The notes beneath the pieces are model-generated. The model was not told the DNA's origin. It made no database searches and saw only the letters and a program-made list of their open reading frames with translations. This document shows positions 1-64,000 of a stretch of 64,000 nucleotides of DNA, one piece after another; the first letter of the stretch is position 1; every line of letters begins with the position of its first letter. This stretch comes from Jeotgalibaca porci (lineage in GTDB: Bacteria; Bacillota; Bacilli; Lactobacillales; Aerococcaceae). Both the position numbers and the translations under genes were made by a program. The DNA lies in contig NZ_CP049889.1 in the NCBI RefSeq assembly GCF_011299095.1, positions 1,778,501-1,842,500 on the forward strand, read 5' to 3'.

Positions 1-289
1 CACAGAAGATCGCACAACAACACATGATGATCCTATTTATACGAAATACGGTGTGCTACACTATGCAGTACCAAACATGCCAGGTGCGGTTGCACGTACA
101 TCAACGATTGCCTTAACAAACGCAACGTTACCATACGCTGCACGCATTGCGAAACTTGGGTATATTGAAGCTGCCAAAGAAGATGATACCATCTTAACAG
201 GCTTCAACGTGTTCAAAGGAAAAGTAACCAATCCTGACGTAGCTGAATCATTAGATAAAGAGTACGCAGAAGTTACATCATTATTCTAA
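1..289 (+). CDS. ald: Alanine dehydrogenase, C-terminal part
   Basis: Partial gene whose 5' end lies outside the window; the reading frame is open from base 2 and about 95 residues are visible. The conserved stretch VPNMPGAVARTSTIALTNAT followed by LPYA is the typical C-terminal signature of NAD-dependent alanine dehydrogenase (L-alanine to pyruvate plus ammonia, cytoplasmic). The protein ends normally, six bases before a strong terminator. The GTG at 53 is an internal valine codon, not the start. Function is assigned from family resemblance in the visible part only. Confidence 0.9.
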   Translation, partial: TEDRTTTHDDPIYTKYGVLHYAVPNMPGAVARTSTIALTNATLPYAARIAKLGYIEAAKEDDTILTGFNVFKGKVTNPDVAESLDKEYAEVTSLF

Positions 290-298
290 AATAAAAAA

Positions 299-335
299 AG
301 AACTGAGACGATTTTTTTCGTCTCAGTTCTTTTTG
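299..335 (+). terminator. Rho-independent terminator of ald
   Basis: A perfect 13-bp stem (299-311 with 318-330) has a 6-nt T-rich loop and is followed by a T-rich tract. It lies directly after the ald stop codon. Confidence 0.9.
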
Positions 336-351
336 TTTTGGCAGTTTAGAT

Positions 352-385
352 ATGCACTCAAAAGTAGTATTGGCTTTGAGTGCGG
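352..385. repeat. Single ACTCAAA-N12-TTTGAGT hairpin element
   Basis: ACTCAAA at 356-362 pairs with TTTGAGT at 375-381 across a 12-nt loop, and the stem extends by the flanking GC/GC pair. It sits between two convergent genes. The 7-bp core and exact loop length match the tandem elements at 5511, 11668 and 25916, so I treat it as a single-copy member of the same family. It has no long T-tract on the plus strand. Confidence 0.6.
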
Positions 386-403
386 AGCCAATGACTCATC
401 TAA

Positions 404-889
404 TTAATTAAACTGCATATAAATATCTAAACCATACGGCGATTCATATTCAACAAGCTCGCCTGCAACGCGTTGTTTACTGCGTCCTCCGATGACATAG
501 ACATAGATTGTAGCCATGTTGGATTGATAGTAGGGCTTAATAGCCGTAATCTTATCTGCCGGAACTTTTCCAAGCGTAATCCCTTCGATAACCAACGTAA
601 AGTCTGGTTCCAGCGAGACATTCATGGTCGTTACATTTTCGTATTCAAAGGTACGGCGTTCACCTTCACGGAAATCCGCATCCATTTTACCTTGGAATGG
701 TTTTACAAATGGATCTTCTGCAATAATCACTTCGGCGATTCTATCCACCGTGGCTTGGTCTGCATCCATCTGACGATTTGTCAGCCGTATTTCAAATTTC
801 ACATCTGAACCCAATGTACGTGAAGATTCTGTAGTTTTAGCCGGTTTCACCGGTTCTTTTTTACTTTTAAAGAAATCAAAGAGTCCCAT
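404..889 (-). CDS. Hypothetical protein, 161 aa
   Basis: I do not recognise this family. The protein starts with GLFDFFKSKK, has a short Lys/Pro/Thr-rich linker to about residue 28, and then one compact mixed alpha/beta domain with no signal peptide or membrane segment. The segment IEGITLGKVPADKI faintly recalls a HIRAN-like strand pattern, but this is too weak to name. The ATG start is preceded by GAGGTGACTGG. It lies downstream of and on the same strand as the DsbA-like gene, with a 46-nt gap, so the two may be co-transcribed. Confidence 0.75.
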   Translation of the reverse strand: MGLFDFFKSKKEPVKPAKTTESSRTLGSDVKFEIRLTNRQMDADQATVDRIAEVIIAEDPFVKPFQGKMDADFREGERRTFEYENVTTMNVSLEPDFTLVIEGITLGKVPADKITAIKPYYQSNMATIYVYVIGGRSKQRVAGELVEYESPYGLDIYMQFN

Positions 890-935
890 CCAGTCACCTC
901 GCCATTCGTTTGAACCTATCGTAACATAAAATCGC

Positions 936-1571
936 TTACTTATCTGCCCAAACTGTTTCTAAGGTCTTGGTAAATATCTCTTTTGGCTGTGCTCCTGATA
1001 CAGCATATTTTCGATTAAATACAAAGAAGGGGACACCTCGGACACCGATTTGGACCGCTTCGTTTATTTCAGCATTGACTTCGTCGGTATAGCGATTCGA
1101 TTCTAGAACGATGCGGGCGTCTTCTTTAGAAATGCCTACCTCGTCAGCCAAAGCAGTTAAGGTATCAAAATCACTAATCAATAACGAGTCTGTAAAATAA
1201 GCTTTTTTCAAACGCTCATCCAGTTCATTGCCTTTGCCGACTTCTTTTGCGAAATGAAACAGGCGATGTGCATCAAAGGTGTTGGTATATTTTGCCGTGT
1301 CATTGTTAAATGTCAAACCAACTGCTTCGGCACTCCTTTCTACTTGCTTATTCATTTGCTTCACTTGTTCAAGGGGCATTCCTTTTAATTCTGATAGCGT
1401 TTCTTCCATCGTTTTACCGGGAAGGTATTTAGCGGTTGGATCCAATTGATAACTTTTATATTCAATTTCCACGTCATCCGCGTGGTCGAATTCTGCTAAG
1501 GCATCTTCTAAATGTTTATTACCGATATAGCAAAACGGACAGACAAAGTCGGACCAAATTTCTATTTTCAA
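936..1571 (-). CDS. DsbA-family oxidoreductase (FrnE/HCCA-isomerase-like)
   Basis: A 211-aa cytoplasmic thioredoxin-fold protein of the DsbA/FrnE group. The redox motif CPFC is at residues 11-14 (WSDFVCPFCYIG), a helical insertion follows, and the cis-proline loop is in GVRGVPFFVFN near the C-terminus. The family acts on thiols or disulfides; the substrate here is unknown. The start codon is TTG, chosen because GGAGGA lies 7-8 nt upstream and the family begins exactly at this MKIEIWSD. The length is normal. Confidence 0.85.
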   Translation of the reverse strand: MKIEIWSDFVCPFCYIGNKHLEDALAEFDHADDVEIEYKSYQLDPTAKYLPGKTMEETLSELKGMPLEQVKQMNKQVERSAEAVGLTFNNDTAKYTNTFDAHRLFHFAKEVGKGNELDERLKKAYFTDSLLISDFDTLTALADEVGISKEDARIVLESNRYTDEVNAEINEAVQIGVRGVPFFVFNRKYAVSGAQPKEIFTKTLETVWADK

Positions 1572-1660
1572 ATGACTTCCTCCTCAAGGGTTTGTATAAT
1601 GAATATAGCAAAGTAAAGCTTCGATTCCAAGTATTTGGATTGAGAGATATGGGGTGTGTG

Positions 1661-2368
1661 ATGAATAGGTTTGATGAAATAGCACAAGATTACGATGAAG
1701 ATATTTATCCATTAAATGAAGAAGAATTTGTGCTTCCGACAGTCGAAAGGTTGGCAGAACTGGCGCTTGGTAAAGACATTTTGGAGTTGGCGGTGGGGAC
1801 GGGCCGAATTGCGATTCCGCTGGCAGAACGAGGATTTAATGTGACAGGCATAGATATTTCGGAAGGTATGCTCTTGGAACTTAAAAAGAAGAGTGATACC
1901 GTTAAAACTTTGGTCGGGGATATGCGCGATGTGTCAATTTCTGAAACATTTGACTTGGCGTACTTGATTTTTAATGGCATCAGCTACGCGTTGACGTTGG
2001 AAGATCAATTAGCGACGCTAAAGAATGCGGCGCGTCATTTGAAAACGGGCGGTATGTTAGTAATCGAGACCTTTGTTCCACGTTTGCATGAAATTGTGGG
2101 GGATAATCGTGCGCCCTTTGCGTTGGAAGAAGACTTCATTGGCTTCGATGAGTACGACCGAATCAATCAAACAGTGGTTTCACACCAATATGATTTGTCG
2201 GCCGGGCAGGTAGCTTCTTATCAAACGGAGCATCGCTATGTCTGGCCATCCGAGCTAGAATTGATGGGGAAATTGGCTGGCCTGGAAGTGGTCGCACGTT
2301 GGGGCAGTTGGGATAAAGAAGCACTGACAAATGATTCGGACGATATGATTTTTGTTTTTCAAAAATAA
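1661..2368 (+). CDS. Class I SAM-dependent methyltransferase
   Basis: A 235-aa methyltransferase. SAM-binding motif I is DILELAVGTGRIAIPLAERG near residues 39-58, followed by the acidic GIDIS (motif II) and GDMRD. The frame is open much further upstream (from 1436) but that stretch overlaps the divergent DsbA-like gene. ATG 1661 is chosen because MNRFDEIAQDYDEDIYP is the normal family N-terminus and GGGG lies 6 nt upstream. A TATAAT at 1595-1600 is a likely -10. The substrate cannot be told from sequence. Transcription converges on the DUF554 gene. Confidence 0.85.
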   Translation: MNRFDEIAQDYDEDIYPLNEEEFVLPTVERLAELALGKDILELAVGTGRIAIPLAERGFNVTGIDISEGMLLELKKKSDTVKTLVGDMRDVSISETFDLAYLIFNGISYALTLEDQLATLKNAARHLKTGGMLVIETFVPRLHEIVGDNRAPFALEEDFIGFDEYDRINQTVVSHQYDLSAGQVASYQTEHRYVWPSELELMGKLAGLEVVARWGSWDKEALTNDSDDMIFVFQK

Positions 2369-2370
2369 AA

Positions 2371-2412
2371 AGAGAGTGTGAAAACAGGCAAAATGCCTCT
2401 TTCACACTCTCT
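2371..2412. terminator. Bidirectional terminator
   Basis: A perfect 13-bp stem (2371-2383 with 2400-2412) is flanked by A-tracts and T-tracts on both sides. It lies between the convergent methyltransferase and DUF554 genes. Confidence 0.9.
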
Positions 2413-3105
2413 TTACATGAACAAACTAAAAATGATTGGCATAAATACTGCTGGGGCCAAATTCATTACTTTAATATCTGTCACCTTTAATAGGTTCAAA
2501 CTCAATGCAATAATTAATAAAGAGCCAACTGTCGTCAAATCATTGATGACGCTGTCTGTTAGTAATGGTGCCAGAACAGAGGCGAATAGCGTCAAACTTC
2601 CTTCATAAAGAATAATGACAAACCCTGATAAGGCCACACCAATCCCCAAAGTCGATGCCAAAACGATGCAGACAATACCATCGATTAACGCTTTGGCAAA
2701 TAAAGTACTGTGGTCATTCGCAAGCCCACTTTGTAAAGAACCAACAATTCCCATTGCCCCCACACAGACGATTAAGCTTGCGGTAACAAAACCTTGGGCG
2801 ATTGAGATTGAGGAATTTTTAGATTTGGAAGCGAATTTTAACTCTAGACGATTCCCAAATACAGTAATTTTTTGGTTTAAATCGAATAGTTCACCGATTA
2901 ATGTACCGGCTACGAGCGAAAGAATGATAACCATCATATTTTCGCCGCTGAATAGTCCACTAATTCCAATATATAGAACACACAAACTGAGTGCATTCAT
3001 TAACGCGCTTGCGACTCTTTCTGATAAGCCGCTACGAAACAGCATACCAACAATTCCGCCAATTATTATTGCAACACCATTTACCAAGGCACCTGCCAAA
3101 ATCAT
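2413..3105 (-). CDS. DUF554 family membrane protein
   Basis: A 230-aa integral membrane protein with about seven hydrophobic segments and glycine-rich repeats (ALVNGVAIIIGGIVGMLF at the N-terminus; SLVAGTLIGELFDL). This matches the DUF554 family (YdfK/YqgA-like), whose substrate is not established to my knowledge. Full family length. The gene follows the 82-aa gene at 3121-3369 with a 15-nt gap, so both probably share a transcript. Confidence 0.85.
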   Translation of the reverse strand: MILAGALVNGVAIIIGGIVGMLFRSGLSERVASALMNALSLCVLYIGISGLFSGENMMVIILSLVAGTLIGELFDLNQKITVFGNRLELKFASKSKNSSISIAQGFVTASLIVCVGAMGIVGSLQSGLANDHSTLFAKALIDGIVCIVLASTLGIGVALSGFVIILYEGSLTLFASVLAPLLTDSVINDLTTVGSLLIIALSLNLLKVTDIKVMNLAPAVFMPIIFSLFM

Positions 3106-3120
3106 TGTCTCACCTCGTCT

Positions 3121-3369
3121 TTACTTTAAACGTGCACGTAATGCATCCGCAATACCACGCAATTGTTTCATATCTTCTTTAGCGGGATCTTCGATGGTTA
3201 GAAGTAATGTATCATTTACAACATTTCCTTCTTCGTCGTAGGCCATAATATACATCTCACCGAAAATATCGTCCAAATCTTTGACTTGTTCAACTACGAT
3301 GTCTAGAGCATGGTCAGTATTTTCTGATTTAAATTTTTCGAATTCTTGTAATAGTTTTTCTAAATCCAT
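3121..3369 (-). CDS. Small acidic hypothetical protein, 82 aa
   Basis: An acidic cytoplasmic protein predicted mostly helical at both ends (MDLEKLLQEFEKFKSENTD; EDMKQLRGIADALRARLK), with a strand-rich centre. No family is recognised. A GAGGTCAACC upstream of the ATG is a plausible ribosome site. It is the first gene of a likely two-gene unit with the DUF554 protein. Confidence 0.7.
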   Translation of the reverse strand: MDLEKLLQEFEKFKSENTDHALDIVVEQVKDLDDIFGEMYIMAYDEEGNVVNDTLLLTIEDPAKEDMKQLRGIADALRARLK

Positions 3370-3490
3370 GATGGTTGACCTCTTTCATATTTTGATAGCT
3401 CATTTTAGCAATGATTTCTCCGTTTAACAATAACTTTTGCATTTTGTTGTTGGTATCGCTTACAATGAAGAAAACAGAGGAGGTGAGAAG

Positions 3491-4309
3491 ATGGTAAAGT
3501 ATCTGATTGTGAACGCCGATGACTTTGGAATCTGTGAAGCGACGAATGAGGCAATTGAAGAATTGGCTTTGGCCGGACGTATTACCGCAACATCCTTAAT
3601 GATTTTGGGGAATAGTACCCAGGATGCCGTTCGTCGTGTCGCTAAGTTTAAACATTTAATCAGTATTGGACTTCATGCTACGCTACAGTGCGACCATTTG
3701 AGTACGGCATTTCTGAGTGATTTACCTCAGAACATCTATGAAGAAACAAAAAGTCTCACAGCTATGAAGGAGATTGCGGCGCAATATGAAAAAGGGCGCT
3801 TCTATGGGATTACATTTGATCACTTGGATAGTCATGGCGGGACTTTGTATCAAGAGAGTGAAGTTAATTGTCTACCGGTTTGTCTTCATTTTTGTGCTGC
3901 ACATAACTTGCCATTCCGCTATCCTAAAAATGCCGATGCCTTAATCGATATGACACCCCATCCTTTAACCGAACGCGTGAAAGCATCCCAGTTTGAAGTT
4001 TCAGATTTTGCGGAAAAGAAAGGCGTCCGTTTACCGGATCAAGTCCTCTCGAATCACCATCCAATTGAAAACATTGCTTCCTATGAAGCACTAAAGAAGT
4101 TCTATTTACGAATCTTGCGCGGCTTACCAGATGGCATCACCGAATTATATTTGCATCCATCCAAACCTGATAGTATTCATTTCAGTCAGGATTCAGAATG
4201 GCAGAAACGGGTTTGGGAGTATGAATTCTTAATGGATCCTGATTTTTTGGAAACAATTGAAGAGGAAAACATCCAACTCGTGACCTGGACAGAAGCTTTT
4301 TCTAAATGA
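3491..4309 (+). CDS. ChbG/YdjC-family carbohydrate deacetylase
   Basis: A 272-aa member of the YdjC/ChbG family, metal-dependent deacetylases of N-acetylated oligosaccharides. The N-terminal metal motif is NADDFG (D10, D11), and GITFDHLDSHGG supplies the HxxSH-type ligands near residue 117. The ATG at 3491 has AGAGGAGGTGAG just upstream; the longer frame from 3437 adds residues atypical for the family. The exact sugar (diacetylchitobiose or another) is not determined. It stands alone between a divergent gene and a membrane protein. Confidence 0.85.
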   Translation: MVKYLIVNADDFGICEATNEAIEELALAGRITATSLMILGNSTQDAVRRVAKFKHLISIGLHATLQCDHLSTAFLSDLPQNIYEETKSLTAMKEIAAQYEKGRFYGITFDHLDSHGGTLYQESEVNCLPVCLHFCAAHNLPFRYPKNADALIDMTPHPLTERVKASQFEVSDFAEKKGVRLPDQVLSNHHPIENIASYEALKKFYLRILRGLPDGITELYLHPSKPDSIHFSQDSEWQKRVWEYEFLMDPDFLETIEEENIQLVTWTEAFSK

Positions 4310-4383
4310 ACGAATCATTCTCAAGACTGATATTCCTTTTTGATATTCATTGTATAATAGAAGAACAAGAAAGGTGGTTAGCC

Positions 4384-4869
4384 ATGAATAAGTTCAATTA
4401 CTATTTACATGAAATATCAAAATCTGTTTCTACAGGCATTATAGGTTACTTAAAAGCAACGTTAAAATTATCTTTGTTGGGTTTTATCATATTGAGTGTG
4501 GGTTTATGGTTCTTCCACGTTAAGTGGTGGTTCGTGATTGCTTTCCTAATTGCGGTGGTGGATATGCTTCCGGTAGTGGGAAGTGGCATCGTTATGATTC
4601 CATGGGCACTCATTCAATTACTGCTCGGGAACACAACGATTGCTTGGCAACTCGGCGTTTTATATATCATTTTAGTCGTAGTAAGGCAGATAGCAGAGCC
4701 CATTTTTACAGGGAAAGCCATAGGTGTCCGTCCGCTTTATACCTTCTTGGCCTCGATTGTTTGTATTATGATATTCGGGCCGATAGGAGCAGTGTTAGGA
4801 GCCATTGTGACGATTATACTTAAATCACTCTTCGAAGTACGTCGCTATCAGGACCGAAATGTGCTCTAA
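4384..4869 (+). CDS. Short AI-2E/YtvI-type membrane protein (half-length)
   Basis: A 161-aa membrane protein with about four transmembrane segments. GYLKATLKLSLLGFIIL, DMLPVVGSGIVMIPWA, VVRQIAEPIFTGKAIGV and FGPIGAVLGAIV are hallmark segments of the C-terminal half of the AI-2E transporter family (YtvI branch), whose members usually have about 340-380 residues. ATG 4384 has AAAGGTGG upstream, and no N-terminal half is encoded before it. It is either a genuine half-length form or a truncated relic; an intact ribosome site and a nearby TATAAT (4354-4359) favour expression. Confidence 0.7.
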   Translation: MNKFNYYLHEISKSVSTGIIGYLKATLKLSLLGFIILSVGLWFFHVKWWFVIAFLIAVVDMLPVVGSGIVMIPWALIQLLLGNTTIAWQLGVLYIILVVVRQIAEPIFTGKAIGVRPLYTFLASIVCIMIFGPIGAVLGAIVTIILKSLFEVRRYQDRNVL

Positions 4870-4966
4870 TTCAGCGTAATTTGCCAAATGGCGCGGTTTT
4901 CAGTATAATGAAAAACGTTGGTCCCGGTGTGGACTGTATGCTATTGATAGAAAGAGGTAATTACGA

Positions 4967-5374
4967 ATGAAGAAGAGAATTGACTTAACGGGCAGACAAT
5001 TTGGCGATTTGACGGTTCTGGGGAAAGCTGAAACGAAGCAAAAAGGCCGTTTTTGGAACGTGAAATGTGTCTGTGGTAATGAGCTAGTAGTTAAGCAATC
5101 TGACTTGAAAAACCAAGTCGTGACAAACTGTGGACATGAAGAAACAGCTGTGAAAGAAGTTAAAAAAGCGGCTCCTAAAAAAGCAAAAGCACCAGCTAAG
5201 AAAACTTCAAAAGGAACAGGCCATGTCGGCGTTTCTAAAGTAGAATTGAAAAGCGGTACGCGCTATAAAGCAAATATCAGTGTAGACGGAAAGAACAAGC
5301 ATCTTGGAACTTTCGATACATTGGAAGAAGCTGTAGCAGCACGCCAAGAAGCCGAAGAGCAATATAGACAATAA
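4967..5374 (+). CDS. Zinc-ribbon plus AP2-like DNA-binding protein
   Basis: A 135-aa basic protein in three parts. Residues 1-58 look like a zinc ribbon (C34, C36, C55, H57). Residues 62-84 form a Lys/Ala/Pro linker like histone H1 tails. Residues 86-132 (HVGVSKVELKSGTRYKA, then HLGTFDTLEEAVAAR) match the AP2/ERF-like fold found in some phage and HNH-endonuclease proteins. There is no HNH nuclease motif. It is probably a DNA-binding protein of phage or mobile origin, now a stand-alone chromosomal gene. The role is unknown. It has its own terminator. Confidence 0.7.
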   Translation: MKKRIDLTGRQFGDLTVLGKAETKQKGRFWNVKCVCGNELVVKQSDLKNQVVTNCGHEETAVKEVKKAAPKKAKAPAKKTSKGTGHVGVSKVELKSGTRYKANISVDGKNKHLGTFDTLEEAVAARQEAEEQYRQ

Positions 5375-5375
5375 G

Positions 5376-5409
5376 AAAAAGTGAAGAGCGCCCGCTCTTC
5401 ACTTTTTTT
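5376..5409 (+). terminator. Terminator of AP2-like gene
   Basis: A 14-bp perfect stem (5376-5389 with 5394-5407) with a 4-nt loop and seven T residues, starting one base after the stop codon. Confidence 0.9.
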
Positions 5410-5464
5410 GCTTAAACTATAGGGTTTTATAAGTTTCTGTGAGAACATCATTCATTGTATAGAC

Positions 5465-5500
5465 GTGCAAAGGTCAGTAAAAAAGTCCACCCTCTTGCAC
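5465..5500. other. Weak hairpin in gene-free stretch
   Basis: GTGCAA at 5465-5470 can pair with TTGCAC at 5495-5500 over a long loop. Part of the 309-base gene-free stretch 5375-5683, which otherwise holds a terminator, a tandem repeat and a further hairpin. Confidence 0.3.
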
Positions 5501-5510
5501 TATTTACCGC

Positions 5511-5600
5511 AAAAGGCTCACTCAGAGCGTTAAATCAGATTGAGTGAGCTATTTTTTCTCAAAAGGCTCACTCAGAGCGTTAAATCAGTTTGAGTGAGCT
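5511..5600. repeat. Tandem hairpin array A, period 50 bp, 1.8 units
   Basis: Two 40-bp copies start at 5511 and 5561, identical except for one base, separated by a T-rich 10-mer. Each forms GCTC + ACTCAGA, a 12-nt loop, then TTTGAGT (ATTGAGT in the first copy) + GAGC. This is the same geometry as the elements at 354, 11668 and 25916. It lies between convergent genes and lacks any reading frame preserved by the period. Confidence 0.75.
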
Positions 5601-5627
5601 GTTATGATCCATTTCACTTAGGGTAGC

Positions 5628-5666
5628 TCGGAGCTAGAACTGAAAAAATACGCGTTCTAGTTCCGA
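5628..5666. terminator. Hairpin at the 3' end of the amidase gene
   Basis: TCGGAGCTAGAAC (5628-5640) pairs imperfectly with GTTCTAGTTCCGA (5654-5666) across a 13-nt loop. It lies 18 bp beyond the amidase stop codon and may end that minus-strand transcript, although no clear T-run follows. Confidence 0.4.
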
Positions 5667-5683
5667 CTAGCGCGCAAAAACGG

Positions 5684-7135
5684 TTAAATAAACAAGCCGT
5701 CAGCTTCGATTGCTTCTCCTAATCCCAATAACCAATCTTCGCGTCCTTTTGGTGCTGTAAATTGGACACCAAGTGGCAGACCAGCTTCCGTTACATGGAT
5801 CGGTAAACTTAAAGAAGGCGCGCCTGTCAAATTGGCCTGCATTCCAAATGGCGTGATAGGTAAACTCAAACCGAACATATCCCAAACAATCTGTTGTTGT
5901 TCTGAGGCACTAAATTCTTGAATGTTTGCCATTTTCGCTTTCAAATCAGCCGATTGCCAATCCATGTCTACAAGCGGAGCTGCTTCTGCCGTAGTCGGTG
6001 TTAACAGCAAATCATACGTTTCGTGGAAATGGGCCATTGCTTCGGCAGCCGCGTCCCACCGTTTAAACGTATTGGAATACTCCGCAGCAGAAACTTTATT
6101 CCCCGCGTGATACAACACCCAGGTTATCAGTTCCATATCATCCAGCGTGAACGGACGACCGAGATTTTGCTCCATCCCTTGCAACATGGAGGCTGTTTCA
6201 CCACAGTTCATGATGTAATAGCTCTCCATTAAGGCCACACCATCATAATCCGGATCTTTCTCGACAACCTCATGACCATTCGCTTCTAACCAACGCACCA
6301 TCTTCATAACAGCCGTTTTCGCTTCTTCGCTGACTTCGGATAAAATCGGAGATTGCAAAGAGTAAGCCACTTTATATTTACGACGCCCATTCATCATGAA
6401 ACCTTCTGGCAACAGCGGTGCTTGGAAAGCAGCTGACAATTGAACGGTCTGCATATTTTCGAGCATCGCAGTTGTATCTCGAATCGATTTCGTCAAGACA
6501 AAATCAATCGCGGCACCTTGCCAATTACGTCCCGAACCTGGACCAACCGGCATGCGTCCACGTGTCGGTTTCAACCCGACTAATCCGGTAAAGGAGGCAG
6601 GGATACGAATGGAACCACCGCCATCACTCGCTCCCGCAAGCGGCACCATCCCGGCTGCAACTGCCGCACCAGCACCACCGCTGGAACCACCAGGAGAGTA
6701 ATCAGGATTCCAAGGATTACGTGAAGGGCCAAAGATACGTGCATCGGTAATATTTTTAAAGCCAAACTCTGGCACATTGGTTTGCCCAATAACGATAAAA
6801 CCAGCATCCAGTAACTTTTGAGTATAGTGACTGGTTTGAGAACTGATAGCGTCTTTTAACAAAACGGAACCTGAAGTACTCGGCTCACCCGCTAATGTTT
6901 GTCCCATATCTTTCACCAAAATAGGAACACCGCCAAATGGCTTGCCGGTAAAGTCACGGGTTTCCGCTTCTTTTAAAGCTGCCTCAAAACGCGGATGAAT
7001 AACCGCATTTAAAGCCGGGTTTTCTTTTTCTATACGAGTAATTGCTTGCGCTACGAGTTCCCGCGGCGAAGCTTCTTTCTGTTTTACTAAATGTGCAAAA
7101 TGCAAAGCGTCTTCTTCTCGATTAATGTGAAACAA
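5684..7135 (-). CDS. Amidase (amidase signature family)
   Basis: A 483-aa amidase-signature hydrolase, cytoplasmic. The family Ser-Ser-Lys triad region is visible: VPILVKDMGQTLAGEP holds the lysine, and SPGGSSGGAGAAVAAG with GGGSIRIPASFTGLVGLKP holds the two serines. It hydrolyses amide bonds; the substrate is unspecified, and a GatA role is unlikely because gatB and gatC are absent here. The TTG at 7133-7135 is chosen as start because AAGGAG lies 9 nt upstream; longer in-frame starts to 7216 overlap the divergent promoter region. Length is normal for the family. Confidence 0.88.
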   Translation of the reverse strand: MFHINREEDALHFAHLVKQKEASPRELVAQAITRIEKENPALNAVIHPRFEAALKEAETRDFTGKPFGGVPILVKDMGQTLAGEPSTSGSVLLKDAISSQTSHYTQKLLDAGFIVIGQTNVPEFGFKNITDARIFGPSRNPWNPDYSPGGSSGGAGAAVAAGMVPLAGASDGGGSIRIPASFTGLVGLKPTRGRMPVGPGSGRNWQGAAIDFVLTKSIRDTTAMLENMQTVQLSAAFQAPLLPEGFMMNGRRKYKVAYSLQSPILSEVSEEAKTAVMKMVRWLEANGHEVVEKDPDYDGVALMESYYIMNCGETASMLQGMEQNLGRPFTLDDMELITWVLYHAGNKVSAAEYSNTFKRWDAAAEAMAHFHETYDLLLTPTTAEAAPLVDMDWQSADLKAKMANIQEFSASEQQQIVWDMFGLSLPITPFGMQANLTGAPSLSLPIHVTEAGLPLGVQFTAPKGREDWLLGLGEAIEADGLFI

Positions 7136-7249
7136 AAAAATCAGCTCCTTAATAATCATATAATAATTATAACATAGAAAGCGATTGCGATTTATTGTAT
7201 GAAGGGTATAATACACCTATGTAAGTTTATAAAAAATGGAGGTTCACAC

Positions 7250-8371
7250 ATGAAAAAGAAAAAATGGCTTTGGCTTCTATTAGTACCTGTTCTAGCATTT
7301 TTAGGCTTTATTGTTCTGCGGTTTTTACCGAATAATCAGTCCGATGCTCCGCTTACGATGGATGAGGATCCTCTTGGTATAACCTATTTTATGGTCCCAC
7401 CGATGGAACAGGTATTTGTTAATGGAGTAGTGAAACCGGAGCAATCTCAAGATTTTCATAAAGATGCTAATCTCGGTGAAATCAGTGATTTAATGGTTAC
7501 AAATGGTGACATTGTTGAAGAGGACACTCTTTTATACAGCTATACAAACGATGCCATCCAAAAAGAAATTAACCAGCTGACAAATGAAGCTGCACGATTG
7601 GAAACGCAACGCGCCAATACAGCTTACAAACAACAATTGGCAATCGATAGATGGTATGAGGTTCCGCAAGAAGAACGTTCACAAACATTAGACGAAATTT
7701 ATATGGAATTTAATCTGAGCGAGATTGATTCACAAATAACGGAACAGTATGCAAATATTGAACTTTTAGAATCCGAAGTCTATACAGAAGTTTTAGCACC
7801 ATTTAAAGGGAAAGTGGTTATTCCGGAAGAGAAAACAGCTGAAGCACCATTAATGAAACTGATTTCTGAGAATTTCTACGTTTCCGGTACATTAAATGAA
7901 AAAGATTTAGAAAAAGTCAAAGTCGATCAAGCAGCGGATATTACGGTTGTTTCGACCAATTTTACTACTTTAGGAAAAGTTTCTTTTGTTGATACGACAC
8001 CTACGGAAGCCAATAGCGATCCATACAGCGGTATGGCAACGATGTCTTCTTACCCGGTCAAATTAAGTTTTGATTCATTAGAAGGCATTGTAAATGGTTA
8101 TCACGTTCAAGCGACGATTCAACTGGAAGAAACACAAATTATGATCCCAACAGAAGCCATTCATAAAGAGGGAGATACTGCCTATGTATTGGTCAATGAT
8201 TTCGGTACAGTGGCCAAACGTACCCTCCAACTTGGAGACGAAACTGCGGAAGGAACCCTGATTACAAGTGGTCTCGAAGCCGAGGATGAAATTATCCTGT
8301 CTTCCGAAACGCCCGTACAAGAAGGTGACATTCTGGATCCAGGAATGATGGAAATGCCAGAGGGGGAGTAG
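7250..8371 (+). CDS. MacA-type membrane-fusion (adaptor) subunit of ABC exporter
   Basis: A 373-aa adaptor with an N-terminal membrane anchor (residues 6-24, after KKKK), a lipoyl/biotinyl-like half near FHKDANLGEISDLMVTNGDIVEE, a short coiled coil (EINQLTNEAARLETQRANT) and a beta-barrel/C-terminal domain. It belongs to the HlyD/RND adaptor superfamily found with MacB-like exporters in Firmicutes. ATG 7250 has TGGAGG 8 nt upstream. It is the first gene of a tight three-gene operon (gap 3 nt, then a 4-nt overlap). The exported substrate, perhaps a peptide or drug, is unknown. Confidence 0.85.
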   Translation: MKKKKWLWLLLVPVLAFLGFIVLRFLPNNQSDAPLTMDEDPLGITYFMVPPMEQVFVNGVVKPEQSQDFHKDANLGEISDLMVTNGDIVEEDTLLYSYTNDAIQKEINQLTNEAARLETQRANTAYKQQLAIDRWYEVPQEERSQTLDEIYMEFNLSEIDSQITEQYANIELLESEVYTEVLAPFKGKVVIPEEKTAEAPLMKLISENFYVSGTLNEKDLEKVKVDQAADITVVSTNFTTLGKVSFVDTTPTEANSDPYSGMATMSSYPVKLSFDSLEGIVNGYHVQATIQLEETQIMIPTEAIHKEGDTAYVLVNDFGTVAKRTLQLGDETAEGTLITSGLEAEDEIILSSETPVQEGDILDPGMMEMPEGE

Positions 8372-8374
8372 CGA

Positions 8375-9079
8375 ATGGAAACAAAAAAACGCCGTAAACT
8401 CGTTGAAATCAAATCAGCCCGTAAAGTTTTTATGACAGGAAGAATAGAAAATACCGTATTAAAAGACGTCAATTTAACGATTTATGAGGGCGATTTCTTA
8501 ATGATTCTTGGTAAGTCCGGAAGTGGAAAAACGACCTTGATGAACATTATCGGTTTTCTGGATCGTTTAACCACGGGAAACTATTATTTCCTCGGTGAAG
8601 AAGTAGCGGATTTGGCTGAGAACCGTAAGTCAGAAATTAGAAACTTGAATTTCGGTTTTATTTTCCAACAATTTCATTTAATTAATTCCTTGAACGTTCA
8701 TCAAAATGTGGAACTCCCACTTGTCTATAGTGGAAAAACGAATAAAAAAGAGCGTTGGGATTTAGCCGAAAACTACTTAGAGTTGGTAGGCATTCCGGAA
8801 AAAATAAAAGCAAAAACGACAGAGTTGTCAGGGGGACAGCAGCAACGGGTGGCGATTGCCCGCGCTTTGGTCAATGAACCGCTCTTAATCATGGCCGACG
8901 AACCGACCGGGGCTCTGGATTCCGAAACGGGAACCGCGATTATGGAACTCTTGAAAGGGTTGAACCGTGAAGGGAAAACCATCGTGATGGTAACGCATGA
9001 CGAGGATTTATTACAATATGCGACACGTGTAATCCGAATGCACGACGGTAGTTTCGTAGAAGAGGGGGCAGCGGGATGA
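8375..9079 (+). CDS. MacB-type ABC transporter ATP-binding protein
   Basis: A 234-aa ABC ATPase with Walker A GKSGSGKT at residues 46-53, Q-loop FIFQQFHL, signature LSGGQQQRVAIARAL, Walker B LLIMADEPTGALD and switch histidine VTHD. This is the LolD/MacB subfamily, which pairs with FtsX-like permeases. It starts 3 nt after the adaptor gene and overlaps the permease gene by 4 nt. It drives the exporter from the cytoplasmic face. Confidence 0.92.
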   Translation: METKKRRKLVEIKSARKVFMTGRIENTVLKDVNLTIYEGDFLMILGKSGSGKTTLMNIIGFLDRLTTGNYYFLGEEVADLAENRKSEIRNLNFGFIFQQFHLINSLNVHQNVELPLVYSGKTNKKERWDLAENYLELVGIPEKIKAKTTELSGGQQQRVAIARALVNEPLLIMADEPTGALDSETGTAIMELLKGLNREGKTIVMVTHDEDLLQYATRVIRMHDGSFVEEGAAG

Positions 9080-10308
9080 TTCGAAATATTTTGCTGAGTA
9101 CTTTGCTGAGTTTGCGCGCCCATAAACTCCGTGTGTTCTTGACAATGGTGGGAATTATAATAGGGATTGCCTCCGTTGTGACGATAGCTGCTCTTGGTGA
9201 AGGGGTGCGGCGCAAGAGTTTTGATTTAGCGGATACCACGCAAGCCAATATGGTAACCGTCATCCATGGTATCAATCAAACAGACGATTCCGGTATGAGT
9301 TACATCGAAGATACGTTTACTTTCAGCAAGTCCGACATGCGGCGGATATCAAGAATTCCGGGTGTCGAATCCGTTTTACCGAGTCACAATAATTGGTCCG
9401 GATCGAGTATAGATATGTTCGAAGTGAACTTGGATTACTTCGGGGCACAAGCATACAGTTCTGTCACCCCGTTCAAAAAAGAAACGCGGATTCAATATGG
9501 GCGTGATATCACACCGCATGATGCGGATCGCGATGTCATTGTTTTGTCGGATGAAGTATTGCGGTACGGCTTTGTGGTGGATGATCCTGAGACACTGCTC
9601 GGACAGGCAGTGAGTATCAATGGTTTTATGTTCGAAGTCATTGGGATTAAAGAGCCCTACGATTTTGAAAATATGATTCCGGATGCCGATTATTCTTGGG
9701 ATGATGCGTACACGAGCGTTGTGCCGCATGCGGCTTACAATCAACTGACCGGCACACGCGAAATTCGTCAATTAAAGGTTAAAGTTTCCGAGTCGAGTGA
9801 TCGCGATATGGTAACGATGGCGGTACTAGATGACTTGATGATGGCCTATCCTGACGATGAAGGTTATTTTGAAGAGGACCGCTCAAATGAGCAGATGATG
9901 GAAGAAATAAATAGTTACATCAACGGGATTGTATTATTCCTCGTTGCAATAACGGCAATTTCATTATTTGTTGGTGGTATTGGTGTAATGAATATCATGT
10001 ATGTGTCGGTAACAGAACGGAAACGTGAAATAGGTATTCGGCGAGCGATTGGTGCAAAACCGCGTATGATCCTCTGGCAATTTCTATTGGAAGCAGCCTT
10101 TATTACCTTTATCGGGGGAATTATCGGCTTGTTGTTGGGCTATGGTGCGGCAGTACTGGTAGGCGTTTTTATCGACATACCGGTTATTCTGACGCCGTCT
10201 ATTATGATTATTTCAACATCCGTCTCAGTTATCACGGGTCTGGTGTTTGGTATCATTCCAGCTTTAAGCGCATCTCGAATGGATCCAATCAAAGCGATTT
10301 ACCAGTAA
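9076..10308 (+). CDS. MacB/FtsX-type ABC transporter permease
   Basis: A 410-aa permease with the MacB layout: one N-terminal transmembrane helix (KLRVFLTMVGIIIGIASVVTIAAL), a large extracytoplasmic domain (about residues 45-275), and three C-terminal helices containing the conserved GGIGVMNIMYVSVTERKREIG-type FtsX motif. It is translationally coupled to the ATPase gene by the ATGA-type overlap at 9076-9079. Together the three genes form a complete exporter. Confidence 0.9.
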   Translation: MIRNILLSTLLSLRAHKLRVFLTMVGIIIGIASVVTIAALGEGVRRKSFDLADTTQANMVTVIHGINQTDDSGMSYIEDTFTFSKSDMRRISRIPGVESVLPSHNNWSGSSIDMFEVNLDYFGAQAYSSVTPFKKETRIQYGRDITPHDADRDVIVLSDEVLRYGFVVDDPETLLGQAVSINGFMFEVIGIKEPYDFENMIPDADYSWDDAYTSVVPHAAYNQLTGTREIRQLKVKVSESSDRDMVTMAVLDDLMMAYPDDEGYFEEDRSNEQMMEEINSYINGIVLFLVAITAISLFVGGIGVMNIMYVSVTERKREIGIRRAIGAKPRMILWQFLLEAAFITFIGGIIGLLLGYGAAVLVGVFIDIPVILTPSIMIISTSVSVITGLVFGIIPALSASRMDPIKAIYQ

Positions 10309-10321
10309 AATTACAATTTAT

Positions 10322-10366
10322 CCTCAAGTAGAACTTGTATTGTCAGATTCTACTTGAGGCTTTTTT
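10322..10366 (+). terminator. Terminator of the MacAB-like operon
   Basis: A perfect 12-bp stem (10322-10333 with 10348-10359), a 14-nt loop, and six T residues. Confidence 0.92.
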
Positions 10367-10406
10367 GGTTAATTACTTCGAATTTTAAATATTTTAATTT
10401 AACCTG

Positions 10407-10475
10407 TTGACAAAAAGTAAGTTACGTTATATACTTATTTCGAAATCAAGATAAATTAATTCGGAAATAACAATA
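10407..10475 (+). promoter_or_regulatory. Promoter with paired MhqR-like boxes
   Basis: TTGACA (10407-10412) and TATACT (10430-10435) are spaced by 17 nt. Immediately downstream are two related boxes starting at 10437 (ATTTCGAAATCAAGATA) and about 10458 (AATTCGGAAATAAC), 21 bp apart. The same arrangement with higher symmetry precedes the VOC dioxygenase gene at 20.9 kb. The boxes resemble the CGAATTCGAGATA core I recall for the Bacillus MhqR operator. Repression by a MarR-family protein is inferred; no such gene is in the window. Confidence 0.65.
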
Positions 10476-10494
10476 TGGAGGTAAGGAGTTTGTA

Positions 10495-11154
10495 ATGACT
10501 AAAAAGAATTTATTTGCACGATTAACGTCCTTTCTAAAAGGAAATGAATCTGCAGCAAAACATAACCAATTTACAGAAGAAGAGGAGAATAAAATTATGA
10601 AAATCGGTATTATCTCAGGAAGCGTACGTGAAGGAAACAATGCAACGGCAGTATCAAAATGGGTAATGAATTTCGCAGCAAACCGCACAGATGAAGGCGT
10701 AGAATACGAATTAGTTCATTTATCAGACTATGAGCTACCATTAATGGGTGCAAAAGTTGCAGCTGAAATGCAAGAACAAGCAGGCGCTGCGATTAAAGCA
10801 TGGTCAGAAAAAATGGCTTCATTTGATGCTTACATCTTTATTACACCAGAATACAACCACGCTCTAGGTGGTGCGTTGAAGAACGCTCTAGATTACTTGA
10901 ACCCGGAAGTAGCGAACAAAGCTGCAGCAATGGTTGGTTACGGAAGCTTGGGTGGGGCACGTGCGCACGAAAACCTACGTATCATTTTGGCAGAATTACG
11001 CGTGGCTACGGTTCGTACGACTATCAACTTCTCATTGATTTCTGACTTCGAAAATATGTCAGTATTCCAACCAAATGAGTACCATGCAGCAAATGCAAAT
11101 GGAATGTTGGATGATCTATTGCTATGGTCAAAAGCTTTCCAAACAATTCGCTAA
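10495..11154 (+). CDS. NADPH-dependent FMN reductase / azoreductase-like
   Basis: A flavodoxin-fold NAD(P)H:FMN or quinone reductase. The FMN-binding SGSVREGN and the FITPEYNHALGGALKNALDYL motif are clear. From ATG 10495 (GGAGGTAAGGAG upstream) it is 219 aa, with a 34-residue N-terminal extension not typical of the family. An internal ATG at 10597 with its own AGAGGAG would give the usual 185 aa. Either or both starts may be used. The MhqR-like promoter suggests induction by quinones or other electrophiles. Confidence 0.88.
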   Translation: MTKKNLFARLTSFLKGNESAAKHNQFTEEEENKIMKIGIISGSVREGNNATAVSKWVMNFAANRTDEGVEYELVHLSDYELPLMGAKVAAEMQEQAGAAIKAWSEKMASFDAYIFITPEYNHALGGALKNALDYLNPEVANKAAAMVGYGSLGGARAHENLRIILAELRVATVRTTINFSLISDFENMSVFQPNEYHAANANGMLDDLLLWSKAFQTIR

Positions 11155-11164
11155 TAAAATTTCT

Positions 11165-11197
11165 GAGAGTGTCGGGTTTCCTGGCACTCTCTTTTTG
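11165..11197 (+). terminator. Terminator of FMN reductase gene
   Basis: GAGAGTG (11165-11171) pairs with CACTCTC (11185-11191), followed by five T residues. Confidence 0.85.
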
Positions 11198-11228
11198 TGC
11201 TAAAATAAATGATAAAGGAGTGGTACTA

Positions 11229-11660
11229 ATGACCATCAATGAACAAATTAGTAAAGATTTTATCCAAGCGCGTAAAGATCGCGATACACTGAAAACAAAT
11301 GTTTTACGTATTATTAAATCGCACTTTGACGCTTTCAAAATTGACGAAGGTCGCGAAATGACTGACACAGAACAAATTAACTATCTATTGAAAGAACAGA
11401 AACAAACTGAAGAAGCACTGACCTTTGCAAAAGACGCAAGTCGTGCAGACCTGGTTGAAGAGAACGAAGCGAAATTGGCTATCATTTCAAATTACCTTCC
11501 AAAAATGATGACTGAATCTGAAGTTCGCGAATACCTCACAGAAAAAGGCGTTGTCGACATGGCGATGAAAGATGCGATGAAACTAGCAATGGGCGATTTG
11601 GACGGCAAAGCCGAGAAGAAAATGGTTTCGCAAATCGTAAGAGAATTGCTTGCAAACTAA
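11229..11660 (+). CDS. GatB/YqeY domain protein
   Basis: A 143-aa protein of the YqeY family, homologous to the tail domain of GatB and found as a stand-alone protein in most Firmicutes; it is thought to interact with tRNA or related substrates. Characteristic segments are LKTNVLRIIKSHFDAFKID, KQTEEALTFAKDASRADLVEE-like helices and LAIISNYLPKMM. ATG 11229 follows AAAGGAG by 8 nt. Length is normal. Confidence 0.9.
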   Translation: MTINEQISKDFIQARKDRDTLKTNVLRIIKSHFDAFKIDEGREMTDTEQINYLLKEQKQTEEALTFAKDASRADLVEENEAKLAIISNYLPKMMTESEVREYLTEKGVVDMAMKDAMKLAMGDLDGKAEKKMVSQIVRELLAN

Positions 11661-11667
11661 ATAAGTG

Positions 11668-11912
11668 CTAACTCAAACCGGGAAATCGATTTGAGTTAGC
11701 ACCTTAGCCAGAAAAACGCTGACTCAAACGCAAAAATCGCTTTGAGTAATCACTTTTACCCAAAAACGCTGACTCAAACGCAAAAATCGTTTTGAGTAGT
11801 CACTTTTACCCAAAAACGCTGACTCAAACGCAAAAATCGCTTTGAGTAATCACTTTTACCCAAAAACGCTGACTCAAACCCGAAAATCGGTTTGAGTCAG
11901 CGTTTTTTGTAT
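11668..11912. repeat. Tandem hairpin array B, five units, period 50-51 bp
   Basis: Units start at 11668, 11719, 11769, 11819 and 11869. Each has ACTCAAA, a 12-nt loop and TTTGAGT. The first and last units have perfect outer arms (GCTA/TAGC and GCTG/CAGC, a compensatory A-T to G-C change), while the three inner units have broken right arms (AATC or AGTC). The spacer ACTTTTACCCAAAAA repeats between units. The last unit ends in a T-run and can terminate either convergent gene. No reading frame is kept by a 50-bp period. Confidence 0.85.
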
Positions 11913-11916
11913 CTAT

Positions 11917-12759
11917 TTAATATTCGTGATAGGTATTTGGTTCTTGTCCGAATACATGGCCGTCCGGTTTAGTCAGACTATCGATCAAGGCCATTTCTTC
12001 ATCGGTCAGCTCAAAATCAAAGATAGAAATATTTTCCAGTTGATGGGCCGAACGGCGGGAACTCGGGATTGGAATAGAACCAAGTTGGATATGCCAACGC
12101 AAAATAATTTGCGTTATGGACTTTTCGTATTTCGCACCCATTTTACTTATCAAAGGATGACTACTCAATTCGGTCACAAGCCGATTGCCAACCGGACTCC
12201 AGGACTGCGTTTGAATTCCTTTTGACTGGTTATATTCCAATAAGTTACGATTATTTAAATAGGGATGCATTTCAATTTGATTGATACTTGGCAAGATACC
12301 GGTTTCATTTCCCAGCCTTTCAATATGCTCCGGTAAGAAATTAGAAACACCAATCGAACGAATCAAGCCCCATTTTTGTGCATCAATTAACGCTTGCCAA
12401 GCCTCAACATATTTATCGTGCTTTGGATTGGGCCAATGGATTAAATAAAAATCAAAATAATCTAAATTCGCGCGGTAAAGCGACTCTTGAATCGTATAGA
12501 CGGCTTTATTATATTCATGACAACGCCCCGGCAATTTGGATGTGATAATGATTTCTTCGCGCGGCACCGAGCTTTGAGCAATCGCACGTCCAACTGTTCC
12601 TTCATTTTCATACGTGAAAGCTGTATCCAGCCAACGGTAATTATTTTTCAAAGCCGAGTCAACAGCGCGTACCCCAGTTGCACCTTGTAACGAGAAGGTA
12701 CCAAAGCCAATTGCGGGAACAACGCATCCATCATTTAACATTTTTGTAGGTATGTGCAT
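11917..12759 (-). CDS. Aldo/keto reductase
   Basis: A 280-aa AKR of the 2,5-diketo-gluconate reductase-like group, an NADPH-dependent (alpha/beta)8-barrel. Visible are GFGTF, the catalytic Asp/Tyr region WLDTAFTYENE, the lysine in IITSKLPG, and the histidine in FYLIHWPNP; the C-terminal IPSSRR binds the NADPH phosphate. The ATG at 12759 (not the TTG three bases upstream) has GGGAGG 7 nt before it. The substrate is unknown. Confidence 0.9.
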   Translation of the reverse strand: MHIPTKMLNDGCVVPAIGFGTFSLQGATGVRAVDSALKNNYRWLDTAFTYENEGTVGRAIAQSSVPREEIIITSKLPGRCHEYNKAVYTIQESLYRANLDYFDFYLIHWPNPKHDKYVEAWQALIDAQKWGLIRSIGVSNFLPEHIERLGNETGILPSINQIEMHPYLNNRNLLEYNQSKGIQTQSWSPVGNRLVTELSSHPLISKMGAKYEKSITQIILRWHIQLGSIPIPSSRRSAHQLENISIFDFELTDEEMALIDSLTKPDGHVFGQEPNTYHEY

Positions 12760-12890
12760 CAAATTTCCTCCCTTATTGTATTACACTTAGTTTACCAGAA
12801 TTAAACAAAAAACCACAACATTGGACGAAAACCTGCTCAATACGTTATAGTAGATTGCATAATAATATTAGTAGTGAATGGAGATTGAGG

Positions 12891-13397
12891 ATGCAATTTA
12901 TGAAGGCGACGGCGCAAGACATGCCGAAGATTATGGAAATTATTAACGATGCGAAAGCAATGCTGAAAGCAAACGGAATCGACCAATGGCAAAAAGGTTA
13001 TCCGGATGAAGCAGTTATGATGGAAGATATTAATAATAATGATTTGTATTTTGCACAAGTAGAAGGCGAAACAGTAGCGATTTTAGCGCTTGTGTTTGAT
13101 ATAGATCCAAATTACTTACATATAGAAGAAGGAAAATGGCTGACTGATTTACCTTACAGCGTGATTCACCGTGTCGCTGTTGGCAAAGAGCATTTAGGCA
13201 AAGGAATCATGGGGCGCATTTTTGCACATTCAGAAGAATTGACCCTGGAAAAAGGGTTACAATCGATGCGAATTGATACCCATCCAGAAAACAAAAGTAT
13301 GCAACGTGCCTTAACAAAAGCAGGCTACGCATATTGTGGACATGTCTTTATGAGTAACGGTGATCTCCGTTATGCTTACGAAAAACCATTAATCTAA
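12891..13397 (+). CDS. GNAT-family N-acetyltransferase
   Basis: A 168-aa GNAT protein with acetyl-CoA motif VGKEHLGKGIMGRIF (residues about 95-109) and the downstream DTHPENKSMQRALTKAGY. ATG 12891 follows GGAGATTGAGG. The frame is open from 12855 but that extension has no ribosome site. The acceptor substrate is unknown. Confidence 0.88.
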   Translation: MQFMKATAQDMPKIMEIINDAKAMLKANGIDQWQKGYPDEAVMMEDINNNDLYFAQVEGETVAILALVFDIDPNYLHIEEGKWLTDLPYSVIHRVAVGKEHLGKGIMGRIFAHSEELTLEKGLQSMRIDTHPENKSMQRALTKAGYAYCGHVFMSNGDLRYAYEKPLI

Positions 13398-13453
13398 GAA
13401 AGTGCGACAACGAGCAGAGATAATATTCATCTGCTTATTGTCGCACTTTCTTT
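13398..13453 (+). terminator. Terminator of GNAT gene
   Basis: A perfect 13-bp stem (13398-13410 with 13438-13450) follows the stop codon directly, followed by TTT. Confidence 0.85.
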
Positions 13454-13511
13454 GGTTCTATCAGGCATATGTTATAATGGTAAGATGAATAGCTTCTAGG
13501 AGGGATTGTTG

Positions 13512-16500
13512 ATGCGCTGGGACCACATACCTATTATTTCTTTTTTAGAGAATGATATACCTGTTGAAGTTGCTGAAGAAGGCCAACTTATATATGAAGA
13601 AGATGGCTTTGTTTCAGTCCGGATAAATGAAAATAAAAATAAAATCACTATGAAAGCTGAATTTGATGAAGGTGAGATTGCTTCGCTTGTTTTTCAACCA
13701 GAAAAGCATCAGTTGTCAGTCGAATGTACGTGTGATTATTACTATGAAAATGCAACGCCATGCGGTCATATCGTCGCTTCTATTTATAAATACAACGAAC
13801 TAGCCTCAGAACATGTTGAAGAAGTGGTAAAACCAGCCGAAGACCCTTATGTAGCGGCCCAATATATGATGAATTATATGGCTGATTTCTTAGATGCAGA
13901 CACCGGTTTCCGTGGACGTGAAAAATTGAAATTTGAATACCACTTTGCGATTCAGTCGCTGGATGATGACGAGGAAAGTTCGATTCGGATTAAAGTTGGA
14001 ACGGGCAAACTGTACCAAATGAAAGATATTGAGCAGGTAGTCCAAAATCTATTGGGAGAATTCCCGCAATCATTCGGAAAGCACTTTGACTATGACCCGG
14101 CTGAACACTATATTGATTCGCGCGACCGTAATATGTTACATCTTTTATTGAATCTAAAAGATTACCGTTACCAGTCCCGAAATTACTATAATTTTTCAAA
14201 TGGAAATAAAAGTGAAATTACGATTCCAAACATTATGATAAAAGAAGTACTTAAAAAGATACTGGACATGAAGTATCACCTTGTGAAAATACATCACCGT
14301 GATTCAGATACGGAAGCAATCAAAGATCCGATTGTGTTTGATGAAGGTGAAACGTTACTTCCATTAGCTTTTAACATATCAGAAGACTTTAACGAACCAG
14401 GGGTCTTCCAATTCCATTCTGAGACAATCATCGGTGAAGATTTAAAGGTCTTTCCGTACCAGAAAATAATGCTGTACCAAAATGATTTTTTCTTTCTATC
14501 GGAAGAAGACAATCGTTTGTTACGTATTTTATCGAATGCGGTTTCCAGTACAACTGATCAAAATCTGAAAATACCGAAGAAGATGATGCGGGACTTTATG
14601 ACCAGTTCATTACCGGCTGTTCAAAAACGTTTTCCCATAACTTTTTCACGAAAAGTGCAAGAAGAATTCCAGAAAGTGCCTCTGCAGGCGAAGCTGTATT
14701 TAGATTGGCGAGAGGGTCTGCTTTGGCTCGATTTGAAATTCCACTATGGTGAGGAACATTACTATCGTCCCCTCATTTACAATGATCACAACTCTTTGCC
14801 AGAAACAGTTTTGAATGATTTGCAAGCAGAAGGAAACATCTTAAACATCATTTATGATTATGAGATGGATTTTGCTTACGAAGAAGAGCAACTGACACTT
14901 TCCAATTCAGATGATGTTTTCCGCCTTATTTACGATATGTTACCGGAATTAAGCGCCTATGTGGAAGTCTATACGACATCGGATGTAGAGCATCTGATTT
15001 ATACCGCGCCTTCATCACCGCGGTTGGTTATCGATATGAATGAAAAGAGTAACCTGCTGCACGTGACTTTCGATATCGAAGGAATTGCAGAATCTGAACT
15101 GAAGAAAATAATGAAAGACTTGGCTGCCAACAAACGCTACCGACGCTTGTCGAACGGGAAGATTGTGAATTTGCAGGATAAAGTGTTCCAACAGTACCAA
15201 GATACTTTGGATCGATTAGATATTAGTCCAGCCAAAGCGAAGAGCGAAATGGAAATGCCACTCCACCGTATTTTTGCACTGGATGAAGACATGTTGAAAG
15301 TGGCTGACTTAAAGAATCCGGTCAAAGCTTTCTTAAAACGCTTGGATTCATTAGAAGAGAAAAACTATCCGTTACCTGAAGCGTTAAGAGCCGATCTCAG
15401 ACCGTATCAAGAAGAAGGTTTTCAATGGTTGAAAACGTTGGACGCATACGGATTCGGCGGCATACTCGCCGATGATATGGGACTGGGTAAAACGGTTCAG
15501 GCGTTGACATACATCGCTTCAACGATTGAAGAAGACGGGGGACCAGTTCTGGTTGTCTGTCCGTCTAGTGTTCTTTTCAACTGGCAGAAAGAGGCAAAAC
15601 AGTTTATCCCGAACATCACGCCGGTTTTGATAACCGGTTCAAAAGAAGAGCGCGAAGCTTTAATTACTGAAGCAAAAGAACAAGAGGCAAAAATTTGGAT
15701 TACTTCTTATCCCGTTTTGTTACGTGACTCAGAGCTATATGCCGATACACATTTTCGGAGTGTTATCTTGGATGAAGCGCAGATAGTAAAAAATAATGTT
15801 GCAAAGACGACGAAAGCCGTGCGGCAATTGCGAGCGAATAATAAATTTGCATTGAGTGGAACGCCATTGGAGAATCAGTTGGGAGAACTTTACTCTATTT
15901 TTTCAATTGTTGTTCCCGGATTATTTCCTACTCAAAAAGGGTTTAAGAATTTAGACATCGCTCAGATTAATCAAAAGATAAAACCTTTTGTGCTACGCCG
16001 ATTGAAACGCGATGTGTTGACTGAACTGCCGGATAAGGTCGAATCTGTTGAATATATTGACCTGGCTGAGTCCCAAAAGGCTCTGTATTTATCACAGTTG
16101 CGTCTCGTACGGAACGAAGCGAACGAGTTAATTGATGCAGGAACTGTAGAAGAGAATCGCATTAAGATTTTGGCAGGACTCACACGCTTACGTCAAATCT
16201 GCTGTGATCCCCGTTTAGTGAATCCAGATTATCAAGGCGAGTCCGCCAAGTTGGATCGTCTCATGGAATATTTGGATAACGCCCGAGAAAATGGGAAACG
16301 CGTTGTGTTGTTTTCACAATTTACGCAAATGCTTCACTTAATCCAAAAACGTTTGGCGGAGCAAAACCGCGATTACTTTTATTTGGATGGACGGACAGCG
16401 AATGAAGACCGGTTTACATTAACGACGCGATTTAATGAAGGAGAAAAGGATCTTTTCTTAATTTCATTACGCGCAGGTGGAACGGGCTTGAATTTGACGG

Positions 16501-16754
16501 GTGGTGACACGGTTATTCTGTACGATAGTTGGTGGAATCCAGCTGTCGAGAGTCAGGCAACAGACCGCGTACACCGTTTCGGACAGACCAAAAAAGTTCA
16601 GGTTATTCGGATGATTTGTACCGGAACGATTGAAGAACGCATTAATGAGTTACAAGATAAAAAACGCGAATTAATCGATCAAGTTATTACTGAAGGCAAG
16701 CAATCCTTCAGTGCCTTAACAAAAGACGAAATTCTGACTATATTAGCCGACTAA
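13512..16754 (+). CDS. SWIM-domain SNF2/Rad54-type helicase
   Basis: A 1080-aa protein. An N-terminal SWIM zinc finger (C72, C74, C84, H86) is followed by a long variable region and a C-terminal SNF2 ATPase. Visible ATPase motifs are DDMGLGKT near residue 655, the DEAQ box near 754, SGTPLENQ, VVLFSQF and the motif VI QATDRVHRFGQ near 1015. The family translocates on double-stranded DNA and is linked to transcription or repair in bacteria; the precise role is unknown. ATG 13512 has AGGAGGG upstream. The gene stands alone, so a defence-system role is not supported by context. Confidence 0.93.
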   Translation: MRWDHIPIISFLENDIPVEVAEEGQLIYEEDGFVSVRINENKNKITMKAEFDEGEIASLVFQPEKHQLSVECTCDYYYENATPCGHIVASIYKYNELASEHVEEVVKPAEDPYVAAQYMMNYMADFLDADTGFRGREKLKFEYHFAIQSLDDDEESSIRIKVGTGKLYQMKDIEQVVQNLLGEFPQSFGKHFDYDPAEHYIDSRDRNMLHLLLNLKDYRYQSRNYYNFSNGNKSEITIPNIMIKEVLKKILDMKYHLVKIHHRDSDTEAIKDPIVFDEGETLLPLAFNISEDFNEPGVFQFHSETIIGEDLKVFPYQKIMLYQNDFFFLSEEDNRLLRILSNAVSSTTDQNLKIPKKMMRDFMTSSLPAVQKRFPITFSRKVQEEFQKVPLQAKLYLDWREGLLWLDLKFHYGEEHYYRPLIYNDHNSLPETVLNDLQAEGNILNIIYDYEMDFAYEEEQLTLSNSDDVFRLIYDMLPELSAYVEVYTTSDVEHLIYTAPSSPRLVIDMNEKSNLLHVTFDIEGIAESELKKIMKDLAANKRYRRLSNGKIVNLQDKVFQQYQDTLDRLDISPAKAKSEMEMPLHRIFALDEDMLKVADLKNPVKAFLKRLDSLEEKNYPLPEALRADLRPYQEEGFQWLKTLDAYGFGGILADDMGLGKTVQALTYIASTIEEDGGPVLVVCPSSVLFNWQKEAKQFIPNITPVLITGSKEEREALITEAKEQEAKIWITSYPVLLRDSELYADTHFRSVILDEAQIVKNNVAKTTKAVRQLRANNKFALSGTPLENQLGELYSIFSIVVPGLFPTQKGFKNLDIAQINQKIKPFVLRRLKRDVLTELPDKVESVEYIDLAESQKALYLSQLRLVRNEANELIDAGTVEENRIKILAGLTRLRQICCDPRLVNPDYQGESAKLDRLMEYLDNARENGKRVVLFSQFTQMLHLIQKRLAEQNRDYFYLDGRTANEDRFTLTTRFNEGEKDLFLISLRAGGTGLNLTGGDTVILYDSWWNPAVESQATDRVHRFGQTKKVQVIRMICTGTIEERINELQDKKRELIDQVITEGKQSFSALTKDEILTILAD

Positions 16755-16760
16755 TACCAG

Positions 16761-16792
16761 AACTCCCTACACGTGTGGTAGGGAGTTTTTTA
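16761..16792 (+). terminator. Terminator of SNF2 helicase gene
   Basis: AACTCCCTAC (16761-16770) pairs with GTAGGGAGTT (16778-16787), followed by a T-run. Confidence 0.9.
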
Positions 16793-16835
16793 CTTCCAGC
16801 GTGCTATAATATGCTTGAAGAGTAAAGAAATACCG

Positions 16836-16922
16836 ATGCAATCACAAGAACATCAATTTATAAAATCAGCACACCTGCGTGCATTAGGGATTGCAGAAAA
16901 AGCCTGGCTGAAAAATAAATAA
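16836..16922 (+). CDS. Possible 28-aa small protein
   Basis: An ORF too short for usual gene calling, starting MQSQEHQFIKSAHLRALGI and ending in KAWLKNK. An extended -10 (TGCTATAAT, ending 16810) lies 26 nt upstream, but there is no clear Shine-Dalgarno site. It is the only content I see in the 245-base gap before the hydrolase, apart from a terminator. Coding is uncertain; the transcript could be non-coding. Confidence 0.25.
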   Translation: MQSQEHQFIKSAHLRALGIAEKAWLKNK

Positions 16923-16999
16923 GCTTTATCAAGTTGACAAGGCACGATAGAACACGCAAACTGAAACAAAATAAATGATTGAGTTAATGAGGGAACACT

Positions 17000-17989
17000 A
17001 TGAATGCTTTGACAAAAATGATACTAAAAATTTTTTCTTCACCTAAAATCGACATGCAAGAGAGTTATAAAAGTGTACGCAAGTTTCAAGAACTAATGGC
17101 AACACCTCAGAAAGAAAATTATCGGATTTTAGACCATAAAATTTACTCTGAAGATTTAACCCATGAAATCCCGGTCCGTATTTTCCATCCGGAAGAAAAA
17201 ATCAGTGATGAGCTGGTGCTATTTTTCCATGGAGGCGGGTGGGTAACCGGGAGTATTGATACGTATACCCGTGACTGCATCCAGTTGGCCGATGAACTTG
17301 GTAGAACTATCTTGGCGGTTGATTATTTAAAAGCACCGGAAAATCCATTTCCAGCTGGCTTTGAAGATTGCTACCGCGTTACGGATGTACTAATAAATCA
17401 GCCTGAACTGTCCGGCATTACCGGAGCGACAGAACTGATTCTGATGGGGAATTCAGCCGGAGGAAACTTAGCGGCTGCTGTATCCTTACGTTTGCGGAAC
17501 GAAGGAAAGTTACTACCTAAGAAACAAATCCTAATAAATCCGGTAACTTTCTGGAATCATGACGAACGGTCCCCTTTCCCGAGTGTGGAAGAAAATGGTT
17601 ATGATTATGGATTGACGAATAAAAAAATGCAGGAATACATGGAAATGTATGAACCAGAGGAAGCGGCAAGGCAATCGCCTTATATCTCTCCGATAATGAC
17701 GGATGATTTCTCGAACCAGCCTGAGACCTTGATTATCACATCAGAATTCGATCCCTTGCGTGATGAAGGGGAAGCGTATGGCCATTTATTAAAAGACGCT
17801 GGAAATAAAGTTCGAATTTTCAGAGCCCAAGATACCGTTCATAACTATATTTTTGGACCATTGACGACAGATATCGTTACTAAATCTTACCATTTAATGA
17901 AAGGCTTCTTGGATAACAGTTTGAAAGGAAGTGATTCACTTGGAAAAAAAGAAAAGAATCAAGCGGAAGAATTGGGTTCGACTCGATAA
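17000..17989 (+). CDS. Alpha/beta hydrolase (HSL-type esterase)
   Basis: A 329-aa esterase of the hormone-sensitive-lipase family. The oxyanion-hole motif HGGGW is near residue 77, the nucleophile elbow GNSAGG near 151, the acid in SEFDPLRDEG near 252 and the histidine in DTVHNY near 281. ATG 17000 follows GAGGG. The 3' end overlaps the acyltransferase frame by about 50 nt, and DUF6320 follows, so the three are co-expressed. It may remove or transfer an acyl group on the same substrate as its neighbour; the substrate is unknown. Confidence 0.88.
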   Translation: MNALTKMILKIFSSPKIDMQESYKSVRKFQELMATPQKENYRILDHKIYSEDLTHEIPVRIFHPEEKISDELVLFFHGGGWVTGSIDTYTRDCIQLADELGRTILAVDYLKAPENPFPAGFEDCYRVTDVLINQPELSGITGATELILMGNSAGGNLAAAVSLRLRNEGKLLPKKQILINPVTFWNHDERSPFPSVEENGYDYGLTNKKMQEYMEMYEPEEAARQSPYISPIMTDDFSNQPETLIITSEFDPLRDEGEAYGHLLKDAGNKVRIFRAQDTVHNYIFGPLTTDIVTKSYHLMKGFLDNSLKGSDSLGKKEKNQAEELGSTR

Positions 17990-19316
17990 CGCTTCCAACA
18001 TTTTTCTTGCGGCTATGTCGAATCGGGACAGCAAAGTGTTTCGCTTCAGTGCGGAAGTGACTAAAACAGTAGATCCTGATCTCTTACAACAAGCACTGAA
18101 TAAAGTGTATGAGGATTACAAACTGTATCACAGTGTGTTGCGGCGGGGTGTTTTTTGGTATTACTTGGAAGAAAGTGACTTAAAACCAACGGTGCGATTA
18201 GATATCAATCCGACTTGTGAACCACTGTATCACTTCGATCGGCGCGACCTTTTATTCCGCGTTGTATATTGGAAAAAACGCATCAGTATCGAAGTTTTCC
18301 ACGTCTTATCTGACGGAACCGGAGCAATGTGGTTTCTTCAAGATTTGCTGGCGGAATACTTACGATTGCGTCACCCTGAAATTGAAACGGATGCCCTGCT
18401 TAAGTCTACTTATATTCATGATAAGTCTAGTGAAGATAGCTTCTTCCGCCATTTTCGGAGTAAGGAACAGCGGAACTTTAACAAGGCAACCCAATCCGCA
18501 CTCGAGAAATTTGGCGATGTGAGTGCAAAAGCTAAAAACTTATTATTTCCAAAAGTAGAAACGGATACGAAAAAAGTTTACCATTATAAAGGTACGTATA
18601 CGCCAGACAACCGTCCGCGGATTGTCGAAATGGAAATGCCAGTTCAGTCCATTATTCAGCTGGCGAAACGTGAAAAAGTTTCGCTCACCTTATATTTAAC
18701 GGCATTATTTATGGAATCGGTCCGGAAGAGTGCGCCTGACTTCCGGGGAAACGAAACAATGGCGGTCTCAGTTCCTGTCAACTTACGTCAGTTTTTCCCA
18801 TCTGAATCCGCGCGTAATTTTTTCGCGGTGACACGGTTGGAATATACTTATAAAGAAGATCGTGAGAATACACTGTCAGAAATTTGTGCAGAAATGAAGG
18901 AACAATTCGACCCTCAGCTGACAAAAGAACATTTACAAACGCTGTTGACGCGCCTTATTTACTATGAATACCATCCGGTAGGACGCCTAGTACCAAGGCC
19001 AATAAAAGATATTGCTTTGAAAATTATTAACTACAATAATAACCGTTCATTAACATTAGCTGTTTCCAATCTCGGACGGGTTAGTTTTCCAGAAATTGTC
19101 GATCCTTTGATTAAGCAAGTTTATTTTCATACGATTGCTGTTCGTCCACAGTTTTGTGCAATTAGTCATAATGATATCTTCACGATATCATTTACTTCGC
19201 CTTACATTGAAACCGCTATTTATCAACAGTTTGCGAGTCATTTGACGAAGGAAGGTATTCCTGTGACGGTGACTGTGAATAAGGTAACTGAAGAAGAATT
19301 GGGAGGGGTTCACTAA
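17940..19316 (+). CDS. Condensation-fold (alcohol) acyltransferase-like protein
   Basis: A 458-aa protein of the condensation-domain / alcohol acetyltransferase superfamily. The catalytic HxxxDG motif reads HVLSDG near residue 120, and an SVPVNLRQFFP segment corresponds to the later conserved strand. The TTG at 17940 is preferred as start (AAAGGAAG 8 nt upstream); a GTG at 17931 is in frame too. It is translationally coupled to both neighbours (1-nt stop/start overlap with the next gene). Function in ester or lipid formation is inferred from the family only. Confidence 0.75.
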   Translation: MEKKKRIKRKNWVRLDNASNIFLAAMSNRDSKVFRFSAEVTKTVDPDLLQQALNKVYEDYKLYHSVLRRGVFWYYLEESDLKPTVRLDINPTCEPLYHFDRRDLLFRVVYWKKRISIEVFHVLSDGTGAMWFLQDLLAEYLRLRHPEIETDALLKSTYIHDKSSEDSFFRHFRSKEQRNFNKATQSALEKFGDVSAKAKNLLFPKVETDTKKVYHYKGTYTPDNRPRIVEMEMPVQSIIQLAKREKVSLTLYLTALFMESVRKSAPDFRGNETMAVSVPVNLRQFFPSESARNFFAVTRLEYTYKEDRENTLSEICAEMKEQFDPQLTKEHLQTLLTRLIYYEYHPVGRLVPRPIKDIALKIINYNNNRSLTLAVSNLGRVSFPEIVDPLIKQVYFHTIAVRPQFCAISHNDIFTISFTSPYIETAIYQQFASHLTKEGIPVTVTVNKVTEEELGGVH

Positions 19317-19978
19317 TGCGTAAATGTGACAATTGCCAAGTTGAAATCAAAGGTAACTGGGAACTTTGCCCCCTCTGTGAATTACCGCTTGATTTAGATC
19401 AGAAAGTTGTTGCCAGCTCGTATCCGGAAGTGTCCTTAAAATATGACAAACGCTCTATTACGAAATGGTTGTCGATTTTATCGATTGTGATTATTTTTGT
19501 CACACTCGCTCTTGGGCTCATTTGGCAAGGACGGATTCAATGGTTGCAAGCGTCTCTATTCGGTATCATGACCATGTGGTTGGTTGTTCTCATTATCTTG
19601 CGTAAACGTCGGAATGTCGCGAAGAGTATCTTATATTTACTTATCACATTGTCGCTCCTGTGTATTTATTTGGATTATCTGATTGGTTGGACAGGGTGGT
19701 CAACAACTTTTGCGGTTCCAATTATTTGTAGTGCATCAATCAGTGGGCTGTTTATTGCCGCTTATTTTATGAAAATGCGTGTTTCAGATTACGTATTGTA
19801 TCTGGTTGCGGCAGCTATTTTAGGTTTAGTTCCGATTTTATTTTTACTTTTTAACTTAGTAACAACGGTTATTCCTAGCTGGATTTCAATCGGATTAAGT
19901 GCTTTGATGCTCGTGATTATTTTTATTTTCAGAGGGTCTGACATGCTGAGGGAAGTGCAAAAACGCATGTTTATCTGA
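19316..19978 (+). CDS. DUF6320-type zinc-ribbon membrane protein
   Basis: A 220-aa protein with an N-terminal zinc ribbon (C4, C7, C18, C21) followed by six hydrophobic segments from about residue 48 to 208. The layout and the context (downstream of an acyltransferase and an HSL-like hydrolase) match what I know as DUF6320. Its ATG overlaps the stop of the preceding gene by 1 nt. It is a likely membrane anchor or partner for the acyltransferase; the biochemical role is not known. Confidence 0.75.
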   Translation: MRKCDNCQVEIKGNWELCPLCELPLDLDQKVVASSYPEVSLKYDKRSITKWLSILSIVIIFVTLALGLIWQGRIQWLQASLFGIMTMWLVVLIILRKRRNVAKSILYLLITLSLLCIYLDYLIGWTGWSTTFAVPIICSASISGLFIAAYFMKMRVSDYVLYLVAAAILGLVPILFLLFNLVTTVIPSWISIGLSALMLVIIFIFRGSDMLREVQKRMFI

Positions 19979-20058
19979 TTGGTTCAGTTTCGTATTATTT
20001 CAGCTACAGGACAGATTTGTGTTAGGATGAAACTAGAAATGTAGTGGGGGTATGAGAA

Positions 20059-20700
20059 ATGAAATTAAAACATTTGGCATGGTTGTCAGCGTTTTTTGTA
20101 CTAGCAGGATGTAGTTCGGATGCTGAAACAGAGAGTGAAGAAGCATCATCCTCTATAGTCGTCAGCGAAGAATCGCAAACAGAATCTAGTGTTGCAACAG
20201 AAGAGTCACGTGGTACTGGTGGGAACGTAGCCAGCGACGACACGGTTAATAATACAGAAAGCTTGGATTTATATATTCCGGATGTCTTAAAACAAGATGA
20301 AGGCACCGAAGATTATGATCAAGTGATTGCGATTGCGGAAGAATATGCTTCCAGTACGGAAGGTGCAGAAGAAGGATTATTCACGATTTTCTATACAGGT
20401 TACTATTTAGAAAATACAGATGGAACGCTGCAAGGTTACTTCATCGGGATGAACCGTACCGGTCAACCGTTAAAAGATCTGCAATTCGTTTTAGATTTTG
20501 CGATTAACGATGCAAAAGTGTGGGACAACCAATTAGTTTATTTAGAAGAAGCAGAATTTGGACAATTTCCAAACGAAGCAGCTTTCCCGTTCTTCCTACA
20601 AGCAACACCAGGTATGGAAGAAACATTGAAAGCGGCAGAACCGGGCAATATTCAAATTTCTATTTCCGATATTCAAGAAGGTATTACAACAGGCGAGTAA
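20059..20700 (+). CDS. Secreted lipoprotein, unknown function
   Basis: A 213-aa lipoprotein. The signal peptide ends in the lipobox LAGC with the lipidated cysteine at residue 18. A Ser/Glu/Thr-rich low-complexity linker (to about residue 72) tethers a C-terminal domain of about 140 residues (DLYIPDVLKQDEGTEDYDQ onward) that I do not recognise. It has its own terminator overlapping the stop codon. Confidence 0.8.
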   Translation: MKLKHLAWLSAFFVLAGCSSDAETESEEASSSIVVSEESQTESSVATEESRGTGGNVASDDTVNNTESLDLYIPDVLKQDEGTEDYDQVIAIAEEYASSTEGAEEGLFTIFYTGYYLENTDGTLQGYFIGMNRTGQPLKDLQFVLDFAINDAKVWDNQLVYLEEAEFGQFPNEAAFPFFLQATPGMEETLKAAEPGNIQISISDIQEGITTGE

Positions 20701-20723
20701 GCTTTATGCTTACCGCTTTTTTT
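20693..20723 (+). terminator. Terminator of lipoprotein gene
   Basis: GCG-A-GTAAGC (20693-20702) pairs with GCTTAC-C-GC (20708-20716), then seven T residues. The stem includes the stop codon. Confidence 0.85.
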
Positions 20724-20730
20724 GTGGAAT

Positions 20731-20889
20731 CGGACATGTCAGAACAATCATGTCCGTTTTTCCACCCAAAGTCAGACATGCGATAACAATCATGTCCGAT
20801 TTTCCACCCAAACCCGGACATGCGATAACAATCATGTCCGGTTTTCCACCCAAAATCAGACATGCGATAACAATCATGTCCGATTTTCG
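20731..20889. repeat. Tandem hairpin array C, four units, period 42 bp
   Basis: Units start at 20731, 20773, 20815 and 20857. Each has a CGGACATG / CATGTCCG stem with a 10-nt loop and the spacer TTTTCCACCCAAA. Pairs just outside the stem change together: unit 3 has CC/GG where units 2 and 4 have TC/GA, so pairing is kept. Units 2 and 4 carry one A-C mismatch. The minus-strand ORF through it is a 14-residue repeat that I do not consider real. Confidence 0.85.
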
Positions 20890-20916
20890 TCCTCCTACAC
20901 CTAAACAATTTCTTAT

Positions 20917-20963
20917 TTGACAATAATTCGAATTCGAGATATAATTAATTCGAATTAGAGATA
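20917..20963 (+). promoter_or_regulatory. Promoter with two tandem MhqR-like operators
   Basis: TTGACA (20917-20922) and TATAAT (20940-20945) are 17 nt apart. Two near-identical 17-bp boxes, AATTCGAATTCGAGATA at 20925-20941 and AATTCGAATTAGAGATA at 20947-20963, are 22 bp apart; the first covers the spacer and part of the -10 element. The core CGAATTCGAGATA matches the MhqR operator half I recall from Bacillus subtilis. Repression by a MarR-type quinone sensor is inferred. Confidence 0.75.
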
Positions 20964-20985
20964 AATAGAAGGAGTGTACATATAT

Positions 20986-21918
20986 ATGAAAACTTTAGGA
21001 ATCCACCACATAACAGCAATTGTAGGAAAAGCGCAAGAGAACGTCGATTTTTATGCAGGAATTTTAGGTCTGCGATTAATCAAGAAAACAGTAAACTTTG
21101 ATGATCCCGGAACCTATCATTTGTATTTTGGTGATAAGGGTGGGAAGCCGGGTACGGTAATCACGTTCTTCCCGTGGAACAATGCACGTAAAGGACAAAT
21201 TGGTGGGGGGCAAGTTGGTGTGACGACTTACGCCGTTCCAACTGGCGCCTTGCCATTCTGGGAAAAACGCTTAGCCAAATTTGATATTCCGTTTAGCAAA
21301 GAAAACCGCTTTGGCGAAACATATTTACAATTTACAGATTATCATGGCTTGATTTTAGAAATCGTCGAACGTGAAGCGGGGGAAATTACCGAATGGTCAC
21401 ATGGCGAAGTGACACCTGATGTAGGAATTAAAGGATTCGGCGGAGCGATTCTCTTTTCCACAAATCCTACTGAAACCATTCAGGCTGTTCAAGAAGTAAT
21501 GGGGTTAGAAAAAGTAGGAGAAGAAGGGGACCTCGTACGTTTCCGTTCAACAGCGGATATCGGGAATATTATTGATATTAAACAATCACCCGTATCAAGA
21601 GGGGAAATGGGGATTGGGACGGTTCACCATATTGCATGGCGCGCTGAAAATCGTGAGAACCTAGTGGAGTGGCAAGAGCACGTTAAAAATAACAATCATT
21701 ATGTTACGGAAGTAAAAGACCGCAACTACTTTAATGCCATCTACTACCGTGAGCAAGGCGAAATCCTCTTTGAAATTGCAACAGATACACCAGGATTTGC
21801 GGTTGACGAAGCAGTAGAAGAATTAGGAACTGCAATAAAATTACCGGAAAACTATGAAGCAAGACGTGAAGAGTTGGTAGCTGGGCTTGACCCCGTGACG
21901 GTAAGAAATCTAGATTAA
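20986..21918 (+). CDS. VOC-family ring-cleaving dioxygenase (MhqO-like)
   Basis: A 310-aa protein with two vicinal-oxygen-chelate domains, like extradiol dioxygenases of the MhqA/MhqO type in Bacillus that are induced by hydroquinones. Metal-ligand candidates are H8 in GIHHIT, a histidine in GTVHHIAW (second domain) and the glutamate in ILFEIATD. ATG 20986 is preferred over the upstream GTG because AAGGAG is at 20969-20974. The tandem MhqR-like operator supports a quinone or hydroquinone detoxification role. Confidence 0.88.
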   Translation: MKTLGIHHITAIVGKAQENVDFYAGILGLRLIKKTVNFDDPGTYHLYFGDKGGKPGTVITFFPWNNARKGQIGGGQVGVTTYAVPTGALPFWEKRLAKFDIPFSKENRFGETYLQFTDYHGLILEIVEREAGEITEWSHGEVTPDVGIKGFGGAILFSTNPTETIQAVQEVMGLEKVGEEGDLVRFRSTADIGNIIDIKQSPVSRGEMGIGTVHHIAWRAENRENLVEWQEHVKNNNHYVTEVKDRNYFNAIYYREQGEILFEIATDTPGFAVDEAVEELGTAIKLPENYEARREELVAGLDPVTVRNLD

Positions 21919-21924
21919 AGAATC

Positions 21925-21957
21925 AGAGGGCTTGGACAAACGTCCAGGCCTCTTTTT
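21925..21957 (+). terminator. Terminator of VOC dioxygenase gene
   Basis: A 12-bp near-perfect stem (21925-21937 with 21942-21953), a 4-nt loop and a T-run. Confidence 0.88.
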
Positions 21958-22036
21958 ATATGGAAAATACATTACTAGCAACGTTGTAGCTATTTCGGTA
22001 TACTAAATTAAGAATATTTTGGAAGGGAACAACTCT

Positions 22037-22807
22037 ATGAAAAAAGAATATGCTTTAGTAACAGGTGCAAGTTCAGGAATCGGCCGTGAAGTTGCAATTG
22101 AACTCAGTAAACGTGGGTATGATTTAATTCTTGTTGCACGTCGTAAAGACCGCCTAATCGAAATCAGCCAACAACTGGATACTGATTGCCGCATCATTAC
22201 TGCGGACCTCAGCGACCTGGATGAAGTCCATAAGCTCTACAAGACGGTTAAAGATGAGAATATCACTGTTCTCGTCAACTCTGCCGGATTTGGTCTGCTT
22301 GGTGACTTTGCCTCAACCGAACTTGACCGTGAATTGAACATGATTAATCTGAACATCTCTGCCTTACATCTTTTAACGAAGTTATTCCTAAAAGATTTCA
22401 TCAAGCGAGATACTGGTTACATTTTAAACGTTGCTTCTTCAGCAGGCTTAATGCCGGCGGGACCTTACATGGCGACCTACTATGCGTCCAAAGCTTACGT
22501 AACCAGTTTGACGCAGGCAATCAGCCAAGAACTACGTGATCAAAAGAGTAACGTTGTAGTGAGTGCACTCTGTCCAGGTCCTGTGGACACTGAATTTAAT
22601 GACGTTGCCGGTGTTTCATTCGGCTTACCAAGTATTACAGCATTGGAATGTGCACGTTATGGCTTGCGTCATCTCTTTAACGGAAAGACAATTATTGTGC
22701 CTGGTGCAACAATGAAAGCTGCTACAGCGATGGCGAAACTCTTACCACGTCGCCTGGTTGTAAGTGTAGCCGGCCACCAACAACAGAAAAAGAGGGATAA
22801 TCAATGA
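22037..22807 (+). CDS. Short-chain dehydrogenase/reductase (SDR)
   Basis: A 256-aa classical SDR: the nucleotide-binding TGASSGIG motif at residues 9-16, NSAGFG, the catalytic serine in LNVASSAG and YYASK (YxxxK). The C-terminal region is basic. ATG 22037 has GAAGGG upstream. It overlaps the acetyltransferase gene by 4 nt (ATGA), so they are co-translated. Substrate unknown. Confidence 0.9.
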   Translation: MKKEYALVTGASSGIGREVAIELSKRGYDLILVARRKDRLIEISQQLDTDCRIITADLSDLDEVHKLYKTVKDENITVLVNSAGFGLLGDFASTELDRELNMINLNISALHLLTKLFLKDFIKRDTGYILNVASSAGLMPAGPYMATYYASKAYVTSLTQAISQELRDQKSNVVVSALCPGPVDTEFNDVAGVSFGLPSITALECARYGLRHLFNGKTIIVPGATMKAATAMAKLLPRRLVVSVAGHQQQKKRDNQ

Positions 22808-23424
22808 TTCAAAAAAAGCGCATGCTTGCAGGAGAATTGTATATTTTTGAAGATCCGGAACTCTATAAGGATCGGGACAAAAATAGAACGATTTTGCATG
22901 AACTAAACCAAACGTCGCATTTACAGCTGGAACGCCGTGAAGCTTTATTTAAGGACTTGTTTGGAAGCATAGGTGAAAACTTCAAAATTCAAACACCGTT
23001 TTACTGTGATTATGGGAATAATATTTATATTGGTGACAACTTCTTTGCGAACTTCGATTGTCTCATTTTAGATATTGCGGAAGTTCATATTGGGAATAAT
23101 GTGATGTTCGCACCGCGTGTGAATATTTTTACAGCGGGTCATCCGATTGACGCAGAAGTACGTAATACCAAACTCGAGTTTGGAACGCCGGTTACGATTG
23201 GCGACAATGTCTGGGTTGGAGGAAACGTGACGATTAATCCGGGCGTTACTATTGGGGATAATGTTGTAATCGGATCCGGATCAGTTGTTACTCGCAATAT
23301 TCCAAGTAATACCGTGGCTGTTGGGAATCCGTGTCGCGTTATCCGGGATATTACCGAAGCGGACAAGATTTACTGGAAAGAAAAACAAGCACAATTCCAT
23401 CGCGATATGGAAAATCTAAAGTAA
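22804..23424 (+). CDS. Sugar O-acetyltransferase, maltose/galactoside type
   Basis: A 206-aa left-handed beta-helix acetyltransferase. The N-terminal LAGELYIFEDPELYKDRD and the hexapeptide repeats (VTIGDNVWVGGNVTINPGV) with the HP histidine in FTAGHP are typical of maltose/galactoside O-acetyltransferase. Length is normal for the family, and it is translationally coupled to the SDR. The acceptor sugar is not determined. Confidence 0.92.
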   Translation: MIQKKRMLAGELYIFEDPELYKDRDKNRTILHELNQTSHLQLERREALFKDLFGSIGENFKIQTPFYCDYGNNIYIGDNFFANFDCLILDIAEVHIGNNVMFAPRVNIFTAGHPIDAEVRNTKLEFGTPVTIGDNVWVGGNVTINPGVTIGDNVVIGSGSVVTRNIPSNTVAVGNPCRVIRDITEADKIYWKEKQAQFHRDMENLK

Positions 23425-23468
23425 AAAATGCGCTAATCATTAGTGCATTAATGAGATAATTATTTACG

Positions 23469-23499
23469 GGGCTGAGCGCTTTTTCTCAGCCCTTATTTT
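23469..23499 (+). terminator. Terminator of SDR/acetyltransferase pair
   Basis: GGGCTGAG (23469-23476) pairs with CTCAGCCC (23485-23492), followed by a T-rich tract. Confidence 0.88.
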
Positions 23500-23610
23500 T
23501 TATACAAGCTTACTAGCGAATAGCAAAATCTCCGGATACGTGGTATAATTTATTGTGTTATTTTTACCTATATATCTTATAAAAATAAGATTTTGAAAGG
23601 AGATACCCAA

Positions 23611-25863
23611 GTGAACAATGAATCCATACAACAAGAACAAGAACGGATGGATTATGTTATTTCCGTTATTACTGAAGAAGCGGATCGCTTGAAATCAGAA
23701 TACTCTAGTAAACTAGAGATTCAAAAGCAACTGCTGAAACAATCCTCACAGATTCGTATTAATAATAGTTCCAACGAGGCAATGTGGGAATCTTCCGGAG
23801 AATTACGTGAATTCGAACAAAATCTGACTATTAAAAGCAATGAGCTGACCCAAGTTCAAAATCGCAGAACAATCCTTGAAAAAATGCAAGAAGATCCTTA
23901 CTTTGGACGTATTGATTATCACAATGTAACAGACCCTGAAGCTGAACAAATCTATGTTGGAATCGGGTCGCTCTTTGATAACAATGACAATCTAGTCGTA
24001 GACTGGCGCGCACCGATCTCATCACTGTATTACGAAGGAAACGTTGGCGATCAGGTAAAATTGAAAATTGGGGATCGATTCCAAGCTTTCGAAGTTGATT
24101 TGAAACGTCAATTTCGTGTTAAGAACGGTGAAATTGTCGGTATGATTGATACGGATAATGTTATGGGAGATCCGTACTTAATGGAAGTGTTAGAAGGCGG
24201 GTCCAGCAATCAAATGGGACCAGTTGTCGCAACCTTACAAAAAGAACAGAATCGGATTGTCCGTGATACGTTGCCACGTAACGTATTGATTCAAGGTGTA
24301 GCCGGATCAGGTAAGACAGTCGTAATGATGCAGAAAATTGCCTACCTCTTATATGCATTTCGTGCCCATTTGAAGGCTGATGAGATTTTGTTATTCTCAC
24401 CAAACCGCATTTTCCAAGCATACATTTCACAAGTTTTACCATCTCTTGGTGAGTGGGATGTAGAGGGTAATACCTTCTCACAATTCATTCAACATCGGGT
24501 TTCTAATTATGACATGATTCCAAGTGATATTGGTGAAAACAATAAATTCAGTACTGTTAAAGGCAGTTCGCAGTATTATGATGCACTCGAGCGTTACAGT
24601 CGCTTGTTGAAGAAAAAATACTTACTGTTTCGTGATATTAAGCGTGAAGACGAAGTTCTGATTTCAAAAGAAGAAATCCAACAGATGTTCAAACGTATTG
24701 ATAGTAAAGGATCTTTAGCTGCGAAGTTGGATATTTTACGTTCCATGTTAATGCAACGTTTGGATGAATTGAAAATCATTCATTTATCGGCGGATTGGGT
24801 TGACGATGCTTTGCAACATTATGGAACTGACCATATTCATCAGTTCGAGCGTCAGACGCACGACATTGTGAAGATGGAAGGTTACCTACGTAAACAAGTA
24901 GTAGGGGATGCATTTAGAATTATTGAACGTCGTGTTAACAGCCAAGGACATATTCGCTATATCGCACAGTACTTGCATTTCCTACGTTCGATTCCACAAT
25001 TGATTGATTTATCTTCATTTGGCATTACTACTGAAGAGTGGGCAAGTCATGTAGAAGTCGTACTAAAGGATATGAAAAAAAATAGATTATCGCTTTATGA
25101 TATGACCGGTTATTATGCATTGCTCCTGCAAATGAAGGGCATGATGACGCAAAAAGCGTATCAGTATATCTGTATTGATGAAATCCAAGATTTTACACCT
25201 TTCCAGCTGCGCCTGTTGAAGAAATTGTATCCACGTGCCCGTTATATTATGGCGGGAGATTTGAACCAGAATATTTGGCAAAACAATCTGGATTATAAAG
25301 AACTGGAAAGGATTTTGGAAGAAGAAGAAATTAGTCGCCATCTCTTGTTGACGAGCTACCGTTCGACACAAGAAATTATGGCTTTCGCGGATCAATATGC
25401 ACTGTTGGAAGATCATCGCGCCCAGCCAATCCGGTCCCGTAAAAAGCCGGAAGTCCTGCATCAGTCACACACGCATTTCGATGAAACGTTGAAAAGCCGT
25501 TTAGCTGAGCATATTGGTAAAGGCGAGCGTGTTGCGTTCTTGACACCAACAGCTGTTGGATTGAATGAAGTAAAACCGTTCCTTGAATCATGGGGAGTCG
25601 ATCATCAAGTTATTTCAAGCGATGACAGTATCATGAATAAACAAGTTGTTGCGATGCCAATCGGTCTGGCCAAAGGTCTGGAGTTTGATGTGGTGGTTGC
25701 TTGCGGAACGGATGCTATTTTAGCGTCTCTACCGAATGATGGCCGTCAGCAAATCTGGTATACAATTTTCAGTCGTGCCATGCACCAATTGTATATTGTA
25801 ACAACCGACGAGCAGACAGCCTTGTTGAAAGGTACAAATCCATCGTCATACGAAGTTTTATAA
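23611..25863 (+). CDS. helD: RNA polymerase recycling ATPase HelD (UvrD-like helicase)
   Basis: A 750-aa superfamily 1 helicase of the HelD group, which removes stalled RNA polymerase in Firmicutes. An N-terminal coiled coil (about residues 1-75) precedes the ATPase domain; Walker A GVAGSGKT is near residue 230 and motif II reads CIDEIQDF. LTSYRST and VVVACGTDAIL follow. The GTG at 23611 is chosen for its GAAAGGAG spacing; the TTG at 23593 lies within that ribosome site region. Single gene with its own terminator. Confidence 0.9.
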   Translation: MNNESIQQEQERMDYVISVITEEADRLKSEYSSKLEIQKQLLKQSSQIRINNSSNEAMWESSGELREFEQNLTIKSNELTQVQNRRTILEKMQEDPYFGRIDYHNVTDPEAEQIYVGIGSLFDNNDNLVVDWRAPISSLYYEGNVGDQVKLKIGDRFQAFEVDLKRQFRVKNGEIVGMIDTDNVMGDPYLMEVLEGGSSNQMGPVVATLQKEQNRIVRDTLPRNVLIQGVAGSGKTVVMMQKIAYLLYAFRAHLKADEILLFSPNRIFQAYISQVLPSLGEWDVEGNTFSQFIQHRVSNYDMIPSDIGENNKFSTVKGSSQYYDALERYSRLLKKKYLLFRDIKREDEVLISKEEIQQMFKRIDSKGSLAAKLDILRSMLMQRLDELKIIHLSADWVDDALQHYGTDHIHQFERQTHDIVKMEGYLRKQVVGDAFRIIERRVNSQGHIRYIAQYLHFLRSIPQLIDLSSFGITTEEWASHVEVVLKDMKKNRLSLYDMTGYYALLLQMKGMMTQKAYQYICIDEIQDFTPFQLRLLKKLYPRARYIMAGDLNQNIWQNNLDYKELERILEEEEISRHLLLTSYRSTQEIMAFADQYALLEDHRAQPIRSRKKPEVLHQSHTHFDETLKSRLAEHIGKGERVAFLTPTAVGLNEVKPFLESWGVDHQVISSDDSIMNKQVVAMPIGLAKGLEFDVVVACGTDAILASLPNDGRQQIWYTIFSRAMHQLYIVTTDEQTALLKGTNPSSYEVL

Positions 25864-25875
25864 TGTAAATATGAG

Positions 25876-25910
25876 TGAGAGTGAGACAAAACGTCTTGCT
25901 CTCTTTTTTA
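25876..25910 (+). terminator. Terminator of helD
   Basis: An 11-bp stem with two G-T wobbles (25876-25886 with 25892-25903), then TTTTTT. Confidence 0.8.
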
Positions 25911-25915
25911 TATGT

Positions 25916-26007
25916 GCGCACTCAAACGGCATTTTTGATTTGAGTGCGCGTCTTCCGATAAAAACGCCGACTCAAACGGCATTTTGAATTTGAGTGCGCG
26001 TTTTTTG
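25916..26007. repeat. Tandem hairpin array E, two units, period 50 bp
   Basis: Units start at 25916 and 25966. Both have ACTCAAA, a 12-nt loop and TTTGAGT. The first has perfect GCGC/GCGC outer arms; the second has GCCG/GCGC and ends in a T-run. It is located between convergent helD and the response-regulator gene. The stretch 26008-26093 shows nothing further. Confidence 0.8.
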
Positions 26008-26093
26008 GAGCTTATGGTGCTTTAAACAGTTAGAAATGGGCGGGAAAGCAGCATCAGTAGTTTAAATACAGAATATCACTTCACACGCCAAAC

Positions 26094-26123
26094 AAAAAAA
26101 GGCCGGGACACATTGTCCAGGCC
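26094..26123 (-). terminator. Terminator of the three-component operon
   Basis: On the minus strand, GGCC-T-GGACA pairs with TGTCC-C-GGCC, followed by a run of seven T residues (A-run at 26094-26100 on the plus strand). It lies 16 bp past the regulator's stop codon. Confidence 0.88.
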
Positions 26124-26138
26124 GTTAATAAACTTGTT

Positions 26139-27716
26139 CTAAACCGCGCCACACTCTATCTGGCGCTTTCGGTACTCGGTAGGGGATACCCCTTCTTTTT
26201 TCTTGAACAAATAACTGAAGTAGTTGGAATCGTTGTAACCAACCTCAAGGGTAATGGTAGTAAGCTTGTCATCCGTCGTTACCAGTAAGTTCTTGGCATA
26301 ATTTATCCTTTGTTCGGTCAGATATTCGATAAAGGTTCTACCCAATGCCTGTGAAAAAATGGTCGAGAAATGCGAAGGGCTAAGGGCCACATTTTCCGAT
26401 ACAGTTTTTAATGTCATATCGGGGTCAGCAAAATGATTATTGATATACGTCAGAGCTTGTTGAATCAGGCTACGGTATTTAATCATGGTTGGATGAATTT
26501 CAACCTCCAACAAATAGGTTAAAGCATTCTTCAAATACTTCTGGTAGCGATCCAGCGACTTCGCGATGTCGCCCATTTCCTGAGAATCATTAATGCGATA
26601 AATGGGTGACTCTTTGTGAGCCTGCTTCTTCACTAGCAATGCTTCAATCTCCATGAGAACGAAAAAGCGGAACATGCGTTGACGCTCGAGTGTATCCAGA
26701 TCAAGCCCGGTTAGAGAATAGATAAAAGGATCGATGTCTTTAATCGTTACATCAGCAATCTTATCAGCTAGATCAATCTTAAACGGATTGGAAGGGGACA
26801 ATTCACCTTCTTTAATGTTATCAACGAAACTAATGATTTTCTCCGATCTGATTTGACCATACGTCCCGACCAATTGCTTTGCCATTTGGTAACTATGCGG
26901 AATCTCACTGATGCGGTCTACAATCGGGCCAATTCCCACCGCTAAATCGGACGAATCAATATCCAATTCATGAATGAGTGTATTAGCCGTTTGATAACAT
27001 TTTTCCAATAACAAGTCGTAATCTGTTTCGAAAATCAAAATTTTAATAAACCGTGAGGAAATACTCGAAAATAAAACGCCGCTGTCCTTTCCGAAAAAGG
27101 CCTTAAGTTTCTCACTAAAATGGAAATAATCTTCAAATTTTTTATTGTAGTGGTTTGTGGCCAAGAGAACAGACATCTTTTTGCCCGCCAATGCTATTTG
27201 AAATTGTTCCGCTTCTTTAATGACTTCACTCATTCTTAAATCACCTTGGAAGAGGCAATTCAAGAAATGGTTTTTGTGAACTTCATGCGTAAGCAGTTCT
27301 TCATTCTCATCTTTAACCGAGAACGTATTCTTCTGAGCATCCAAAGTCGTGATAATAGTGTGCAACGCATTCTCTAGTTCCTTGGGTTTAATCGGCTTTA
27401 ATAAATAATCGTCCGCCTGAAGTTGAATGGCAGATTTCGTATAGGAAAAGTCATCGAATCCGGAAATAAATAAAATGCGCATCCAAGGGTATATTTTCTT
27501 TGCCTCATGTGCCAATTCAATTCCATCCATAAACGGCATTTTAATATCCGTTAATAAAATATCCGGTTTAATATCAATAATGGAAGCTAACGCTAATTCA
27601 CCATCTCCAGCTTCTCCCGCAAACGTAATCGGGTAGCGCTCTGCCAGCGTCATCACTTCGTTTCGTAAGTTTTCCCGAATCAACGGTTCATCTTCAACTA
27701 TAAATACTTTATACAT
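26139..27716 (-). CDS. YesN-type response regulator (AraC output), xylose-linked
   Basis: A 525-aa regulator. The receiver domain spans about residues 1-125 with the phospho-acceptor D57 (LLTDIKMP) and acidic E8/D9; a long middle domain follows, then two AraC helix-turn-helix motifs (about residues 420-520: MTLKTVSENVALSPSHFSTIF, YNDSNYFSYLFKK). It pairs with the YesM-like kinase, whose stop codon overlaps its ATG by 1 nt. By position next to xylFGH it most likely activates that operon, as the known YesN/LytS/XylFII system of clostridia does. Confidence 0.9.
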   Translation of the reverse strand: MYKVFIVEDEPLIRENLRNEVMTLAERYPITFAGEAGDGELALASIIDIKPDILLTDIKMPFMDGIELAHEAKKIYPWMRILFISGFDDFSYTKSAIQLQADDYLLKPIKPKELENALHTIITTLDAQKNTFSVKDENEELLTHEVHKNHFLNCLFQGDLRMSEVIKEAEQFQIALAGKKMSVLLATNHYNKKFEDYFHFSEKLKAFFGKDSGVLFSSISSRFIKILIFETDYDLLLEKCYQTANTLIHELDIDSSDLAVGIGPIVDRISEIPHSYQMAKQLVGTYGQIRSEKIISFVDNIKEGELSPSNPFKIDLADKIADVTIKDIDPFIYSLTGLDLDTLERQRMFRFFVLMEIEALLVKKQAHKESPIYRINDSQEMGDIAKSLDRYQKYLKNALTYLLEVEIHPTMIKYRSLIQQALTYINNHFADPDMTLKTVSENVALSPSHFSTIFSQALGRTFIEYLTEQRINYAKNLLVTTDDKLTTITLEVGYNDSNYFSYLFKKKEGVSPTEYRKRQIECGAV

Positions 27717-29161
27717 TAATTTATTCCACCTTCTTGGTCTAATTCATGGAGCGGAACGCGAATGGTTACGGTCGTTCCGTGATTAAGCTGACTGTCAAAA
27801 GTAAGACGCGCTTTTTCTCCGTAATAAAGTAAGAGTCGCTTGTTTACATTATATAACCCATATCCCTCTCTAAAGTCAGTCTCTACACCCTTATTCAATT
27901 CGGCTCTAATTTCAGCTAACTTCTCTGGCGGTACACCTTTACCATTATCCGCAATTGAAAAACAAAGCATATCATCCTCTTGATAGGCAGTGACTGTGAT
28001 TAAGCCTACGCGACGCACCGCTTTGGTCCCATGGTAGACGGCGTTCTCAACAACCGGCTGAAGTAGCATCTTCAAGATGGTGTACGAATGAAGCTCTTCG
28101 CTAACAGAAATATCATAAGTTAACATATCCCCATACCGCATCTTCAAAATAAGTAAATAATCAGAAATGTGTTTGATTTCCTTTTCTAAGGTAATCCAAT
28201 CCCTTCCTTTGCTCAAAGAAATACGGAAGAAATCGGAAAGAGAATAGGTCATTTTTTGAACGGCAGCCATATCACCTTGTTCAGCGAGCGCTAGAATAGC
28301 ATCCAGACTGTTATATATGAAGTGCGGAGTAATCTGGGCTTGTAAAACGCGCATTTCACTTTGAGCGAGATGGTATTGTTTCTTAGCATTTTCTTCCAGT
28401 AGGACGTTTAGGTTTTCAGCCATCCCATTCATCTGGTTGCTGAGAGCGGCCAATTCCGTAATCGGCGGAATTGAGACGCGATAATTTAAATTACCTTTGG
28501 AAATTTGATCCGACATTTCCATTAATTCGTTCAATGGCATTTCGACGTTTTTAGTAAGGGAATGCTTGATTCGTTTCGATAAAATGAAGGTAGCCAGAAG
28601 GACAAAGCCTTCAATAATGGACAATACAATAACAGAATTCATAACTTCCGAACCTGTAGAAGATGCAAAATTGATTTCAACTTCAATGAATTCCTGCAAA
28701 ATATCAAGAACAAGCAAGTTACTGGATTCAACCTGCAGCATCACATTTTCATTTTTAGCCACGGGTTGGTTCATAACGATATTCTCTTTAATCGTTTCGA
28801 CATATGTTTCCATCGAATCAACTGCTTCTAAAGTGAGCATTAGAGTGGCATGTTCCGCCTGACTCTGTGCTTTGTCTGCCATATCGGTGATATCTTCACG
28901 TAAATCAGTAATAATATTTTCCTGACTGAAAACAGCAGGGGTCACTTGGCCATATACCAATCCCCAAACATCCTCAATGACTTGTGTACGAAAAGCAGTT
29001 GAAATCTCGTTGGCGCGATGAATATTATTTACCGCTCGTTGATATGTAAAAAGATGATTCGTATAAATAATGATACTGACTACCAGCGGAATAATAGCTA
29101 GTAAACGCATCCATTTTGTTGATTGGAAAATGAGTTCTCTAATCGTTTTTTTTGTAGTCAT
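27716..29161 (-). CDS. YesM/LytS-type sensor histidine kinase
   Basis: A 481-aa membrane kinase. Two transmembrane segments (about 18-36 and 176-196) enclose an all-helical extracytoplasmic domain of about 140 residues; a HAMP domain follows, then a His_kinase domain with the phospho-histidine H280 (QAQITPHFIYNSLDAIL) and a HATPase with DNGKGV and the glycine-rich EGYGLYNV. It is translated between the binding lipoprotein (12-nt gap) and the response regulator. The extracytoplasmic domain probably contacts the lipoprotein. Confidence 0.92.
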   Translation of the reverse strand: MTTKKTIRELIFQSTKWMRLLAIIPLVVSIIIYTNHLFTYQRAVNNIHRANEISTAFRTQVIEDVWGLVYGQVTPAVFSQENIITDLREDITDMADKAQSQAEHATLMLTLEAVDSMETYVETIKENIVMNQPVAKNENVMLQVESSNLLVLDILQEFIEVEINFASSTGSEVMNSVIVLSIIEGFVLLATFILSKRIKHSLTKNVEMPLNELMEMSDQISKGNLNYRVSIPPITELAALSNQMNGMAENLNVLLEENAKKQYHLAQSEMRVLQAQITPHFIYNSLDAILALAEQGDMAAVQKMTYSLSDFFRISLSKGRDWITLEKEIKHISDYLLILKMRYGDMLTYDISVSEELHSYTILKMLLQPVVENAVYHGTKAVRRVGLITVTAYQEDDMLCFSIADNGKGVPPEKLAEIRAELNKGVETDFREGYGLYNVNKRLLLYYGEKARLTFDSQLNHGTTVTIRVPLHELDQEGGIN

Positions 29162-29173
29162 CGTCTATCCTCG

Positions 29174-30142
29174 TTAATAATTTCTTGTAGGAATCATGCT
29201 TAGGTCACCTTGATCAGAAAAGACAGTTTCCGGAACGTAAATTTCTTTTGGAATCTTACTACCGGATAAATGGCGACTAACGGCATTTACCACATACCAA
29301 CCAACATGTGGATTGCATTCTACTACACAGTTTATAATGCCTTTCTTTAACAAATCTATGGCATCTTTCTGACCATCAATCGAAATAATCACTAGTTCAT
29401 CACTTTTGTCTGGTGCCAGTTCTTTTAAAGCTTCGAGTGCTCCTAAAGTCATTTCGTCATTGTGGCTATAAAGCACATCAATAGCATTGAAAGTTCCATC
29501 TTGAAGGGCCGTTCGAATTACTTCTCTTCCTTTCGAACGGATAAAGTCACCTTGCAACGTTTGCGTCACCTGGATGCGGTTATCGCGTCCGATGGTTTCC
29601 AGAAAACCTTCGTGACGTAAAGTAGTGGAGGCCGCGTTTTCGAGACCTTTTAATTCTAATACGTTAATAGTAGATTCCGAAGATTGGGAAGCATAGTTAC
29701 TTAAATACAGGCCAGCGCGACTGCCTTCTGCCTTGAAACTAGGTCCGACATGAGTAATATATAAGTCCGAATCGCTCGTTTGGATATTGCGGTCTACAAT
29801 GATGACGGGAATACCGGCATCTTTTGCCTCGGTTAACACAGTATCCCATCCACTTTCGACAAGTGGTGCTAAAATAATCAAATCGACTTTATAAGCAATA
29901 AAGCGGCGTATATCTTGAATTTGACGTTCTTGATTTAGGAAACCATTGCGATAAAGCACTTGATAGTCTTCTTTTTCCAATTCAGTGATAATTGAATCCG
30001 TATGCGCTTTACGCCAGTTACTTTCAGTTCCCGATTGCGAAAAACCCACGACCGGAGAAAGGGCATCTTCATCGCGATCGATGGCATGAGTACATCCCGT
30101 TAAAATGAATAAAGTGAGCAGGTAAAATAAAAACTTTTTCAT
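29174..30142 (-). CDS. Sugar-binding lipoprotein, sensory component (XylFII-like)
   Basis: A 322-aa periplasmic-binding-protein (type 1, LacI-like) lipoprotein with lipobox LTGC (C17). Motifs such as DLIILAPLVESGWDTVLTEA, PVIIVDRN and DVLYSHNDEMTLGAL are typical of galactofuranose/ribose/xylose binding proteins. Because it is first in an operon with kinase and regulator and not with a permease, it is probably the sugar sensor of a three-component system. Xylose as ligand is inferred from the divergent xylFGH. Confidence 0.85.
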   Translation of the reverse strand: MKKFLFYLLTLFILTGCTHAIDRDEDALSPVVGFSQSGTESNWRKAHTDSIITELEKEDYQVLYRNGFLNQERQIQDIRRFIAYKVDLIILAPLVESGWDTVLTEAKDAGIPVIIVDRNIQTSDSDLYITHVGPSFKAEGSRAGLYLSNYASQSSESTINVLELKGLENAASTTLRHEGFLETIGRDNRIQVTQTLQGDFIRSKGREVIRTALQDGTFNAIDVLYSHNDEMTLGALEALKELAPDKSDELVIISIDGQKDAIDLLKKGIINCVVECNPHVGWYVVNAVSRHLSGSKIPKEIYVPETVFSDQGDLSMIPTRNY

Positions 30143-30184
30143 AGGTGTGTCCTTTCGAATACTTCCATAAAATTATCATTAGAT

Positions 30185-30353
30185 TTTAAAACGCTTACCA
30201 AATAATTTTACCATATTATAAGATAATTCGTTCCCTAACTAATATAATCCAAGGGAAATCGAAAGAAAACCAAGATTAGTTTATCATTTCCATAAGAATT
30301 TATAGATAATCAATAACAAATCAAATGAAATCGTTTTCAGTAAGCGTTATATT
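30185..30353. promoter_or_regulatory. Divergent control region with cre site (xylF)
   Basis: The 242-base gap between the sensor lipoprotein and xylF contains a full 15/15 match to the cre consensus at 30325-30339 (ATGAAATCGTTTTCA), just upstream of a possible -10 TATATT (30348-30353). A weaker cre-like GGTAAGCGTTTTAA lies on the minus strand at about 30186-30199. CcpA repression of xylF is expected. The YesN target sequence itself cannot be pinned down. Confidence 0.7.
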
Positions 30354-30384
30354 TAGTTTAGAAAAACCGAGGAGGAATTATTAG

Positions 30385-31476
30385 ATGAATAGAATGGTGA
30401 AAAAAGGTATCGTTTCAGCTCTCTCTTTACTGTCATGTTTAGCTCTTACGGCTTGTGGTGGCGAAAGTGGCGATTCAGAAGCAAAAGGATACGTCGGAAT
30501 TGCGATGCCAACGAAATCGGCTGAACGTTGGATTGCGGATGGAAATAACATGGTTGATGAACTTGAGAAGTTAGGTTATAAAACAGACTTGCAATACGGT
30601 GAAGATAAAGTTGAGAACCAAGTAGCTCAAATCGAAAACATGATTACTAAAGGTGTTGACACACTGGTTATTGCATCGATTGACGGTTCGGCTTTAACAG
30701 ATGTTCTAGAAAAAGCGGATGCAGCAGATATTGATGTTATTGCTTATGACCGTTTGTTAATGAACTCAGACTTTGTTGATTACTATGCAACATTCGATAA
30801 CTTTGCAGTAGGTGTCTTACAGGCATCCTATATTGAAGAAGCTCTTAAATTGAAAGATGGCGAAGGGCCATTCAATATCGAATTGTTTGGTGGTTCACCA
30901 GATGATAACAATGCCTTGATCAACTATAACGGTGTCATGTCTGTATTCCAACCGTATATTGATAGTAAGCAACTGGTTGTTCCTTCAAATCAAATGAACT
31001 TTAACCAAATTGCAACGTTACGTTGGGATGGCTCTACGGCTCAGTCTCGTATGGATAACTTGCTAAGTGCAAACTATACAGACAAACAGTTGGATGCTAT
31101 TTTGTCTCCCTATGATCCAATCAGTTTAGGCATTATTTCTTCATTGAAAGGTGTCGGATACGGAACAAGCGAATTACCGTTACCAGTTATTACTGGTCAA
31201 GATGCAACAGTAGCAGGGGTGAAATCCATTATTGCTGGGGAACAAACACAAACAATTTTCAAAGATACGCGTATTTTAGCTAAAAATACAATCGAAATGA
31301 TTGAAGCAATTCACAACGGTGAAGAAGTACCAGTTAACGATACAGAAACCTATGATAACGGCGTGAAAGTTGTTCCAACATACTTATCAACACCTATCTC
31401 GGTTGATAAAGACAACTTTGAAGCAGAACTGATTGATACAGATTATTATACAAAAGACGATTTATCAATCAACTAA
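30385..31476 (+). CDS. xylF: D-xylose ABC transporter substrate-binding lipoprotein
   Basis: A 363-aa binding lipoprotein; signal peptide with lipobox LTAC (C24). Binding-protein segments include [53 protein letters not shown] and the C-terminal [15 protein letters not shown]; this set is characteristic of the XylF/ChvE multiple-sugar group. GAGGAGG lies upstream of the ATG. It is the first gene of xylFGH plus an EIIB-like gene. Confidence 0.9.
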
Positions 31477-31482
31477 CAATAT

Positions 31483-31525
31483 AAAGCCGGGAATAGTTCT
31501 CTCGAAACTATTTCTGGCTTTTTCT
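31483..31525 (+). terminator. Partial terminator between xylF and xylG
   Basis: A long imperfect stem beginning AAAGCC (31483) and closing at GGCTT (31516-31520) is followed by TTTTTC. It sits 7 nt after the xylF stop and 20 nt before the xylG start. It is likely to lower transcription of the membrane genes relative to the binding protein, or to protect the xylF 3' end. Confidence 0.75.
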
Positions 31526-31543
31526 TTAAAGAGGAGTGAGAGA

Positions 31544-33076
31544 ATGGCAGATTACATTTTAGAAATGAAAAATATCGTTAAAGAATTCTCTGGTATACGG
31601 GCTTTAGATAACGTGAACTTAAAAATAGAACGCGGTGAGATTCACGCGTTGTGTGGTGAAAACGGAGCAGGTAAATCAACCCTCATGAATGTCTTAAGCG
31701 GACTCTATCCATTTGGTAGTTATTCAGGCGAGATTATTTATGAAGGTGACGTTGCTCAATTTAAGAAACTGAAAGACAGCGAAGAAAAAGGTATTGTTAT
31801 TATTCATCAAGAATTGGCTTTGAGCCCTTATTTATCTATTAAAGAAAACTTGTTCCTCGGTAATGAACAGGCTAAAAGAGGCATCATCGACTGGAATTTG
31901 ACAGAGAAAAAGACAGAGAACCTTTTAAAGACAGTAGGATTACGCGTTAATCCGAATACGTTGGTTTCACAAATTGGCGTAGGGCATCAACAATTGGTCG
32001 AAATAGCGAAAGCATTTGCTAAGAATGTTCAACTTCTGATTTTGGATGAACCGACGGCAGCTTTGAACGAAGAGGAAAGTGAAAACCTCTTGGAATTGAT
32101 GCGTGAGTTCAAAAAACAAGGGATTACGTCGATTATTATTTCTCATAAACTGAATGAAATTGTGGATATTTCCGATAAAATCACAATTCTTCGTGATGGT
32201 AAAACGATTGAGACACTCGAAAAAGAAGAGATTTCGGAAGAACGTATTATTCGTGGCATGGTAGGACGTGACTTGACGAACCGTTACCCTGAAAGAAAAG
32301 CGAATATCGGTGACGTGTACTTCGAGGTAAAAGATTGGAATGTCCACCATCCGATTGATTCCAATCGCGTTGTGAACAAGAACTTAAATCTGACCATCCG
32401 CAGAGGCGAAATCATTGGGATTGCTGGTTTAATGGGAGCGGGTCGTACGGAATTTGCGATGAGCGTGTTTGGTCGTTCTTATGGTAGCCAGATTACCGGA
32501 AAAGTCTACAAAGACGGTCAAGAAATTTCCGTTAAAGACGTCCCAACAGCCATTAAAAATGGACTTGCCTACGTGTCGGAAGACCGTAAGTCATTGGGGT
32601 TAAATCTTATCATGGATGTGCGGGAAAATACGACGCTTGCGAGTTTAGAGAAAGTAAGTAAAAACGGCATTCTGGACAAAGAAAAAGAAATCACCATTGC
32701 AGAAGAGTACCGTCGCAAGATGCGTACGAAGACGAGCTCAATTTCGCAAAATATTGCGAGTTTGAGTGGTGGAAATCAACAAAAAGTTGTTCTATCAAAA
32801 TGGCTTGCGACCGAACCAGAAATTTTATTCTTGGATGAACCCACTCGTGGAATCGATGTCGGTGCCAAGTATGAAATTTACACCATCATTGAAGAGATGG
32901 CTGCGGAAGGCAAATGTATTTGTATCATTTCATCAGAATTACCAGAAATATTAGGGATGTGCGATCGCATCTATACGATGAATGACGGACATTTTACAGG
33001 TGAAGTGATGCGAGAAGATGCAGATCAAGAAAGCTTGATGAATCTAATGACAACTGAAAAAGAGAGGGTCATGTAA
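31544..33076 (+). CDS. xylG: D-xylose ABC transporter ATP-binding protein
   Basis: A 510-aa tandem ABC ATPase of the XylG/MglA/RbsA type. The first domain has an intact Walker [10 protein letters not shown]; the second has a degenerate GLMGAGRTE but the signature [15 protein letters not shown] and Walker [14 protein letters not shown]. The two half-sites are family-typical. ATG 31544 has GAGGAG upstream, and the longer frame from 31433 overlaps xylF. It ends directly before xylH. Confidence 0.92.
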
Positions 33077-34273
33077 ATGGAAAATATTACAAAAGATAGA
33101 AAAGAGAAATTCCAGTTGAGCGAGAAGCTGCTCGATATTTTTAGTAAATATAGTATGATCATTATCCTCGTTGTCTTATTAATTGCGTTTCAATTAATGA
33201 CAGATGGTATTTTCCTCAGACCTCTAAACATTACAAATATTGTTTTGCAAAATAGTCATATTTTGGTATTGGCTGTAGGGATGTTATTGGTTGTTCTATT
33301 GGGGTATGTCGATTTGTCAGTTGGATCGGTAATGGCTTTTGTCGGCGCGATTGCCGGCCTCATGATGGTAAATAACGATATTAGTCCAATTATTGCTGTT
33401 CCGGTTTGTTTGTTAGTCGGTGCTTTAATTGGTGCATGGCAAGGGTTCTGGGTGGCTTATGTCGGTATACCAGCCTTTATCGTGACGTTGGCAGGGTTGT
33501 TGATGTTCCGTGGTTTGACACAAGTTGTTTTAGGTGGACAATCATTGGCACCTTTCCCTAAAGTTTTCCAAAAGATTTCTACTGGTTACTTACCGAACTT
33601 GTTCGGAGGTGATGGGCTGCATATCACGACACTTATCTTAGGTGGTTTGTTGGCAGCCATGATGGTATTTGGACAATGGCGTGCACGCGAGAAACGGAAA
33701 GAAAATAACTTCGAAGTACAATCATTCCCAGTATTCGTGGCATTGGCTATCTTTACAGTTGTGACTGTAATGGTGTTGAGCTTTGTATTCGCATCCTACC
33801 AAGGATTCCCAGTTATCTTGATTATTCTTGCTTTTATTGTCATTTTGTATGGCTTTATTACGAATCAAACGGTTGCAGGACGTCAAATTTATGCAACAGG
33901 TGGGAACCGTAAATCGGCAGAGTTGTCTGGTATTAATACAAAGAAAATTACGTTCTGGGTATTTGTTAACATGAGCTTCCTGGCAGCACTTGCCGGCCTT
34001 ATTCTGGCGGCACGTTTGAATGCTGCAACACCGCAAGCCGGAAACTCATTGGAGTTGGATGCGATGGCTTCCGTATACTTTGGTGGCGCGTCAACTTCTG
34101 GTGGTATTGGTACAGTTGTGGGAGCAATTGTCGGTGGTTTGGTAATGGGTGTATTGAATAACGGTATGTCCATTCTAGGTGTCGGTGTCGACTGGCAACA
34201 AGCAATCAAAGGTTTGATTTTACTACTAGCAGTTGTACTAGATATCTACAACAAGAAGAGAAAAATTTCTTAA
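33077..34273 (+). CDS. xylH: D-xylose ABC transporter permease
   Basis: A 398-aa polytopic permease of the ribose/xylose family, with about ten transmembrane helices. VLLGYVDLSVGSVMAFVGAIAG and LNAATPQAGNSLELDAMASVYFGGASTSGG are family hallmarks. ATG directly follows the xylG stop (0-nt gap), with GAGAGGGTC before it. Confidence 0.92.
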   Translation: MENITKDRKEKFQLSEKLLDIFSKYSMIIILVVLLIAFQLMTDGIFLRPLNITNIVLQNSHILVLAVGMLLVVLLGYVDLSVGSVMAFVGAIAGLMMVNNDISPIIAVPVCLLVGALIGAWQGFWVAYVGIPAFIVTLAGLLMFRGLTQVVLGGQSLAPFPKVFQKISTGYLPNLFGGDGLHITTLILGGLLAAMMVFGQWRAREKRKENNFEVQSFPVFVALAIFTVVTVMVLSFVFASYQGFPVILIILAFIVILYGFITNQTVAGRQIYATGGNRKSAELSGINTKKITFWVFVNMSFLAALAGLILAARLNAATPQAGNSLELDAMASVYFGGASTSGGIGTVVGAIVGGLVMGVLNNGMSILGVGVDWQQAIKGLILLLAVVLDIYNKKRKIS

Positions 34274-34286
34274 AGGTTGTGTTGAA

Positions 34287-34610
34287 ATGACGAGTGAAGA
34301 GACAAAGAAAATATTACTGATTTGTACAGCTGGTATCACAACAGGACTATTAGTTAGAAATGTCCAAGCAGAAGTAGATGCCAAAGGATTAGGACTACAA
34401 ATTTATTCTGCACCGGCTATCATCGCTGAACAAGCGATCCAAACACAGAAAATCGATGGACTTTTAATTGGACCGCAATCCGAATACGAAATTAACCGTC
34501 TAAAAGATTTTCTAAGTTACAAAGCAGTTCCTTATAAATTGATCTCAAGAGAAGCCTACGAAACCTTGGATGGCAAAGCAGTTCTTGATGAGATTATGAA
34601 ACTTATTTAA
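34287..34610 (+). CDS. Orphan PTS EIIB-like protein (lactose/cellobiose family)
   Basis: A 107-aa cytoplasmic protein homologous to the cellobiose/lactose-type EIIB. KILLICTAGITTGLLV holds the phospho-acceptor cysteine C13 (C-x-A-G-x-x-T), and DGLLIGPQSEYEINRLKDFL matches the second EIIB motif. It follows xylH by 13 nt and precedes a terminator, so it is co-transcribed with an ABC importer. No EIIA or EIIC gene lies nearby. It might receive phosphate from a PTS component and act as a regulatory phospho-carrier for xylose uptake; this is inference. Confidence 0.85.
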   Translation: MTSEETKKILLICTAGITTGLLVRNVQAEVDAKGLGLQIYSAPAIIAEQAIQTQKIDGLLIGPQSEYEINRLKDFLSYKAVPYKLISREAYETLDGKAVLDEIMKLI

Positions 34611-34623
34611 TAGAACCTCCGAA

Positions 34624-34657
34624 AAAAGCACATTCCGAAATAATGGAATGTGCTTTT
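34624..34657. terminator. Bidirectional terminator after xylFGH operon
   Basis: A perfect 13-bp stem (34624-34636 with 34645-34657) with an 8-nt loop and A/T tracts on both sides. Confidence 0.9.
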
Positions 34658-34662
34658 ATATT

Positions 34663-35088
34663 TTATTCAGAAACGATTGAATCACGGAAATACTTTATGA
34701 AATAAGTAATAGGCGTGGAAATCCATACAAGCCCCAGTAACAGTTGGCTGACTTGTAAAGTGACGAGCCCATCTTCAATGAGAGGCTGTTTACGATTAAG
34801 AGCAAGCCAGAAATAAGTCAAACCGAGTAATAAGTTTAGTACGTTTACTACTGAAGGCTTTTCTTTTCTATCAAAATGAGAGCCTTGCCACGTATTTCGG
34901 ATATTCATAAACATAATAGGAATCATAATAATAACTAAATACTCGATAAAAGAATCCTGTGCCCATTTGATTTCGCCGATATAAGTAATAAGTTGATTTA
35001 TAAACAATAAAATATTGATTAAATAAAAAGCATAACAACCATTTTTATAACGCAATAAGCGCTGATATTCATCGTATTGTGCAAACAT
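34663..35088 (-). CDS. Small membrane protein paired with XRE regulator
   Basis: A 141-aa protein with about four transmembrane segments (roughly 18-36, 48-62, 82-97, 110-130). The family is not recognised. Its start lies 3 nt after the stop of the upstream XRE gene, a common pairing in Firmicutes where a small Cro/CI repressor controls a polytopic membrane protein. Function unknown. Confidence 0.8.
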   Translation of the reverse strand: MFAQYDEYQRLLRYKNGCYAFYLINILLFINQLITYIGEIKWAQDSFIEYLVIIMIPIMFMNIRNTWQGSHFDRKEKPSVVNVLNLLLGLTYFWLALNRKQPLIEDGLVTLQVSQLLLGLVWISTPITYFIKYFRDSIVSE

Positions 35089-35091
35089 TCC

Positions 35092-35298
35092 TCATCCCTC
35101 CCAAAATAAATCGTTCAGTGTGACGCCGAGCGCTTTACAAATCTTGATACACAAATTGATAGTGGGGTTATAGTCGCCTCGTTCGATGGCGCTAATGGTT
35201 TGGCGCGTCACCTCGACCGCGTCTGCCAATTGTTGCTGTGACATCTCTTTTTCAGTACGAGCGACTTTTAATCGGATATTCTTCGCCATAAATGCCAC
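35092..35298 (-). CDS. XRE-family helix-turn-helix regulator
   Basis: A 68-aa single-domain Cro/CI-type DNA-binding protein: MSQQQLADAVEVTRQTISAIERG is the helix-turn-helix, ending in LGVTLNDLFWE. Probably controls itself and the downstream membrane protein. GAGGTGGC lies upstream of the ATG. Confidence 0.92.
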   Translation of the reverse strand: MAFMAKNIRLKVARTEKEMSQQQLADAVEVTRQTISAIERGDYNPTINLCIKICKALGVTLNDLFWEG

Positions 35299-35436
35299 CT
35301 CGTTTTGTAAGTTATATCTTTCTTTATGTAAAGTATATCTTACATTTAGATCGGTGTAAAGAATAAAATTTGTGAATATGGCATTATTTGAGATAATGGT
35401 TCAGGGCAGAAAGTAAATCCAGGAAGGGCCATTATT

Positions 35437-35751
35437 TTGAAAAGAAAATTGAAACGACTATATAGAAACTACTGGAACATCGCTGTTCCAGTAGTGTTGG
35501 GTTATATCGGCATTACGCCAACCCACTATCATACAGGCAAAAAAGTTTGGAAAAGCAAGCCACTTCGCAAGACCCGAACACGCACAAAGAGATGGATTAG
35601 GAAATATTTGAAGTACGTAGCAGCGGCATTATTGGTTTATTATTTCATAAAAAATCCAGAAGATTTCCAAATCATGACGAATCATTTAGTGAGCGTTTTG
35701 ATGGAAGCATATAATCGCGTTGCTGGATTTATAGTTCAAAATTTAGGTTAG
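35437..35751 (+). CDS. Basic small membrane-associated protein, 104 aa
   Basis: A strongly basic N-terminal half (MKRKLKRLYRNYW...KTRTRTKRWIRKYLK) is followed by one likely transmembrane helix (YVAAALLVYYFI, about residues 68-80). The start is TTG with AGGAAGGG about 10 nt upstream. I do not recognise the family. Coding is supported by a clear ribosome site and a terminator-like hairpin directly after it. Confidence 0.6.
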   Translation: MKRKLKRLYRNYWNIAVPVVLGYIGITPTHYHTGKKVWKSKPLRKTRTRTKRWIRKYLKYVAAALLVYYFIKNPEDFQIMTNHLVSVLMEAYNRVAGFIVQNLG

Positions 35752-35756
35752 CAGGT

Positions 35757-35787
35757 GAAGGGGCTGGGGATGATTTCCAGCTCCTTC
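35757..35787 (+). terminator. Hairpin after the 104-aa gene
   Basis: GAAGGGGCTGG (35757-35767) pairs with CCAGCTCCTTC (35777-35787); the following T-run is weak. Confidence 0.6.
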
Positions 35788-35841
35788 GTTGTTTAAATTA
35801 GTGAGCTGCTATGATTGGTAATTTATTGGTGTTTTAAATGA

Positions 35842-35872
35842 AAATCCTCGGAATCATTCGAGGATTTTTTTG
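35842..35872 (+). terminator. Second terminator in the gap before the MFS gene
   Basis: AAATCCTCG (35842-35850) pairs with CGAGGATTT (35859-35867) and is followed by a run of T. No gene is seen between the two hairpins. Confidence 0.8.
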
Positions 35873-36038
35873 TTTTTTCAGGACTAGAGAAGACTATAAC
35901 GCATTCCTTTGAATCTATAATTTGAAGTTATCGTTCGTATAATATTCTGTTGGTAGTGTAATCAGCTAAACCCGTATAGAATAATGATTGGAACCGCTTT
36001 TACTAGAGTTGGTTAAACATTTTTTAGGAGGAAAGAAA

Positions 36039-37244
36039 GTGAAACAACAAAAAAATCGTTGGGTTATTCTGGTTGCAGCAATTATTACCAACTTAGCTTT
36101 GGGAGCAGGCTATGCTTGGTCTGTATTCCAAACAGCTCTACTTGAGCAAAATACAGCGTGGTCTTTAAGCGAGACTTCACTGGCATTTAGTATTTCATTT
36201 GCCATGGTACCTGTGGCAATGATTATCTGTGGTCCAATCGTAGATAAATACGGCGGACAGAAAGTCGTTCTTATATCCGGAATTTTATTCGGTATCGGTA
36301 TGTTCTTAACAAGTTATGCAAACAGCATTATTATGCTTTACTTAACTTACGGAGTTATTCTTGGTTTTGGAATTGGTGCTGGTTATGGTACAGCTACTGC
36401 ACTAACAGTTAAATGGTTCCCAGACAAAAAAGGTTTGGCTGGCGGTCTAACAGCAGCTGGATTTGGTTCAGGAGCAATTATTTTAGCACCAATCGCAACA
36501 AGCATGATTGGAAGTATGGGAATTAACATGACTTTCCGTGTTCTTGGAGCAGTATTATTAGTTGTTATCTGTGCAGCTTCATTCTTGATGGAGAATCCTC
36601 CAGTGAACGAAAATGCGACAGTTGTAGCGAATGATACGGACAAAAACTACAAAGAAATGCTTCGTGAATCTAATTTCTGGATTCTATGGGTTATTTATAC
36701 ATTTGCAGCTACAAGCGGAATGATGGTCATCGGACATGCGGCAAACATTGCCTCTACATATAGTATTGGTACTGGTGCTGTTGTTGTTATGATCGTCGGT
36801 TTAGCGAACACATTAGGACGTATCTTCTGGGGTACAGTTTCTGATAAAGTAGGACGTTACAAGACTTTAGTATTGATGTTTATCGTTTCTGCGGTTGGCT
36901 TGATGTTAGTTAACTTTACAGATAGATTAGGAGCAGTTGCAGGGATCGTTGGTTTAGTCGGAATTGCTTTGTCATTTGGTGGATTCCTTGGATCATTCCC
37001 AGGAATTACAGCAGAAAACTGGGGCGCTTCTAAATCAGCATCTAACTACGGTTGGATGTTTATCGCTTACGGAATCGCTGCAGTATTCGGACCATCACTA
37101 GCTTCAATGATTCGCGAAGCAACTGGTTCATACTCATTGGCATTTATCATTTCAACTGTAATGGCAGTATTCGGTATCGTATTAACAATGTGGTATATGA
37201 AACGTATCAGCCAAAAAGAAACACCAGCAGTAGAAGTAAAATAA
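36039..37244 (+). CDS. MFS transporter, OFA (oxalate/formate antiporter) family
   Basis: A 401-aa transporter with 12 predicted helices. GAGYAWSVFQTALLEQ, VDKYGGQKVVLISG (loop 2-3) and LGFGIGAGYGTATALTVKWFPDKKGLAGG are hallmarks of the OFA family, which exchanges small carboxylates. GTG 36039 is chosen as start because TAGGAGGAAAG lies 4-5 nt before it and precedes the first helix. The substrate is unknown. It is not clearly part of the xylose operons. Confidence 0.88.
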   Translation: MKQQKNRWVILVAAIITNLALGAGYAWSVFQTALLEQNTAWSLSETSLAFSISFAMVPVAMIICGPIVDKYGGQKVVLISGILFGIGMFLTSYANSIIMLYLTYGVILGFGIGAGYGTATALTVKWFPDKKGLAGGLTAAGFGSGAIILAPIATSMIGSMGINMTFRVLGAVLLVVICAASFLMENPPVNENATVVANDTDKNYKEMLRESNFWILWVIYTFAATSGMMVIGHAANIASTYSIGTGAVVVMIVGLANTLGRIFWGTVSDKVGRYKTLVLMFIVSAVGLMLVNFTDRLGAVAGIVGLVGIALSFGGFLGSFPGITAENWGASKSASNYGWMFIAYGIAAVFGPSLASMIREATGSYSLAFIISTVMAVFGIVLTMWYMKRISQKETPAVEVK

Positions 37245-37256
37245 TATATACCTGAA

Positions 37257-37291
37257 AGAGCTGGATCCTACGGGGTCTGGCTTTTTTTTAC
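37257..37291 (+). terminator. Terminator of MFS gene
   Basis: An imperfect stem with wobbles (AGCTGGATCC with GGGTCTGGCT) is followed by eight T residues. Confidence 0.8.
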
Positions 37292-37323
37292 GATGTTAAA
37301 ATAGAAATGAACTGAAAAATAGT

Positions 37324-37563
37324 TTTACAATCAGTTGGACGGTGTTTTTCCCATTTGAACTCGATGTAAACAGATTTACAATCAGTTGGTGGGCGAATTT
37401 CCCATTCGAACTCGATGTAAATAGTTTTACAATCAGTTGGACGACGAATTTCCCATCCGAACTCGATGTAAACGGCTTTACAATCAGTTGGACGACGAAT
37501 TTCCCATCCGAACTCGATGTAAACAGCTTTAAAATCAGTTGAACGGCGAATTTCCCGTTGAAG
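37324..37563. repeat. Tandem hairpin array D, 4.7 units, period 51 bp
   Basis: Units start at 37324, 37375, 37426, 37477 and 37528. At each junction GATGTAAA pairs with TTTACAATC across a 4-nt loop that varies (CAGA, TAGT, CGGC, CAGC) while the stem is kept, and AACT/AGTT extends it with a bulge; only the last unit has TTTAAA. The spacer AATTTCCCATCCGAA also recurs. It fills most of the 416-base gene-free gap. Because 51 is divisible by 3, long shadow ORFs run through it, which I reject as genes. Confidence 0.85.
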
Positions 37564-37660
37564 AACAAGCGGAACAGCGATATCTCCGCACGTTCTACAA
37601 CGAATATCTATTAGATTGTGTATAATCATTAAAACAAACAATTCAGGAGGCACATATATT

Positions 37661-38209
37661 ATGACAGCAAAAGGTATTTTCAGTAATCTTCCTACTCTTG
37701 AAACAGAACGCCTTATCCTTCGAAAAATAGCAATAGATGACGCCGAAGATTTATTTGCCTATACGTCCGACGAAGCTGTTGCGAAATACGTTACTTGGAA
37801 TGCACACCAAACGATTCAAGATACAAAGGATTTTATCCAATTTGTTCTTTCTCGTTACGCTAGTAATAGCCCGGCACCATGGGCAATCGTATATAAAGAG
37901 ACAGATAAAGTCATTGGAACCATTGATTTTGTAAGTTGGCAAGAGCACCATAAAGTCGCAGAAGTAGGTTATGCCCTATCAAAAGCATATTGGAGTAAGG
38001 GTATTATGTCCGAAGCACTTGAAGCAGTCATGAAATTTGGGTTTGAGCACCTGGATCTGGTTCGTATTCAAGCTTTTTGCATGGTTGAAAATAAGGGCTC
38101 CGCTCGCGTTATGGAGAAAGCTGGAATGCTCTACGAGGGCACTAGGAGAAAAATACTTTATATCAAAGGAGAACACCGGGATTTGATGGGGTATGCGATA
38201 ACGAAATAG
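37661..38209 (+). CDS. GNAT acetyltransferase (RimJ/RimL type)
   Basis: A 182-aa RimJ/RimL-like GNAT. LETERLILRKIAIDDAEDLFAY, YALSKAYWSKGIMSEAL (acetyl-CoA loop) and NKGSARVMEKAGM are the usual markers. ATG 37661 has AGGAGG 9 nt upstream. Acceptor unknown. Confidence 0.9.
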   Translation: MTAKGIFSNLPTLETERLILRKIAIDDAEDLFAYTSDEAVAKYVTWNAHQTIQDTKDFIQFVLSRYASNSPAPWAIVYKETDKVIGTIDFVSWQEHHKVAEVGYALSKAYWSKGIMSEALEAVMKFGFEHLDLVRIQAFCMVENKGSARVMEKAGMLYEGTRRKILYIKGEHRDLMGYAITK

Positions 38210-38231
38210 AGTGAAGTACCAATATCAACGT

Positions 38232-38282
38232 AATAAAGCGCGGAGTAGAATGCAGTCACTGCATTCTATTCTGCGCTTATTC
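38232..38282. terminator. Bidirectional terminator between GNAT and xylR
   Basis: A very long near-perfect stem (AATAAAGCGC...TGCAG with CTGCA...GCGCTTATT, 38232-38282) with a 3-nt loop. Confidence 0.85.
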
Positions 38283-39454
38283 TAGTTTTCTTTGTAAGTC
38301 TTTTGATGCAACGTTAAATCAGGAATATTGAAGAAATGTTGCAAGTTCAAAATCGTGCCGCCCAGAAGGATTGCTTGGTGGTTGAGGGAAGATTCTACGA
38401 TTTGTACATCTTTCGAGAAACGATTCGTAATGCGTTCTTTAATGGCATTTAGAAGGGTAGGGAGATAATCAAACAGTTTACTATTTAAGATAATGACTTC
38501 CGGATCCAAATTCATAATTAAATTATTAATACCAAAAGACAAGTAATCAACCGCTGTATCGACGAGCTCCAATACGGCTGGTTCTGCGTTCTTATAGCTT
38601 TCATTCAAATCTTTATAAGTCGCGCCAGGCGAATCCGTTAGCACACGGTAATCTTTTAATAGAACTGCTGCGGAACAATACTGTTCCATGCATCCTTTAT
38701 TTCCGCACGGGCAGGGACGGCCGTGTGGTTGCAAAATCATGTGTCCGATTTCTCCACCTTGCCCTTTAGTACCATGATACAATTCACCGTCAATTAAGAT
38801 TCCGGCACCTATACCATTATGGATACTGACACTAACCATATTTTTCAAGGGCGTTGTAAATCCTTTCTCGCCTAAAACACTTAGGTTCGCTTCGTTTTCG
38901 ATATAAACAGGCGTATTCCATTTCGTTTCGATGATTTCAGCAAGATTAATTTCGTGTAGATCTGAATAGGTCGTAAAGATAATGTTGTTATTATAGACAA
39001 TCCCATGAATCGCAATGGTAATACCAATTAATTGGAACTTTTTATGTTCATAGTAGGGCTGCATTGCTTTAACAATTTTATTGATTTCTGAAACTGTGTT
39101 TTCTTTTGTCAGACGGTTTCCTTCATTTTCAATGTAATGGATACTTTCACCATTTAAGGTGGTAAGTAATCCATAAATATAGTCGTATCCGATATCGATA
39201 CTCAAAGAGCAACCGACATCGTAATTCATTTGTAGCTGAATAGGTTTTCTACCACCGGAAGCTGTACTATTTCCAATTCCGATTTCATTGATTAATTGTT
39301 CATCAATAAATTTTTTAACGATTTCTGATGTTGAAGCTTTATTTAATCCCGTGAGTTGCGAAATAGCGGCACGCGAAATTTCAGGGTTGTGGATAATAGT
39401 GGATAGGATCAAGGTTTCATTGTGTTCCCTTAAGGTCATCTTGTTGGCAATCAT
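38282..39454 (-). CDS. xylR: XylR, ROK-family xylose repressor
   Basis: A 390-aa regulator: N-terminal winged helix (about residues 1-75; ISRAAISQLTGLNKASTSEIV), then a ROK domain with SIDIGYDYIYGLLTTLNGE and the zinc motif CPCGNKGCMEQYC. It is divergent from xylA, whose promoter carries a XylR-type box. The ATG at 39454 is chosen for the AAGGTGGGG ribosome site; the frame is open 12 codons further. A paralogue with near-identical helix-turn-helix is at 49452. Confidence 0.92.
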   Translation of the reverse strand: MIANKMTLREHNETLILSTIIHNPEISRAAISQLTGLNKASTSEIVKKFIDEQLINEIGIGNSTASGGRKPIQLQMNYDVGCSLSIDIGYDYIYGLLTTLNGESIHYIENEGNRLTKENTVSEINKIVKAMQPYYEHKKFQLIGITIAIHGIVYNNNIIFTTYSDLHEINLAEIIETKWNTPVYIENEANLSVLGEKGFTTPLKNMVSVSIHNGIGAGILIDGELYHGTKGQGGEIGHMILQPHGRPCPCGNKGCMEQYCSAAVLLKDYRVLTDSPGATYKDLNESYKNAEPAVLELVDTAVDYLSFGINNLIMNLDPEVIILNSKLFDYLPTLLNAIKERITNRFSKDVQIVESSLNHQAILLGGTILNLQHFFNIPDLTLHQKTYKEN

Positions 39455-39591
39455 AGTTACCCCACCTTTCATGTATATGTTCTGTATCACTATTGTACAA
39501 CAAAGACGGGTTAAATAAAGATTATTATTACAAGTGTTTCGCGGTTTCTTTTAAACAATTATTTATTTAGAAGAAAGTTGTAAAAACAATA

Positions 39592-39656
39592 ATGAAAACG
39601 CTTGACAACATTTTATATTTGTCTTAAACTACAGTTAGTTAATTATACAAACAAAC
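39592..39656 (+). promoter_or_regulatory. xylA promoter with XylR box and cre-like site
   Basis: TTGACA (39602-39607) and TAAACT (39625-39630) are 17 nt apart. A 23-bp XylR-type box at 39634-39656 (GTTAGTTA..., ending CAAACAAAC) lies directly downstream of the -10. A cre-like ATGAAAACGCTTGAC (13 of 15 matches) at 39592-39606 overlaps the -35. The same box sequence recurs at 50755 and 58539. Confidence 0.85.
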
Positions 39657-39672
39657 GAAGAGGAGAATGAAC

Positions 39673-40983
39673 ATGGCTTATTTCCCAACTATTGAAAAGA
39701 TTAAATACGAAGGTACAGAAACGAATAATCCTTTGGCATTCCGTCATTACAACCCAGAAGAAATTGTCTTAGGTAAAACAATGAAGGAACACATGCGTTT
39801 TGCAATTGCTTATTGGCATACATTTGTTAACGAAGGAAACGACCCATTTGGTCAAGGCGTTAATGAACGGACATGGTTAACAGATGATCCGATGGAAACT
39901 GCTAAAAACCGTGTCGAAGCAGCTTTCGAGTTTTTTGAAAAATTAGGGGTAGAGTATTTCTGTTTCCACGATATGGACGTTGCACCTTTCGGTAATTCTC
40001 TAGAAGAATTCTTCAAAAATTTGGATGAAATCGTAGATTTAATCGAGAAGAAAATGGAAGAAACAGGCATCAAATTACTTTGGAACACGGCTGACCGTCA
40101 TGCAAACCCTATTTACGTAAATGGTGCGGCATCTTCAAATAATGCAGATGTCTATGCAGTATCTGCTGCACAAGTTAAAAAAGGGATTGATATTAGCAAG
40201 CGTCTAGGCGGAAAGAACTTTGTATTCTGGGGTGGACGTGAAGGGTACGAAACACTATTAAATACAGACATGGCTTTCGAAGAAGAAAATATCGCACGTC
40301 TATACAAAATGGCGATTGCGTATTCTAACGAAATTGGTCACGAAGAGTTAACATTCCTATTGGAGCCTAAACCAAAAGAGCCAATGAAACACCAATACGA
40401 CTTTGATGCAGCGACATCTATGGCATTCTTGCAAAAATATGACTTAACGGATCGCTTCAAATTGAACTTGGAAGCTAACCATGCGACATTGGCAGGTCAT
40501 ACTTTCGAGCACGAAATGAATGTGGCACGTAACTACAATGCACTGGGTTCATTGGATGCGAACCAAGGCGATATGTTACTAGGCTGGGATACAGATGAAT
40601 TCCCGACTGACTTATATTCTGTAACGTTAGCAATGTATGAAGTTTTGGAAAATGGCGGAATCGCACCAGGTGGTATCAACTTTGATGCGAAAGTGCGTCG
40701 TACTTCATTCGAAATGGAAGACTTATTCTTGGCACATATCGCAGGTATGGATACATTCGCACGTGGCTTGAAAGCAGCTGCGCGGTTGAAAGAAGATAAA
40801 TTCTTCGATAACTTGAAAGCAGATCGTTATGCAAGCTACCAAGAAGGTATTGGTAAAGATATCATCAGCGACAAGACAGATCTTAAATCATTGACTGAAT
40901 ATGCATTGTCTAACAAAGAAGTTAAAAATAAATCTGGACATATTGAATTAGTGAAAGCAAAACTGAACGAATACATTTACTAG
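39673..40983 (+). CDS. xylA: Xylose isomerase
   Basis: A 436-aa type-II xylose isomerase converting D-xylose to D-xylulose, cytoplasmic and metal dependent. The active-site histidine is in [13 protein letters not shown], and metal-binding segments [31 protein letters not shown] and DEFPTDLYS are clear. ATG 39673 has AGAGGAG 8 nt upstream; the ATG at 39667 is too close. It is followed by xylB after 12 nt. Confidence 0.97.
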
Positions 40984-40995
40984 GAGGCGAACCCT

Positions 40996-42483
40996 ATGCG
41001 TTACGTACTCGGGTTAGATTTAGGGACGAGCTCATTGAAAGGTCTCTTAGTGAATCAGGCGGGAGAAGTGGTTTATACCACTTCTTCTGACTATCCACTG
41101 ATTCACCCGCAATCAGGATACAGCGAACAAAACCCACATGAGTGGTACCGTGCAGCTGTTGAAGTGATGGCGAATATTGTTGAAACCGTTCCAGATGCAA
41201 AAGAAGGATTGGAAGCAATCAGCTTTTCAGGACAAATGCACAGTTTGGTTCTATTGGACGAAAACGATGCGGTCTTACGCAATGCGATTCTTTGGAATGA
41301 TGTGCGAACAACAGCACAATGTGAAAAAATTAAAGAAACACTGGGCGAGGAACTTATTTCTATCACTCAGAACAAAGCGCTTGAAGGTTTCACCTTACCA
41401 AAGATTCTTTGGGTGAAAGAACATGAGCCAGCTATTTTTGAAAAAGCGCGTCAATTTTTATTGCCAAAGGATTACTTAGGTTTTCGTTTGACGGGTTCGA
41501 AGCAAATGGAATATTCCGATGCTGCTGGAACATTATTGCTAGACTTAAAAAATAAACAGTGGAGTGAAAGAGTTTTGGCGGCCTTTGATTTGCCAAAAAC
41601 GATTTGCCCACCGCTTGTAGAGTCGAGCGATAAGATTGGAACGCTATCAGAAGAGTTGACGAAAGAGTTTGGTTTTACTCACACAATTAATGTCTACGCT
41701 GGTGGTGCGGATAACGCGTCTGCAGCATTAGGCGCAGGAATCATTTCACCTGATATTGGCATGGCAAGTATTGGTACTTCAGGCGTATTCTTAGCATACG
41801 AAGAAGCAGGCAAAGAGTACCAAGGTGACTTGCATTATTTCTACCATGTTTTGAGAGATTCATTCTATTCAATGGGCGTAACGTTGGCAGCTGGTCACAG
41901 CTTGTCATGGTTTAAGAATACATTTGCTCCGAATGAAGATTTTGACGCGTTGTTGAAAGATATCGGAACCATTCCGGCAGGGTCTGAGGGCTTATTGTTT
42001 ATGCCATATATTTCTGGTGAGCGCACGCCATATACGGACAGTAAAATCCGTGGCAGCTTCCTAGGAATGGATCAAGGGCATACACGAGATCACTTTGCGC
42101 GTGCTGTCTTGGAAGGCATTACTTTTTCTTTGAAAGATTCTCAAAAATTGATGGAAGAACGTGCTGGCAAGAACTTCAGAAAAATTGTTTCTGTTGGTGG
42201 CGGAGCAAAGAATCCTGATTGGTTACAAATGCAGGCGGATATTTTTGATGCCACGATTGTAACTTTGACAACTGAACAAGGACCTGGAATGGGAGCTGTC
42301 ATGCTTGCTGCAATGGGTCAAGGTTGGTTTGACAGTGTTGAAGAACTAGTAGCAACTTTTGTCAAAGAAGCAAAAACCTATGAGCCCGTTAAAGAACAGG
42401 TAGAAGCATACGAACATATTTACGCGATTTATCGCGATGGATATGGTGCAACAAAAGACATCAGTCACGCGTTACAAAAATAA
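40996..42483 (+). CDS. xylB: Xylulokinase
   Basis: A 495-aa FGGY-family kinase that phosphorylates D-xylulose. LGLDLGTSSLKGLLV (phosphate 1), SFSGQMHSLVLLD, WNDVRTTAQ and VSVGGGAKNPDWLQMQADIF are typical of XylB. TAGGAGGCG precedes the ATG. It is co-transcribed with xylA and followed by a terminator. Confidence 0.97.
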   Translation: MRYVLGLDLGTSSLKGLLVNQAGEVVYTTSSDYPLIHPQSGYSEQNPHEWYRAAVEVMANIVETVPDAKEGLEAISFSGQMHSLVLLDENDAVLRNAILWNDVRTTAQCEKIKETLGEELISITQNKALEGFTLPKILWVKEHEPAIFEKARQFLLPKDYLGFRLTGSKQMEYSDAAGTLLLDLKNKQWSERVLAAFDLPKTICPPLVESSDKIGTLSEELTKEFGFTHTINVYAGGADNASAALGAGIISPDIGMASIGTSGVFLAYEEAGKEYQGDLHYFYHVLRDSFYSMGVTLAAGHSLSWFKNTFAPNEDFDALLKDIGTIPAGSEGLLFMPYISGERTPYTDSKIRGSFLGMDQGHTRDHFARAVLEGITFSLKDSQKLMEERAGKNFRKIVSVGGGAKNPDWLQMQADIFDATIVTLTTEQGPGMGAVMLAAMGQGWFDSVEELVATFVKEAKTYEPVKEQVEAYEHIYAIYRDGYGATKDISHALQK

Positions 42484-42500
42484 AATAAATTTTAAAAAGT

Positions 42501-42540
42501 AAGAGAGAGCAAGAGGGTATCCTTACGCTCTCTCTTCTTT
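42501..42540 (+). terminator. Terminator after xylAB
   Basis: AAGAGAGAGC (42501-42510) pairs with GCTCTCTCTT (42527-42536), followed by a short T-rich end. Confidence 0.85.
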
Positions 42541-42583
42541 ATAAAAATGAAGTGTATGCAAATAAGCATATGGAGAGAAAAAG

Positions 42584-43936
42584 ATGAAAGACATGACAAT
42601 TGGCAGTCCGTTTAAGCATGTAATCTATTTTACTATTCCTTTGTTGCTGGGTAACTTTGCTCAACAACTTTACACTTTGGCAGATACTGTTATTGTTGGT
42701 CGCACGCTGGGTACGAGTGCCTTAGGTTCAATTGGAGCCGTTGCCAGTTTAATTTTCTTCATTCAAGGATTTGTGATTGGAGTGGGTTCAGGGCTGTCCA
42801 TCGTCTTAGCCCAAAGATTCGGTTCAAAGAATGAACAACGTATTCACGATAGTTATGTTACGAGTATGGGAATTGCCTTTGTCTTATCAGTTGTGATTAG
42901 TATTGTGAGCATTCTACTTTCTGATACGTTGTTGACGGCACTCAAAATTCCCCAAGCTTTATACAGCGACAGTAAAGCTTATTTTACGACTGCTATGTTC
43001 GGGCTCATTATTGTGATGGGATTTAATTTATTTAGTAATGTGATGCGGGCAATGGGCAGTACGAAAACATTACTCTGGTATAGTGTTTTGTCTTATGCAC
43101 TAAATTTTCTACTCGATGTTATTTTAATTGTGGTCTTTTCGTTTGGTGTGGTCGGCGTGGCAATTGCGACAATGTTGTCTCAGTTAATCGTCAGTGTCCT
43201 AATATTTCGCCACTTATCCAAGCGCTATCCGGTCCTTAAGTTGAATAAAAATGATTGGAAATTGAAGGGAGATGAACTGCGTCTTCATCTCACAATCAGT
43301 GTACCAATCGGACTGCAAAACTCTATTATTTCAATCGGTAACATCGTCTTGCAGTTCAAGCTTAATGAATTGACGTTGGGGAATATAGAAGCCCATGCAA
43401 TTGCAACACGTTTGGAAGGTATGGTCACTGCTCCCATGATGACGATTGGAGTCGCAACTGCCACCTTTGTTGCTCAAAACTATGGAGCGGGATTGACGGA
43501 TCGTATTTGGCAGGGTATTCGTACCAGCCTCATCCTTTCGGTCACGTATGGTTTTTTTATGGGAGGCCTGGTCTATTTCAAAGGCAGTACGATTGTAGCA
43601 TGGCTGGTGGGAGCGACAAACGAAGCGACTACGAACAGCATTGAAGCGTACTTTAAAATGACAGCGTTATTTTATGTGTTTCTGGCAGTTTTATTCGTAT
43701 TACGTTATAGCTTACAAGGGATGGGCCGCACGATTGCGCCGACTATTTCCGGCTTGGTCGAAATGGGTATTCGTTCATTCGTTCCATTAATTTTTGTTGG
43801 GACATTCGGATTCCCGGCCATCGCTTACAGTCACCCACTTGCTTGGTTCAGTACGATGACTATTTTGCTAATATCAACATATTTATTTATGAAAAACGAT
43901 CGAAATAAATGGTGGAAAAGAGCGTTATTACGCTAA
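42584..43936 (+). CDS. MATE-family efflux transporter
   Basis: A 450-aa polytopic transporter. The N-terminal IPLLLGNFAQQLYTLADTVIVGRTLG and GIGVGSGLSIVLAQRFG segments are MATE/NorM signatures. Twelve helices are expected. It lies between xylAB and the GH8 gene on the same strand, with a 30-nt gap to GH8. Its role in a sugar locus is unclear; it may simply be co-transcribed. Confidence 0.9.
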   Translation: MKDMTIGSPFKHVIYFTIPLLLGNFAQQLYTLADTVIVGRTLGTSALGSIGAVASLIFFIQGFVIGVGSGLSIVLAQRFGSKNEQRIHDSYVTSMGIAFVLSVVISIVSILLSDTLLTALKIPQALYSDSKAYFTTAMFGLIIVMGFNLFSNVMRAMGSTKTLLWYSVLSYALNFLLDVILIVVFSFGVVGVAIATMLSQLIVSVLIFRHLSKRYPVLKLNKNDWKLKGDELRLHLTISVPIGLQNSIISIGNIVLQFKLNELTLGNIEAHAIATRLEGMVTAPMMTIGVATATFVAQNYGAGLTDRIWQGIRTSLILSVTYGFFMGGLVYFKGSTIVAWLVGATNEATTNSIEAYFKMTALFYVFLAVLFVLRYSLQGMGRTIAPTISGLVEMGIRSFVPLIFVGTFGFPAIAYSHPLAWFSTMTILLISTYLFMKNDRNKWWKRALLR

Positions 43937-43966
43937 AAATAGTGATATAAAGGGAGAGAGTGAAGA

Positions 43967-45076
43967 GTGAAACAATACCGTAATTTATTCGCCGAATGTG
44001 GCTATAGTCAAGAAAAAATTGATCAAAAAGTACAAGATACATGGAACAAATTGTTCATGGATGATGCTGCGGCTGAGAAAATCTATTATACAGATGACAT
44101 GGGCGGTTACTTGTTGGATACGGGTAACGATGATGCACGAAGTGAAGGTATGTCTTACGGCATGATGATGGCTGTACAGATGGATGAGAAAGAAGTATTC
44201 GATAAAATCTGGGCATGGTCACATAAAAATATGTATCACCAAGATGGCTTCAATAAAGGCTACTTCGCATGGCATTGTCACACGGACGGCACCAAGATAG
44301 ATGATGGTCCAGCTCCGGATGGCGAGGAATTCTTCGCTATGGCATTATTCTTTGCGGCAAATCGCTGGGGTAACGGAGAAGGCATTTATAATTATGCAGA
44401 GATGGCACGGACCATCCTTTCCGACTGTTTACACAAAGGTTATGAGCGTGAAGGGCATGCGATGTGGGACCGCGATAACTACTTAATTCGTTTTGTTCCG
44501 GGTGTTGACTTTACCGACCCATCTTATCACTTGCCACATTTCTACGAATTATTTGCTGAGTGGGCAAATGAAGAGGACCGCGCATTTTGGGCGGAAGCAG
44601 CCAAACGCAGCCGTACTTATTTAGTAACCGCTGCTCATCCTGAGACAGGCTTAACACCGGAATATTCTTATGATGATGGGACACCAAACCATATTCGTGG
44701 CTTCGGGGATTTCTACAGTGACTCTTACCGTACAGCGGCTAATATCGGTATGGATTATGAATGGTGCGGACGTGAAGAAACACCGGTTCAAATTGTCGAA
44801 AATATCCATAAGTTCTTCCATGGCGTTGATCCGGAAGAATATACACGCTATAAGATCGATGGAACGAAATTCGATGAAAAAGCACGTCACCCATTGGGGT
44901 TATTGGCAACAAACGCAGCAGCATCGCTTGCATATGACGATGGCACAAAAGGGAAATGGTTTATTGATTTACTTTGGAATACACCCATGCGTACGGATCG
45001 CAACCGTTACTACGATAACTGCCTGTACTTCTTTGCGATATTGGCATTGAGTGGCAACTATCGTATGTGGAAATAA
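43967..45076 (+). CDS. GH8 reducing-end xylose-releasing exo-oligoxylanase
   Basis: A 369-aa GH8 enzyme of the Rex type, which removes xylose from the reducing end of xylo-oligosaccharides. The catalytic acid is predicted as E60 in ARSEGMSYGMM and the base as the aspartate in GDFYSDSYRTAANIG near residue 252. No signal peptide, so cytoplasmic. Start GTG 43967 has GGGAGAGAG upstream. The following GH43 is 37 nt downstream. Confidence 0.88.
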   Translation: MKQYRNLFAECGYSQEKIDQKVQDTWNKLFMDDAAAEKIYYTDDMGGYLLDTGNDDARSEGMSYGMMMAVQMDEKEVFDKIWAWSHKNMYHQDGFNKGYFAWHCHTDGTKIDDGPAPDGEEFFAMALFFAANRWGNGEGIYNYAEMARTILSDCLHKGYEREGHAMWDRDNYLIRFVPGVDFTDPSYHLPHFYELFAEWANEEDRAFWAEAAKRSRTYLVTAAHPETGLTPEYSYDDGTPNHIRGFGDFYSDSYRTAANIGMDYEWCGREETPVQIVENIHKFFHGVDPEEYTRYKIDGTKFDEKARHPLGLLATNAAASLAYDDGTKGKWFIDLLWNTPMRTDRNRYYDNCLYFFAILALSGNYRMWK

Positions 45077-45113
45077 GTTGAACAAATAATAATGAATAGT
45101 GGGAGTTGACGTT

Positions 45114-46640
45114 TTGAGTACATTTAAAAATCCAATTATTGAAGGCTTCTCGCCAGACCCATCCGTCTGTGCAGTAGGAGAAGATTTTTACTTAGTAACA
45201 TCCAGTTTCGGTTATTTCCCGGGCGTACCGATTTACCACAGTAAAGATATGGTGAACTGGGAACAGATTGGGAACGTGCTGGACCGTGAGAGTCAATTAA
45301 ACTTGGAAGATGCAGGTAGTTCGCGCGGTATTTTTGCGCCTACCATCCGTCACCATGATGGAACATTTTACATGATTACTACGAACGTGACTTACGGAGG
45401 AAACTTTGTAGTAACGGCAACAAACCCAGCAGGACCGTGGTCTGAACCGTACTATTTGGAAGGTGCAATTGGGATTGACCCAAGTTTGTTCTTTGACGAA
45501 GACGGTCGTTGCTACTATTCGGGCACACGTCCAAATCCAACCGGCGTTACGCATAACGGCGACTGGGAAATTTGGTTGCAAGAATTAGATTTGAATACGA
45601 TGCAGCTGACCGGCGTGAGCACGAAGATTTGGAAAGGTGCCATGCGCAATGTTATTTGGCCGGAAGCACCTCATGTTTATAAGAAAGATGGCTACTACTA
45701 TGTGATGATTGCGGAAGGTGGGACAGGTCCAAACCACAGTGTCACAATTGCGCGCAGTGAGAAAATCGACGGACCATACATCGGTTTTGCAAACAATCCA
45801 ATCTTGACGCACCGTCATTTGGGATCTGCATTCCCCGTACAAAACGTTGGACATGGCGACTTGGTGGAAACACCAGATGGCCAATGGTTCATGGTTCTTC
45901 TTGCGAGTCGTAAGTTCGAGGGAAGCAGTAACTTGGGACGTGAAACATTCCTGGCAGAAGTTATTTGGGAAGATGGTTGGCCGGTTGTTAATCCAGGGAT
46001 TGGTCGATTATTGGAAGAACAAGAAATCAATCTGCCATTGGTGCCGGTTGAAGAAAAAACCGACTATCAGCTAAATGAGATTCACCGGGAGTTCTTATTT
46101 ATCCGTAATCCGGATATGACCCATTACGATACGACTGCACGTGAAGGTTGGATCCGTATGACACCAACTGTGGGAAGATTCAAAGATGAAAAAGGCTCAC
46201 CAACGTATCTAGGTCTGCGTCAACCTTCTTTATGGTTTGAATATACTGCGGCATTGGATATACAATTAGCTGCAGGTGGCGAAGCGGGTATTGCCGTTAT
46301 TCAAGGTGAAAACCATACGCTGAAATTAGCTGTTCATGTGAAAGATTCAGAAAAAGTGATTCAACTCATTACAACAATCGACGGTGTGGATGAAGTGCAC
46401 GGAGAAACAAAAGTGACTGCATCTGAGTTGGAATTGAAGTTTGTTGGAGAAGGACAAAAGCTTAAAGGAATCGTTGTAGCTAGGGGCGAAGAAATCGTGG
46501 TCGCTGAAGACGTTGCAACACACTATCTAAGTACAGAGTTGGCTGGCGGATTTGTCGGCTGTACAGTTGGTATTTACACAAGTTCTGATGTAGAAGCGCC
46601 AGGATATGTGGATGCGAATTGGATTAAATTGACGAAATAA
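45114..46640 (+). CDS. GH43 beta-xylosidase / arabinofuranosidase
   Basis: A 508-aa GH43 protein. The five-bladed propeller residues are visible: general base in GFSPDPSV, pKa modulator in GIDPSLFFD and acid in VIWPEAPHVYKK. A C-terminal beta-sandwich (after about residue 325) is present. The TTG at 45114 is chosen with GGGAG before it. No signal peptide. Whether it cleaves xylose or arabinose units cannot be decided here. Distinct from the second GH43 at 53875. Confidence 0.88.
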   Translation: MSTFKNPIIEGFSPDPSVCAVGEDFYLVTSSFGYFPGVPIYHSKDMVNWEQIGNVLDRESQLNLEDAGSSRGIFAPTIRHHDGTFYMITTNVTYGGNFVVTATNPAGPWSEPYYLEGAIGIDPSLFFDEDGRCYYSGTRPNPTGVTHNGDWEIWLQELDLNTMQLTGVSTKIWKGAMRNVIWPEAPHVYKKDGYYYVMIAEGGTGPNHSVTIARSEKIDGPYIGFANNPILTHRHLGSAFPVQNVGHGDLVETPDGQWFMVLLASRKFEGSSNLGRETFLAEVIWEDGWPVVNPGIGRLLEEQEINLPLVPVEEKTDYQLNEIHREFLFIRNPDMTHYDTTAREGWIRMTPTVGRFKDEKGSPTYLGLRQPSLWFEYTAALDIQLAAGGEAGIAVIQGENHTLKLAVHVKDSEKVIQLITTIDGVDEVHGETKVTASELELKFVGEGQKLKGIVVARGEEIVVAEDVATHYLSTELAGGFVGCTVGIYTSSDVEAPGYVDANWIKLTK

Positions 46641-46643
46641 GCG

Positions 46644-46680
46644 GGAAGAGGTTGGGAATCGTCCCGACCTCTTCTTCTAA
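46644..46680 (+). terminator. Terminator after GH43
   Basis: A GAAGAGGT-T-GGGA stem pairing with TCCC-G-ACCTCTTC and a short T-rich tail; partial read-through into uxuA is possible. Confidence 0.75.
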
Positions 46681-46697
46681 TAAAGGAGAATATAACG

Positions 46698-47765
46698 ATG
46701 GAAATGACACTCCGTTGGTTTGGAGAAGATTTTGATAGCGTCAGCCTTAAAAACATCCGGCAAATACCAGGCGTGACTGGAATCGTTTCAACATTATATG
46801 ATACAAAACCAGGTGAAGTGTGGCCTTTAGAACGGATTCGTAATCTGAAAAAAACGATAGAAGCATCGGGATTACGGCTTGCTGGTATTGAGAGTGTTAA
46901 TATTCATGATGCAATAAAGGCAGGACTCCCGGAGCGGGATAAATATATTGAAAATTATATTAAAACGTTGGAAAATTTAGGTGAAGCGGGCATTGATATG
47001 ATTTGTTATAACTTCATGCCTGTATTCGACTGGACGCGTTCGGACTTAGCTAAAGTACTGCCGGACGGTTCAACAGTGTTATCTTACGACCAAGCATTAA
47101 TTGATAAAATAAATCCAGATTCAATTGCGGATCAAATGAATAAAAAAGCGCAAGGTTTCGAGTTACCAGGATGGGAACCGGAACGAATGGCTCAAATAAA
47201 AGAACTGTTCGCTATTTATGAGACGGTTACTGAAGAGCAGTTATTTGATAATTTGGTTTATTTCTTAAATAAGATCATGCCAACGTGTGAGAAGTATGGA
47301 ATCCGAATGGCTATACATCCGGATGACCCGGCTTGGCCAGTATTTGGCTTGCCGCGAATTATTAACTCTGAGGCAAATATAACCAAATTATTAGAAGCCG
47401 TGCCGAATCCATTGAACGGGATTACATTTTGTACGGGATCGTTGGGCTCTAATCCAGAGAACGACTTAATCAGTACGATTTATGCGGTTAAAGGCCGCAT
47501 TCATTTTGCACATTTACGAAACATCAAATACCATGGCTATCAAAAATTCGATGAAGCCTCTCATTTATCTAGCGACGGCTCGTTAGATATGGTAGCGATT
47601 ATTAAAGCACTACGGGACTCAGGCTTTGACAGCATTATTCGTCCGGATCATGGCCGTCAAATTTGGGATGAAATATCCATGCCAGGATACGGACTTTACG
47701 ACCGAGCACTTGGTGTTGCTTATATGAATGGCATTTGGGAAACATTAGAGAAAGTGTCCAATTAG
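46698..47765 (+). CDS. uxuA: Mannonate dehydratase
   Basis: A 355-aa enzyme that dehydrates D-mannonate to 2-keto-3-deoxygluconate in the glucuronate branch. MEMTLRWFGEDFDSVSLKNI, NFMPVFDWTRSDL, MAIHPDDPAWPVFGLPRI and FCTGSLGSNPENDL are family signatures. It connects xylan side-chain glucuronate to central metabolism. AAAGGAG lies before the ATG. The stop is 11 nt before the uxuB start. Confidence 0.95.
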   Translation: MEMTLRWFGEDFDSVSLKNIRQIPGVTGIVSTLYDTKPGEVWPLERIRNLKKTIEASGLRLAGIESVNIHDAIKAGLPERDKYIENYIKTLENLGEAGIDMICYNFMPVFDWTRSDLAKVLPDGSTVLSYDQALIDKINPDSIADQMNKKAQGFELPGWEPERMAQIKELFAIYETVTEEQLFDNLVYFLNKIMPTCEKYGIRMAIHPDDPAWPVFGLPRIINSEANITKLLEAVPNPLNGITFCTGSLGSNPENDLISTIYAVKGRIHFAHLRNIKYHGYQKFDEASHLSSDGSLDMVAIIKALRDSGFDSIIRPDHGRQIWDEISMPGYGLYDRALGVAYMNGIWETLEKVSN

Positions 47766-47776
47766 GAGGTCATAAA

Positions 47777-49390
47777 ATGCTACTGAACCAACAAGAACTT
47801 GAGAATAAAGAACAATGGACAGAAGCCGGAATCCGCGTGCCAACATTTGATCGTGCGGCTGTAAAAAGACAAACAGAAACGGCTCCAACTTGGCTCCATT
47901 TGGGACCAGGAAATATTTTCCGTGCTTTCCCGGCAATGTTAATGCAAAAACTTTTAGACCTTAAGCAAGTGGATACCGGTATTGTTGTCGCAGAGGGCTA
48001 CGATTATGAAATCGTTGATATTATGAAACAGCAGAATGATAACCTTTCACTGCTGGTGACTTTGAAAACAGATGGTAATATTGAGAAGAGTGTTGTCGGC
48101 AGTATCATGGAATCGTTAAAAATCGACCGTGAATCCAAAGAAGATTACCAACGCTTGGTAGCGATTTTCGAAAATAGAACGTTACAAATGGTTTCTTTTA
48201 CTATTACGGAAAAAGGCTATTCACTAACAGATAGTCGCGGTAATTATGGGCAACAAATAGTGGAAGACTTCACGAATGGCCCGGAAGTCGCAGAAAGCTA
48301 TATCGGCAAAGTTGCGGCACTTTTACACTGTCGTTTTCTGGCAGGACAGTTGCCCCTTGCATTTGTGAGCATGGATAACATGTCTCATAACGGAGACATT
48401 TTAAAGAGCGCAATCCATACCTTCGCAAGCAATTGGCAAGAGAATGGTCTGGTTACACCAGAGTTTGTCGCATATGTGAATGATCCCGAAAAAGTCTCAT
48501 TCCCTTGGTCGATGATTGATAAGATTACACCAAGGCCAGATGAAACGGTAGCACAAATGTTACGTAAAGATGGCTTTGAGGAAGTCGACTATAAAATAAC
48601 GCAAAAAAATACCTACACTGCGGCTTTTGTAAATGCAGAGGAAACGGAATATTTAGTAATTGAAGATGCTTTCCCGAATGGCAGACCACCGCTAGACAAA
48701 GTAGGGGTTATTTTTACCGATCGCCACACGGTTAATCAAGTGGAAACGATGAAAGTGACAACCTGTCTGAATCCGATTCATACAGCGCTGGCTATTTTCG
48801 GCTGTTTATTAGGCTATGAGCGTATTTCTGATGAAATGAAGAATCCCTTACTGAAGAAACTTGCGGAAAAGGTAGGCTATCAGGAGGGACTTCCCGTTGT
48901 TGTAGACCCTGGTATTATCAATCCAAAGGAATTTATCGATGAAGTTGTGGGCGTGAGATTGCCGAATCCGTTTATTCCGGATACACCGCAAAGAATTGCG
49001 ACCGATACGTCACAAAAATTGGCGATTCGTTTTGGGAAAACGATTGAATCCTACCTAAACTCTGATACCTATGACGTAGCGAGCTTGGAAGCTATCCCAT
49101 TCGTCTTAGCTGGTTGGCTACGTTATTTGCTGGGAGTAGACGATACCGGTAAGGTATTTGAGAAGAGTTCAGACCCCCGTATGACAGAAGTATCTGCATT
49201 TGTTAAAGATATCAAAATAGGTGATACGACAATCGATCGTCTTAATCTTGGGGCGTTGTTGAAAGACAAAACGATTTTCGGCGTAGATTTAGTAGCAGTA
49301 AATATGGCGGATAAGGTACTGGATTTATTTGAAGAAATGATTGCATCAGAAGGTGCTGTAGAGAAGACGTTGCGTAAAATTGTTGAATAA
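47777..49390 (+). CDS. uxuB: Fructuronate reductase (mannitol dehydrogenase family)
   Basis: A 537-aa NAD-dependent polyol dehydrogenase. THLGPGN-type motif WLHLGPGNIFRAF binds the cofactor, and the catalytic region is in VTTCLNPIHTALAIFG. With uxuA upstream it most likely reduces fructuronate to mannonate. ATG 47777 has AGGAGG 7-8 nt before it. Longer in-frame starts overlap uxuA. Confidence 0.9.
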   Translation: MLLNQQELENKEQWTEAGIRVPTFDRAAVKRQTETAPTWLHLGPGNIFRAFPAMLMQKLLDLKQVDTGIVVAEGYDYEIVDIMKQQNDNLSLLVTLKTDGNIEKSVVGSIMESLKIDRESKEDYQRLVAIFENRTLQMVSFTITEKGYSLTDSRGNYGQQIVEDFTNGPEVAESYIGKVAALLHCRFLAGQLPLAFVSMDNMSHNGDILKSAIHTFASNWQENGLVTPEFVAYVNDPEKVSFPWSMIDKITPRPDETVAQMLRKDGFEEVDYKITQKNTYTAAFVNAEETEYLVIEDAFPNGRPPLDKVGVIFTDRHTVNQVETMKVTTCLNPIHTALAIFGCLLGYERISDEMKNPLLKKLAEKVGYQEGLPVVVDPGIINPKEFIDEVVGVRLPNPFIPDTPQRIATDTSQKLAIRFGKTIESYLNSDTYDVASLEAIPFVLAGWLRYLLGVDDTGKVFEKSSDPRMTEVSAFVKDIKIGDTTIDRLNLGALLKDKTIFGVDLVAVNMADKVLDLFEEMIASEGAVEKTLRKIVE

Positions 49391-49401
49391 GTTTTGAAAA
49401 A

Positions 49402-49445
49402 TAAGCCCAGAATCACTGTGAAGAATGTCAGTGATTCTGAGCTTA
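49402..49445. terminator. Bidirectional terminator between uxuB and ROK gene
   Basis: A 16-bp near-perfect stem (TAAGC-C-CAGAATCACTG with CAGTGATTCTG-A-GCTTA) lies between convergent genes. Confidence 0.85.
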
Positions 49446-49451
49446 GCTCGA

Positions 49452-50636
49452 TTAAAGGACTGGTGTTAATTTTTCTAACGGTTCTTCGGAAAAATGAAGA
49501 TGAGGAATATTAAAAAAGTTTTGTAAATTAAGAACCGCTGCACCAAGTAAGGATGCTGTTGCTCCGATTTCTGAAGTCAGAATCGGAACTTCTTTCGAAA
49601 ATTTACTGCGGATGCAGTTATTAATCAAGGTTAGTAGAAAAGGTAATTTACGTGTGAGTGGACTATTGATATAGACTACGCCGGGAGCAAAGCCAGAAAT
49701 AATATTACGGATACCGATGCTGATTTCGTGGGCGGCCTTTTCGATGAACGTTATGACATCTTTGTCTCCTGCATCATAGTCCTCCGCTAAATCATACAGT
49801 GTACGCGTGTCATCTGCTTTTAAAAGGCGATATTGCTGCAGAATTGCTTTTTCGGAACAGTACTGTTCTAAACACCCTTTATTCCCGCACGGGCACGCAA
49901 CACCATGAGGATAGAGAATCATATGGCCGACTTCTCCACTGTGCCCGTTTCGGCCATGGTAAAGCTCGCCGTTAATAATGATGCCTGCTCCAATTCCGCT
50001 GTGGATACTGACGCTGACCAGGTTCAGTTTATTAGTAGAAAAAGATGTTTCGGCCAAGGCTGTCAAATTCGCTTCGTTCTCAACATAAACAGGCATATCC
50101 AAGGCTTGCTGCAATTCGAAGGCTAAATCAATTTGATCCAAATCATAGTAAGGAGTAAAAATAATATCTTCTTGGTCGACAATTCCATGGATAGCAAGGG
50201 TAACACCGATTAAACGGAATTTACAATCTAAATAATATGTTTCATAAGAGCGAATGGTTTGTTTAATCTTTTCAATCACGTTATCTTTGCGGACATAAAA
50301 GTTCTTCTCTTTGAATTCTGCAATTATTTCACCATTCAAGTTCGTCAGCATCGACGAAATATAGTCGTATCCCAGATCAATACTTAACGAAAAGCCAGCA
50401 TTTTTATTGAGTGACAGTTGGATAGGGCGTCGGCCACCTACGGACGTACTATCACCAGTACCAATCTCTATTACCAGTGATTCATCAATTAAATCTTTAA
50501 CAATTGCTGAGGTGGATGCTTTATTTAAGCCAGTAAGCTGTGAAATATGAGCGCGCGAAATGCTGGCATTATGGATAATGGTTGATAAGACCAACGTTTC
50601 ATTTTGCTCTCTAATTTTGTAACGGTCAATTATCAT
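49452..50636 (-). CDS. ROK-family regulator, XylR paralogue
   Basis: A 394-aa regulator with the same layout as XylR (winged helix, ROK domain, CPCGNKGCLEQYC zinc motif). Its recognition helix ISQLTGLNKASTSAIV is almost identical to that of XylR, so both probably read similar boxes. The effector pocket may recognise a different sugar or the same one. It is divergent from the GH10 operon, whose promoter has a XylR box. ATG has AGGAGGAC upstream. Confidence 0.9.
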   Translation of the reverse strand: MIIDRYKIREQNETLVLSTIIHNASISRAHISQLTGLNKASTSAIVKDLIDESLVIEIGTGDSTSVGGRRPIQLSLNKNAGFSLSIDLGYDYISSMLTNLNGEIIAEFKEKNFYVRKDNVIEKIKQTIRSYETYYLDCKFRLIGVTLAIHGIVDQEDIIFTPYYDLDQIDLAFELQQALDMPVYVENEANLTALAETSFSTNKLNLVSVSIHSGIGAGIIINGELYHGRNGHSGEVGHMILYPHGVACPCGNKGCLEQYCSEKAILQQYRLLKADDTRTLYDLAEDYDAGDKDVITFIEKAAHEISIGIRNIISGFAPGVVYINSPLTRKLPFLLTLINNCIRSKFSKEVPILTSEIGATASLLGAAVLNLQNFFNIPHLHFSEEPLEKLTPVL

Positions 50637-50704
50637 AGTGTGTCCTCCTCTTGGCTGATATAAAAGTCATATACATGTAATCTGTCCAATAAATCTTATT
50701 ATAC

Positions 50705-50777
50705 TTTAGTTTGTACAGTTGACAAGTGAAAGCGATTACTTTATTATATAATCAATTAGTTAGTTATACAAACTAAC
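50705..50777 (+). promoter_or_regulatory. GH10 operon promoter with XylR box and cre
   Basis: TTGACA (50719-50724) and TATTAT (50742-50747) are 17 nt apart. A cre with 14 of 15 matches (GTGAAAGCGATTACT, 50726-50740) lies between them. The XylR-type box is at 50755-50777 and has the cleanest symmetry of the three: GTTAGTT, spacer ATACA, AACTAAC. A second, weaker, inverted copy at about 50705-50723 overlaps the -35. Confidence 0.85.
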
Positions 50778-50827
50778 GGCGTTGCTGTTACATTACCACA
50801 ATATTGTTAGTTTGAACAGAGAAAATA

Positions 50828-50904
50828 CAGGAGGAACGCTATTTTAAATAAACAAACACGGATTGACGATCACAGTTGCTAGTATTTACGTGTAAACGTA
50901 TTCA
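50828..50904 (+). promoter_or_regulatory. Leader region with orphan SD and a cre
   Basis: A strong ribosome-binding sequence AGGAGGAA (about 50829-50836) has no ATG/GTG/TTG at a useful distance; only an ATT-initiated 13-codon frame follows. A cre-like site with 14 of 15 matches (TGTAAACGTATTCA core) is at 50890-50904. This may be a relic of a deleted upstream gene. Confidence 0.45.
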
Positions 50905-50932
50905 CAAAAATAACTACTGGGAGAACGAAAAG

Positions 50933-51952
50933 ATGACAGACCACTTAATTATTCCACGTTTAAAAGAAGTTTTTCACGATTCTTTTCGAATCGGTGCTGC
51001 CGTAAATGATTTTACACTTGAAACGAGAGAAGAAGTCTTAGCTAAGCATTTTAATAGTTTAACGGCAGAAAACAGCATGAAATTTGTAAGCATTCAGGAA
51101 GAAGAGGGCGTTTTCGACTTTTCAGAAGGAAACCGTATTGTGGCTTTTGCAAAAGCGAATGACATGGTTGTACGCGGACATACCCTTGTGTGGCATAATC
51201 AGACACCAGAATGGGTCTTTTACACCGATAAAGATAAAACCACATTGGCATCTAAAGAGCTCCTGTTAGAACGTATGACGACTCACATTCAAACGGTGAT
51301 GAAGCATTACGAAGACTCAATCCTTTGTTGGGATGTTGTAAATGAAGCGATTGAGGATAAAGAAGGCATGCGTCTACGCGAATCCTTATGGTATAAGATT
51401 ATGGGTGAGGACTTTATAGACCAAGCGTTCCGAATTGCACATGCTGCAAATCCCAAGGCACAATTGTTCTACAATGATTACAACGAATCAACACCTGAGA
51501 AAGTTGAAAAGATTTATACAACAGTCAAAGGAATGTTAGAACGAGGGGTTCCAGTACATGGGATTGGGTTACAATGCCACTGGAACTTAAATAACCCTTC
51601 ACTGACGGATATTGAGCAAGCGATTGAAAAATATGCGTCACTTGGCGTGCGCCTCCATATAACAGAAATGGATGTATCCGTATTTGATTTTGAAGACAGA
51701 AGAACAGATTTATTGCGTCCGACCGAAGAGCAGTTGGAACTGCAAGCCAAGCGTTACGAGGCATTCTTCAAAATATTCAGAGCACACAGTGATGTAATTG
51801 ATTCAGTCACATTTTGGGGAGTGGATGATGCATATACGTGGCTAGACGGCTTTCCTGTTCCAGACAGAAAAAATTGGCCGTTCTTATTAGATGAAAAGAG
51901 TGAACCAAAGCCAGCATTCTGGCGTGTTGTTAACACATTAGAGGAGAAATAA
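50933..51952 (+). CDS. GH10 endo-1,4-beta-xylanase, intracellular
   Basis: A 339-aa GH10 (alpha/beta)8-barrel xylanase without a signal peptide, so cytoplasmic. The acid/base glutamate is in WDVVNEAIED near residue 138 and the nucleophile in LHITEMDVS near residue 245. GHTLVWHNQTPEW is another hallmark. ATG 50933 has GGGAG upstream. Intracellular GH10 enzymes cut imported (aldo)xylo-oligosaccharides. It is co-transcribed with the esterase (5-nt gap) and GH43. Confidence 0.93.
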   Translation: MTDHLIIPRLKEVFHDSFRIGAAVNDFTLETREEVLAKHFNSLTAENSMKFVSIQEEEGVFDFSEGNRIVAFAKANDMVVRGHTLVWHNQTPEWVFYTDKDKTTLASKELLLERMTTHIQTVMKHYEDSILCWDVVNEAIEDKEGMRLRESLWYKIMGEDFIDQAFRIAHAANPKAQLFYNDYNESTPEKVEKIYTTVKGMLERGVPVHGIGLQCHWNLNNPSLTDIEQAIEKYASLGVRLHITEMDVSVFDFEDRRTDLLRPTEEQLELQAKRYEAFFKIFRAHSDVIDSVTFWGVDDAYTWLDGFPVPDRKNWPFLLDEKSEPKPAFWRVVNTLEEK

Positions 51953-51957
51953 GCCTT

Positions 51958-53838
51958 ATGGAAAAACAAACAATGTTTAAATTACCTCCGATTATCAGCG
52001 ATGGTATGGTCGTCCAACAGAATAAACCGATTTGTTTTTGGGGGTTCGATGTACCAAATCAACACATGTATATCAGCTTAGAAAATGAAACAGTGGAAAC
52101 GACAGCCGGAGCAGATGGCAGTTGGAAAGTCTATTTCAGCGAAAGAACTGCGGGCGGTCCTTATACTGCAAATATTCGCGGTAGTGAGGAACGCTCACTA
52201 TCCGACATTTACATTGGTGAAGTCTGGCTAGCAGGGGGCCAGTCCAATATGGAAATGCTATTGGACCGTGCGCACGATCTCTACGAAACTGAAATTGAAA
52301 CAATGCAACTGCCGTTGGTGAGAGAATTCCGAGTGCCTATCGAATTCGATTTTTCTGGTCCCCAAGAACTGTCCAAACTAAGTGGAAAGTGGCGAACAGC
52401 AACACCGGATAACACCTTGGAAATGAGTGCGTTGGGAACATTCTTTGCGGAGAATCTTCATCGTAAATTGAATGTACCAGTAGGTATCTTAATGACTGCG
52501 GTTGGCGGAACCCCGATCGAGGCGTGGATGACTGCCGATGATTTAACTGATTATCCAGAGGCGACAGATAAGCTTGAAAAGCTTCAGACAGCTGGCTGGA
52601 TTGAAGATGTAACGAAGCGAGATGAAAAACGTGTTCAGAAATGGTATGAAAAAGTTGAGAAATTAGAAAAAACACAAGATCCTTATGATCATTGGACGGA
52701 ACCAGCATTTGACGATAGCGGTTGGGAAAAGATAACGGTTCCCGGTATGTTAAAAGGAACCAGTGTTGGTTCTGAGGCCGGTGCGATTTGGTTTAGACAA
52801 AATTTCCAAGTTGAAGACCTGAATCTGTTTGAGCAGAAAGCACGCTTAAATCTCGGTGCACTAATAGATTATGACGAAGTTTGGTTAAATGGTGTTCCAA
52901 TCGGAAAAACAGAATACCGTTATCCACCACGGAAATATCCAGTTCCCAAAGGTGTCATCCAATTAGGCGAAAATGTACTGGCTGTCAGACTTCTAATCAA
53001 TGGCGATAATGGCGGCTTTGTCGGTGGGCCTGGAAAAGAGTATTTGCTAGAAGGCGATGGAGAACCCATTAATTTAGCGGGTGTCTGGAAGGCTAAACGT
53101 GTTGCAAAGGTGGATGCGTTAGCACAGATTACTTTTATTCAATACGGACCTACTGGCGTCCACAACAGTATGCTCTATCCGTTGAAAGACTACCCAATAG
53201 CCGGTTTTCTCTTCTACCAAGGAGAATCAAATACGGGTGCTCCTGAAGTATACGCTGATTTGATGAAGCGGATGGTGGGGCGTTGGCGTCTGCATTGGAA
53301 TGACCATACGTTGCCATTTCTATATGTCCAACTGACGAACTACTCTGATCCATTGGCACAGGAAGACGATAGAATGTGGGGAGCGTTACGTCTTCAACAA
53401 GCAGAAGTCGAAAGAACGGTTCCGAGAACAAATATGACCGTTTCGATTGATATTGGTGAGGCAAACGATTTACATCCGCATAATAAAAAAACGCTAGCGA
53501 ATCGTATGGCGGCGGATGCTCTACATGAGACTTATAGACAAGAAGAAAAAATAACGAAACCACACTTACAAGATGTGGTACAGAAGCACGATAATGTGGT
53601 GCTAACTTTCGATACCGAAATTCAGCAAATGAATGCGAATACGTATATGGAAGTTTTAACGGCGGATGGTGACTGGCAGGAAGTCTCTGTAAAGACCGAT
53701 AAGACGACGGTCCTGCTCTCACTACCAAACACCACCTCTATCAGAGGCGTCCGTTATGCGTATCTAAATAATCCGGAAAATCCGGCGTTATTTAGTAAAG
53801 ACGGCTATCCAGTCGGTCCGTTTCTGTGGGAAAAATAA
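51958..53838 (+). CDS. SASA-type carbohydrate acetylesterase with jelly-roll insert
   Basis: A 626-aa cytoplasmic esterase of the sialate O-acetylesterase family. The nucleophile is the serine in LAGGQSNMEM (near residue 93); FLFYQGESN and the DLHPHNKK histidine complete the SGNH-like site. A galactose-binding-like jelly roll (about residues 230-370, WTEPAFDDSGWEKI to GAIWFRQNF) is inserted. In this operon it most likely removes acetyl groups from xylo-oligosaccharides; sialate is unlikely. Confidence 0.85.
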   Translation: MEKQTMFKLPPIISDGMVVQQNKPICFWGFDVPNQHMYISLENETVETTAGADGSWKVYFSERTAGGPYTANIRGSEERSLSDIYIGEVWLAGGQSNMEMLLDRAHDLYETEIETMQLPLVREFRVPIEFDFSGPQELSKLSGKWRTATPDNTLEMSALGTFFAENLHRKLNVPVGILMTAVGGTPIEAWMTADDLTDYPEATDKLEKLQTAGWIEDVTKRDEKRVQKWYEKVEKLEKTQDPYDHWTEPAFDDSGWEKITVPGMLKGTSVGSEAGAIWFRQNFQVEDLNLFEQKARLNLGALIDYDEVWLNGVPIGKTEYRYPPRKYPVPKGVIQLGENVLAVRLLINGDNGGFVGGPGKEYLLEGDGEPINLAGVWKAKRVAKVDALAQITFIQYGPTGVHNSMLYPLKDYPIAGFLFYQGESNTGAPEVYADLMKRMVGRWRLHWNDHTLPFLYVQLTNYSDPLAQEDDRMWGALRLQQAEVERTVPRTNMTVSIDIGEANDLHPHNKKTLANRMAADALHETYRQEEKITKPHLQDVVQKHDNVVLTFDTEIQQMNANTYMEVLTADGDWQEVSVKTDKTTVLLSLPNTTSIRGVRYAYLNNPENPALFSKDGYPVGPFLWEK

Positions 53839-53874
53839 TAATAAAAAACAAGAGTGAAGGAGATTGATTTATCC

Positions 53875-55488
53875 ATGACTAAAATGATACAAAACCCAGT
53901 TCTTAAAGGTTTCAATCCAGATCCAAGTATTTGTAGAGTAGGTGAGGACTACTATATCGCAACCTCTACATTTGAGTGGTTCCCAGGCGTACAAATTCAC
54001 CATTCGAAAGATATGGTGAACTGGCAACTAGTCAGCCATCCGGTCAACCGTGTAAGCCAACTAAATATGCTTGGAAATCCGGATTCAGGTGGGGTTTGGG
54101 CACCGGCATTGACGTATGCAGACGGGCAATTCTGGTTGATTTACTCTGACGTAAAAGTTGTGGAAGGAAATACATTCAAAGATGGGGCAAACTACTTGGT
54201 AACGAGTGAGACGATTGATGGCGAGTGGAGCGAACCTATTTATCTAAATAACTCTGGTTTTGACCCATCGTTATTCCACGATGAAGACGGCCGTAAATGG
54301 TTAGTTAACATGATGTGGGACCACCGTTCAAATAAACACAGTTTCTACGGAATTGTTCTGCAAGAGTACAGCGTTGAAGAGCAAAAATTAGTGGGTGAAA
54401 GTAAAGTTATTTACAAAGGGACAGAACTTGGTTTGACTGAAGCCCCTCACTTGTATAAGATGAATGGTTACTACTACTTGTTAGTTGCAGAAGGTGGAAC
54501 GAAATTTGAGCACGCATCATCTGTCTCACGCTCAAAAAATATTGATGGACCCTATGAGTTACATCCACATGATCCCTTAATTTCTTCATGGGCACATCCA
54601 CTATTGCCCCTACAAAAGGCAGGTCATGGTTCCTTCGTTGAAACGCAAAATGGCGAATGGTACTTCGCGCATTTAACAGGTCGTCCACTGAAACTTGATG
54701 GCGTCAAGATGTTGGAAAGCCGCGGATATTGTCCATTAGGAAGAGAAACGGCAATTCAAAAAGTTTACTGGGAAAATGACTGGCCATACATTGTGGGCGG
54801 AAACAAACCGAGTGTAGAGGTAGAAGCACCTGATTTGCCGGAGCATACCTTTGAAATGAATTACCCGGTGAAAGATGAGTTTGATTCAGAAGAATTGAAC
54901 ATTCACTTTAATACATTGCGTATTCCGTTTAACGAAGAAATTGGTAGTTTGACAGAGCGTCCGGGGCACTTACGTCTATATGGACGTGAATCTTTGCATT
55001 CACTCTTTACACAGTCATTGGTTGCCAGAAGATGGCAATCATTTGAGTTTGTTGCAGAAACAAAAGTGGCGTTTGAACCGGAAAGTTTCCAACAAATGGC
55101 TGGTTTAATCTGCTACTATAATACACGTAATTGGACAACAGCGAACGTAACCTGGAACGAAGAAAAAGGCCGCGTGATTGATTTGATGGCGTGTGAGCGT
55201 TTCGAAACAACACATCCAATCCAAGGAAATGAAATTCCAGTTCCTGAAGATGTGGAATCTGTTTACTTCCGTGTCGAAGTGGATGCAAAACACTACTACT
55301 TCTCCTATTCATTTGATGGTGAGAACTATGAGCGTATCGATGTTGCTTTTGACAGCTACAAGCTTTCAGATGACTATATCGAACAAGCAGGATTCTTTAC
55401 AGGCGCGTTCGTTGGAATGCACTGTATCGATATTTCTGGTAGAAGATTACCAGCAGACTTCGACTACTTCCGTTACGAAGAAAAATAA
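53875..55488 (+). CDS. GH43 beta-1,4-xylosidase
   Basis: A 537-aa GH43 enzyme similar to XynB-type beta-xylosidases. The propeller markers are [11 protein letters not shown] (base), [12 protein letters not shown] (pKa modulator) and [12 protein letters not shown] (acid). A C-terminal beta-sandwich follows from about residue 330. No signal peptide. ATG 53875 has GAAGGAG upstream. Its overall length and the [20 protein letters not shown] segment fit the xylosidase branch. Confidence 0.92.
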
Positions 55489-55497
55489 TATCAAAAG

Positions 55498-55525
55498 CAC
55501 CCTGATTTTTCGGGGTGTTTTATCT
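55498..55525 (+). terminator. Terminator after GH43 xylosidase
   Basis: CACCC pairs with GGGTG around a T-rich loop, followed by TTTTATCTTTTT. The stem is short. Confidence 0.7.
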
Positions 55526-55575
55526 TTTTGGGGCGGCGCTTTGTACGATTCGGGCTTTTCAAGCAAAAAGCAAGT

Positions 55576-55645
55576 TAAGAAAGTCCGAATAAATGACAAT
55601 ACGGACTTTATAATGAATTTTCAACCATCAAAAATCCGAATAAAC
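55576..55645. repeat. Degenerate 51-bp repeat with hairpin (element G)
   Basis: TCCGAATAAA occurs at 55584 and 55635, exactly 51 bp apart. The first copy sits in a perfect stem AAAGTCCG / CGGACTTT (55580-55587 with 55602-55609, 14-nt loop). The spacer AATTTTCAACCATCAAA (55616-55632) resembles the spacers of arrays C and D. Probably a decayed member of the same repeat class, between convergent genes. Confidence 0.5.
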
Positions 55646-55655
55646 TAATCCAAAC

Positions 55656-55684
55656 AAAAAACGACCCCGCAAGGTCGTTTTCTT
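55656..55684. terminator. Terminator of the GH120 gene
   Basis: AAAACGACC (55657-55665) pairs with GGTCGTTTT (55673-55681) across a 7-nt loop, with A- and T-tracts on both sides; usable from either strand. Confidence 0.85.
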
Positions 55685-55691
55685 GTTTGTA

Positions 55692-57611
55692 TTACCAAAT
55701 CTTGAAGCGGTTTGTTCCACCTTTCAATTGTTCAAAAGGTCCGATATCTGCTTTTTCGAGGCGTTTATTGCCATTCAAATCGGTATCGAAAATTAAATCA
55801 CTGCCGTCTGGTGCATCGAATGGTGCAGCCACGATTCGCGCTGTACCGAGTGTTTTCGTTTCAATAATATCACCTTTCGCAATGTAGTCTTCCGGCAACT
55901 CAAAGGAAAGGTACAAACGACCATCTTCTTCCTCCAAAGTAACATTTGGATTGAAATCTTTCCATGTATGACTCGTAGCTTCGTGCTTGGCAGCGGTAGC
56001 ACCGTTGAAGTAAGCATTGTTATCTAAGTAGATTGCTTGTTGACCTTCCCATAGTCCAGTCCGGTCTTTACTCATGACTTCCAAGTATTCTTCAAACGTT
56101 GTTGTAAAATCATCGTAACCAGCCGTTCCAACTGTCCGTTTTGAATTTGTCTGCATAAACATATTATTCATAAAGCGATCGTCTCCACTGTGGACAAAGG
56201 AGAAGCCTGCCACATCCGTGCTATGCGGGAAGTGATAAGGTGTGGAACGATTCAGGACGTTTTGAATTTCAAAAGGCCCACAGAACAAGTTGTGGAGATA
56301 AGCACCACCTTGAGCAAAGTTGTCCAACTCAACAGGAGAAGCAAAGATATTATGATCAACGACATAAGGACCATGGCTTACTTCAATAAATAAGTCGCGA
56401 TTATTACGATAAAAGACGTTGCCATGTACACGTGTCCCTTGTGTTTGCCAATCCAGCCAAATTCCCAATGAACAATCATGAATACGATTATTTTTAATTA
56501 CAACATCAATCGGTGCATGCAGTTTAATTCCGCCAATTTCATGACCGTAGAATTCACGTTTGCTAGCGATGTTGTAAATGTGGTTGTTCTCAATCGTACT
56601 GAACACACAACCCAAGTGGCCGACGATCCCATTTTGCCCGCAATCATAAATCGTATTATTCTTAATAACATGTGAACCAACCGTTTCTTTCTTCCAACCA
56701 ATGCGGTGAGCGAGGAAAACAGCTTCTAATTGGTATTGGTGACCGGTCTTATCAGCACGGAAACTGTGGTGATTATGTCCAGTAGAGCCTTCCTTACCAA
56801 TACTGATGGCACTACATTTGGCATCATGCAAAATATTGTCTTCGATAATCCAGCCTTTACTCCAATTGGGACCAACCATTCCAATTTGATCGGAAGTGGG
56901 TGGGGTCCACGGACTTGCAGCCTGACAAATTTCAAAGCCACGAACAGTAATATAATCAATTCCAACTTTTAAAGGTGAAAAACATGCTTTACGGACGTTG
57001 ATTTCAACACTTTCCTTGTTTGGATCAGCCTCGTAAAATGTTGCAAAAATGGTTGTAGTTTCCGCTGACACTTCTGCATACCACATATATTTTGTTTGCT
57101 CAGGATTGACATAGGTATAGGTTTCTTGGGTCCAATAGTCAGGCCGCTCCGTACGTACCTCGGCATTTTCCAGTTCCTCGTACGTCTCTGCTTCAAAGAA
57201 AGACATACCGTTTAAATAGACGTCACCTAGATGACGGCGCGGATCTTCTTTTTGGAGCCAGTCGCCAAAAACTTCTTCTTTGTAAGGGTTGAAGTCTCCA
57301 AAAAAGGAATGGGGAAGGGTAACTTTCCAGATACCATCCTGGATGTGTTCCCAAGACTTGATTTCTTCCGAACCTTTAATTGTAACTTTATCGCCCGGGA
57401 AAGCTTGATAGGTAATACGACGGTGATGATTCAGACCAGCGTTAACAGGGGAAACCCACTCCCGATAAACACCCTCATGGACAAATATTGTGTCCCCGGC
57501 AACAGCGACCTGAGCGGCTTGGTTAATAGTCAAGAAAGGATTCTCGGTTGATCCATTTCCAGTTTTAGTTCCACTTTTCGCAACATGATAAATTGTATTC
57601 AATTTTGTCAC
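55692..57611 (-). CDS. GH120 beta-xylosidase (right-handed beta-helix)
   Basis: A 639-aa enzyme with strong resemblance, from memory, to the GH120 beta-xylosidase XylC of Thermoanaerobacterium (same length). Segments such as NPYKEEVFGDWL, LGDVYLNGMSFFE, NWSKGWIIEDNILHDAKC and GHEIGGIKLHAPIDV recur. By analogy the nucleophile is the aspartate in LGIWLDWQ and the acid/base is the glutamate in GHEIGG or FIEVSHGP. No signal peptide. It is divergent from the AraC regulator and likely controlled by it. Confidence 0.85.
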   Translation of the reverse strand: MTKLNTIYHVAKSGTKTGNGSTENPFLTINQAAQVAVAGDTIFVHEGVYREWVSPVNAGLNHHRRITYQAFPGDKVTIKGSEEIKSWEHIQDGIWKVTLPHSFFGDFNPYKEEVFGDWLQKEDPRRHLGDVYLNGMSFFEAETYEELENAEVRTERPDYWTQETYTYVNPEQTKYMWYAEVSAETTTIFATFYEADPNKESVEINVRKACFSPLKVGIDYITVRGFEICQAASPWTPPTSDQIGMVGPNWSKGWIIEDNILHDAKCSAISIGKEGSTGHNHHSFRADKTGHQYQLEAVFLAHRIGWKKETVGSHVIKNNTIYDCGQNGIVGHLGCVFSTIENNHIYNIASKREFYGHEIGGIKLHAPIDVVIKNNRIHDCSLGIWLDWQTQGTRVHGNVFYRNNRDLFIEVSHGPYVVDHNIFASPVELDNFAQGGAYLHNLFCGPFEIQNVLNRSTPYHFPHSTDVAGFSFVHSGDDRFMNNMFMQTNSKRTVGTAGYDDFTTTFEEYLEVMSKDRTGLWEGQQAIYLDNNAYFNGATAAKHEATSHTWKDFNPNVTLEEEDGRLYLSFELPEDYIAKGDIIETKTLGTARIVAAPFDAPDGSDLIFDTDLNGNKRLEKADIGPFEQLKGGTNRFKIW

Positions 57612-57637
57612 TCCTCTATTTTTATTTTATTATGTCA

Positions 57638-57652
57638 TGAAAGCGCTTCTCA
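57638..57652. promoter_or_regulatory. cre-like site between GH120 and araC-type gene
   Basis: ATGAAAGCGCTTCTC matches 13 of 15 cre positions; the other strand shifted by one also matches 13. It lies 26 bp upstream of the GH120 start. Confidence 0.5.
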
Positions 57653-57708
57653 ATCTAGGCGATAAATAGTATACTGATAGACAAAATTAGTCATTTTTGG
57701 AGGTGCTT

Positions 57709-58464
57709 ATGTTTTTCTTTGAGGACTATGCAATCGAGAATCATAATTTCTTCTCATTGATAGAACTTGTGGATCAAAATTTTCCGGTTCATTTTCATCG
57801 CGCAGCCGAACTAATCTGGGTAGAGAAAGGGACAATCTCAGTCTCCATTGAGCAGGAAAATTGGCAACTGAAGAAAGGGGAGTGTATTTTTGTATTTCCA
57901 AATCAAATGCACGAAATCATTTTTATCGAACAAGCACGTTTACAAATCCTAGTATTCTCACCAGAACTAATTGGTAGTTTTTTTACCAAATACAAAGGCT
58001 ATGTGCCGGAAAATCCGATTTTAAGACTAGAAAAACCATTTCCCGTCTCCAAAATAGATTCTTATTACTATCAAAAATCATTTTTGTATGGTGTATGTGA
58101 CCAATTAGTCACAAATAGCTCGTTAATAAAAGTCGAATATTCGGCGCAAACGAAAGCAGTTCAATCGTTAATTGCCTATGTGGATGAACACTATATGGAA
58201 GCAATTACTTTAAAAATAGCAGCGGCAAATATTAAATACGATTACTTTTACTTATCGAAATTATTCAAGAAGGTCACCACTTATCGCTTCAATGACTATT
58301 TAAATCAATACCGCATCTCCCAGGCCTGTTATCAATTACGCGGGACCCAGAAGAGCATTTCAGAAATTGCTATGGACTGCGGCTATCAGAACATGCGAAC
58401 TTTCAATCGGAATTTCCAGAATATCATTGCATGTACCCCCTTACAGTTCCGGAATAAAGGTTAA
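57709..58464 (+). CDS. AraC-family regulator with cupin domain
   Basis: A 251-aa regulator. An N-terminal cupin sugar-binding domain (PVHFHRAAELIWVEKGTISV, to about residue 130) is joined to a C-terminal pair of helix-turn-helix motifs (AITLKIAAANIKYDYFYLSKLF, ISEIAMDCGYQNMRTFNRNF). Single divergent regulator of GH120, and possibly of the LplABC-type operon downstream. ATG 57709 has TGGAGG upstream. Confidence 0.9.
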   Translation: MFFFEDYAIENHNFFSLIELVDQNFPVHFHRAAELIWVEKGTISVSIEQENWQLKKGECIFVFPNQMHEIIFIEQARLQILVFSPELIGSFFTKYKGYVPENPILRLEKPFPVSKIDSYYYQKSFLYGVCDQLVTNSSLIKVEYSAQTKAVQSLIAYVDEHYMEAITLKIAAANIKYDYFYLSKLFKKVTTYRFNDYLNQYRISQACYQLRGTQKSISEIAMDCGYQNMRTFNRNFQNIIACTPLQFRNKG

Positions 58465-58501
58465 TATTCGTGGTAGAATGATAAAAAAAAGCATTTTACT
58501 G

Positions 58502-58771
58502 TTGACAGCGCATTCATTTTAGCTTAAACTTTAGATAAGTTAGTTTAGCTTATAAACAAACCTATGGATTGCTTTTCAGGGAGGCACCCAATTTTTTTGA
58601 GCTATGTTGTAAACGCTTCCCGATTCTGTTCCAAATAATTTATCTACAGGAAGGAGATGAAGGCTTAGGGTAAGCGGTATTTGGTTATAGGAGTAAAAGA
58701 CTTTTAAATTTAGGTACGTGCATAAGTTATATTCGTATTGCTTTCCAAATAAATTTTTCGGAGGAAGTCAA
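58502..58771 (+). promoter_or_regulatory. Promoter and long leader of the oligosaccharide importer
   Basis: TTGACA (58502-58507) and TAAACT (58525-58530, same -10 as xylA) are 17 nt apart. The XylR-type box is at 58539-58561. A cre with 14 of 15 matches (TTGTAAACGCTTCCC) is at 58607-58621. The leader is about 235 nt long and carries two similar ribosome-site regions: TTCCAAATAATTTATC then GGAAGGAG (58629-58656), and TTCCAAATAAATTTTTC then GGAGGAAG (58743-58767); only the second precedes the gene. No gene is seen in this 307-base stretch. Confidence 0.8.
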
Positions 58772-60484
58772 ATGAAAAAAATTGTTAAATGGTCTTTAGC
58801 AGCTTTTTCCTGTGCTGCATTATTAGCAGGTTGTAGTAGCGAAAGCGGAACTACTGGTGAAAATGGATCAACAAGTGGCGGAGATACAACAGCAACCAAT
58901 GATGACATTAGAGTTTATAGTGCCTTCATGGGGGTTGCAGGTAAAGAACTACCGGAAGACAACCGTATTAACGTCGCATTAGCGGAACTAATTGGAGCAA
59001 GAGCAGAAGTTACATGGTTAACAGGTCAAACAGCAAAAGAGAGAATTGGCGTTATGATTGCTGGTGGCGAGTATCCAGACTTAGTAGATGCTTCTGATGG
59101 TTACTCACAAATGGTTGATGCTGGAGCTTTCGTTCCGCTTGAGGACTATATTGATGACTATCCAAACTTAAAAGCACTCTATACAGACCTTGAGTGGGAA
59201 AAAATAAAAGCAGCCAATGATGGTCACATCTACACAATTCCAACATTTAGTTCCGTTCGTGGAGAAAACACAGAAACAAACTACGGACAAGAAGCTTTCT
59301 GGATTCAAAAGAGAGTTCTACAGTGGGCAGATTACCCAGAAATCAAGACAGTTGATGAGTATTTCGAGTTAATCAATGCGTTCTTGGCAGAACATCCAGA
59401 AACAGATGGACAACCAACAATCGGATTTGAGGTTCTATCTGATGACTGGCGTTACTTTGCTCTAGAAAATCCACCTGCATTCCTTGCTGGTTATCCGAAC
59501 GATGGAGCTGCAATCGTAGATCCGGAAACACTGGAAGCAAAAGTTTACGACACTATTCCGGAAGCAAAAGAATACTTCAAAAAACTCACAGATGAATATG
59601 CGAATGGCGTCATCGACCCTGAGACATTCACAGCTAAATATGACCAATATATCGCGAAGATTTCTTCCGGGCGTGTATTGGGTATGATTGACCAATACTG
59701 GCAATTTGAACAAGCTGTCAACTCTCTAAGATCACAAGGAAAAGACGAATTGACTTACATTCCATTCGGTCTCGTACTTGATCCATCTGTACAACCACAA
59801 TATAGAGAAGCACCAGCATTGAATACAAACGGTGGTCTAGGTATCACTGTAAGTAACGATGACATAGAAGGAACATTAGCATTCTTGGATGGCGTAGTAA
59901 GTGAGGAAGCAATGATTCTTCGTGGTTGGGGTGAAGAAGGCATCGACTACGAAATTGATGAGAATGGTAAATTCTATCGTACAGAAGAGCAACGTGCGAA
60001 CTGGCGTAATACTGACTGGGTAGATAACAATGGATTAGACTATGGTTACATCACATCATATAGAGGAATGTTGCCAGATGGAATTAACGCGGTATTGCCA
60101 CATGAGCAAGTTGAAGAATTCCAAGCTAACCTTGTTGATATCGACTTAGAAGTTCTTGAAGCTTATGGCCACGAGAAATGGGCAGACTTCATGGAAGTTC
60201 AAGATCCGGTATATCCTTGGTTCCCAATCTATACTGAACGTGGTACTTGGACAGCAGACGAACCAGCTGGAATTGCTAACCAAAAGATGACAGAAGTTAA
60301 AATGAAATGGTTGCCACAAATTATCATGGGTGGACCAGATAAGTTCGAAGATAACTGGGCTGCTTACATGGCGGAATACGAAGATCAAGTTGATGTAGAA
60401 GCATTCGAAGGTGCATTGACTGAAGAAGTAAAACGTCGTGTTGAATCTGAAAAAGAAATTTTAGAAAAATTAGGCGAAGAATAG
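58772..60484 (+). CDS. Oligosaccharide-binding lipoprotein (LplA/YtcQ type)
   Basis: A 570-aa extracellular solute-binding lipoprotein; lipobox LAGC with C21, then a Gly/Ser/Thr linker. Its size and segments like EVTWLTGQTAKERIGVMIAGG and EYPDLVDASDGY are typical of the large LplA/YtcQ family used for (aldo)xylo-oligosaccharides. ATG 58772 has CGGAGGAAG upstream. By context it binds xylo- or arabinoxylo-oligosaccharides; the ligand is inferred. Confidence 0.9.
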   Translation: MKKIVKWSLAAFSCAALLAGCSSESGTTGENGSTSGGDTTATNDDIRVYSAFMGVAGKELPEDNRINVALAELIGARAEVTWLTGQTAKERIGVMIAGGEYPDLVDASDGYSQMVDAGAFVPLEDYIDDYPNLKALYTDLEWEKIKAANDGHIYTIPTFSSVRGENTETNYGQEAFWIQKRVLQWADYPEIKTVDEYFELINAFLAEHPETDGQPTIGFEVLSDDWRYFALENPPAFLAGYPNDGAAIVDPETLEAKVYDTIPEAKEYFKKLTDEYANGVIDPETFTAKYDQYIAKISSGRVLGMIDQYWQFEQAVNSLRSQGKDELTYIPFGLVLDPSVQPQYREAPALNTNGGLGITVSNDDIEGTLAFLDGVVSEEAMILRGWGEEGIDYEIDENGKFYRTEEQRANWRNTDWVDNNGLDYGYITSYRGMLPDGINAVLPHEQVEEFQANLVDIDLEVLEAYGHEKWADFMEVQDPVYPWFPIYTERGTWTADEPAGIANQKMTEVKMKWLPQIIMGGPDKFEDNWAAYMAEYEDQVDVEAFEGALTEEVKRRVESEKEILEKLGEE

Positions 60485-60498
60485 AAATATGATTTATT

Positions 60499-60536
60499 AA
60501 ATTTTGTGAAGGGGGACCGTCCTCTTCACAAAATTT
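60499..60536 (+). terminator. Stem-loop between binding protein and permease genes
   Basis: A stem of about 17 bp (AAATTTTGTGAAG... with ...CTTCACAAAATTT) with a 4-nt loop and no clear T-run. It may stabilise the binding-protein mRNA or act as a partial terminator. Confidence 0.75.
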
Positions 60537-60579
60537 ATATAGATTTCGATTTTGGTAAAGGAAGGTGGAGAAATTGTAT

Positions 60580-61533
60580 ATGGATGCAGCAAAAGATGTC
60601 GTGGTGAAGAAGGAAAAGAAAAAGAAAACATTGGCGACAAGAATATGGCAACAAAAGGAACTCATTCTTATTGCCTTACCATTTGTTATTTATATTCTTG
60701 TATTCAATTATGCCCCATTAGTGGGATGGACAATGGCGTTTCAAAAGTACAAACCAGCTTTAGGTATGTTCGAACAAGAATGGGTCGGACTAGCAAATTT
60801 TAAGCAGCTATTTTCGGATTCATCATTTATTCGAGTCATTCGCAATACTATTTCAATGAGTATCATCAATCTATCACTAAGCTTCTTCTTCTCAATCACA
60901 TTTGCTGTTATGCTAAATGAATTGAAAAACAAATCAATCAAGAAAGTCATCCAAACAGTTTCTTACTTACCTCACTTTTTATCTTGGATAATTGTAACTG
61001 GTATCGTTTTGGATGTATTATCTACTGAAACGGGCGTTATTAATCAACTATTAATGACATTTAATTTTATCGATCAACCGATTAACTTCCTGGCGGATCC
61101 CAAGTATTTCTGGTGGATTGTTGGTTTCTCCAACGTTTGGAAGAGTACGGGTTGGGGAAGTATCATTTATCTATCAGCAATGTCATCAATTAATGATGAA
61201 CTTTATGAAGCAGCTGAAATGGATGGCGCAAGTCGTCTGAGAAAAATTTGGCATATCACATTACCAGGTATTAAACCAACAATCTTCATTCTGTTGTTAA
61301 TCAATATCGGGAACATTATGAATGCCGGATTTGAAGTTCAGTACCTATTAGGTAATGGTCTGGTACAAGAAGTTTCACAAACAATTGATATTTACGTATT
61401 GAGATATGGAATCAGCTTGGGTAACTACTCGCTCGCAACAGCAGCTGGTATTTTCAATAGTGTTATTTCCGTAATCTTAATCACAATCGCTAATAAGTTT
61501 TCAAAAGCAGCAGGGGAAGAAAGTCTGTTCTAG
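60580..61533 (+). CDS. ABC transporter permease, LplB type
   Basis: A 317-aa sugar permease with six helices and the EAA loop EAAEMDGASRLRKIWHITLPG. A basic Lys-rich N-terminus precedes the first helix. ATG 60580 is preferred (GGTGGAG about 9 nt upstream) over GTG 60565. It pairs with the following permease. The ATPase is not encoded here; such systems commonly use a shared MsmK-type ATPase elsewhere. Confidence 0.9.
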   Translation: MDAAKDVVVKKEKKKKTLATRIWQQKELILIALPFVIYILVFNYAPLVGWTMAFQKYKPALGMFEQEWVGLANFKQLFSDSSFIRVIRNTISMSIINLSLSFFFSITFAVMLNELKNKSIKKVIQTVSYLPHFLSWIIVTGIVLDVLSTETGVINQLLMTFNFIDQPINFLADPKYFWWIVGFSNVWKSTGWGSIIYLSAMSSINDELYEAAEMDGASRLRKIWHITLPGIKPTIFILLLINIGNIMNAGFEVQYLLGNGLVQEVSQTIDIYVLRYGISLGNYSLATAAGIFNSVISVILITIANKFSKAAGEESLF

Positions 61534-61544
61534 GAGGGATATCA

Positions 61545-62444
61545 ATGCAAAAATCAGTGCAAAAGAGAGTATTTATTTCAGATATAGTGTTTGATGTAGT
61601 TAAGTGGATTTTCTTGATTTTCTTCTTCTTAGCGACTCTTTATCCAATTTTGAATACGTTGGCAGTTTCGTTTAACGAAGGACTCGATGCAATCAGGGGC
61701 GGGATTACTATTTTCCCGCGGCAATTCACACTCGATAACTACCGCTCTGTGCTATCAAAAAAATCTTTGATGACAGGAGCATATAACACGGTTTTAAGAA
61801 CTGTAATTGGTACCGTATCACAATTGTTCCTAACATCTTTACTAGCATTTGTGTTAAGTAGAAAAGAATTCATTTTCCGGACACCGATTACCTTACTATT
61901 CATTTTCACAATGTATTTTAACGCAGGTTTGATTCCAAACTACCTATGGTTGAATCGCTTAGGCTTCACAAACACATTCTGGGTATACATTATTCCAGGG
62001 ATGATCAGTGCCTTTAACTTGTTAGTTATTCGGACGTATATCCGCGGTATTCCTGAAAGTTTGGTCGAATCGGCTCAAATTGATGGCGCCGGGTATTTCA
62101 CAATATTCATGAAAGTTATTATCCCGCTATGTAAACCTGTTTTGGCAACGGTAGCCTTGTTTATCGCTGTTGGACAATGGAACTCATGGTTTGACACAAT
62201 GATCTATAATGGTTTTAGCGAACGCTACACAACCTTGCAATATGAATTGATGAAGCTTCTTTCATCCGTAACGAGTCAAGGGGCAAATGCGAACGACATG
62301 AAGAATGCCGGAGCATCAATGGTAACTCCAATGTCCATTCGTGCAGCAACAACAATTATTACAGCTTTACCTATTGTGTGTCTGTATCCATTTTTACAAC
62401 GTTACTTTATTAGTGGTTTAACAATTGGTGGGGTAAAAGAATAA
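61545..62444 (+). CDS. ABC transporter permease, LplC/YtcP type
   Basis: A 299-aa second permease with six helices and the EAA loop VESAQIDGAGYFTIFMKVIIPL. GLIPNYLWLNRLGFTNTFWVYIIPG is typical of YtcP. It lies 11 nt after the LplB-type gene; AGGAGGG precedes the ATG. Confidence 0.92.
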   Translation: MQKSVQKRVFISDIVFDVVKWIFLIFFFLATLYPILNTLAVSFNEGLDAIRGGITIFPRQFTLDNYRSVLSKKSLMTGAYNTVLRTVIGTVSQLFLTSLLAFVLSRKEFIFRTPITLLFIFTMYFNAGLIPNYLWLNRLGFTNTFWVYIIPGMISAFNLLVIRTYIRGIPESLVESAQIDGAGYFTIFMKVIIPLCKPVLATVALFIAVGQWNSWFDTMIYNGFSERYTTLQYELMKLLSSVTSQGANANDMKNAGASMVTPMSIRAATTIITALPIVCLYPFLQRYFISGLTIGGVKE

Positions 62445-62455
62445 GAGGGATAAAT

Positions 62456-64000
<1,545 letters not shown>

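Follow-up and report, generated by a model that had tools for sequence, protein, structure and literature searches.

A stand-alone EIIB gene in a ChvE-GguA-GguB importer operon of Lactobacillales, a candidate link between the cellobiose-type PTS and ABC-type monosaccharide uptake

The importer operon and its last gene

The window, that is, the whole stretch of 64,000 nucleotides from Jeotgalibaca porci analyzed in this study, carries on its forward strand an ABC importer operon composed of chvE, encoding the sugar-binding protein (30385–31476; NCBIfam NF040907, 535.6 bits, cut-off 460), gguA (mmsA), encoding an ATPase of 510 aa (31544–33076; NF040905, 846.9 bits, cut-off 810), and gguB (mmsB), encoding the permease (33077–34273; NF040906, 543.3 bits, cut-off 450). 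All three subunits score above the equivalog cut-offs of the ChvE-GguA-GguB (ChvE-MmsA-MmsB) importer, whereas the XylFGH cut-offs were missed (xylF TIGR02634, 201.9 bits against 389.55; xylG TIGR02633, 568.1 bits against 723.65). Therefore, the permease gene, called xylH in a first-pass annotation that had described an ABC xylose importer, should read gguB (mmsB), and the system is better named ChvE-GguA-GguB (MmsAB, multiple monosaccharide) than XylFGH. Unlike the standard importer of this type, the operon contains an additional EIIB gene, an arrangement that, among the genomes sampled, occurs in Lactobacillales alone. The ORF listing of the window places this last gene, a Lac/Cel-type orphan EIIB, at 34287–34610 (forward strand), with an ATG start and a product of 107 aa. 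It begins 13 nt behind the end of gguB (34273) and is followed by a terminator-like hairpin (34624–34657, forward strand) with a 14-pair stem and a T-rich tail that closes the operon; the spacing and the terminator, both noticed in the first-pass annotation, were thus confirmed. The codon of the phospho-acceptor Cys13, TGT, lies at 34323–34325 on the same strand, within the loop CTAGITTGLLV.

Concerning expression signals, 11 terminator-like sites were found in a 7-kb region including the operon where 5.2 were expected, while the 23 promoter-like sites in 29000–36000 are about as many as chance predicts (20.8). One strong terminator-like hairpin lies between chvE and gguA (31483–31521) and possibly sets the expression of the binding protein above that of gguAB and the EIIB gene. 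A cre-like site (CcpA/HPr-Ser-P) ahead of chvE (30325–30339, forward strand) matches WTGNAANCGNWNNCW, a cre consensus. This match is weak by itself, as the window contains 3 matches against 1.74 expected and 23 of 100 shuffles reach 3. Strict cre matches ahead of chvE occur in 8 of 18 promoter regions, a weak count as well, with region borders set by hand and the expectation computed for the window only. The divergent promoter region also contains the inverted pair CGCTTAC (30192–30198) and GTAAGCG (30340–30346), the latter immediately next to the cre-like site. Of the 18 promoter regions examined, 7 contain one or the other heptamer at least once, and the pair could be operator sites of the YesN-type regulator.

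That regulator belongs to a putative three-component sensor encoded divergently on the reverse strand, comprising a sugar-binding protein (29174–30142; PF13407, best solved relatives of the YtfQ type), a sensor histidine kinase with HAMP, His_kinase and HATPase_c domains (27716–29161), and a YesN-type response regulator with receiver and AraC HTH domains (26139–27716). XylFII-LytS-YesN is a xylose sensing system, and like it, the binding protein, HAMP kinase and YesN-type regulator of the window are encoded together beside a pentose-type ABC importer. The binding protein of the window, however, scores 198 bits with YtfQ and 33 bits with PDB 5xsj, a XylFII entry. Since the galactofuranose-type YtfQ is a nearer relative than the xylose-sensor entries, its ligand may not be xylose. 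XylFII-LytS is cited in PMC10384115. On the other side of the operon, a ROK-family regulator (38282–39490) stands beside xylAB, the regulator, xylA and xylB together spanning 38282–42483. Between an MFS-like and an acetyltransferase-like gene there is a tandem array (37317–37556) of 4.7 copies of a 51-bp unit with 88% matches, through which open reading frames run on both strands.

The only Pfam match of the last gene product is PF02302 (PTS_IIB; 38.9 bits, cut-off 23.6). NCBIfam TIGR00853 (pts-lac) scores 55.6 bits on it, half of the cut-off of 110, and matches all 17 members of its clade at E < 0.001. With a profile of these 17 members, six cellobiose/chitobiose EIIB sequences of solved structure were matched at E values from 1.5e-15 to 2.6e-8, and a galactitol EIIB only at E 0.07. 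Foldseek searches with the AlphaFold (AF2) model, of pLDDT 87.5, gave eight matches at E ≤ 0.001, all Lac/Cel/Chb EIIBs with a TM of about 0.8. Because of these Pfam, profile and Foldseek matches on the one hand and the half-cut-off TIGR00853 score on the other, the protein is an EIIB by its predicted fold and motif, yet an outlier of the family. It has in common with Lac/Cel EIIBs of the ChbB/CelA/LicB type (PDB 1iib, 1h9c, 2wy2 and 4mge) the fold, the Cys loop, the GPQ motif and the length; it differs from them in forming its own clade, in clade-specific residues surrounding the active site, and in sitting in an ABC operon that holds no EIIA or EIIC partner.

Linkage of the EIIB gene to gguB across genomes

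To see how far the arrangement extends, 295 Lactobacillales genomes were searched. The results revealed 17 matches to the EIIB clade at 136 bits or more, the next best match reaching 75 bits. These 17 matches belong to 16 genomes. In every one of the 16, a copy is the next gene after gguB in the same orientation, and the 16 span four family labels (f1, f2, f3 and f8). No more than 22 of the 295 genomes have gguB over the cut-off, 6 of them without a clade EIIB; three more genomes, whose GguB-like matches reach E ≤ 1e-60 but score too low for the cut-off, are not counted among the 22. Since all 16 clade-bearing genomes show the linkage and gguB is itself so infrequent, the association lies far above chance. 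A pattern scan across 84,980 species genomes, a method limited to close relatives, gave 12 loci, namely seven of Trichococcus, four of Enterococcus and one in a record titled Sedimentibacter. All 12 have the EIIB gene behind gguB and sensor genes in divergent orientation, with the response regulator covered only in part by the stretch retrieved; the scanned loci overlap the 16 order genomes, so that the two sets are not independent. The linkage between the EIIB gene and the importer is thus not accidental and is conserved across genera and families, as the first-pass annotation had suggested looking for in related operons. The EIIB start lies close behind gguB, and in most loci an RBS-like sequence was recognized by eye.

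A class-wide sample of 329 genomes, some of them Lactobacillales, contains 27 with gguB over the cut-off, which are the genome of the window and 26 from outside the order; no clade EIIB was detected at E 1e-24 in the 328 other genomes, including these 26. Likewise, no EIIB above 82 bits appeared in a phylum sample of 329 genomes except that of the window genome itself. Of 17 next-best EIIBs, none is located by gguAB, and for nine of them an EIIA, EIIC or CelR can be recognized at a distance of up to about 1.5 kb. Because 6 of the 22 gguB genomes within the order and all 26 gguB-bearing Bacilli outside it do without the EIIB, the protein must be dispensable for transport. In the six EIIB-less genomes of the order, tblastn for EIIB remnants within 3 kb behind gguB gave only chance-level matches (E ≥ 0.8). 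Only one of six species in the genus of the window, the window's own, carries the gene. A plasmid collection contributed 15 matching records, five of them from Enterococcus raffinosus (69% identity), and in one E. raffinosus record the gene following chvE-mmsA-mmsB is annotated as 'hypothetical protein'. No description of an EIIB gene in a ChvE-GguAB operon was found in the open-licence literature, judged largely on the openings of abstracts.

Some loci depart from the common arrangement. In G220, an intact EIIB gene stands beside a gguB that appears truncated at its 5′ end (the longest ORF having a start codon measures 328 aa instead of 398), and chvE and gguA are missing from this locus (L082, 7995–9404), with no gguA over the cut-off. 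G260 carries a second clade EIIB (L076, 16628–16957), 59% identical to that of the window, directly after xylB in the order xylA-xylB-EIIB. Near the EIIB gene of G211, whose assembly measures 5.7 Mb with 5% contamination, there is an EIIC-like gene 34% identical to the cellobiose EIIC of the window genome, located behind an oppositely oriented regulator. The E. raffinosus plasmid carries genes for a fructose-type EIIC and EIIA from about 1.3 kb downstream of the EIIB gene, behind a hydrolase gene on the opposite strand.

Evolution and conserved residues of the EIIB clade

Phylogenetic analysis separated the EIIB clade (19 rows) from 11 of the collected canonical EIIBs with support of 100/99. 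Branching within the clade resembles that of the GguB tree, which was built from 32 rows and includes seven of the 26 over-cut-off gguB Bacilli plus one under the cut-off (G303). The distances of EIIB and GguB are closely correlated (Mantel r 0.94, 18 rows, 0 of 5000 permutations), a value that needs no physical contact between the proteins because shared ancestry or joint transfer suffices. In both trees, the window copy groups with Enterococcus-type rows and not with Trichococcus. This placement, together with the presence of the gene in a single species of the genus, suggests that the whole importer-EIIB module was transferred as a unit. Among 13 sequence pairs, dN/dS was 0.04–0.10 in the six with an unsaturated dS (below 0.6), none of which includes the window gene; of the remaining pairs, two have an undefined dS and five a dS above 1. 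The window EIIB compared with that of G144 gave a dN/dS of 0.13 at a dS of 1.6. Judged from these substitution ratios, the EIIB clade is under purifying selection.

Alignment of the clade with canonical EIIBs confirmed the phospho-acceptor assigned earlier, as all 19 clade members and all 11 canonical EIIBs compared have Cys13. K7, L11, A15, G16, L21, V23, GPQ62–64, L76, I86 and Y91 are common to both groups at 85–90% or more, with A15, G16 and GPQ kept in at least 90%. All 17 clade members agree, on the other hand, in I17, T18, G20, Y40-S41-A42-P43, I45, E48, E68, R71 and L72, and at each of these positions the commonest canonical residue differs; the canonical counterparts of I17, T18 and G20 are M, S and S. 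In the secondary structure of the model, the Cys loop, the YSAP stretch and GPQ each come after the end of a strand, that is, at the edge of the active site, which points to a re-tooled active-site face. The simplest reading of these patterns would be that the phospho-chemistry was retained and the partner changed.

A proposed regulatory role and its alternatives

No EIIA or EIIC gene is located near the window EIIB. The genome's only PF02255 Lac-type EIIA (C1:1499447) adjoins a canonical EIIB, and its only Lac/Cel-type EIIC is encoded there too (C1:1.499–1.505 Mb), about 0.3 Mb from the window (C1:1.7785–1.8425 Mb), so that the earlier description of the gene as an orphan holds. All nine PF02378 matches in the genome were typed; eight fit other PTS families best, three of which (L133, L135 and L136) match the beta-glucoside model under its cut-off, and the ninth is this cellobiose-type EIIC. 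A distance of about 3.5 kb separates it and a GH1-like gene from the canonical EIIA-EIIB pair, which is on the opposite strand. The first-pass annotation had named use of the orphan by EIIA/EIIC partners for another sugar as one of two observations that would refute its idea of a regulator; the sole Lac/Cel EIIC has that canonical pair close by. As to the phosphate donor, a Lac-type EIIA is encoded in all 16 EIIB-bearing genomes and all 22 gguB genomes, but since 268 of the 295 order genomes carry one anyway, its presence is uninformative and this co-occurrence was dropped as evidence. Cross-talk between non-cognate EIIA and EIIB proteins within one PTS family is reported for the glucose-family transporters of Bacillus subtilis (PMC6148471).

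The partner of the EIIB was sought among its constant neighbors. Sensor genes occur within about 8 kb at 9 of 14 fetched EIIB loci and are absent from the other 5 (the count covers 14 loci and not 16, G234 being left out). Six transporter loci without the EIIB include at least two with a sensor, three with none, and one (G205) whose 6 kb are too short to tell. The sensor and the EIIB therefore dissociate in both directions, and a link to the YesN-type sensor, which the first-pass annotation had envisaged, was rejected as the main role of the EIIB. Genes downstream of the EIIB vary as well. L083 resembles an arabinose operon in that genes for a GntR/LacI-type regulator, an FGGY kinase and a class II aldolase come next; at L086, a similar regulator ORF follows, with other genes beyond (L084 and L085 were left out of this comparison). 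The EIIB thus accompanies the transporter with or without the sensor, in a xylose setting in the window and an arabinose-like setting at L083. Because the sensor and downstream genes differ among loci, the importer is its constant companion.

Starting from the observed linkage, the intact phospho-acceptor, the predicted fold, the selection and the lack of a local EIIC, we tentatively propose, at somewhat less than an even chance, that this stand-alone EIIB is a regulator dedicated to the ChvE-GguAB pentose/monosaccharide importer, which it would gate according to the state of the cellobiose-type PTS. From the gene layout, the EIIB would be co-expressed with the importer. A Lac/Cel-type EIIA, charged via EI and HPr, would then phosphorylate Cys13; having no EIIC of its own, the EIIB would pass no phosphate to sugar, and its phosphorylation would mirror how much sugar flows through the cellobiose-type PTS. 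Either the phosphorylated or the unphosphorylated form might dock on the importer, most likely on the ATPase GguA, and set its activity. Such a scheme would amount to inducer exclusion by an EIIB instead of an EIIA. In enteric bacteria, EIIA-Glc acts on MalK in inducer exclusion, and the proposed logic is the same, a PTS protein gating an ABC importer by phosphorylation; the differences are that an EIIB would take the place of the EIIA and that it is encoded in the importer operon. The wider claim, that in Lactobacillales an EIIB left sugar phosphorylation to become a phospho-cysteine regulatory subunit through which the cellobiose-type PTS branch directly gates an ABC importer, is somewhat less probable still. 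The arrangements in G220, G260, G211 and E. raffinosus, as well as the gguB genomes lacking the EIIB, count against a dedicated regulator.

The way in which Lactobacillales choose between non-PTS pentoses and PTS sugars, cellobiose among them, is relevant to the fermentation of lignocellulose, and a conserved EIIB encoded together with a pentose importer offers a concrete candidate, consisting of one gene, for signalling from the PTS to an ABC transporter. If the proposal is true, the EIIB may tell a pentose-type ABC importer whether a competing sugar is already entering, and an importer gated in this way could bear on the co-use of cellobiose and xylose reported in lactic-acid bacteria. According to PMC7671544, Enterococcus mundtii QU25 consumes cellobiose and xylose together, its xylose operon then being repressed in part only, about 7-fold below the xylose-alone level, and the authors postulate an unidentified PRD-containing, cellobiose-responsive transcriptional activator, which concerns transcription and not transport.

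Several alternatives to a dedicated regulator of the importer were weighed. The EIIB might act on transcription, one phospho-form binding a regulator of pentose genes, with a ROK-type XylR, the YesN/kinase pair and AraR as candidates. For the transcription regulators Mlc and MtlR, control by EIIB domains is reported, with the same phosphorylation-dependent action on a non-PTS partner as proposed here, but those EIIBs belong to a working PTS permease whereas the window EIIB is an orphan; a 2013 review on regulators under EIIB control is cited in PMC6271610. Possible targets would be the ROK regulator beside xylAB, the GntR/LacI-type regulator of L083 and the similar ORF of L086, and the second EIIB of G260 follows xylB; we nevertheless consider this unlikely, since the nearby regulator varies by locus, the sensor is dissociable in both directions and only the transporter is always there. 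It is quite unlikely that the protein serves as a spare catalytic EIIB for a Lac/Cel-type EIIC elsewhere, by which pentose-grown cells would take up beta-glucosides. The intact catalytic loop, the position of the cellobiose EIIC gene outside any operon shared with the canonical EIIA-EIIB genes, and the EIIC-like gene of G211 would fit such a role, but the proximity of a canonical EIIB to that EIIC, the low TIGR00853 score, the wide separation of the clade from canonical EIIBs and its different active-site surround argue against it.

Having lost PTS phosphorylation, the EIIB could have kept its fold as an accessory subunit with a structural or metabolite-sensing function in the importer, in line with the clade-specific I17, T18 and G20 in the phosphate-binding loop; this appears distinctly improbable, as the complete conservation of Cys13 and the near-complete conservation of A15, G16 and GPQ are hard to explain without phospho-chemistry. 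Finally, the gene might be a passenger, inserted once in an ancestor and spread by transfer with no functional coupling to the importer, which would agree with its patchy occurrence in the genus and the apparent transfer of the module as a unit. We regard this as very improbable, given that the EIIB is under purifying selection and has been kept directly after gguB across four family labels.
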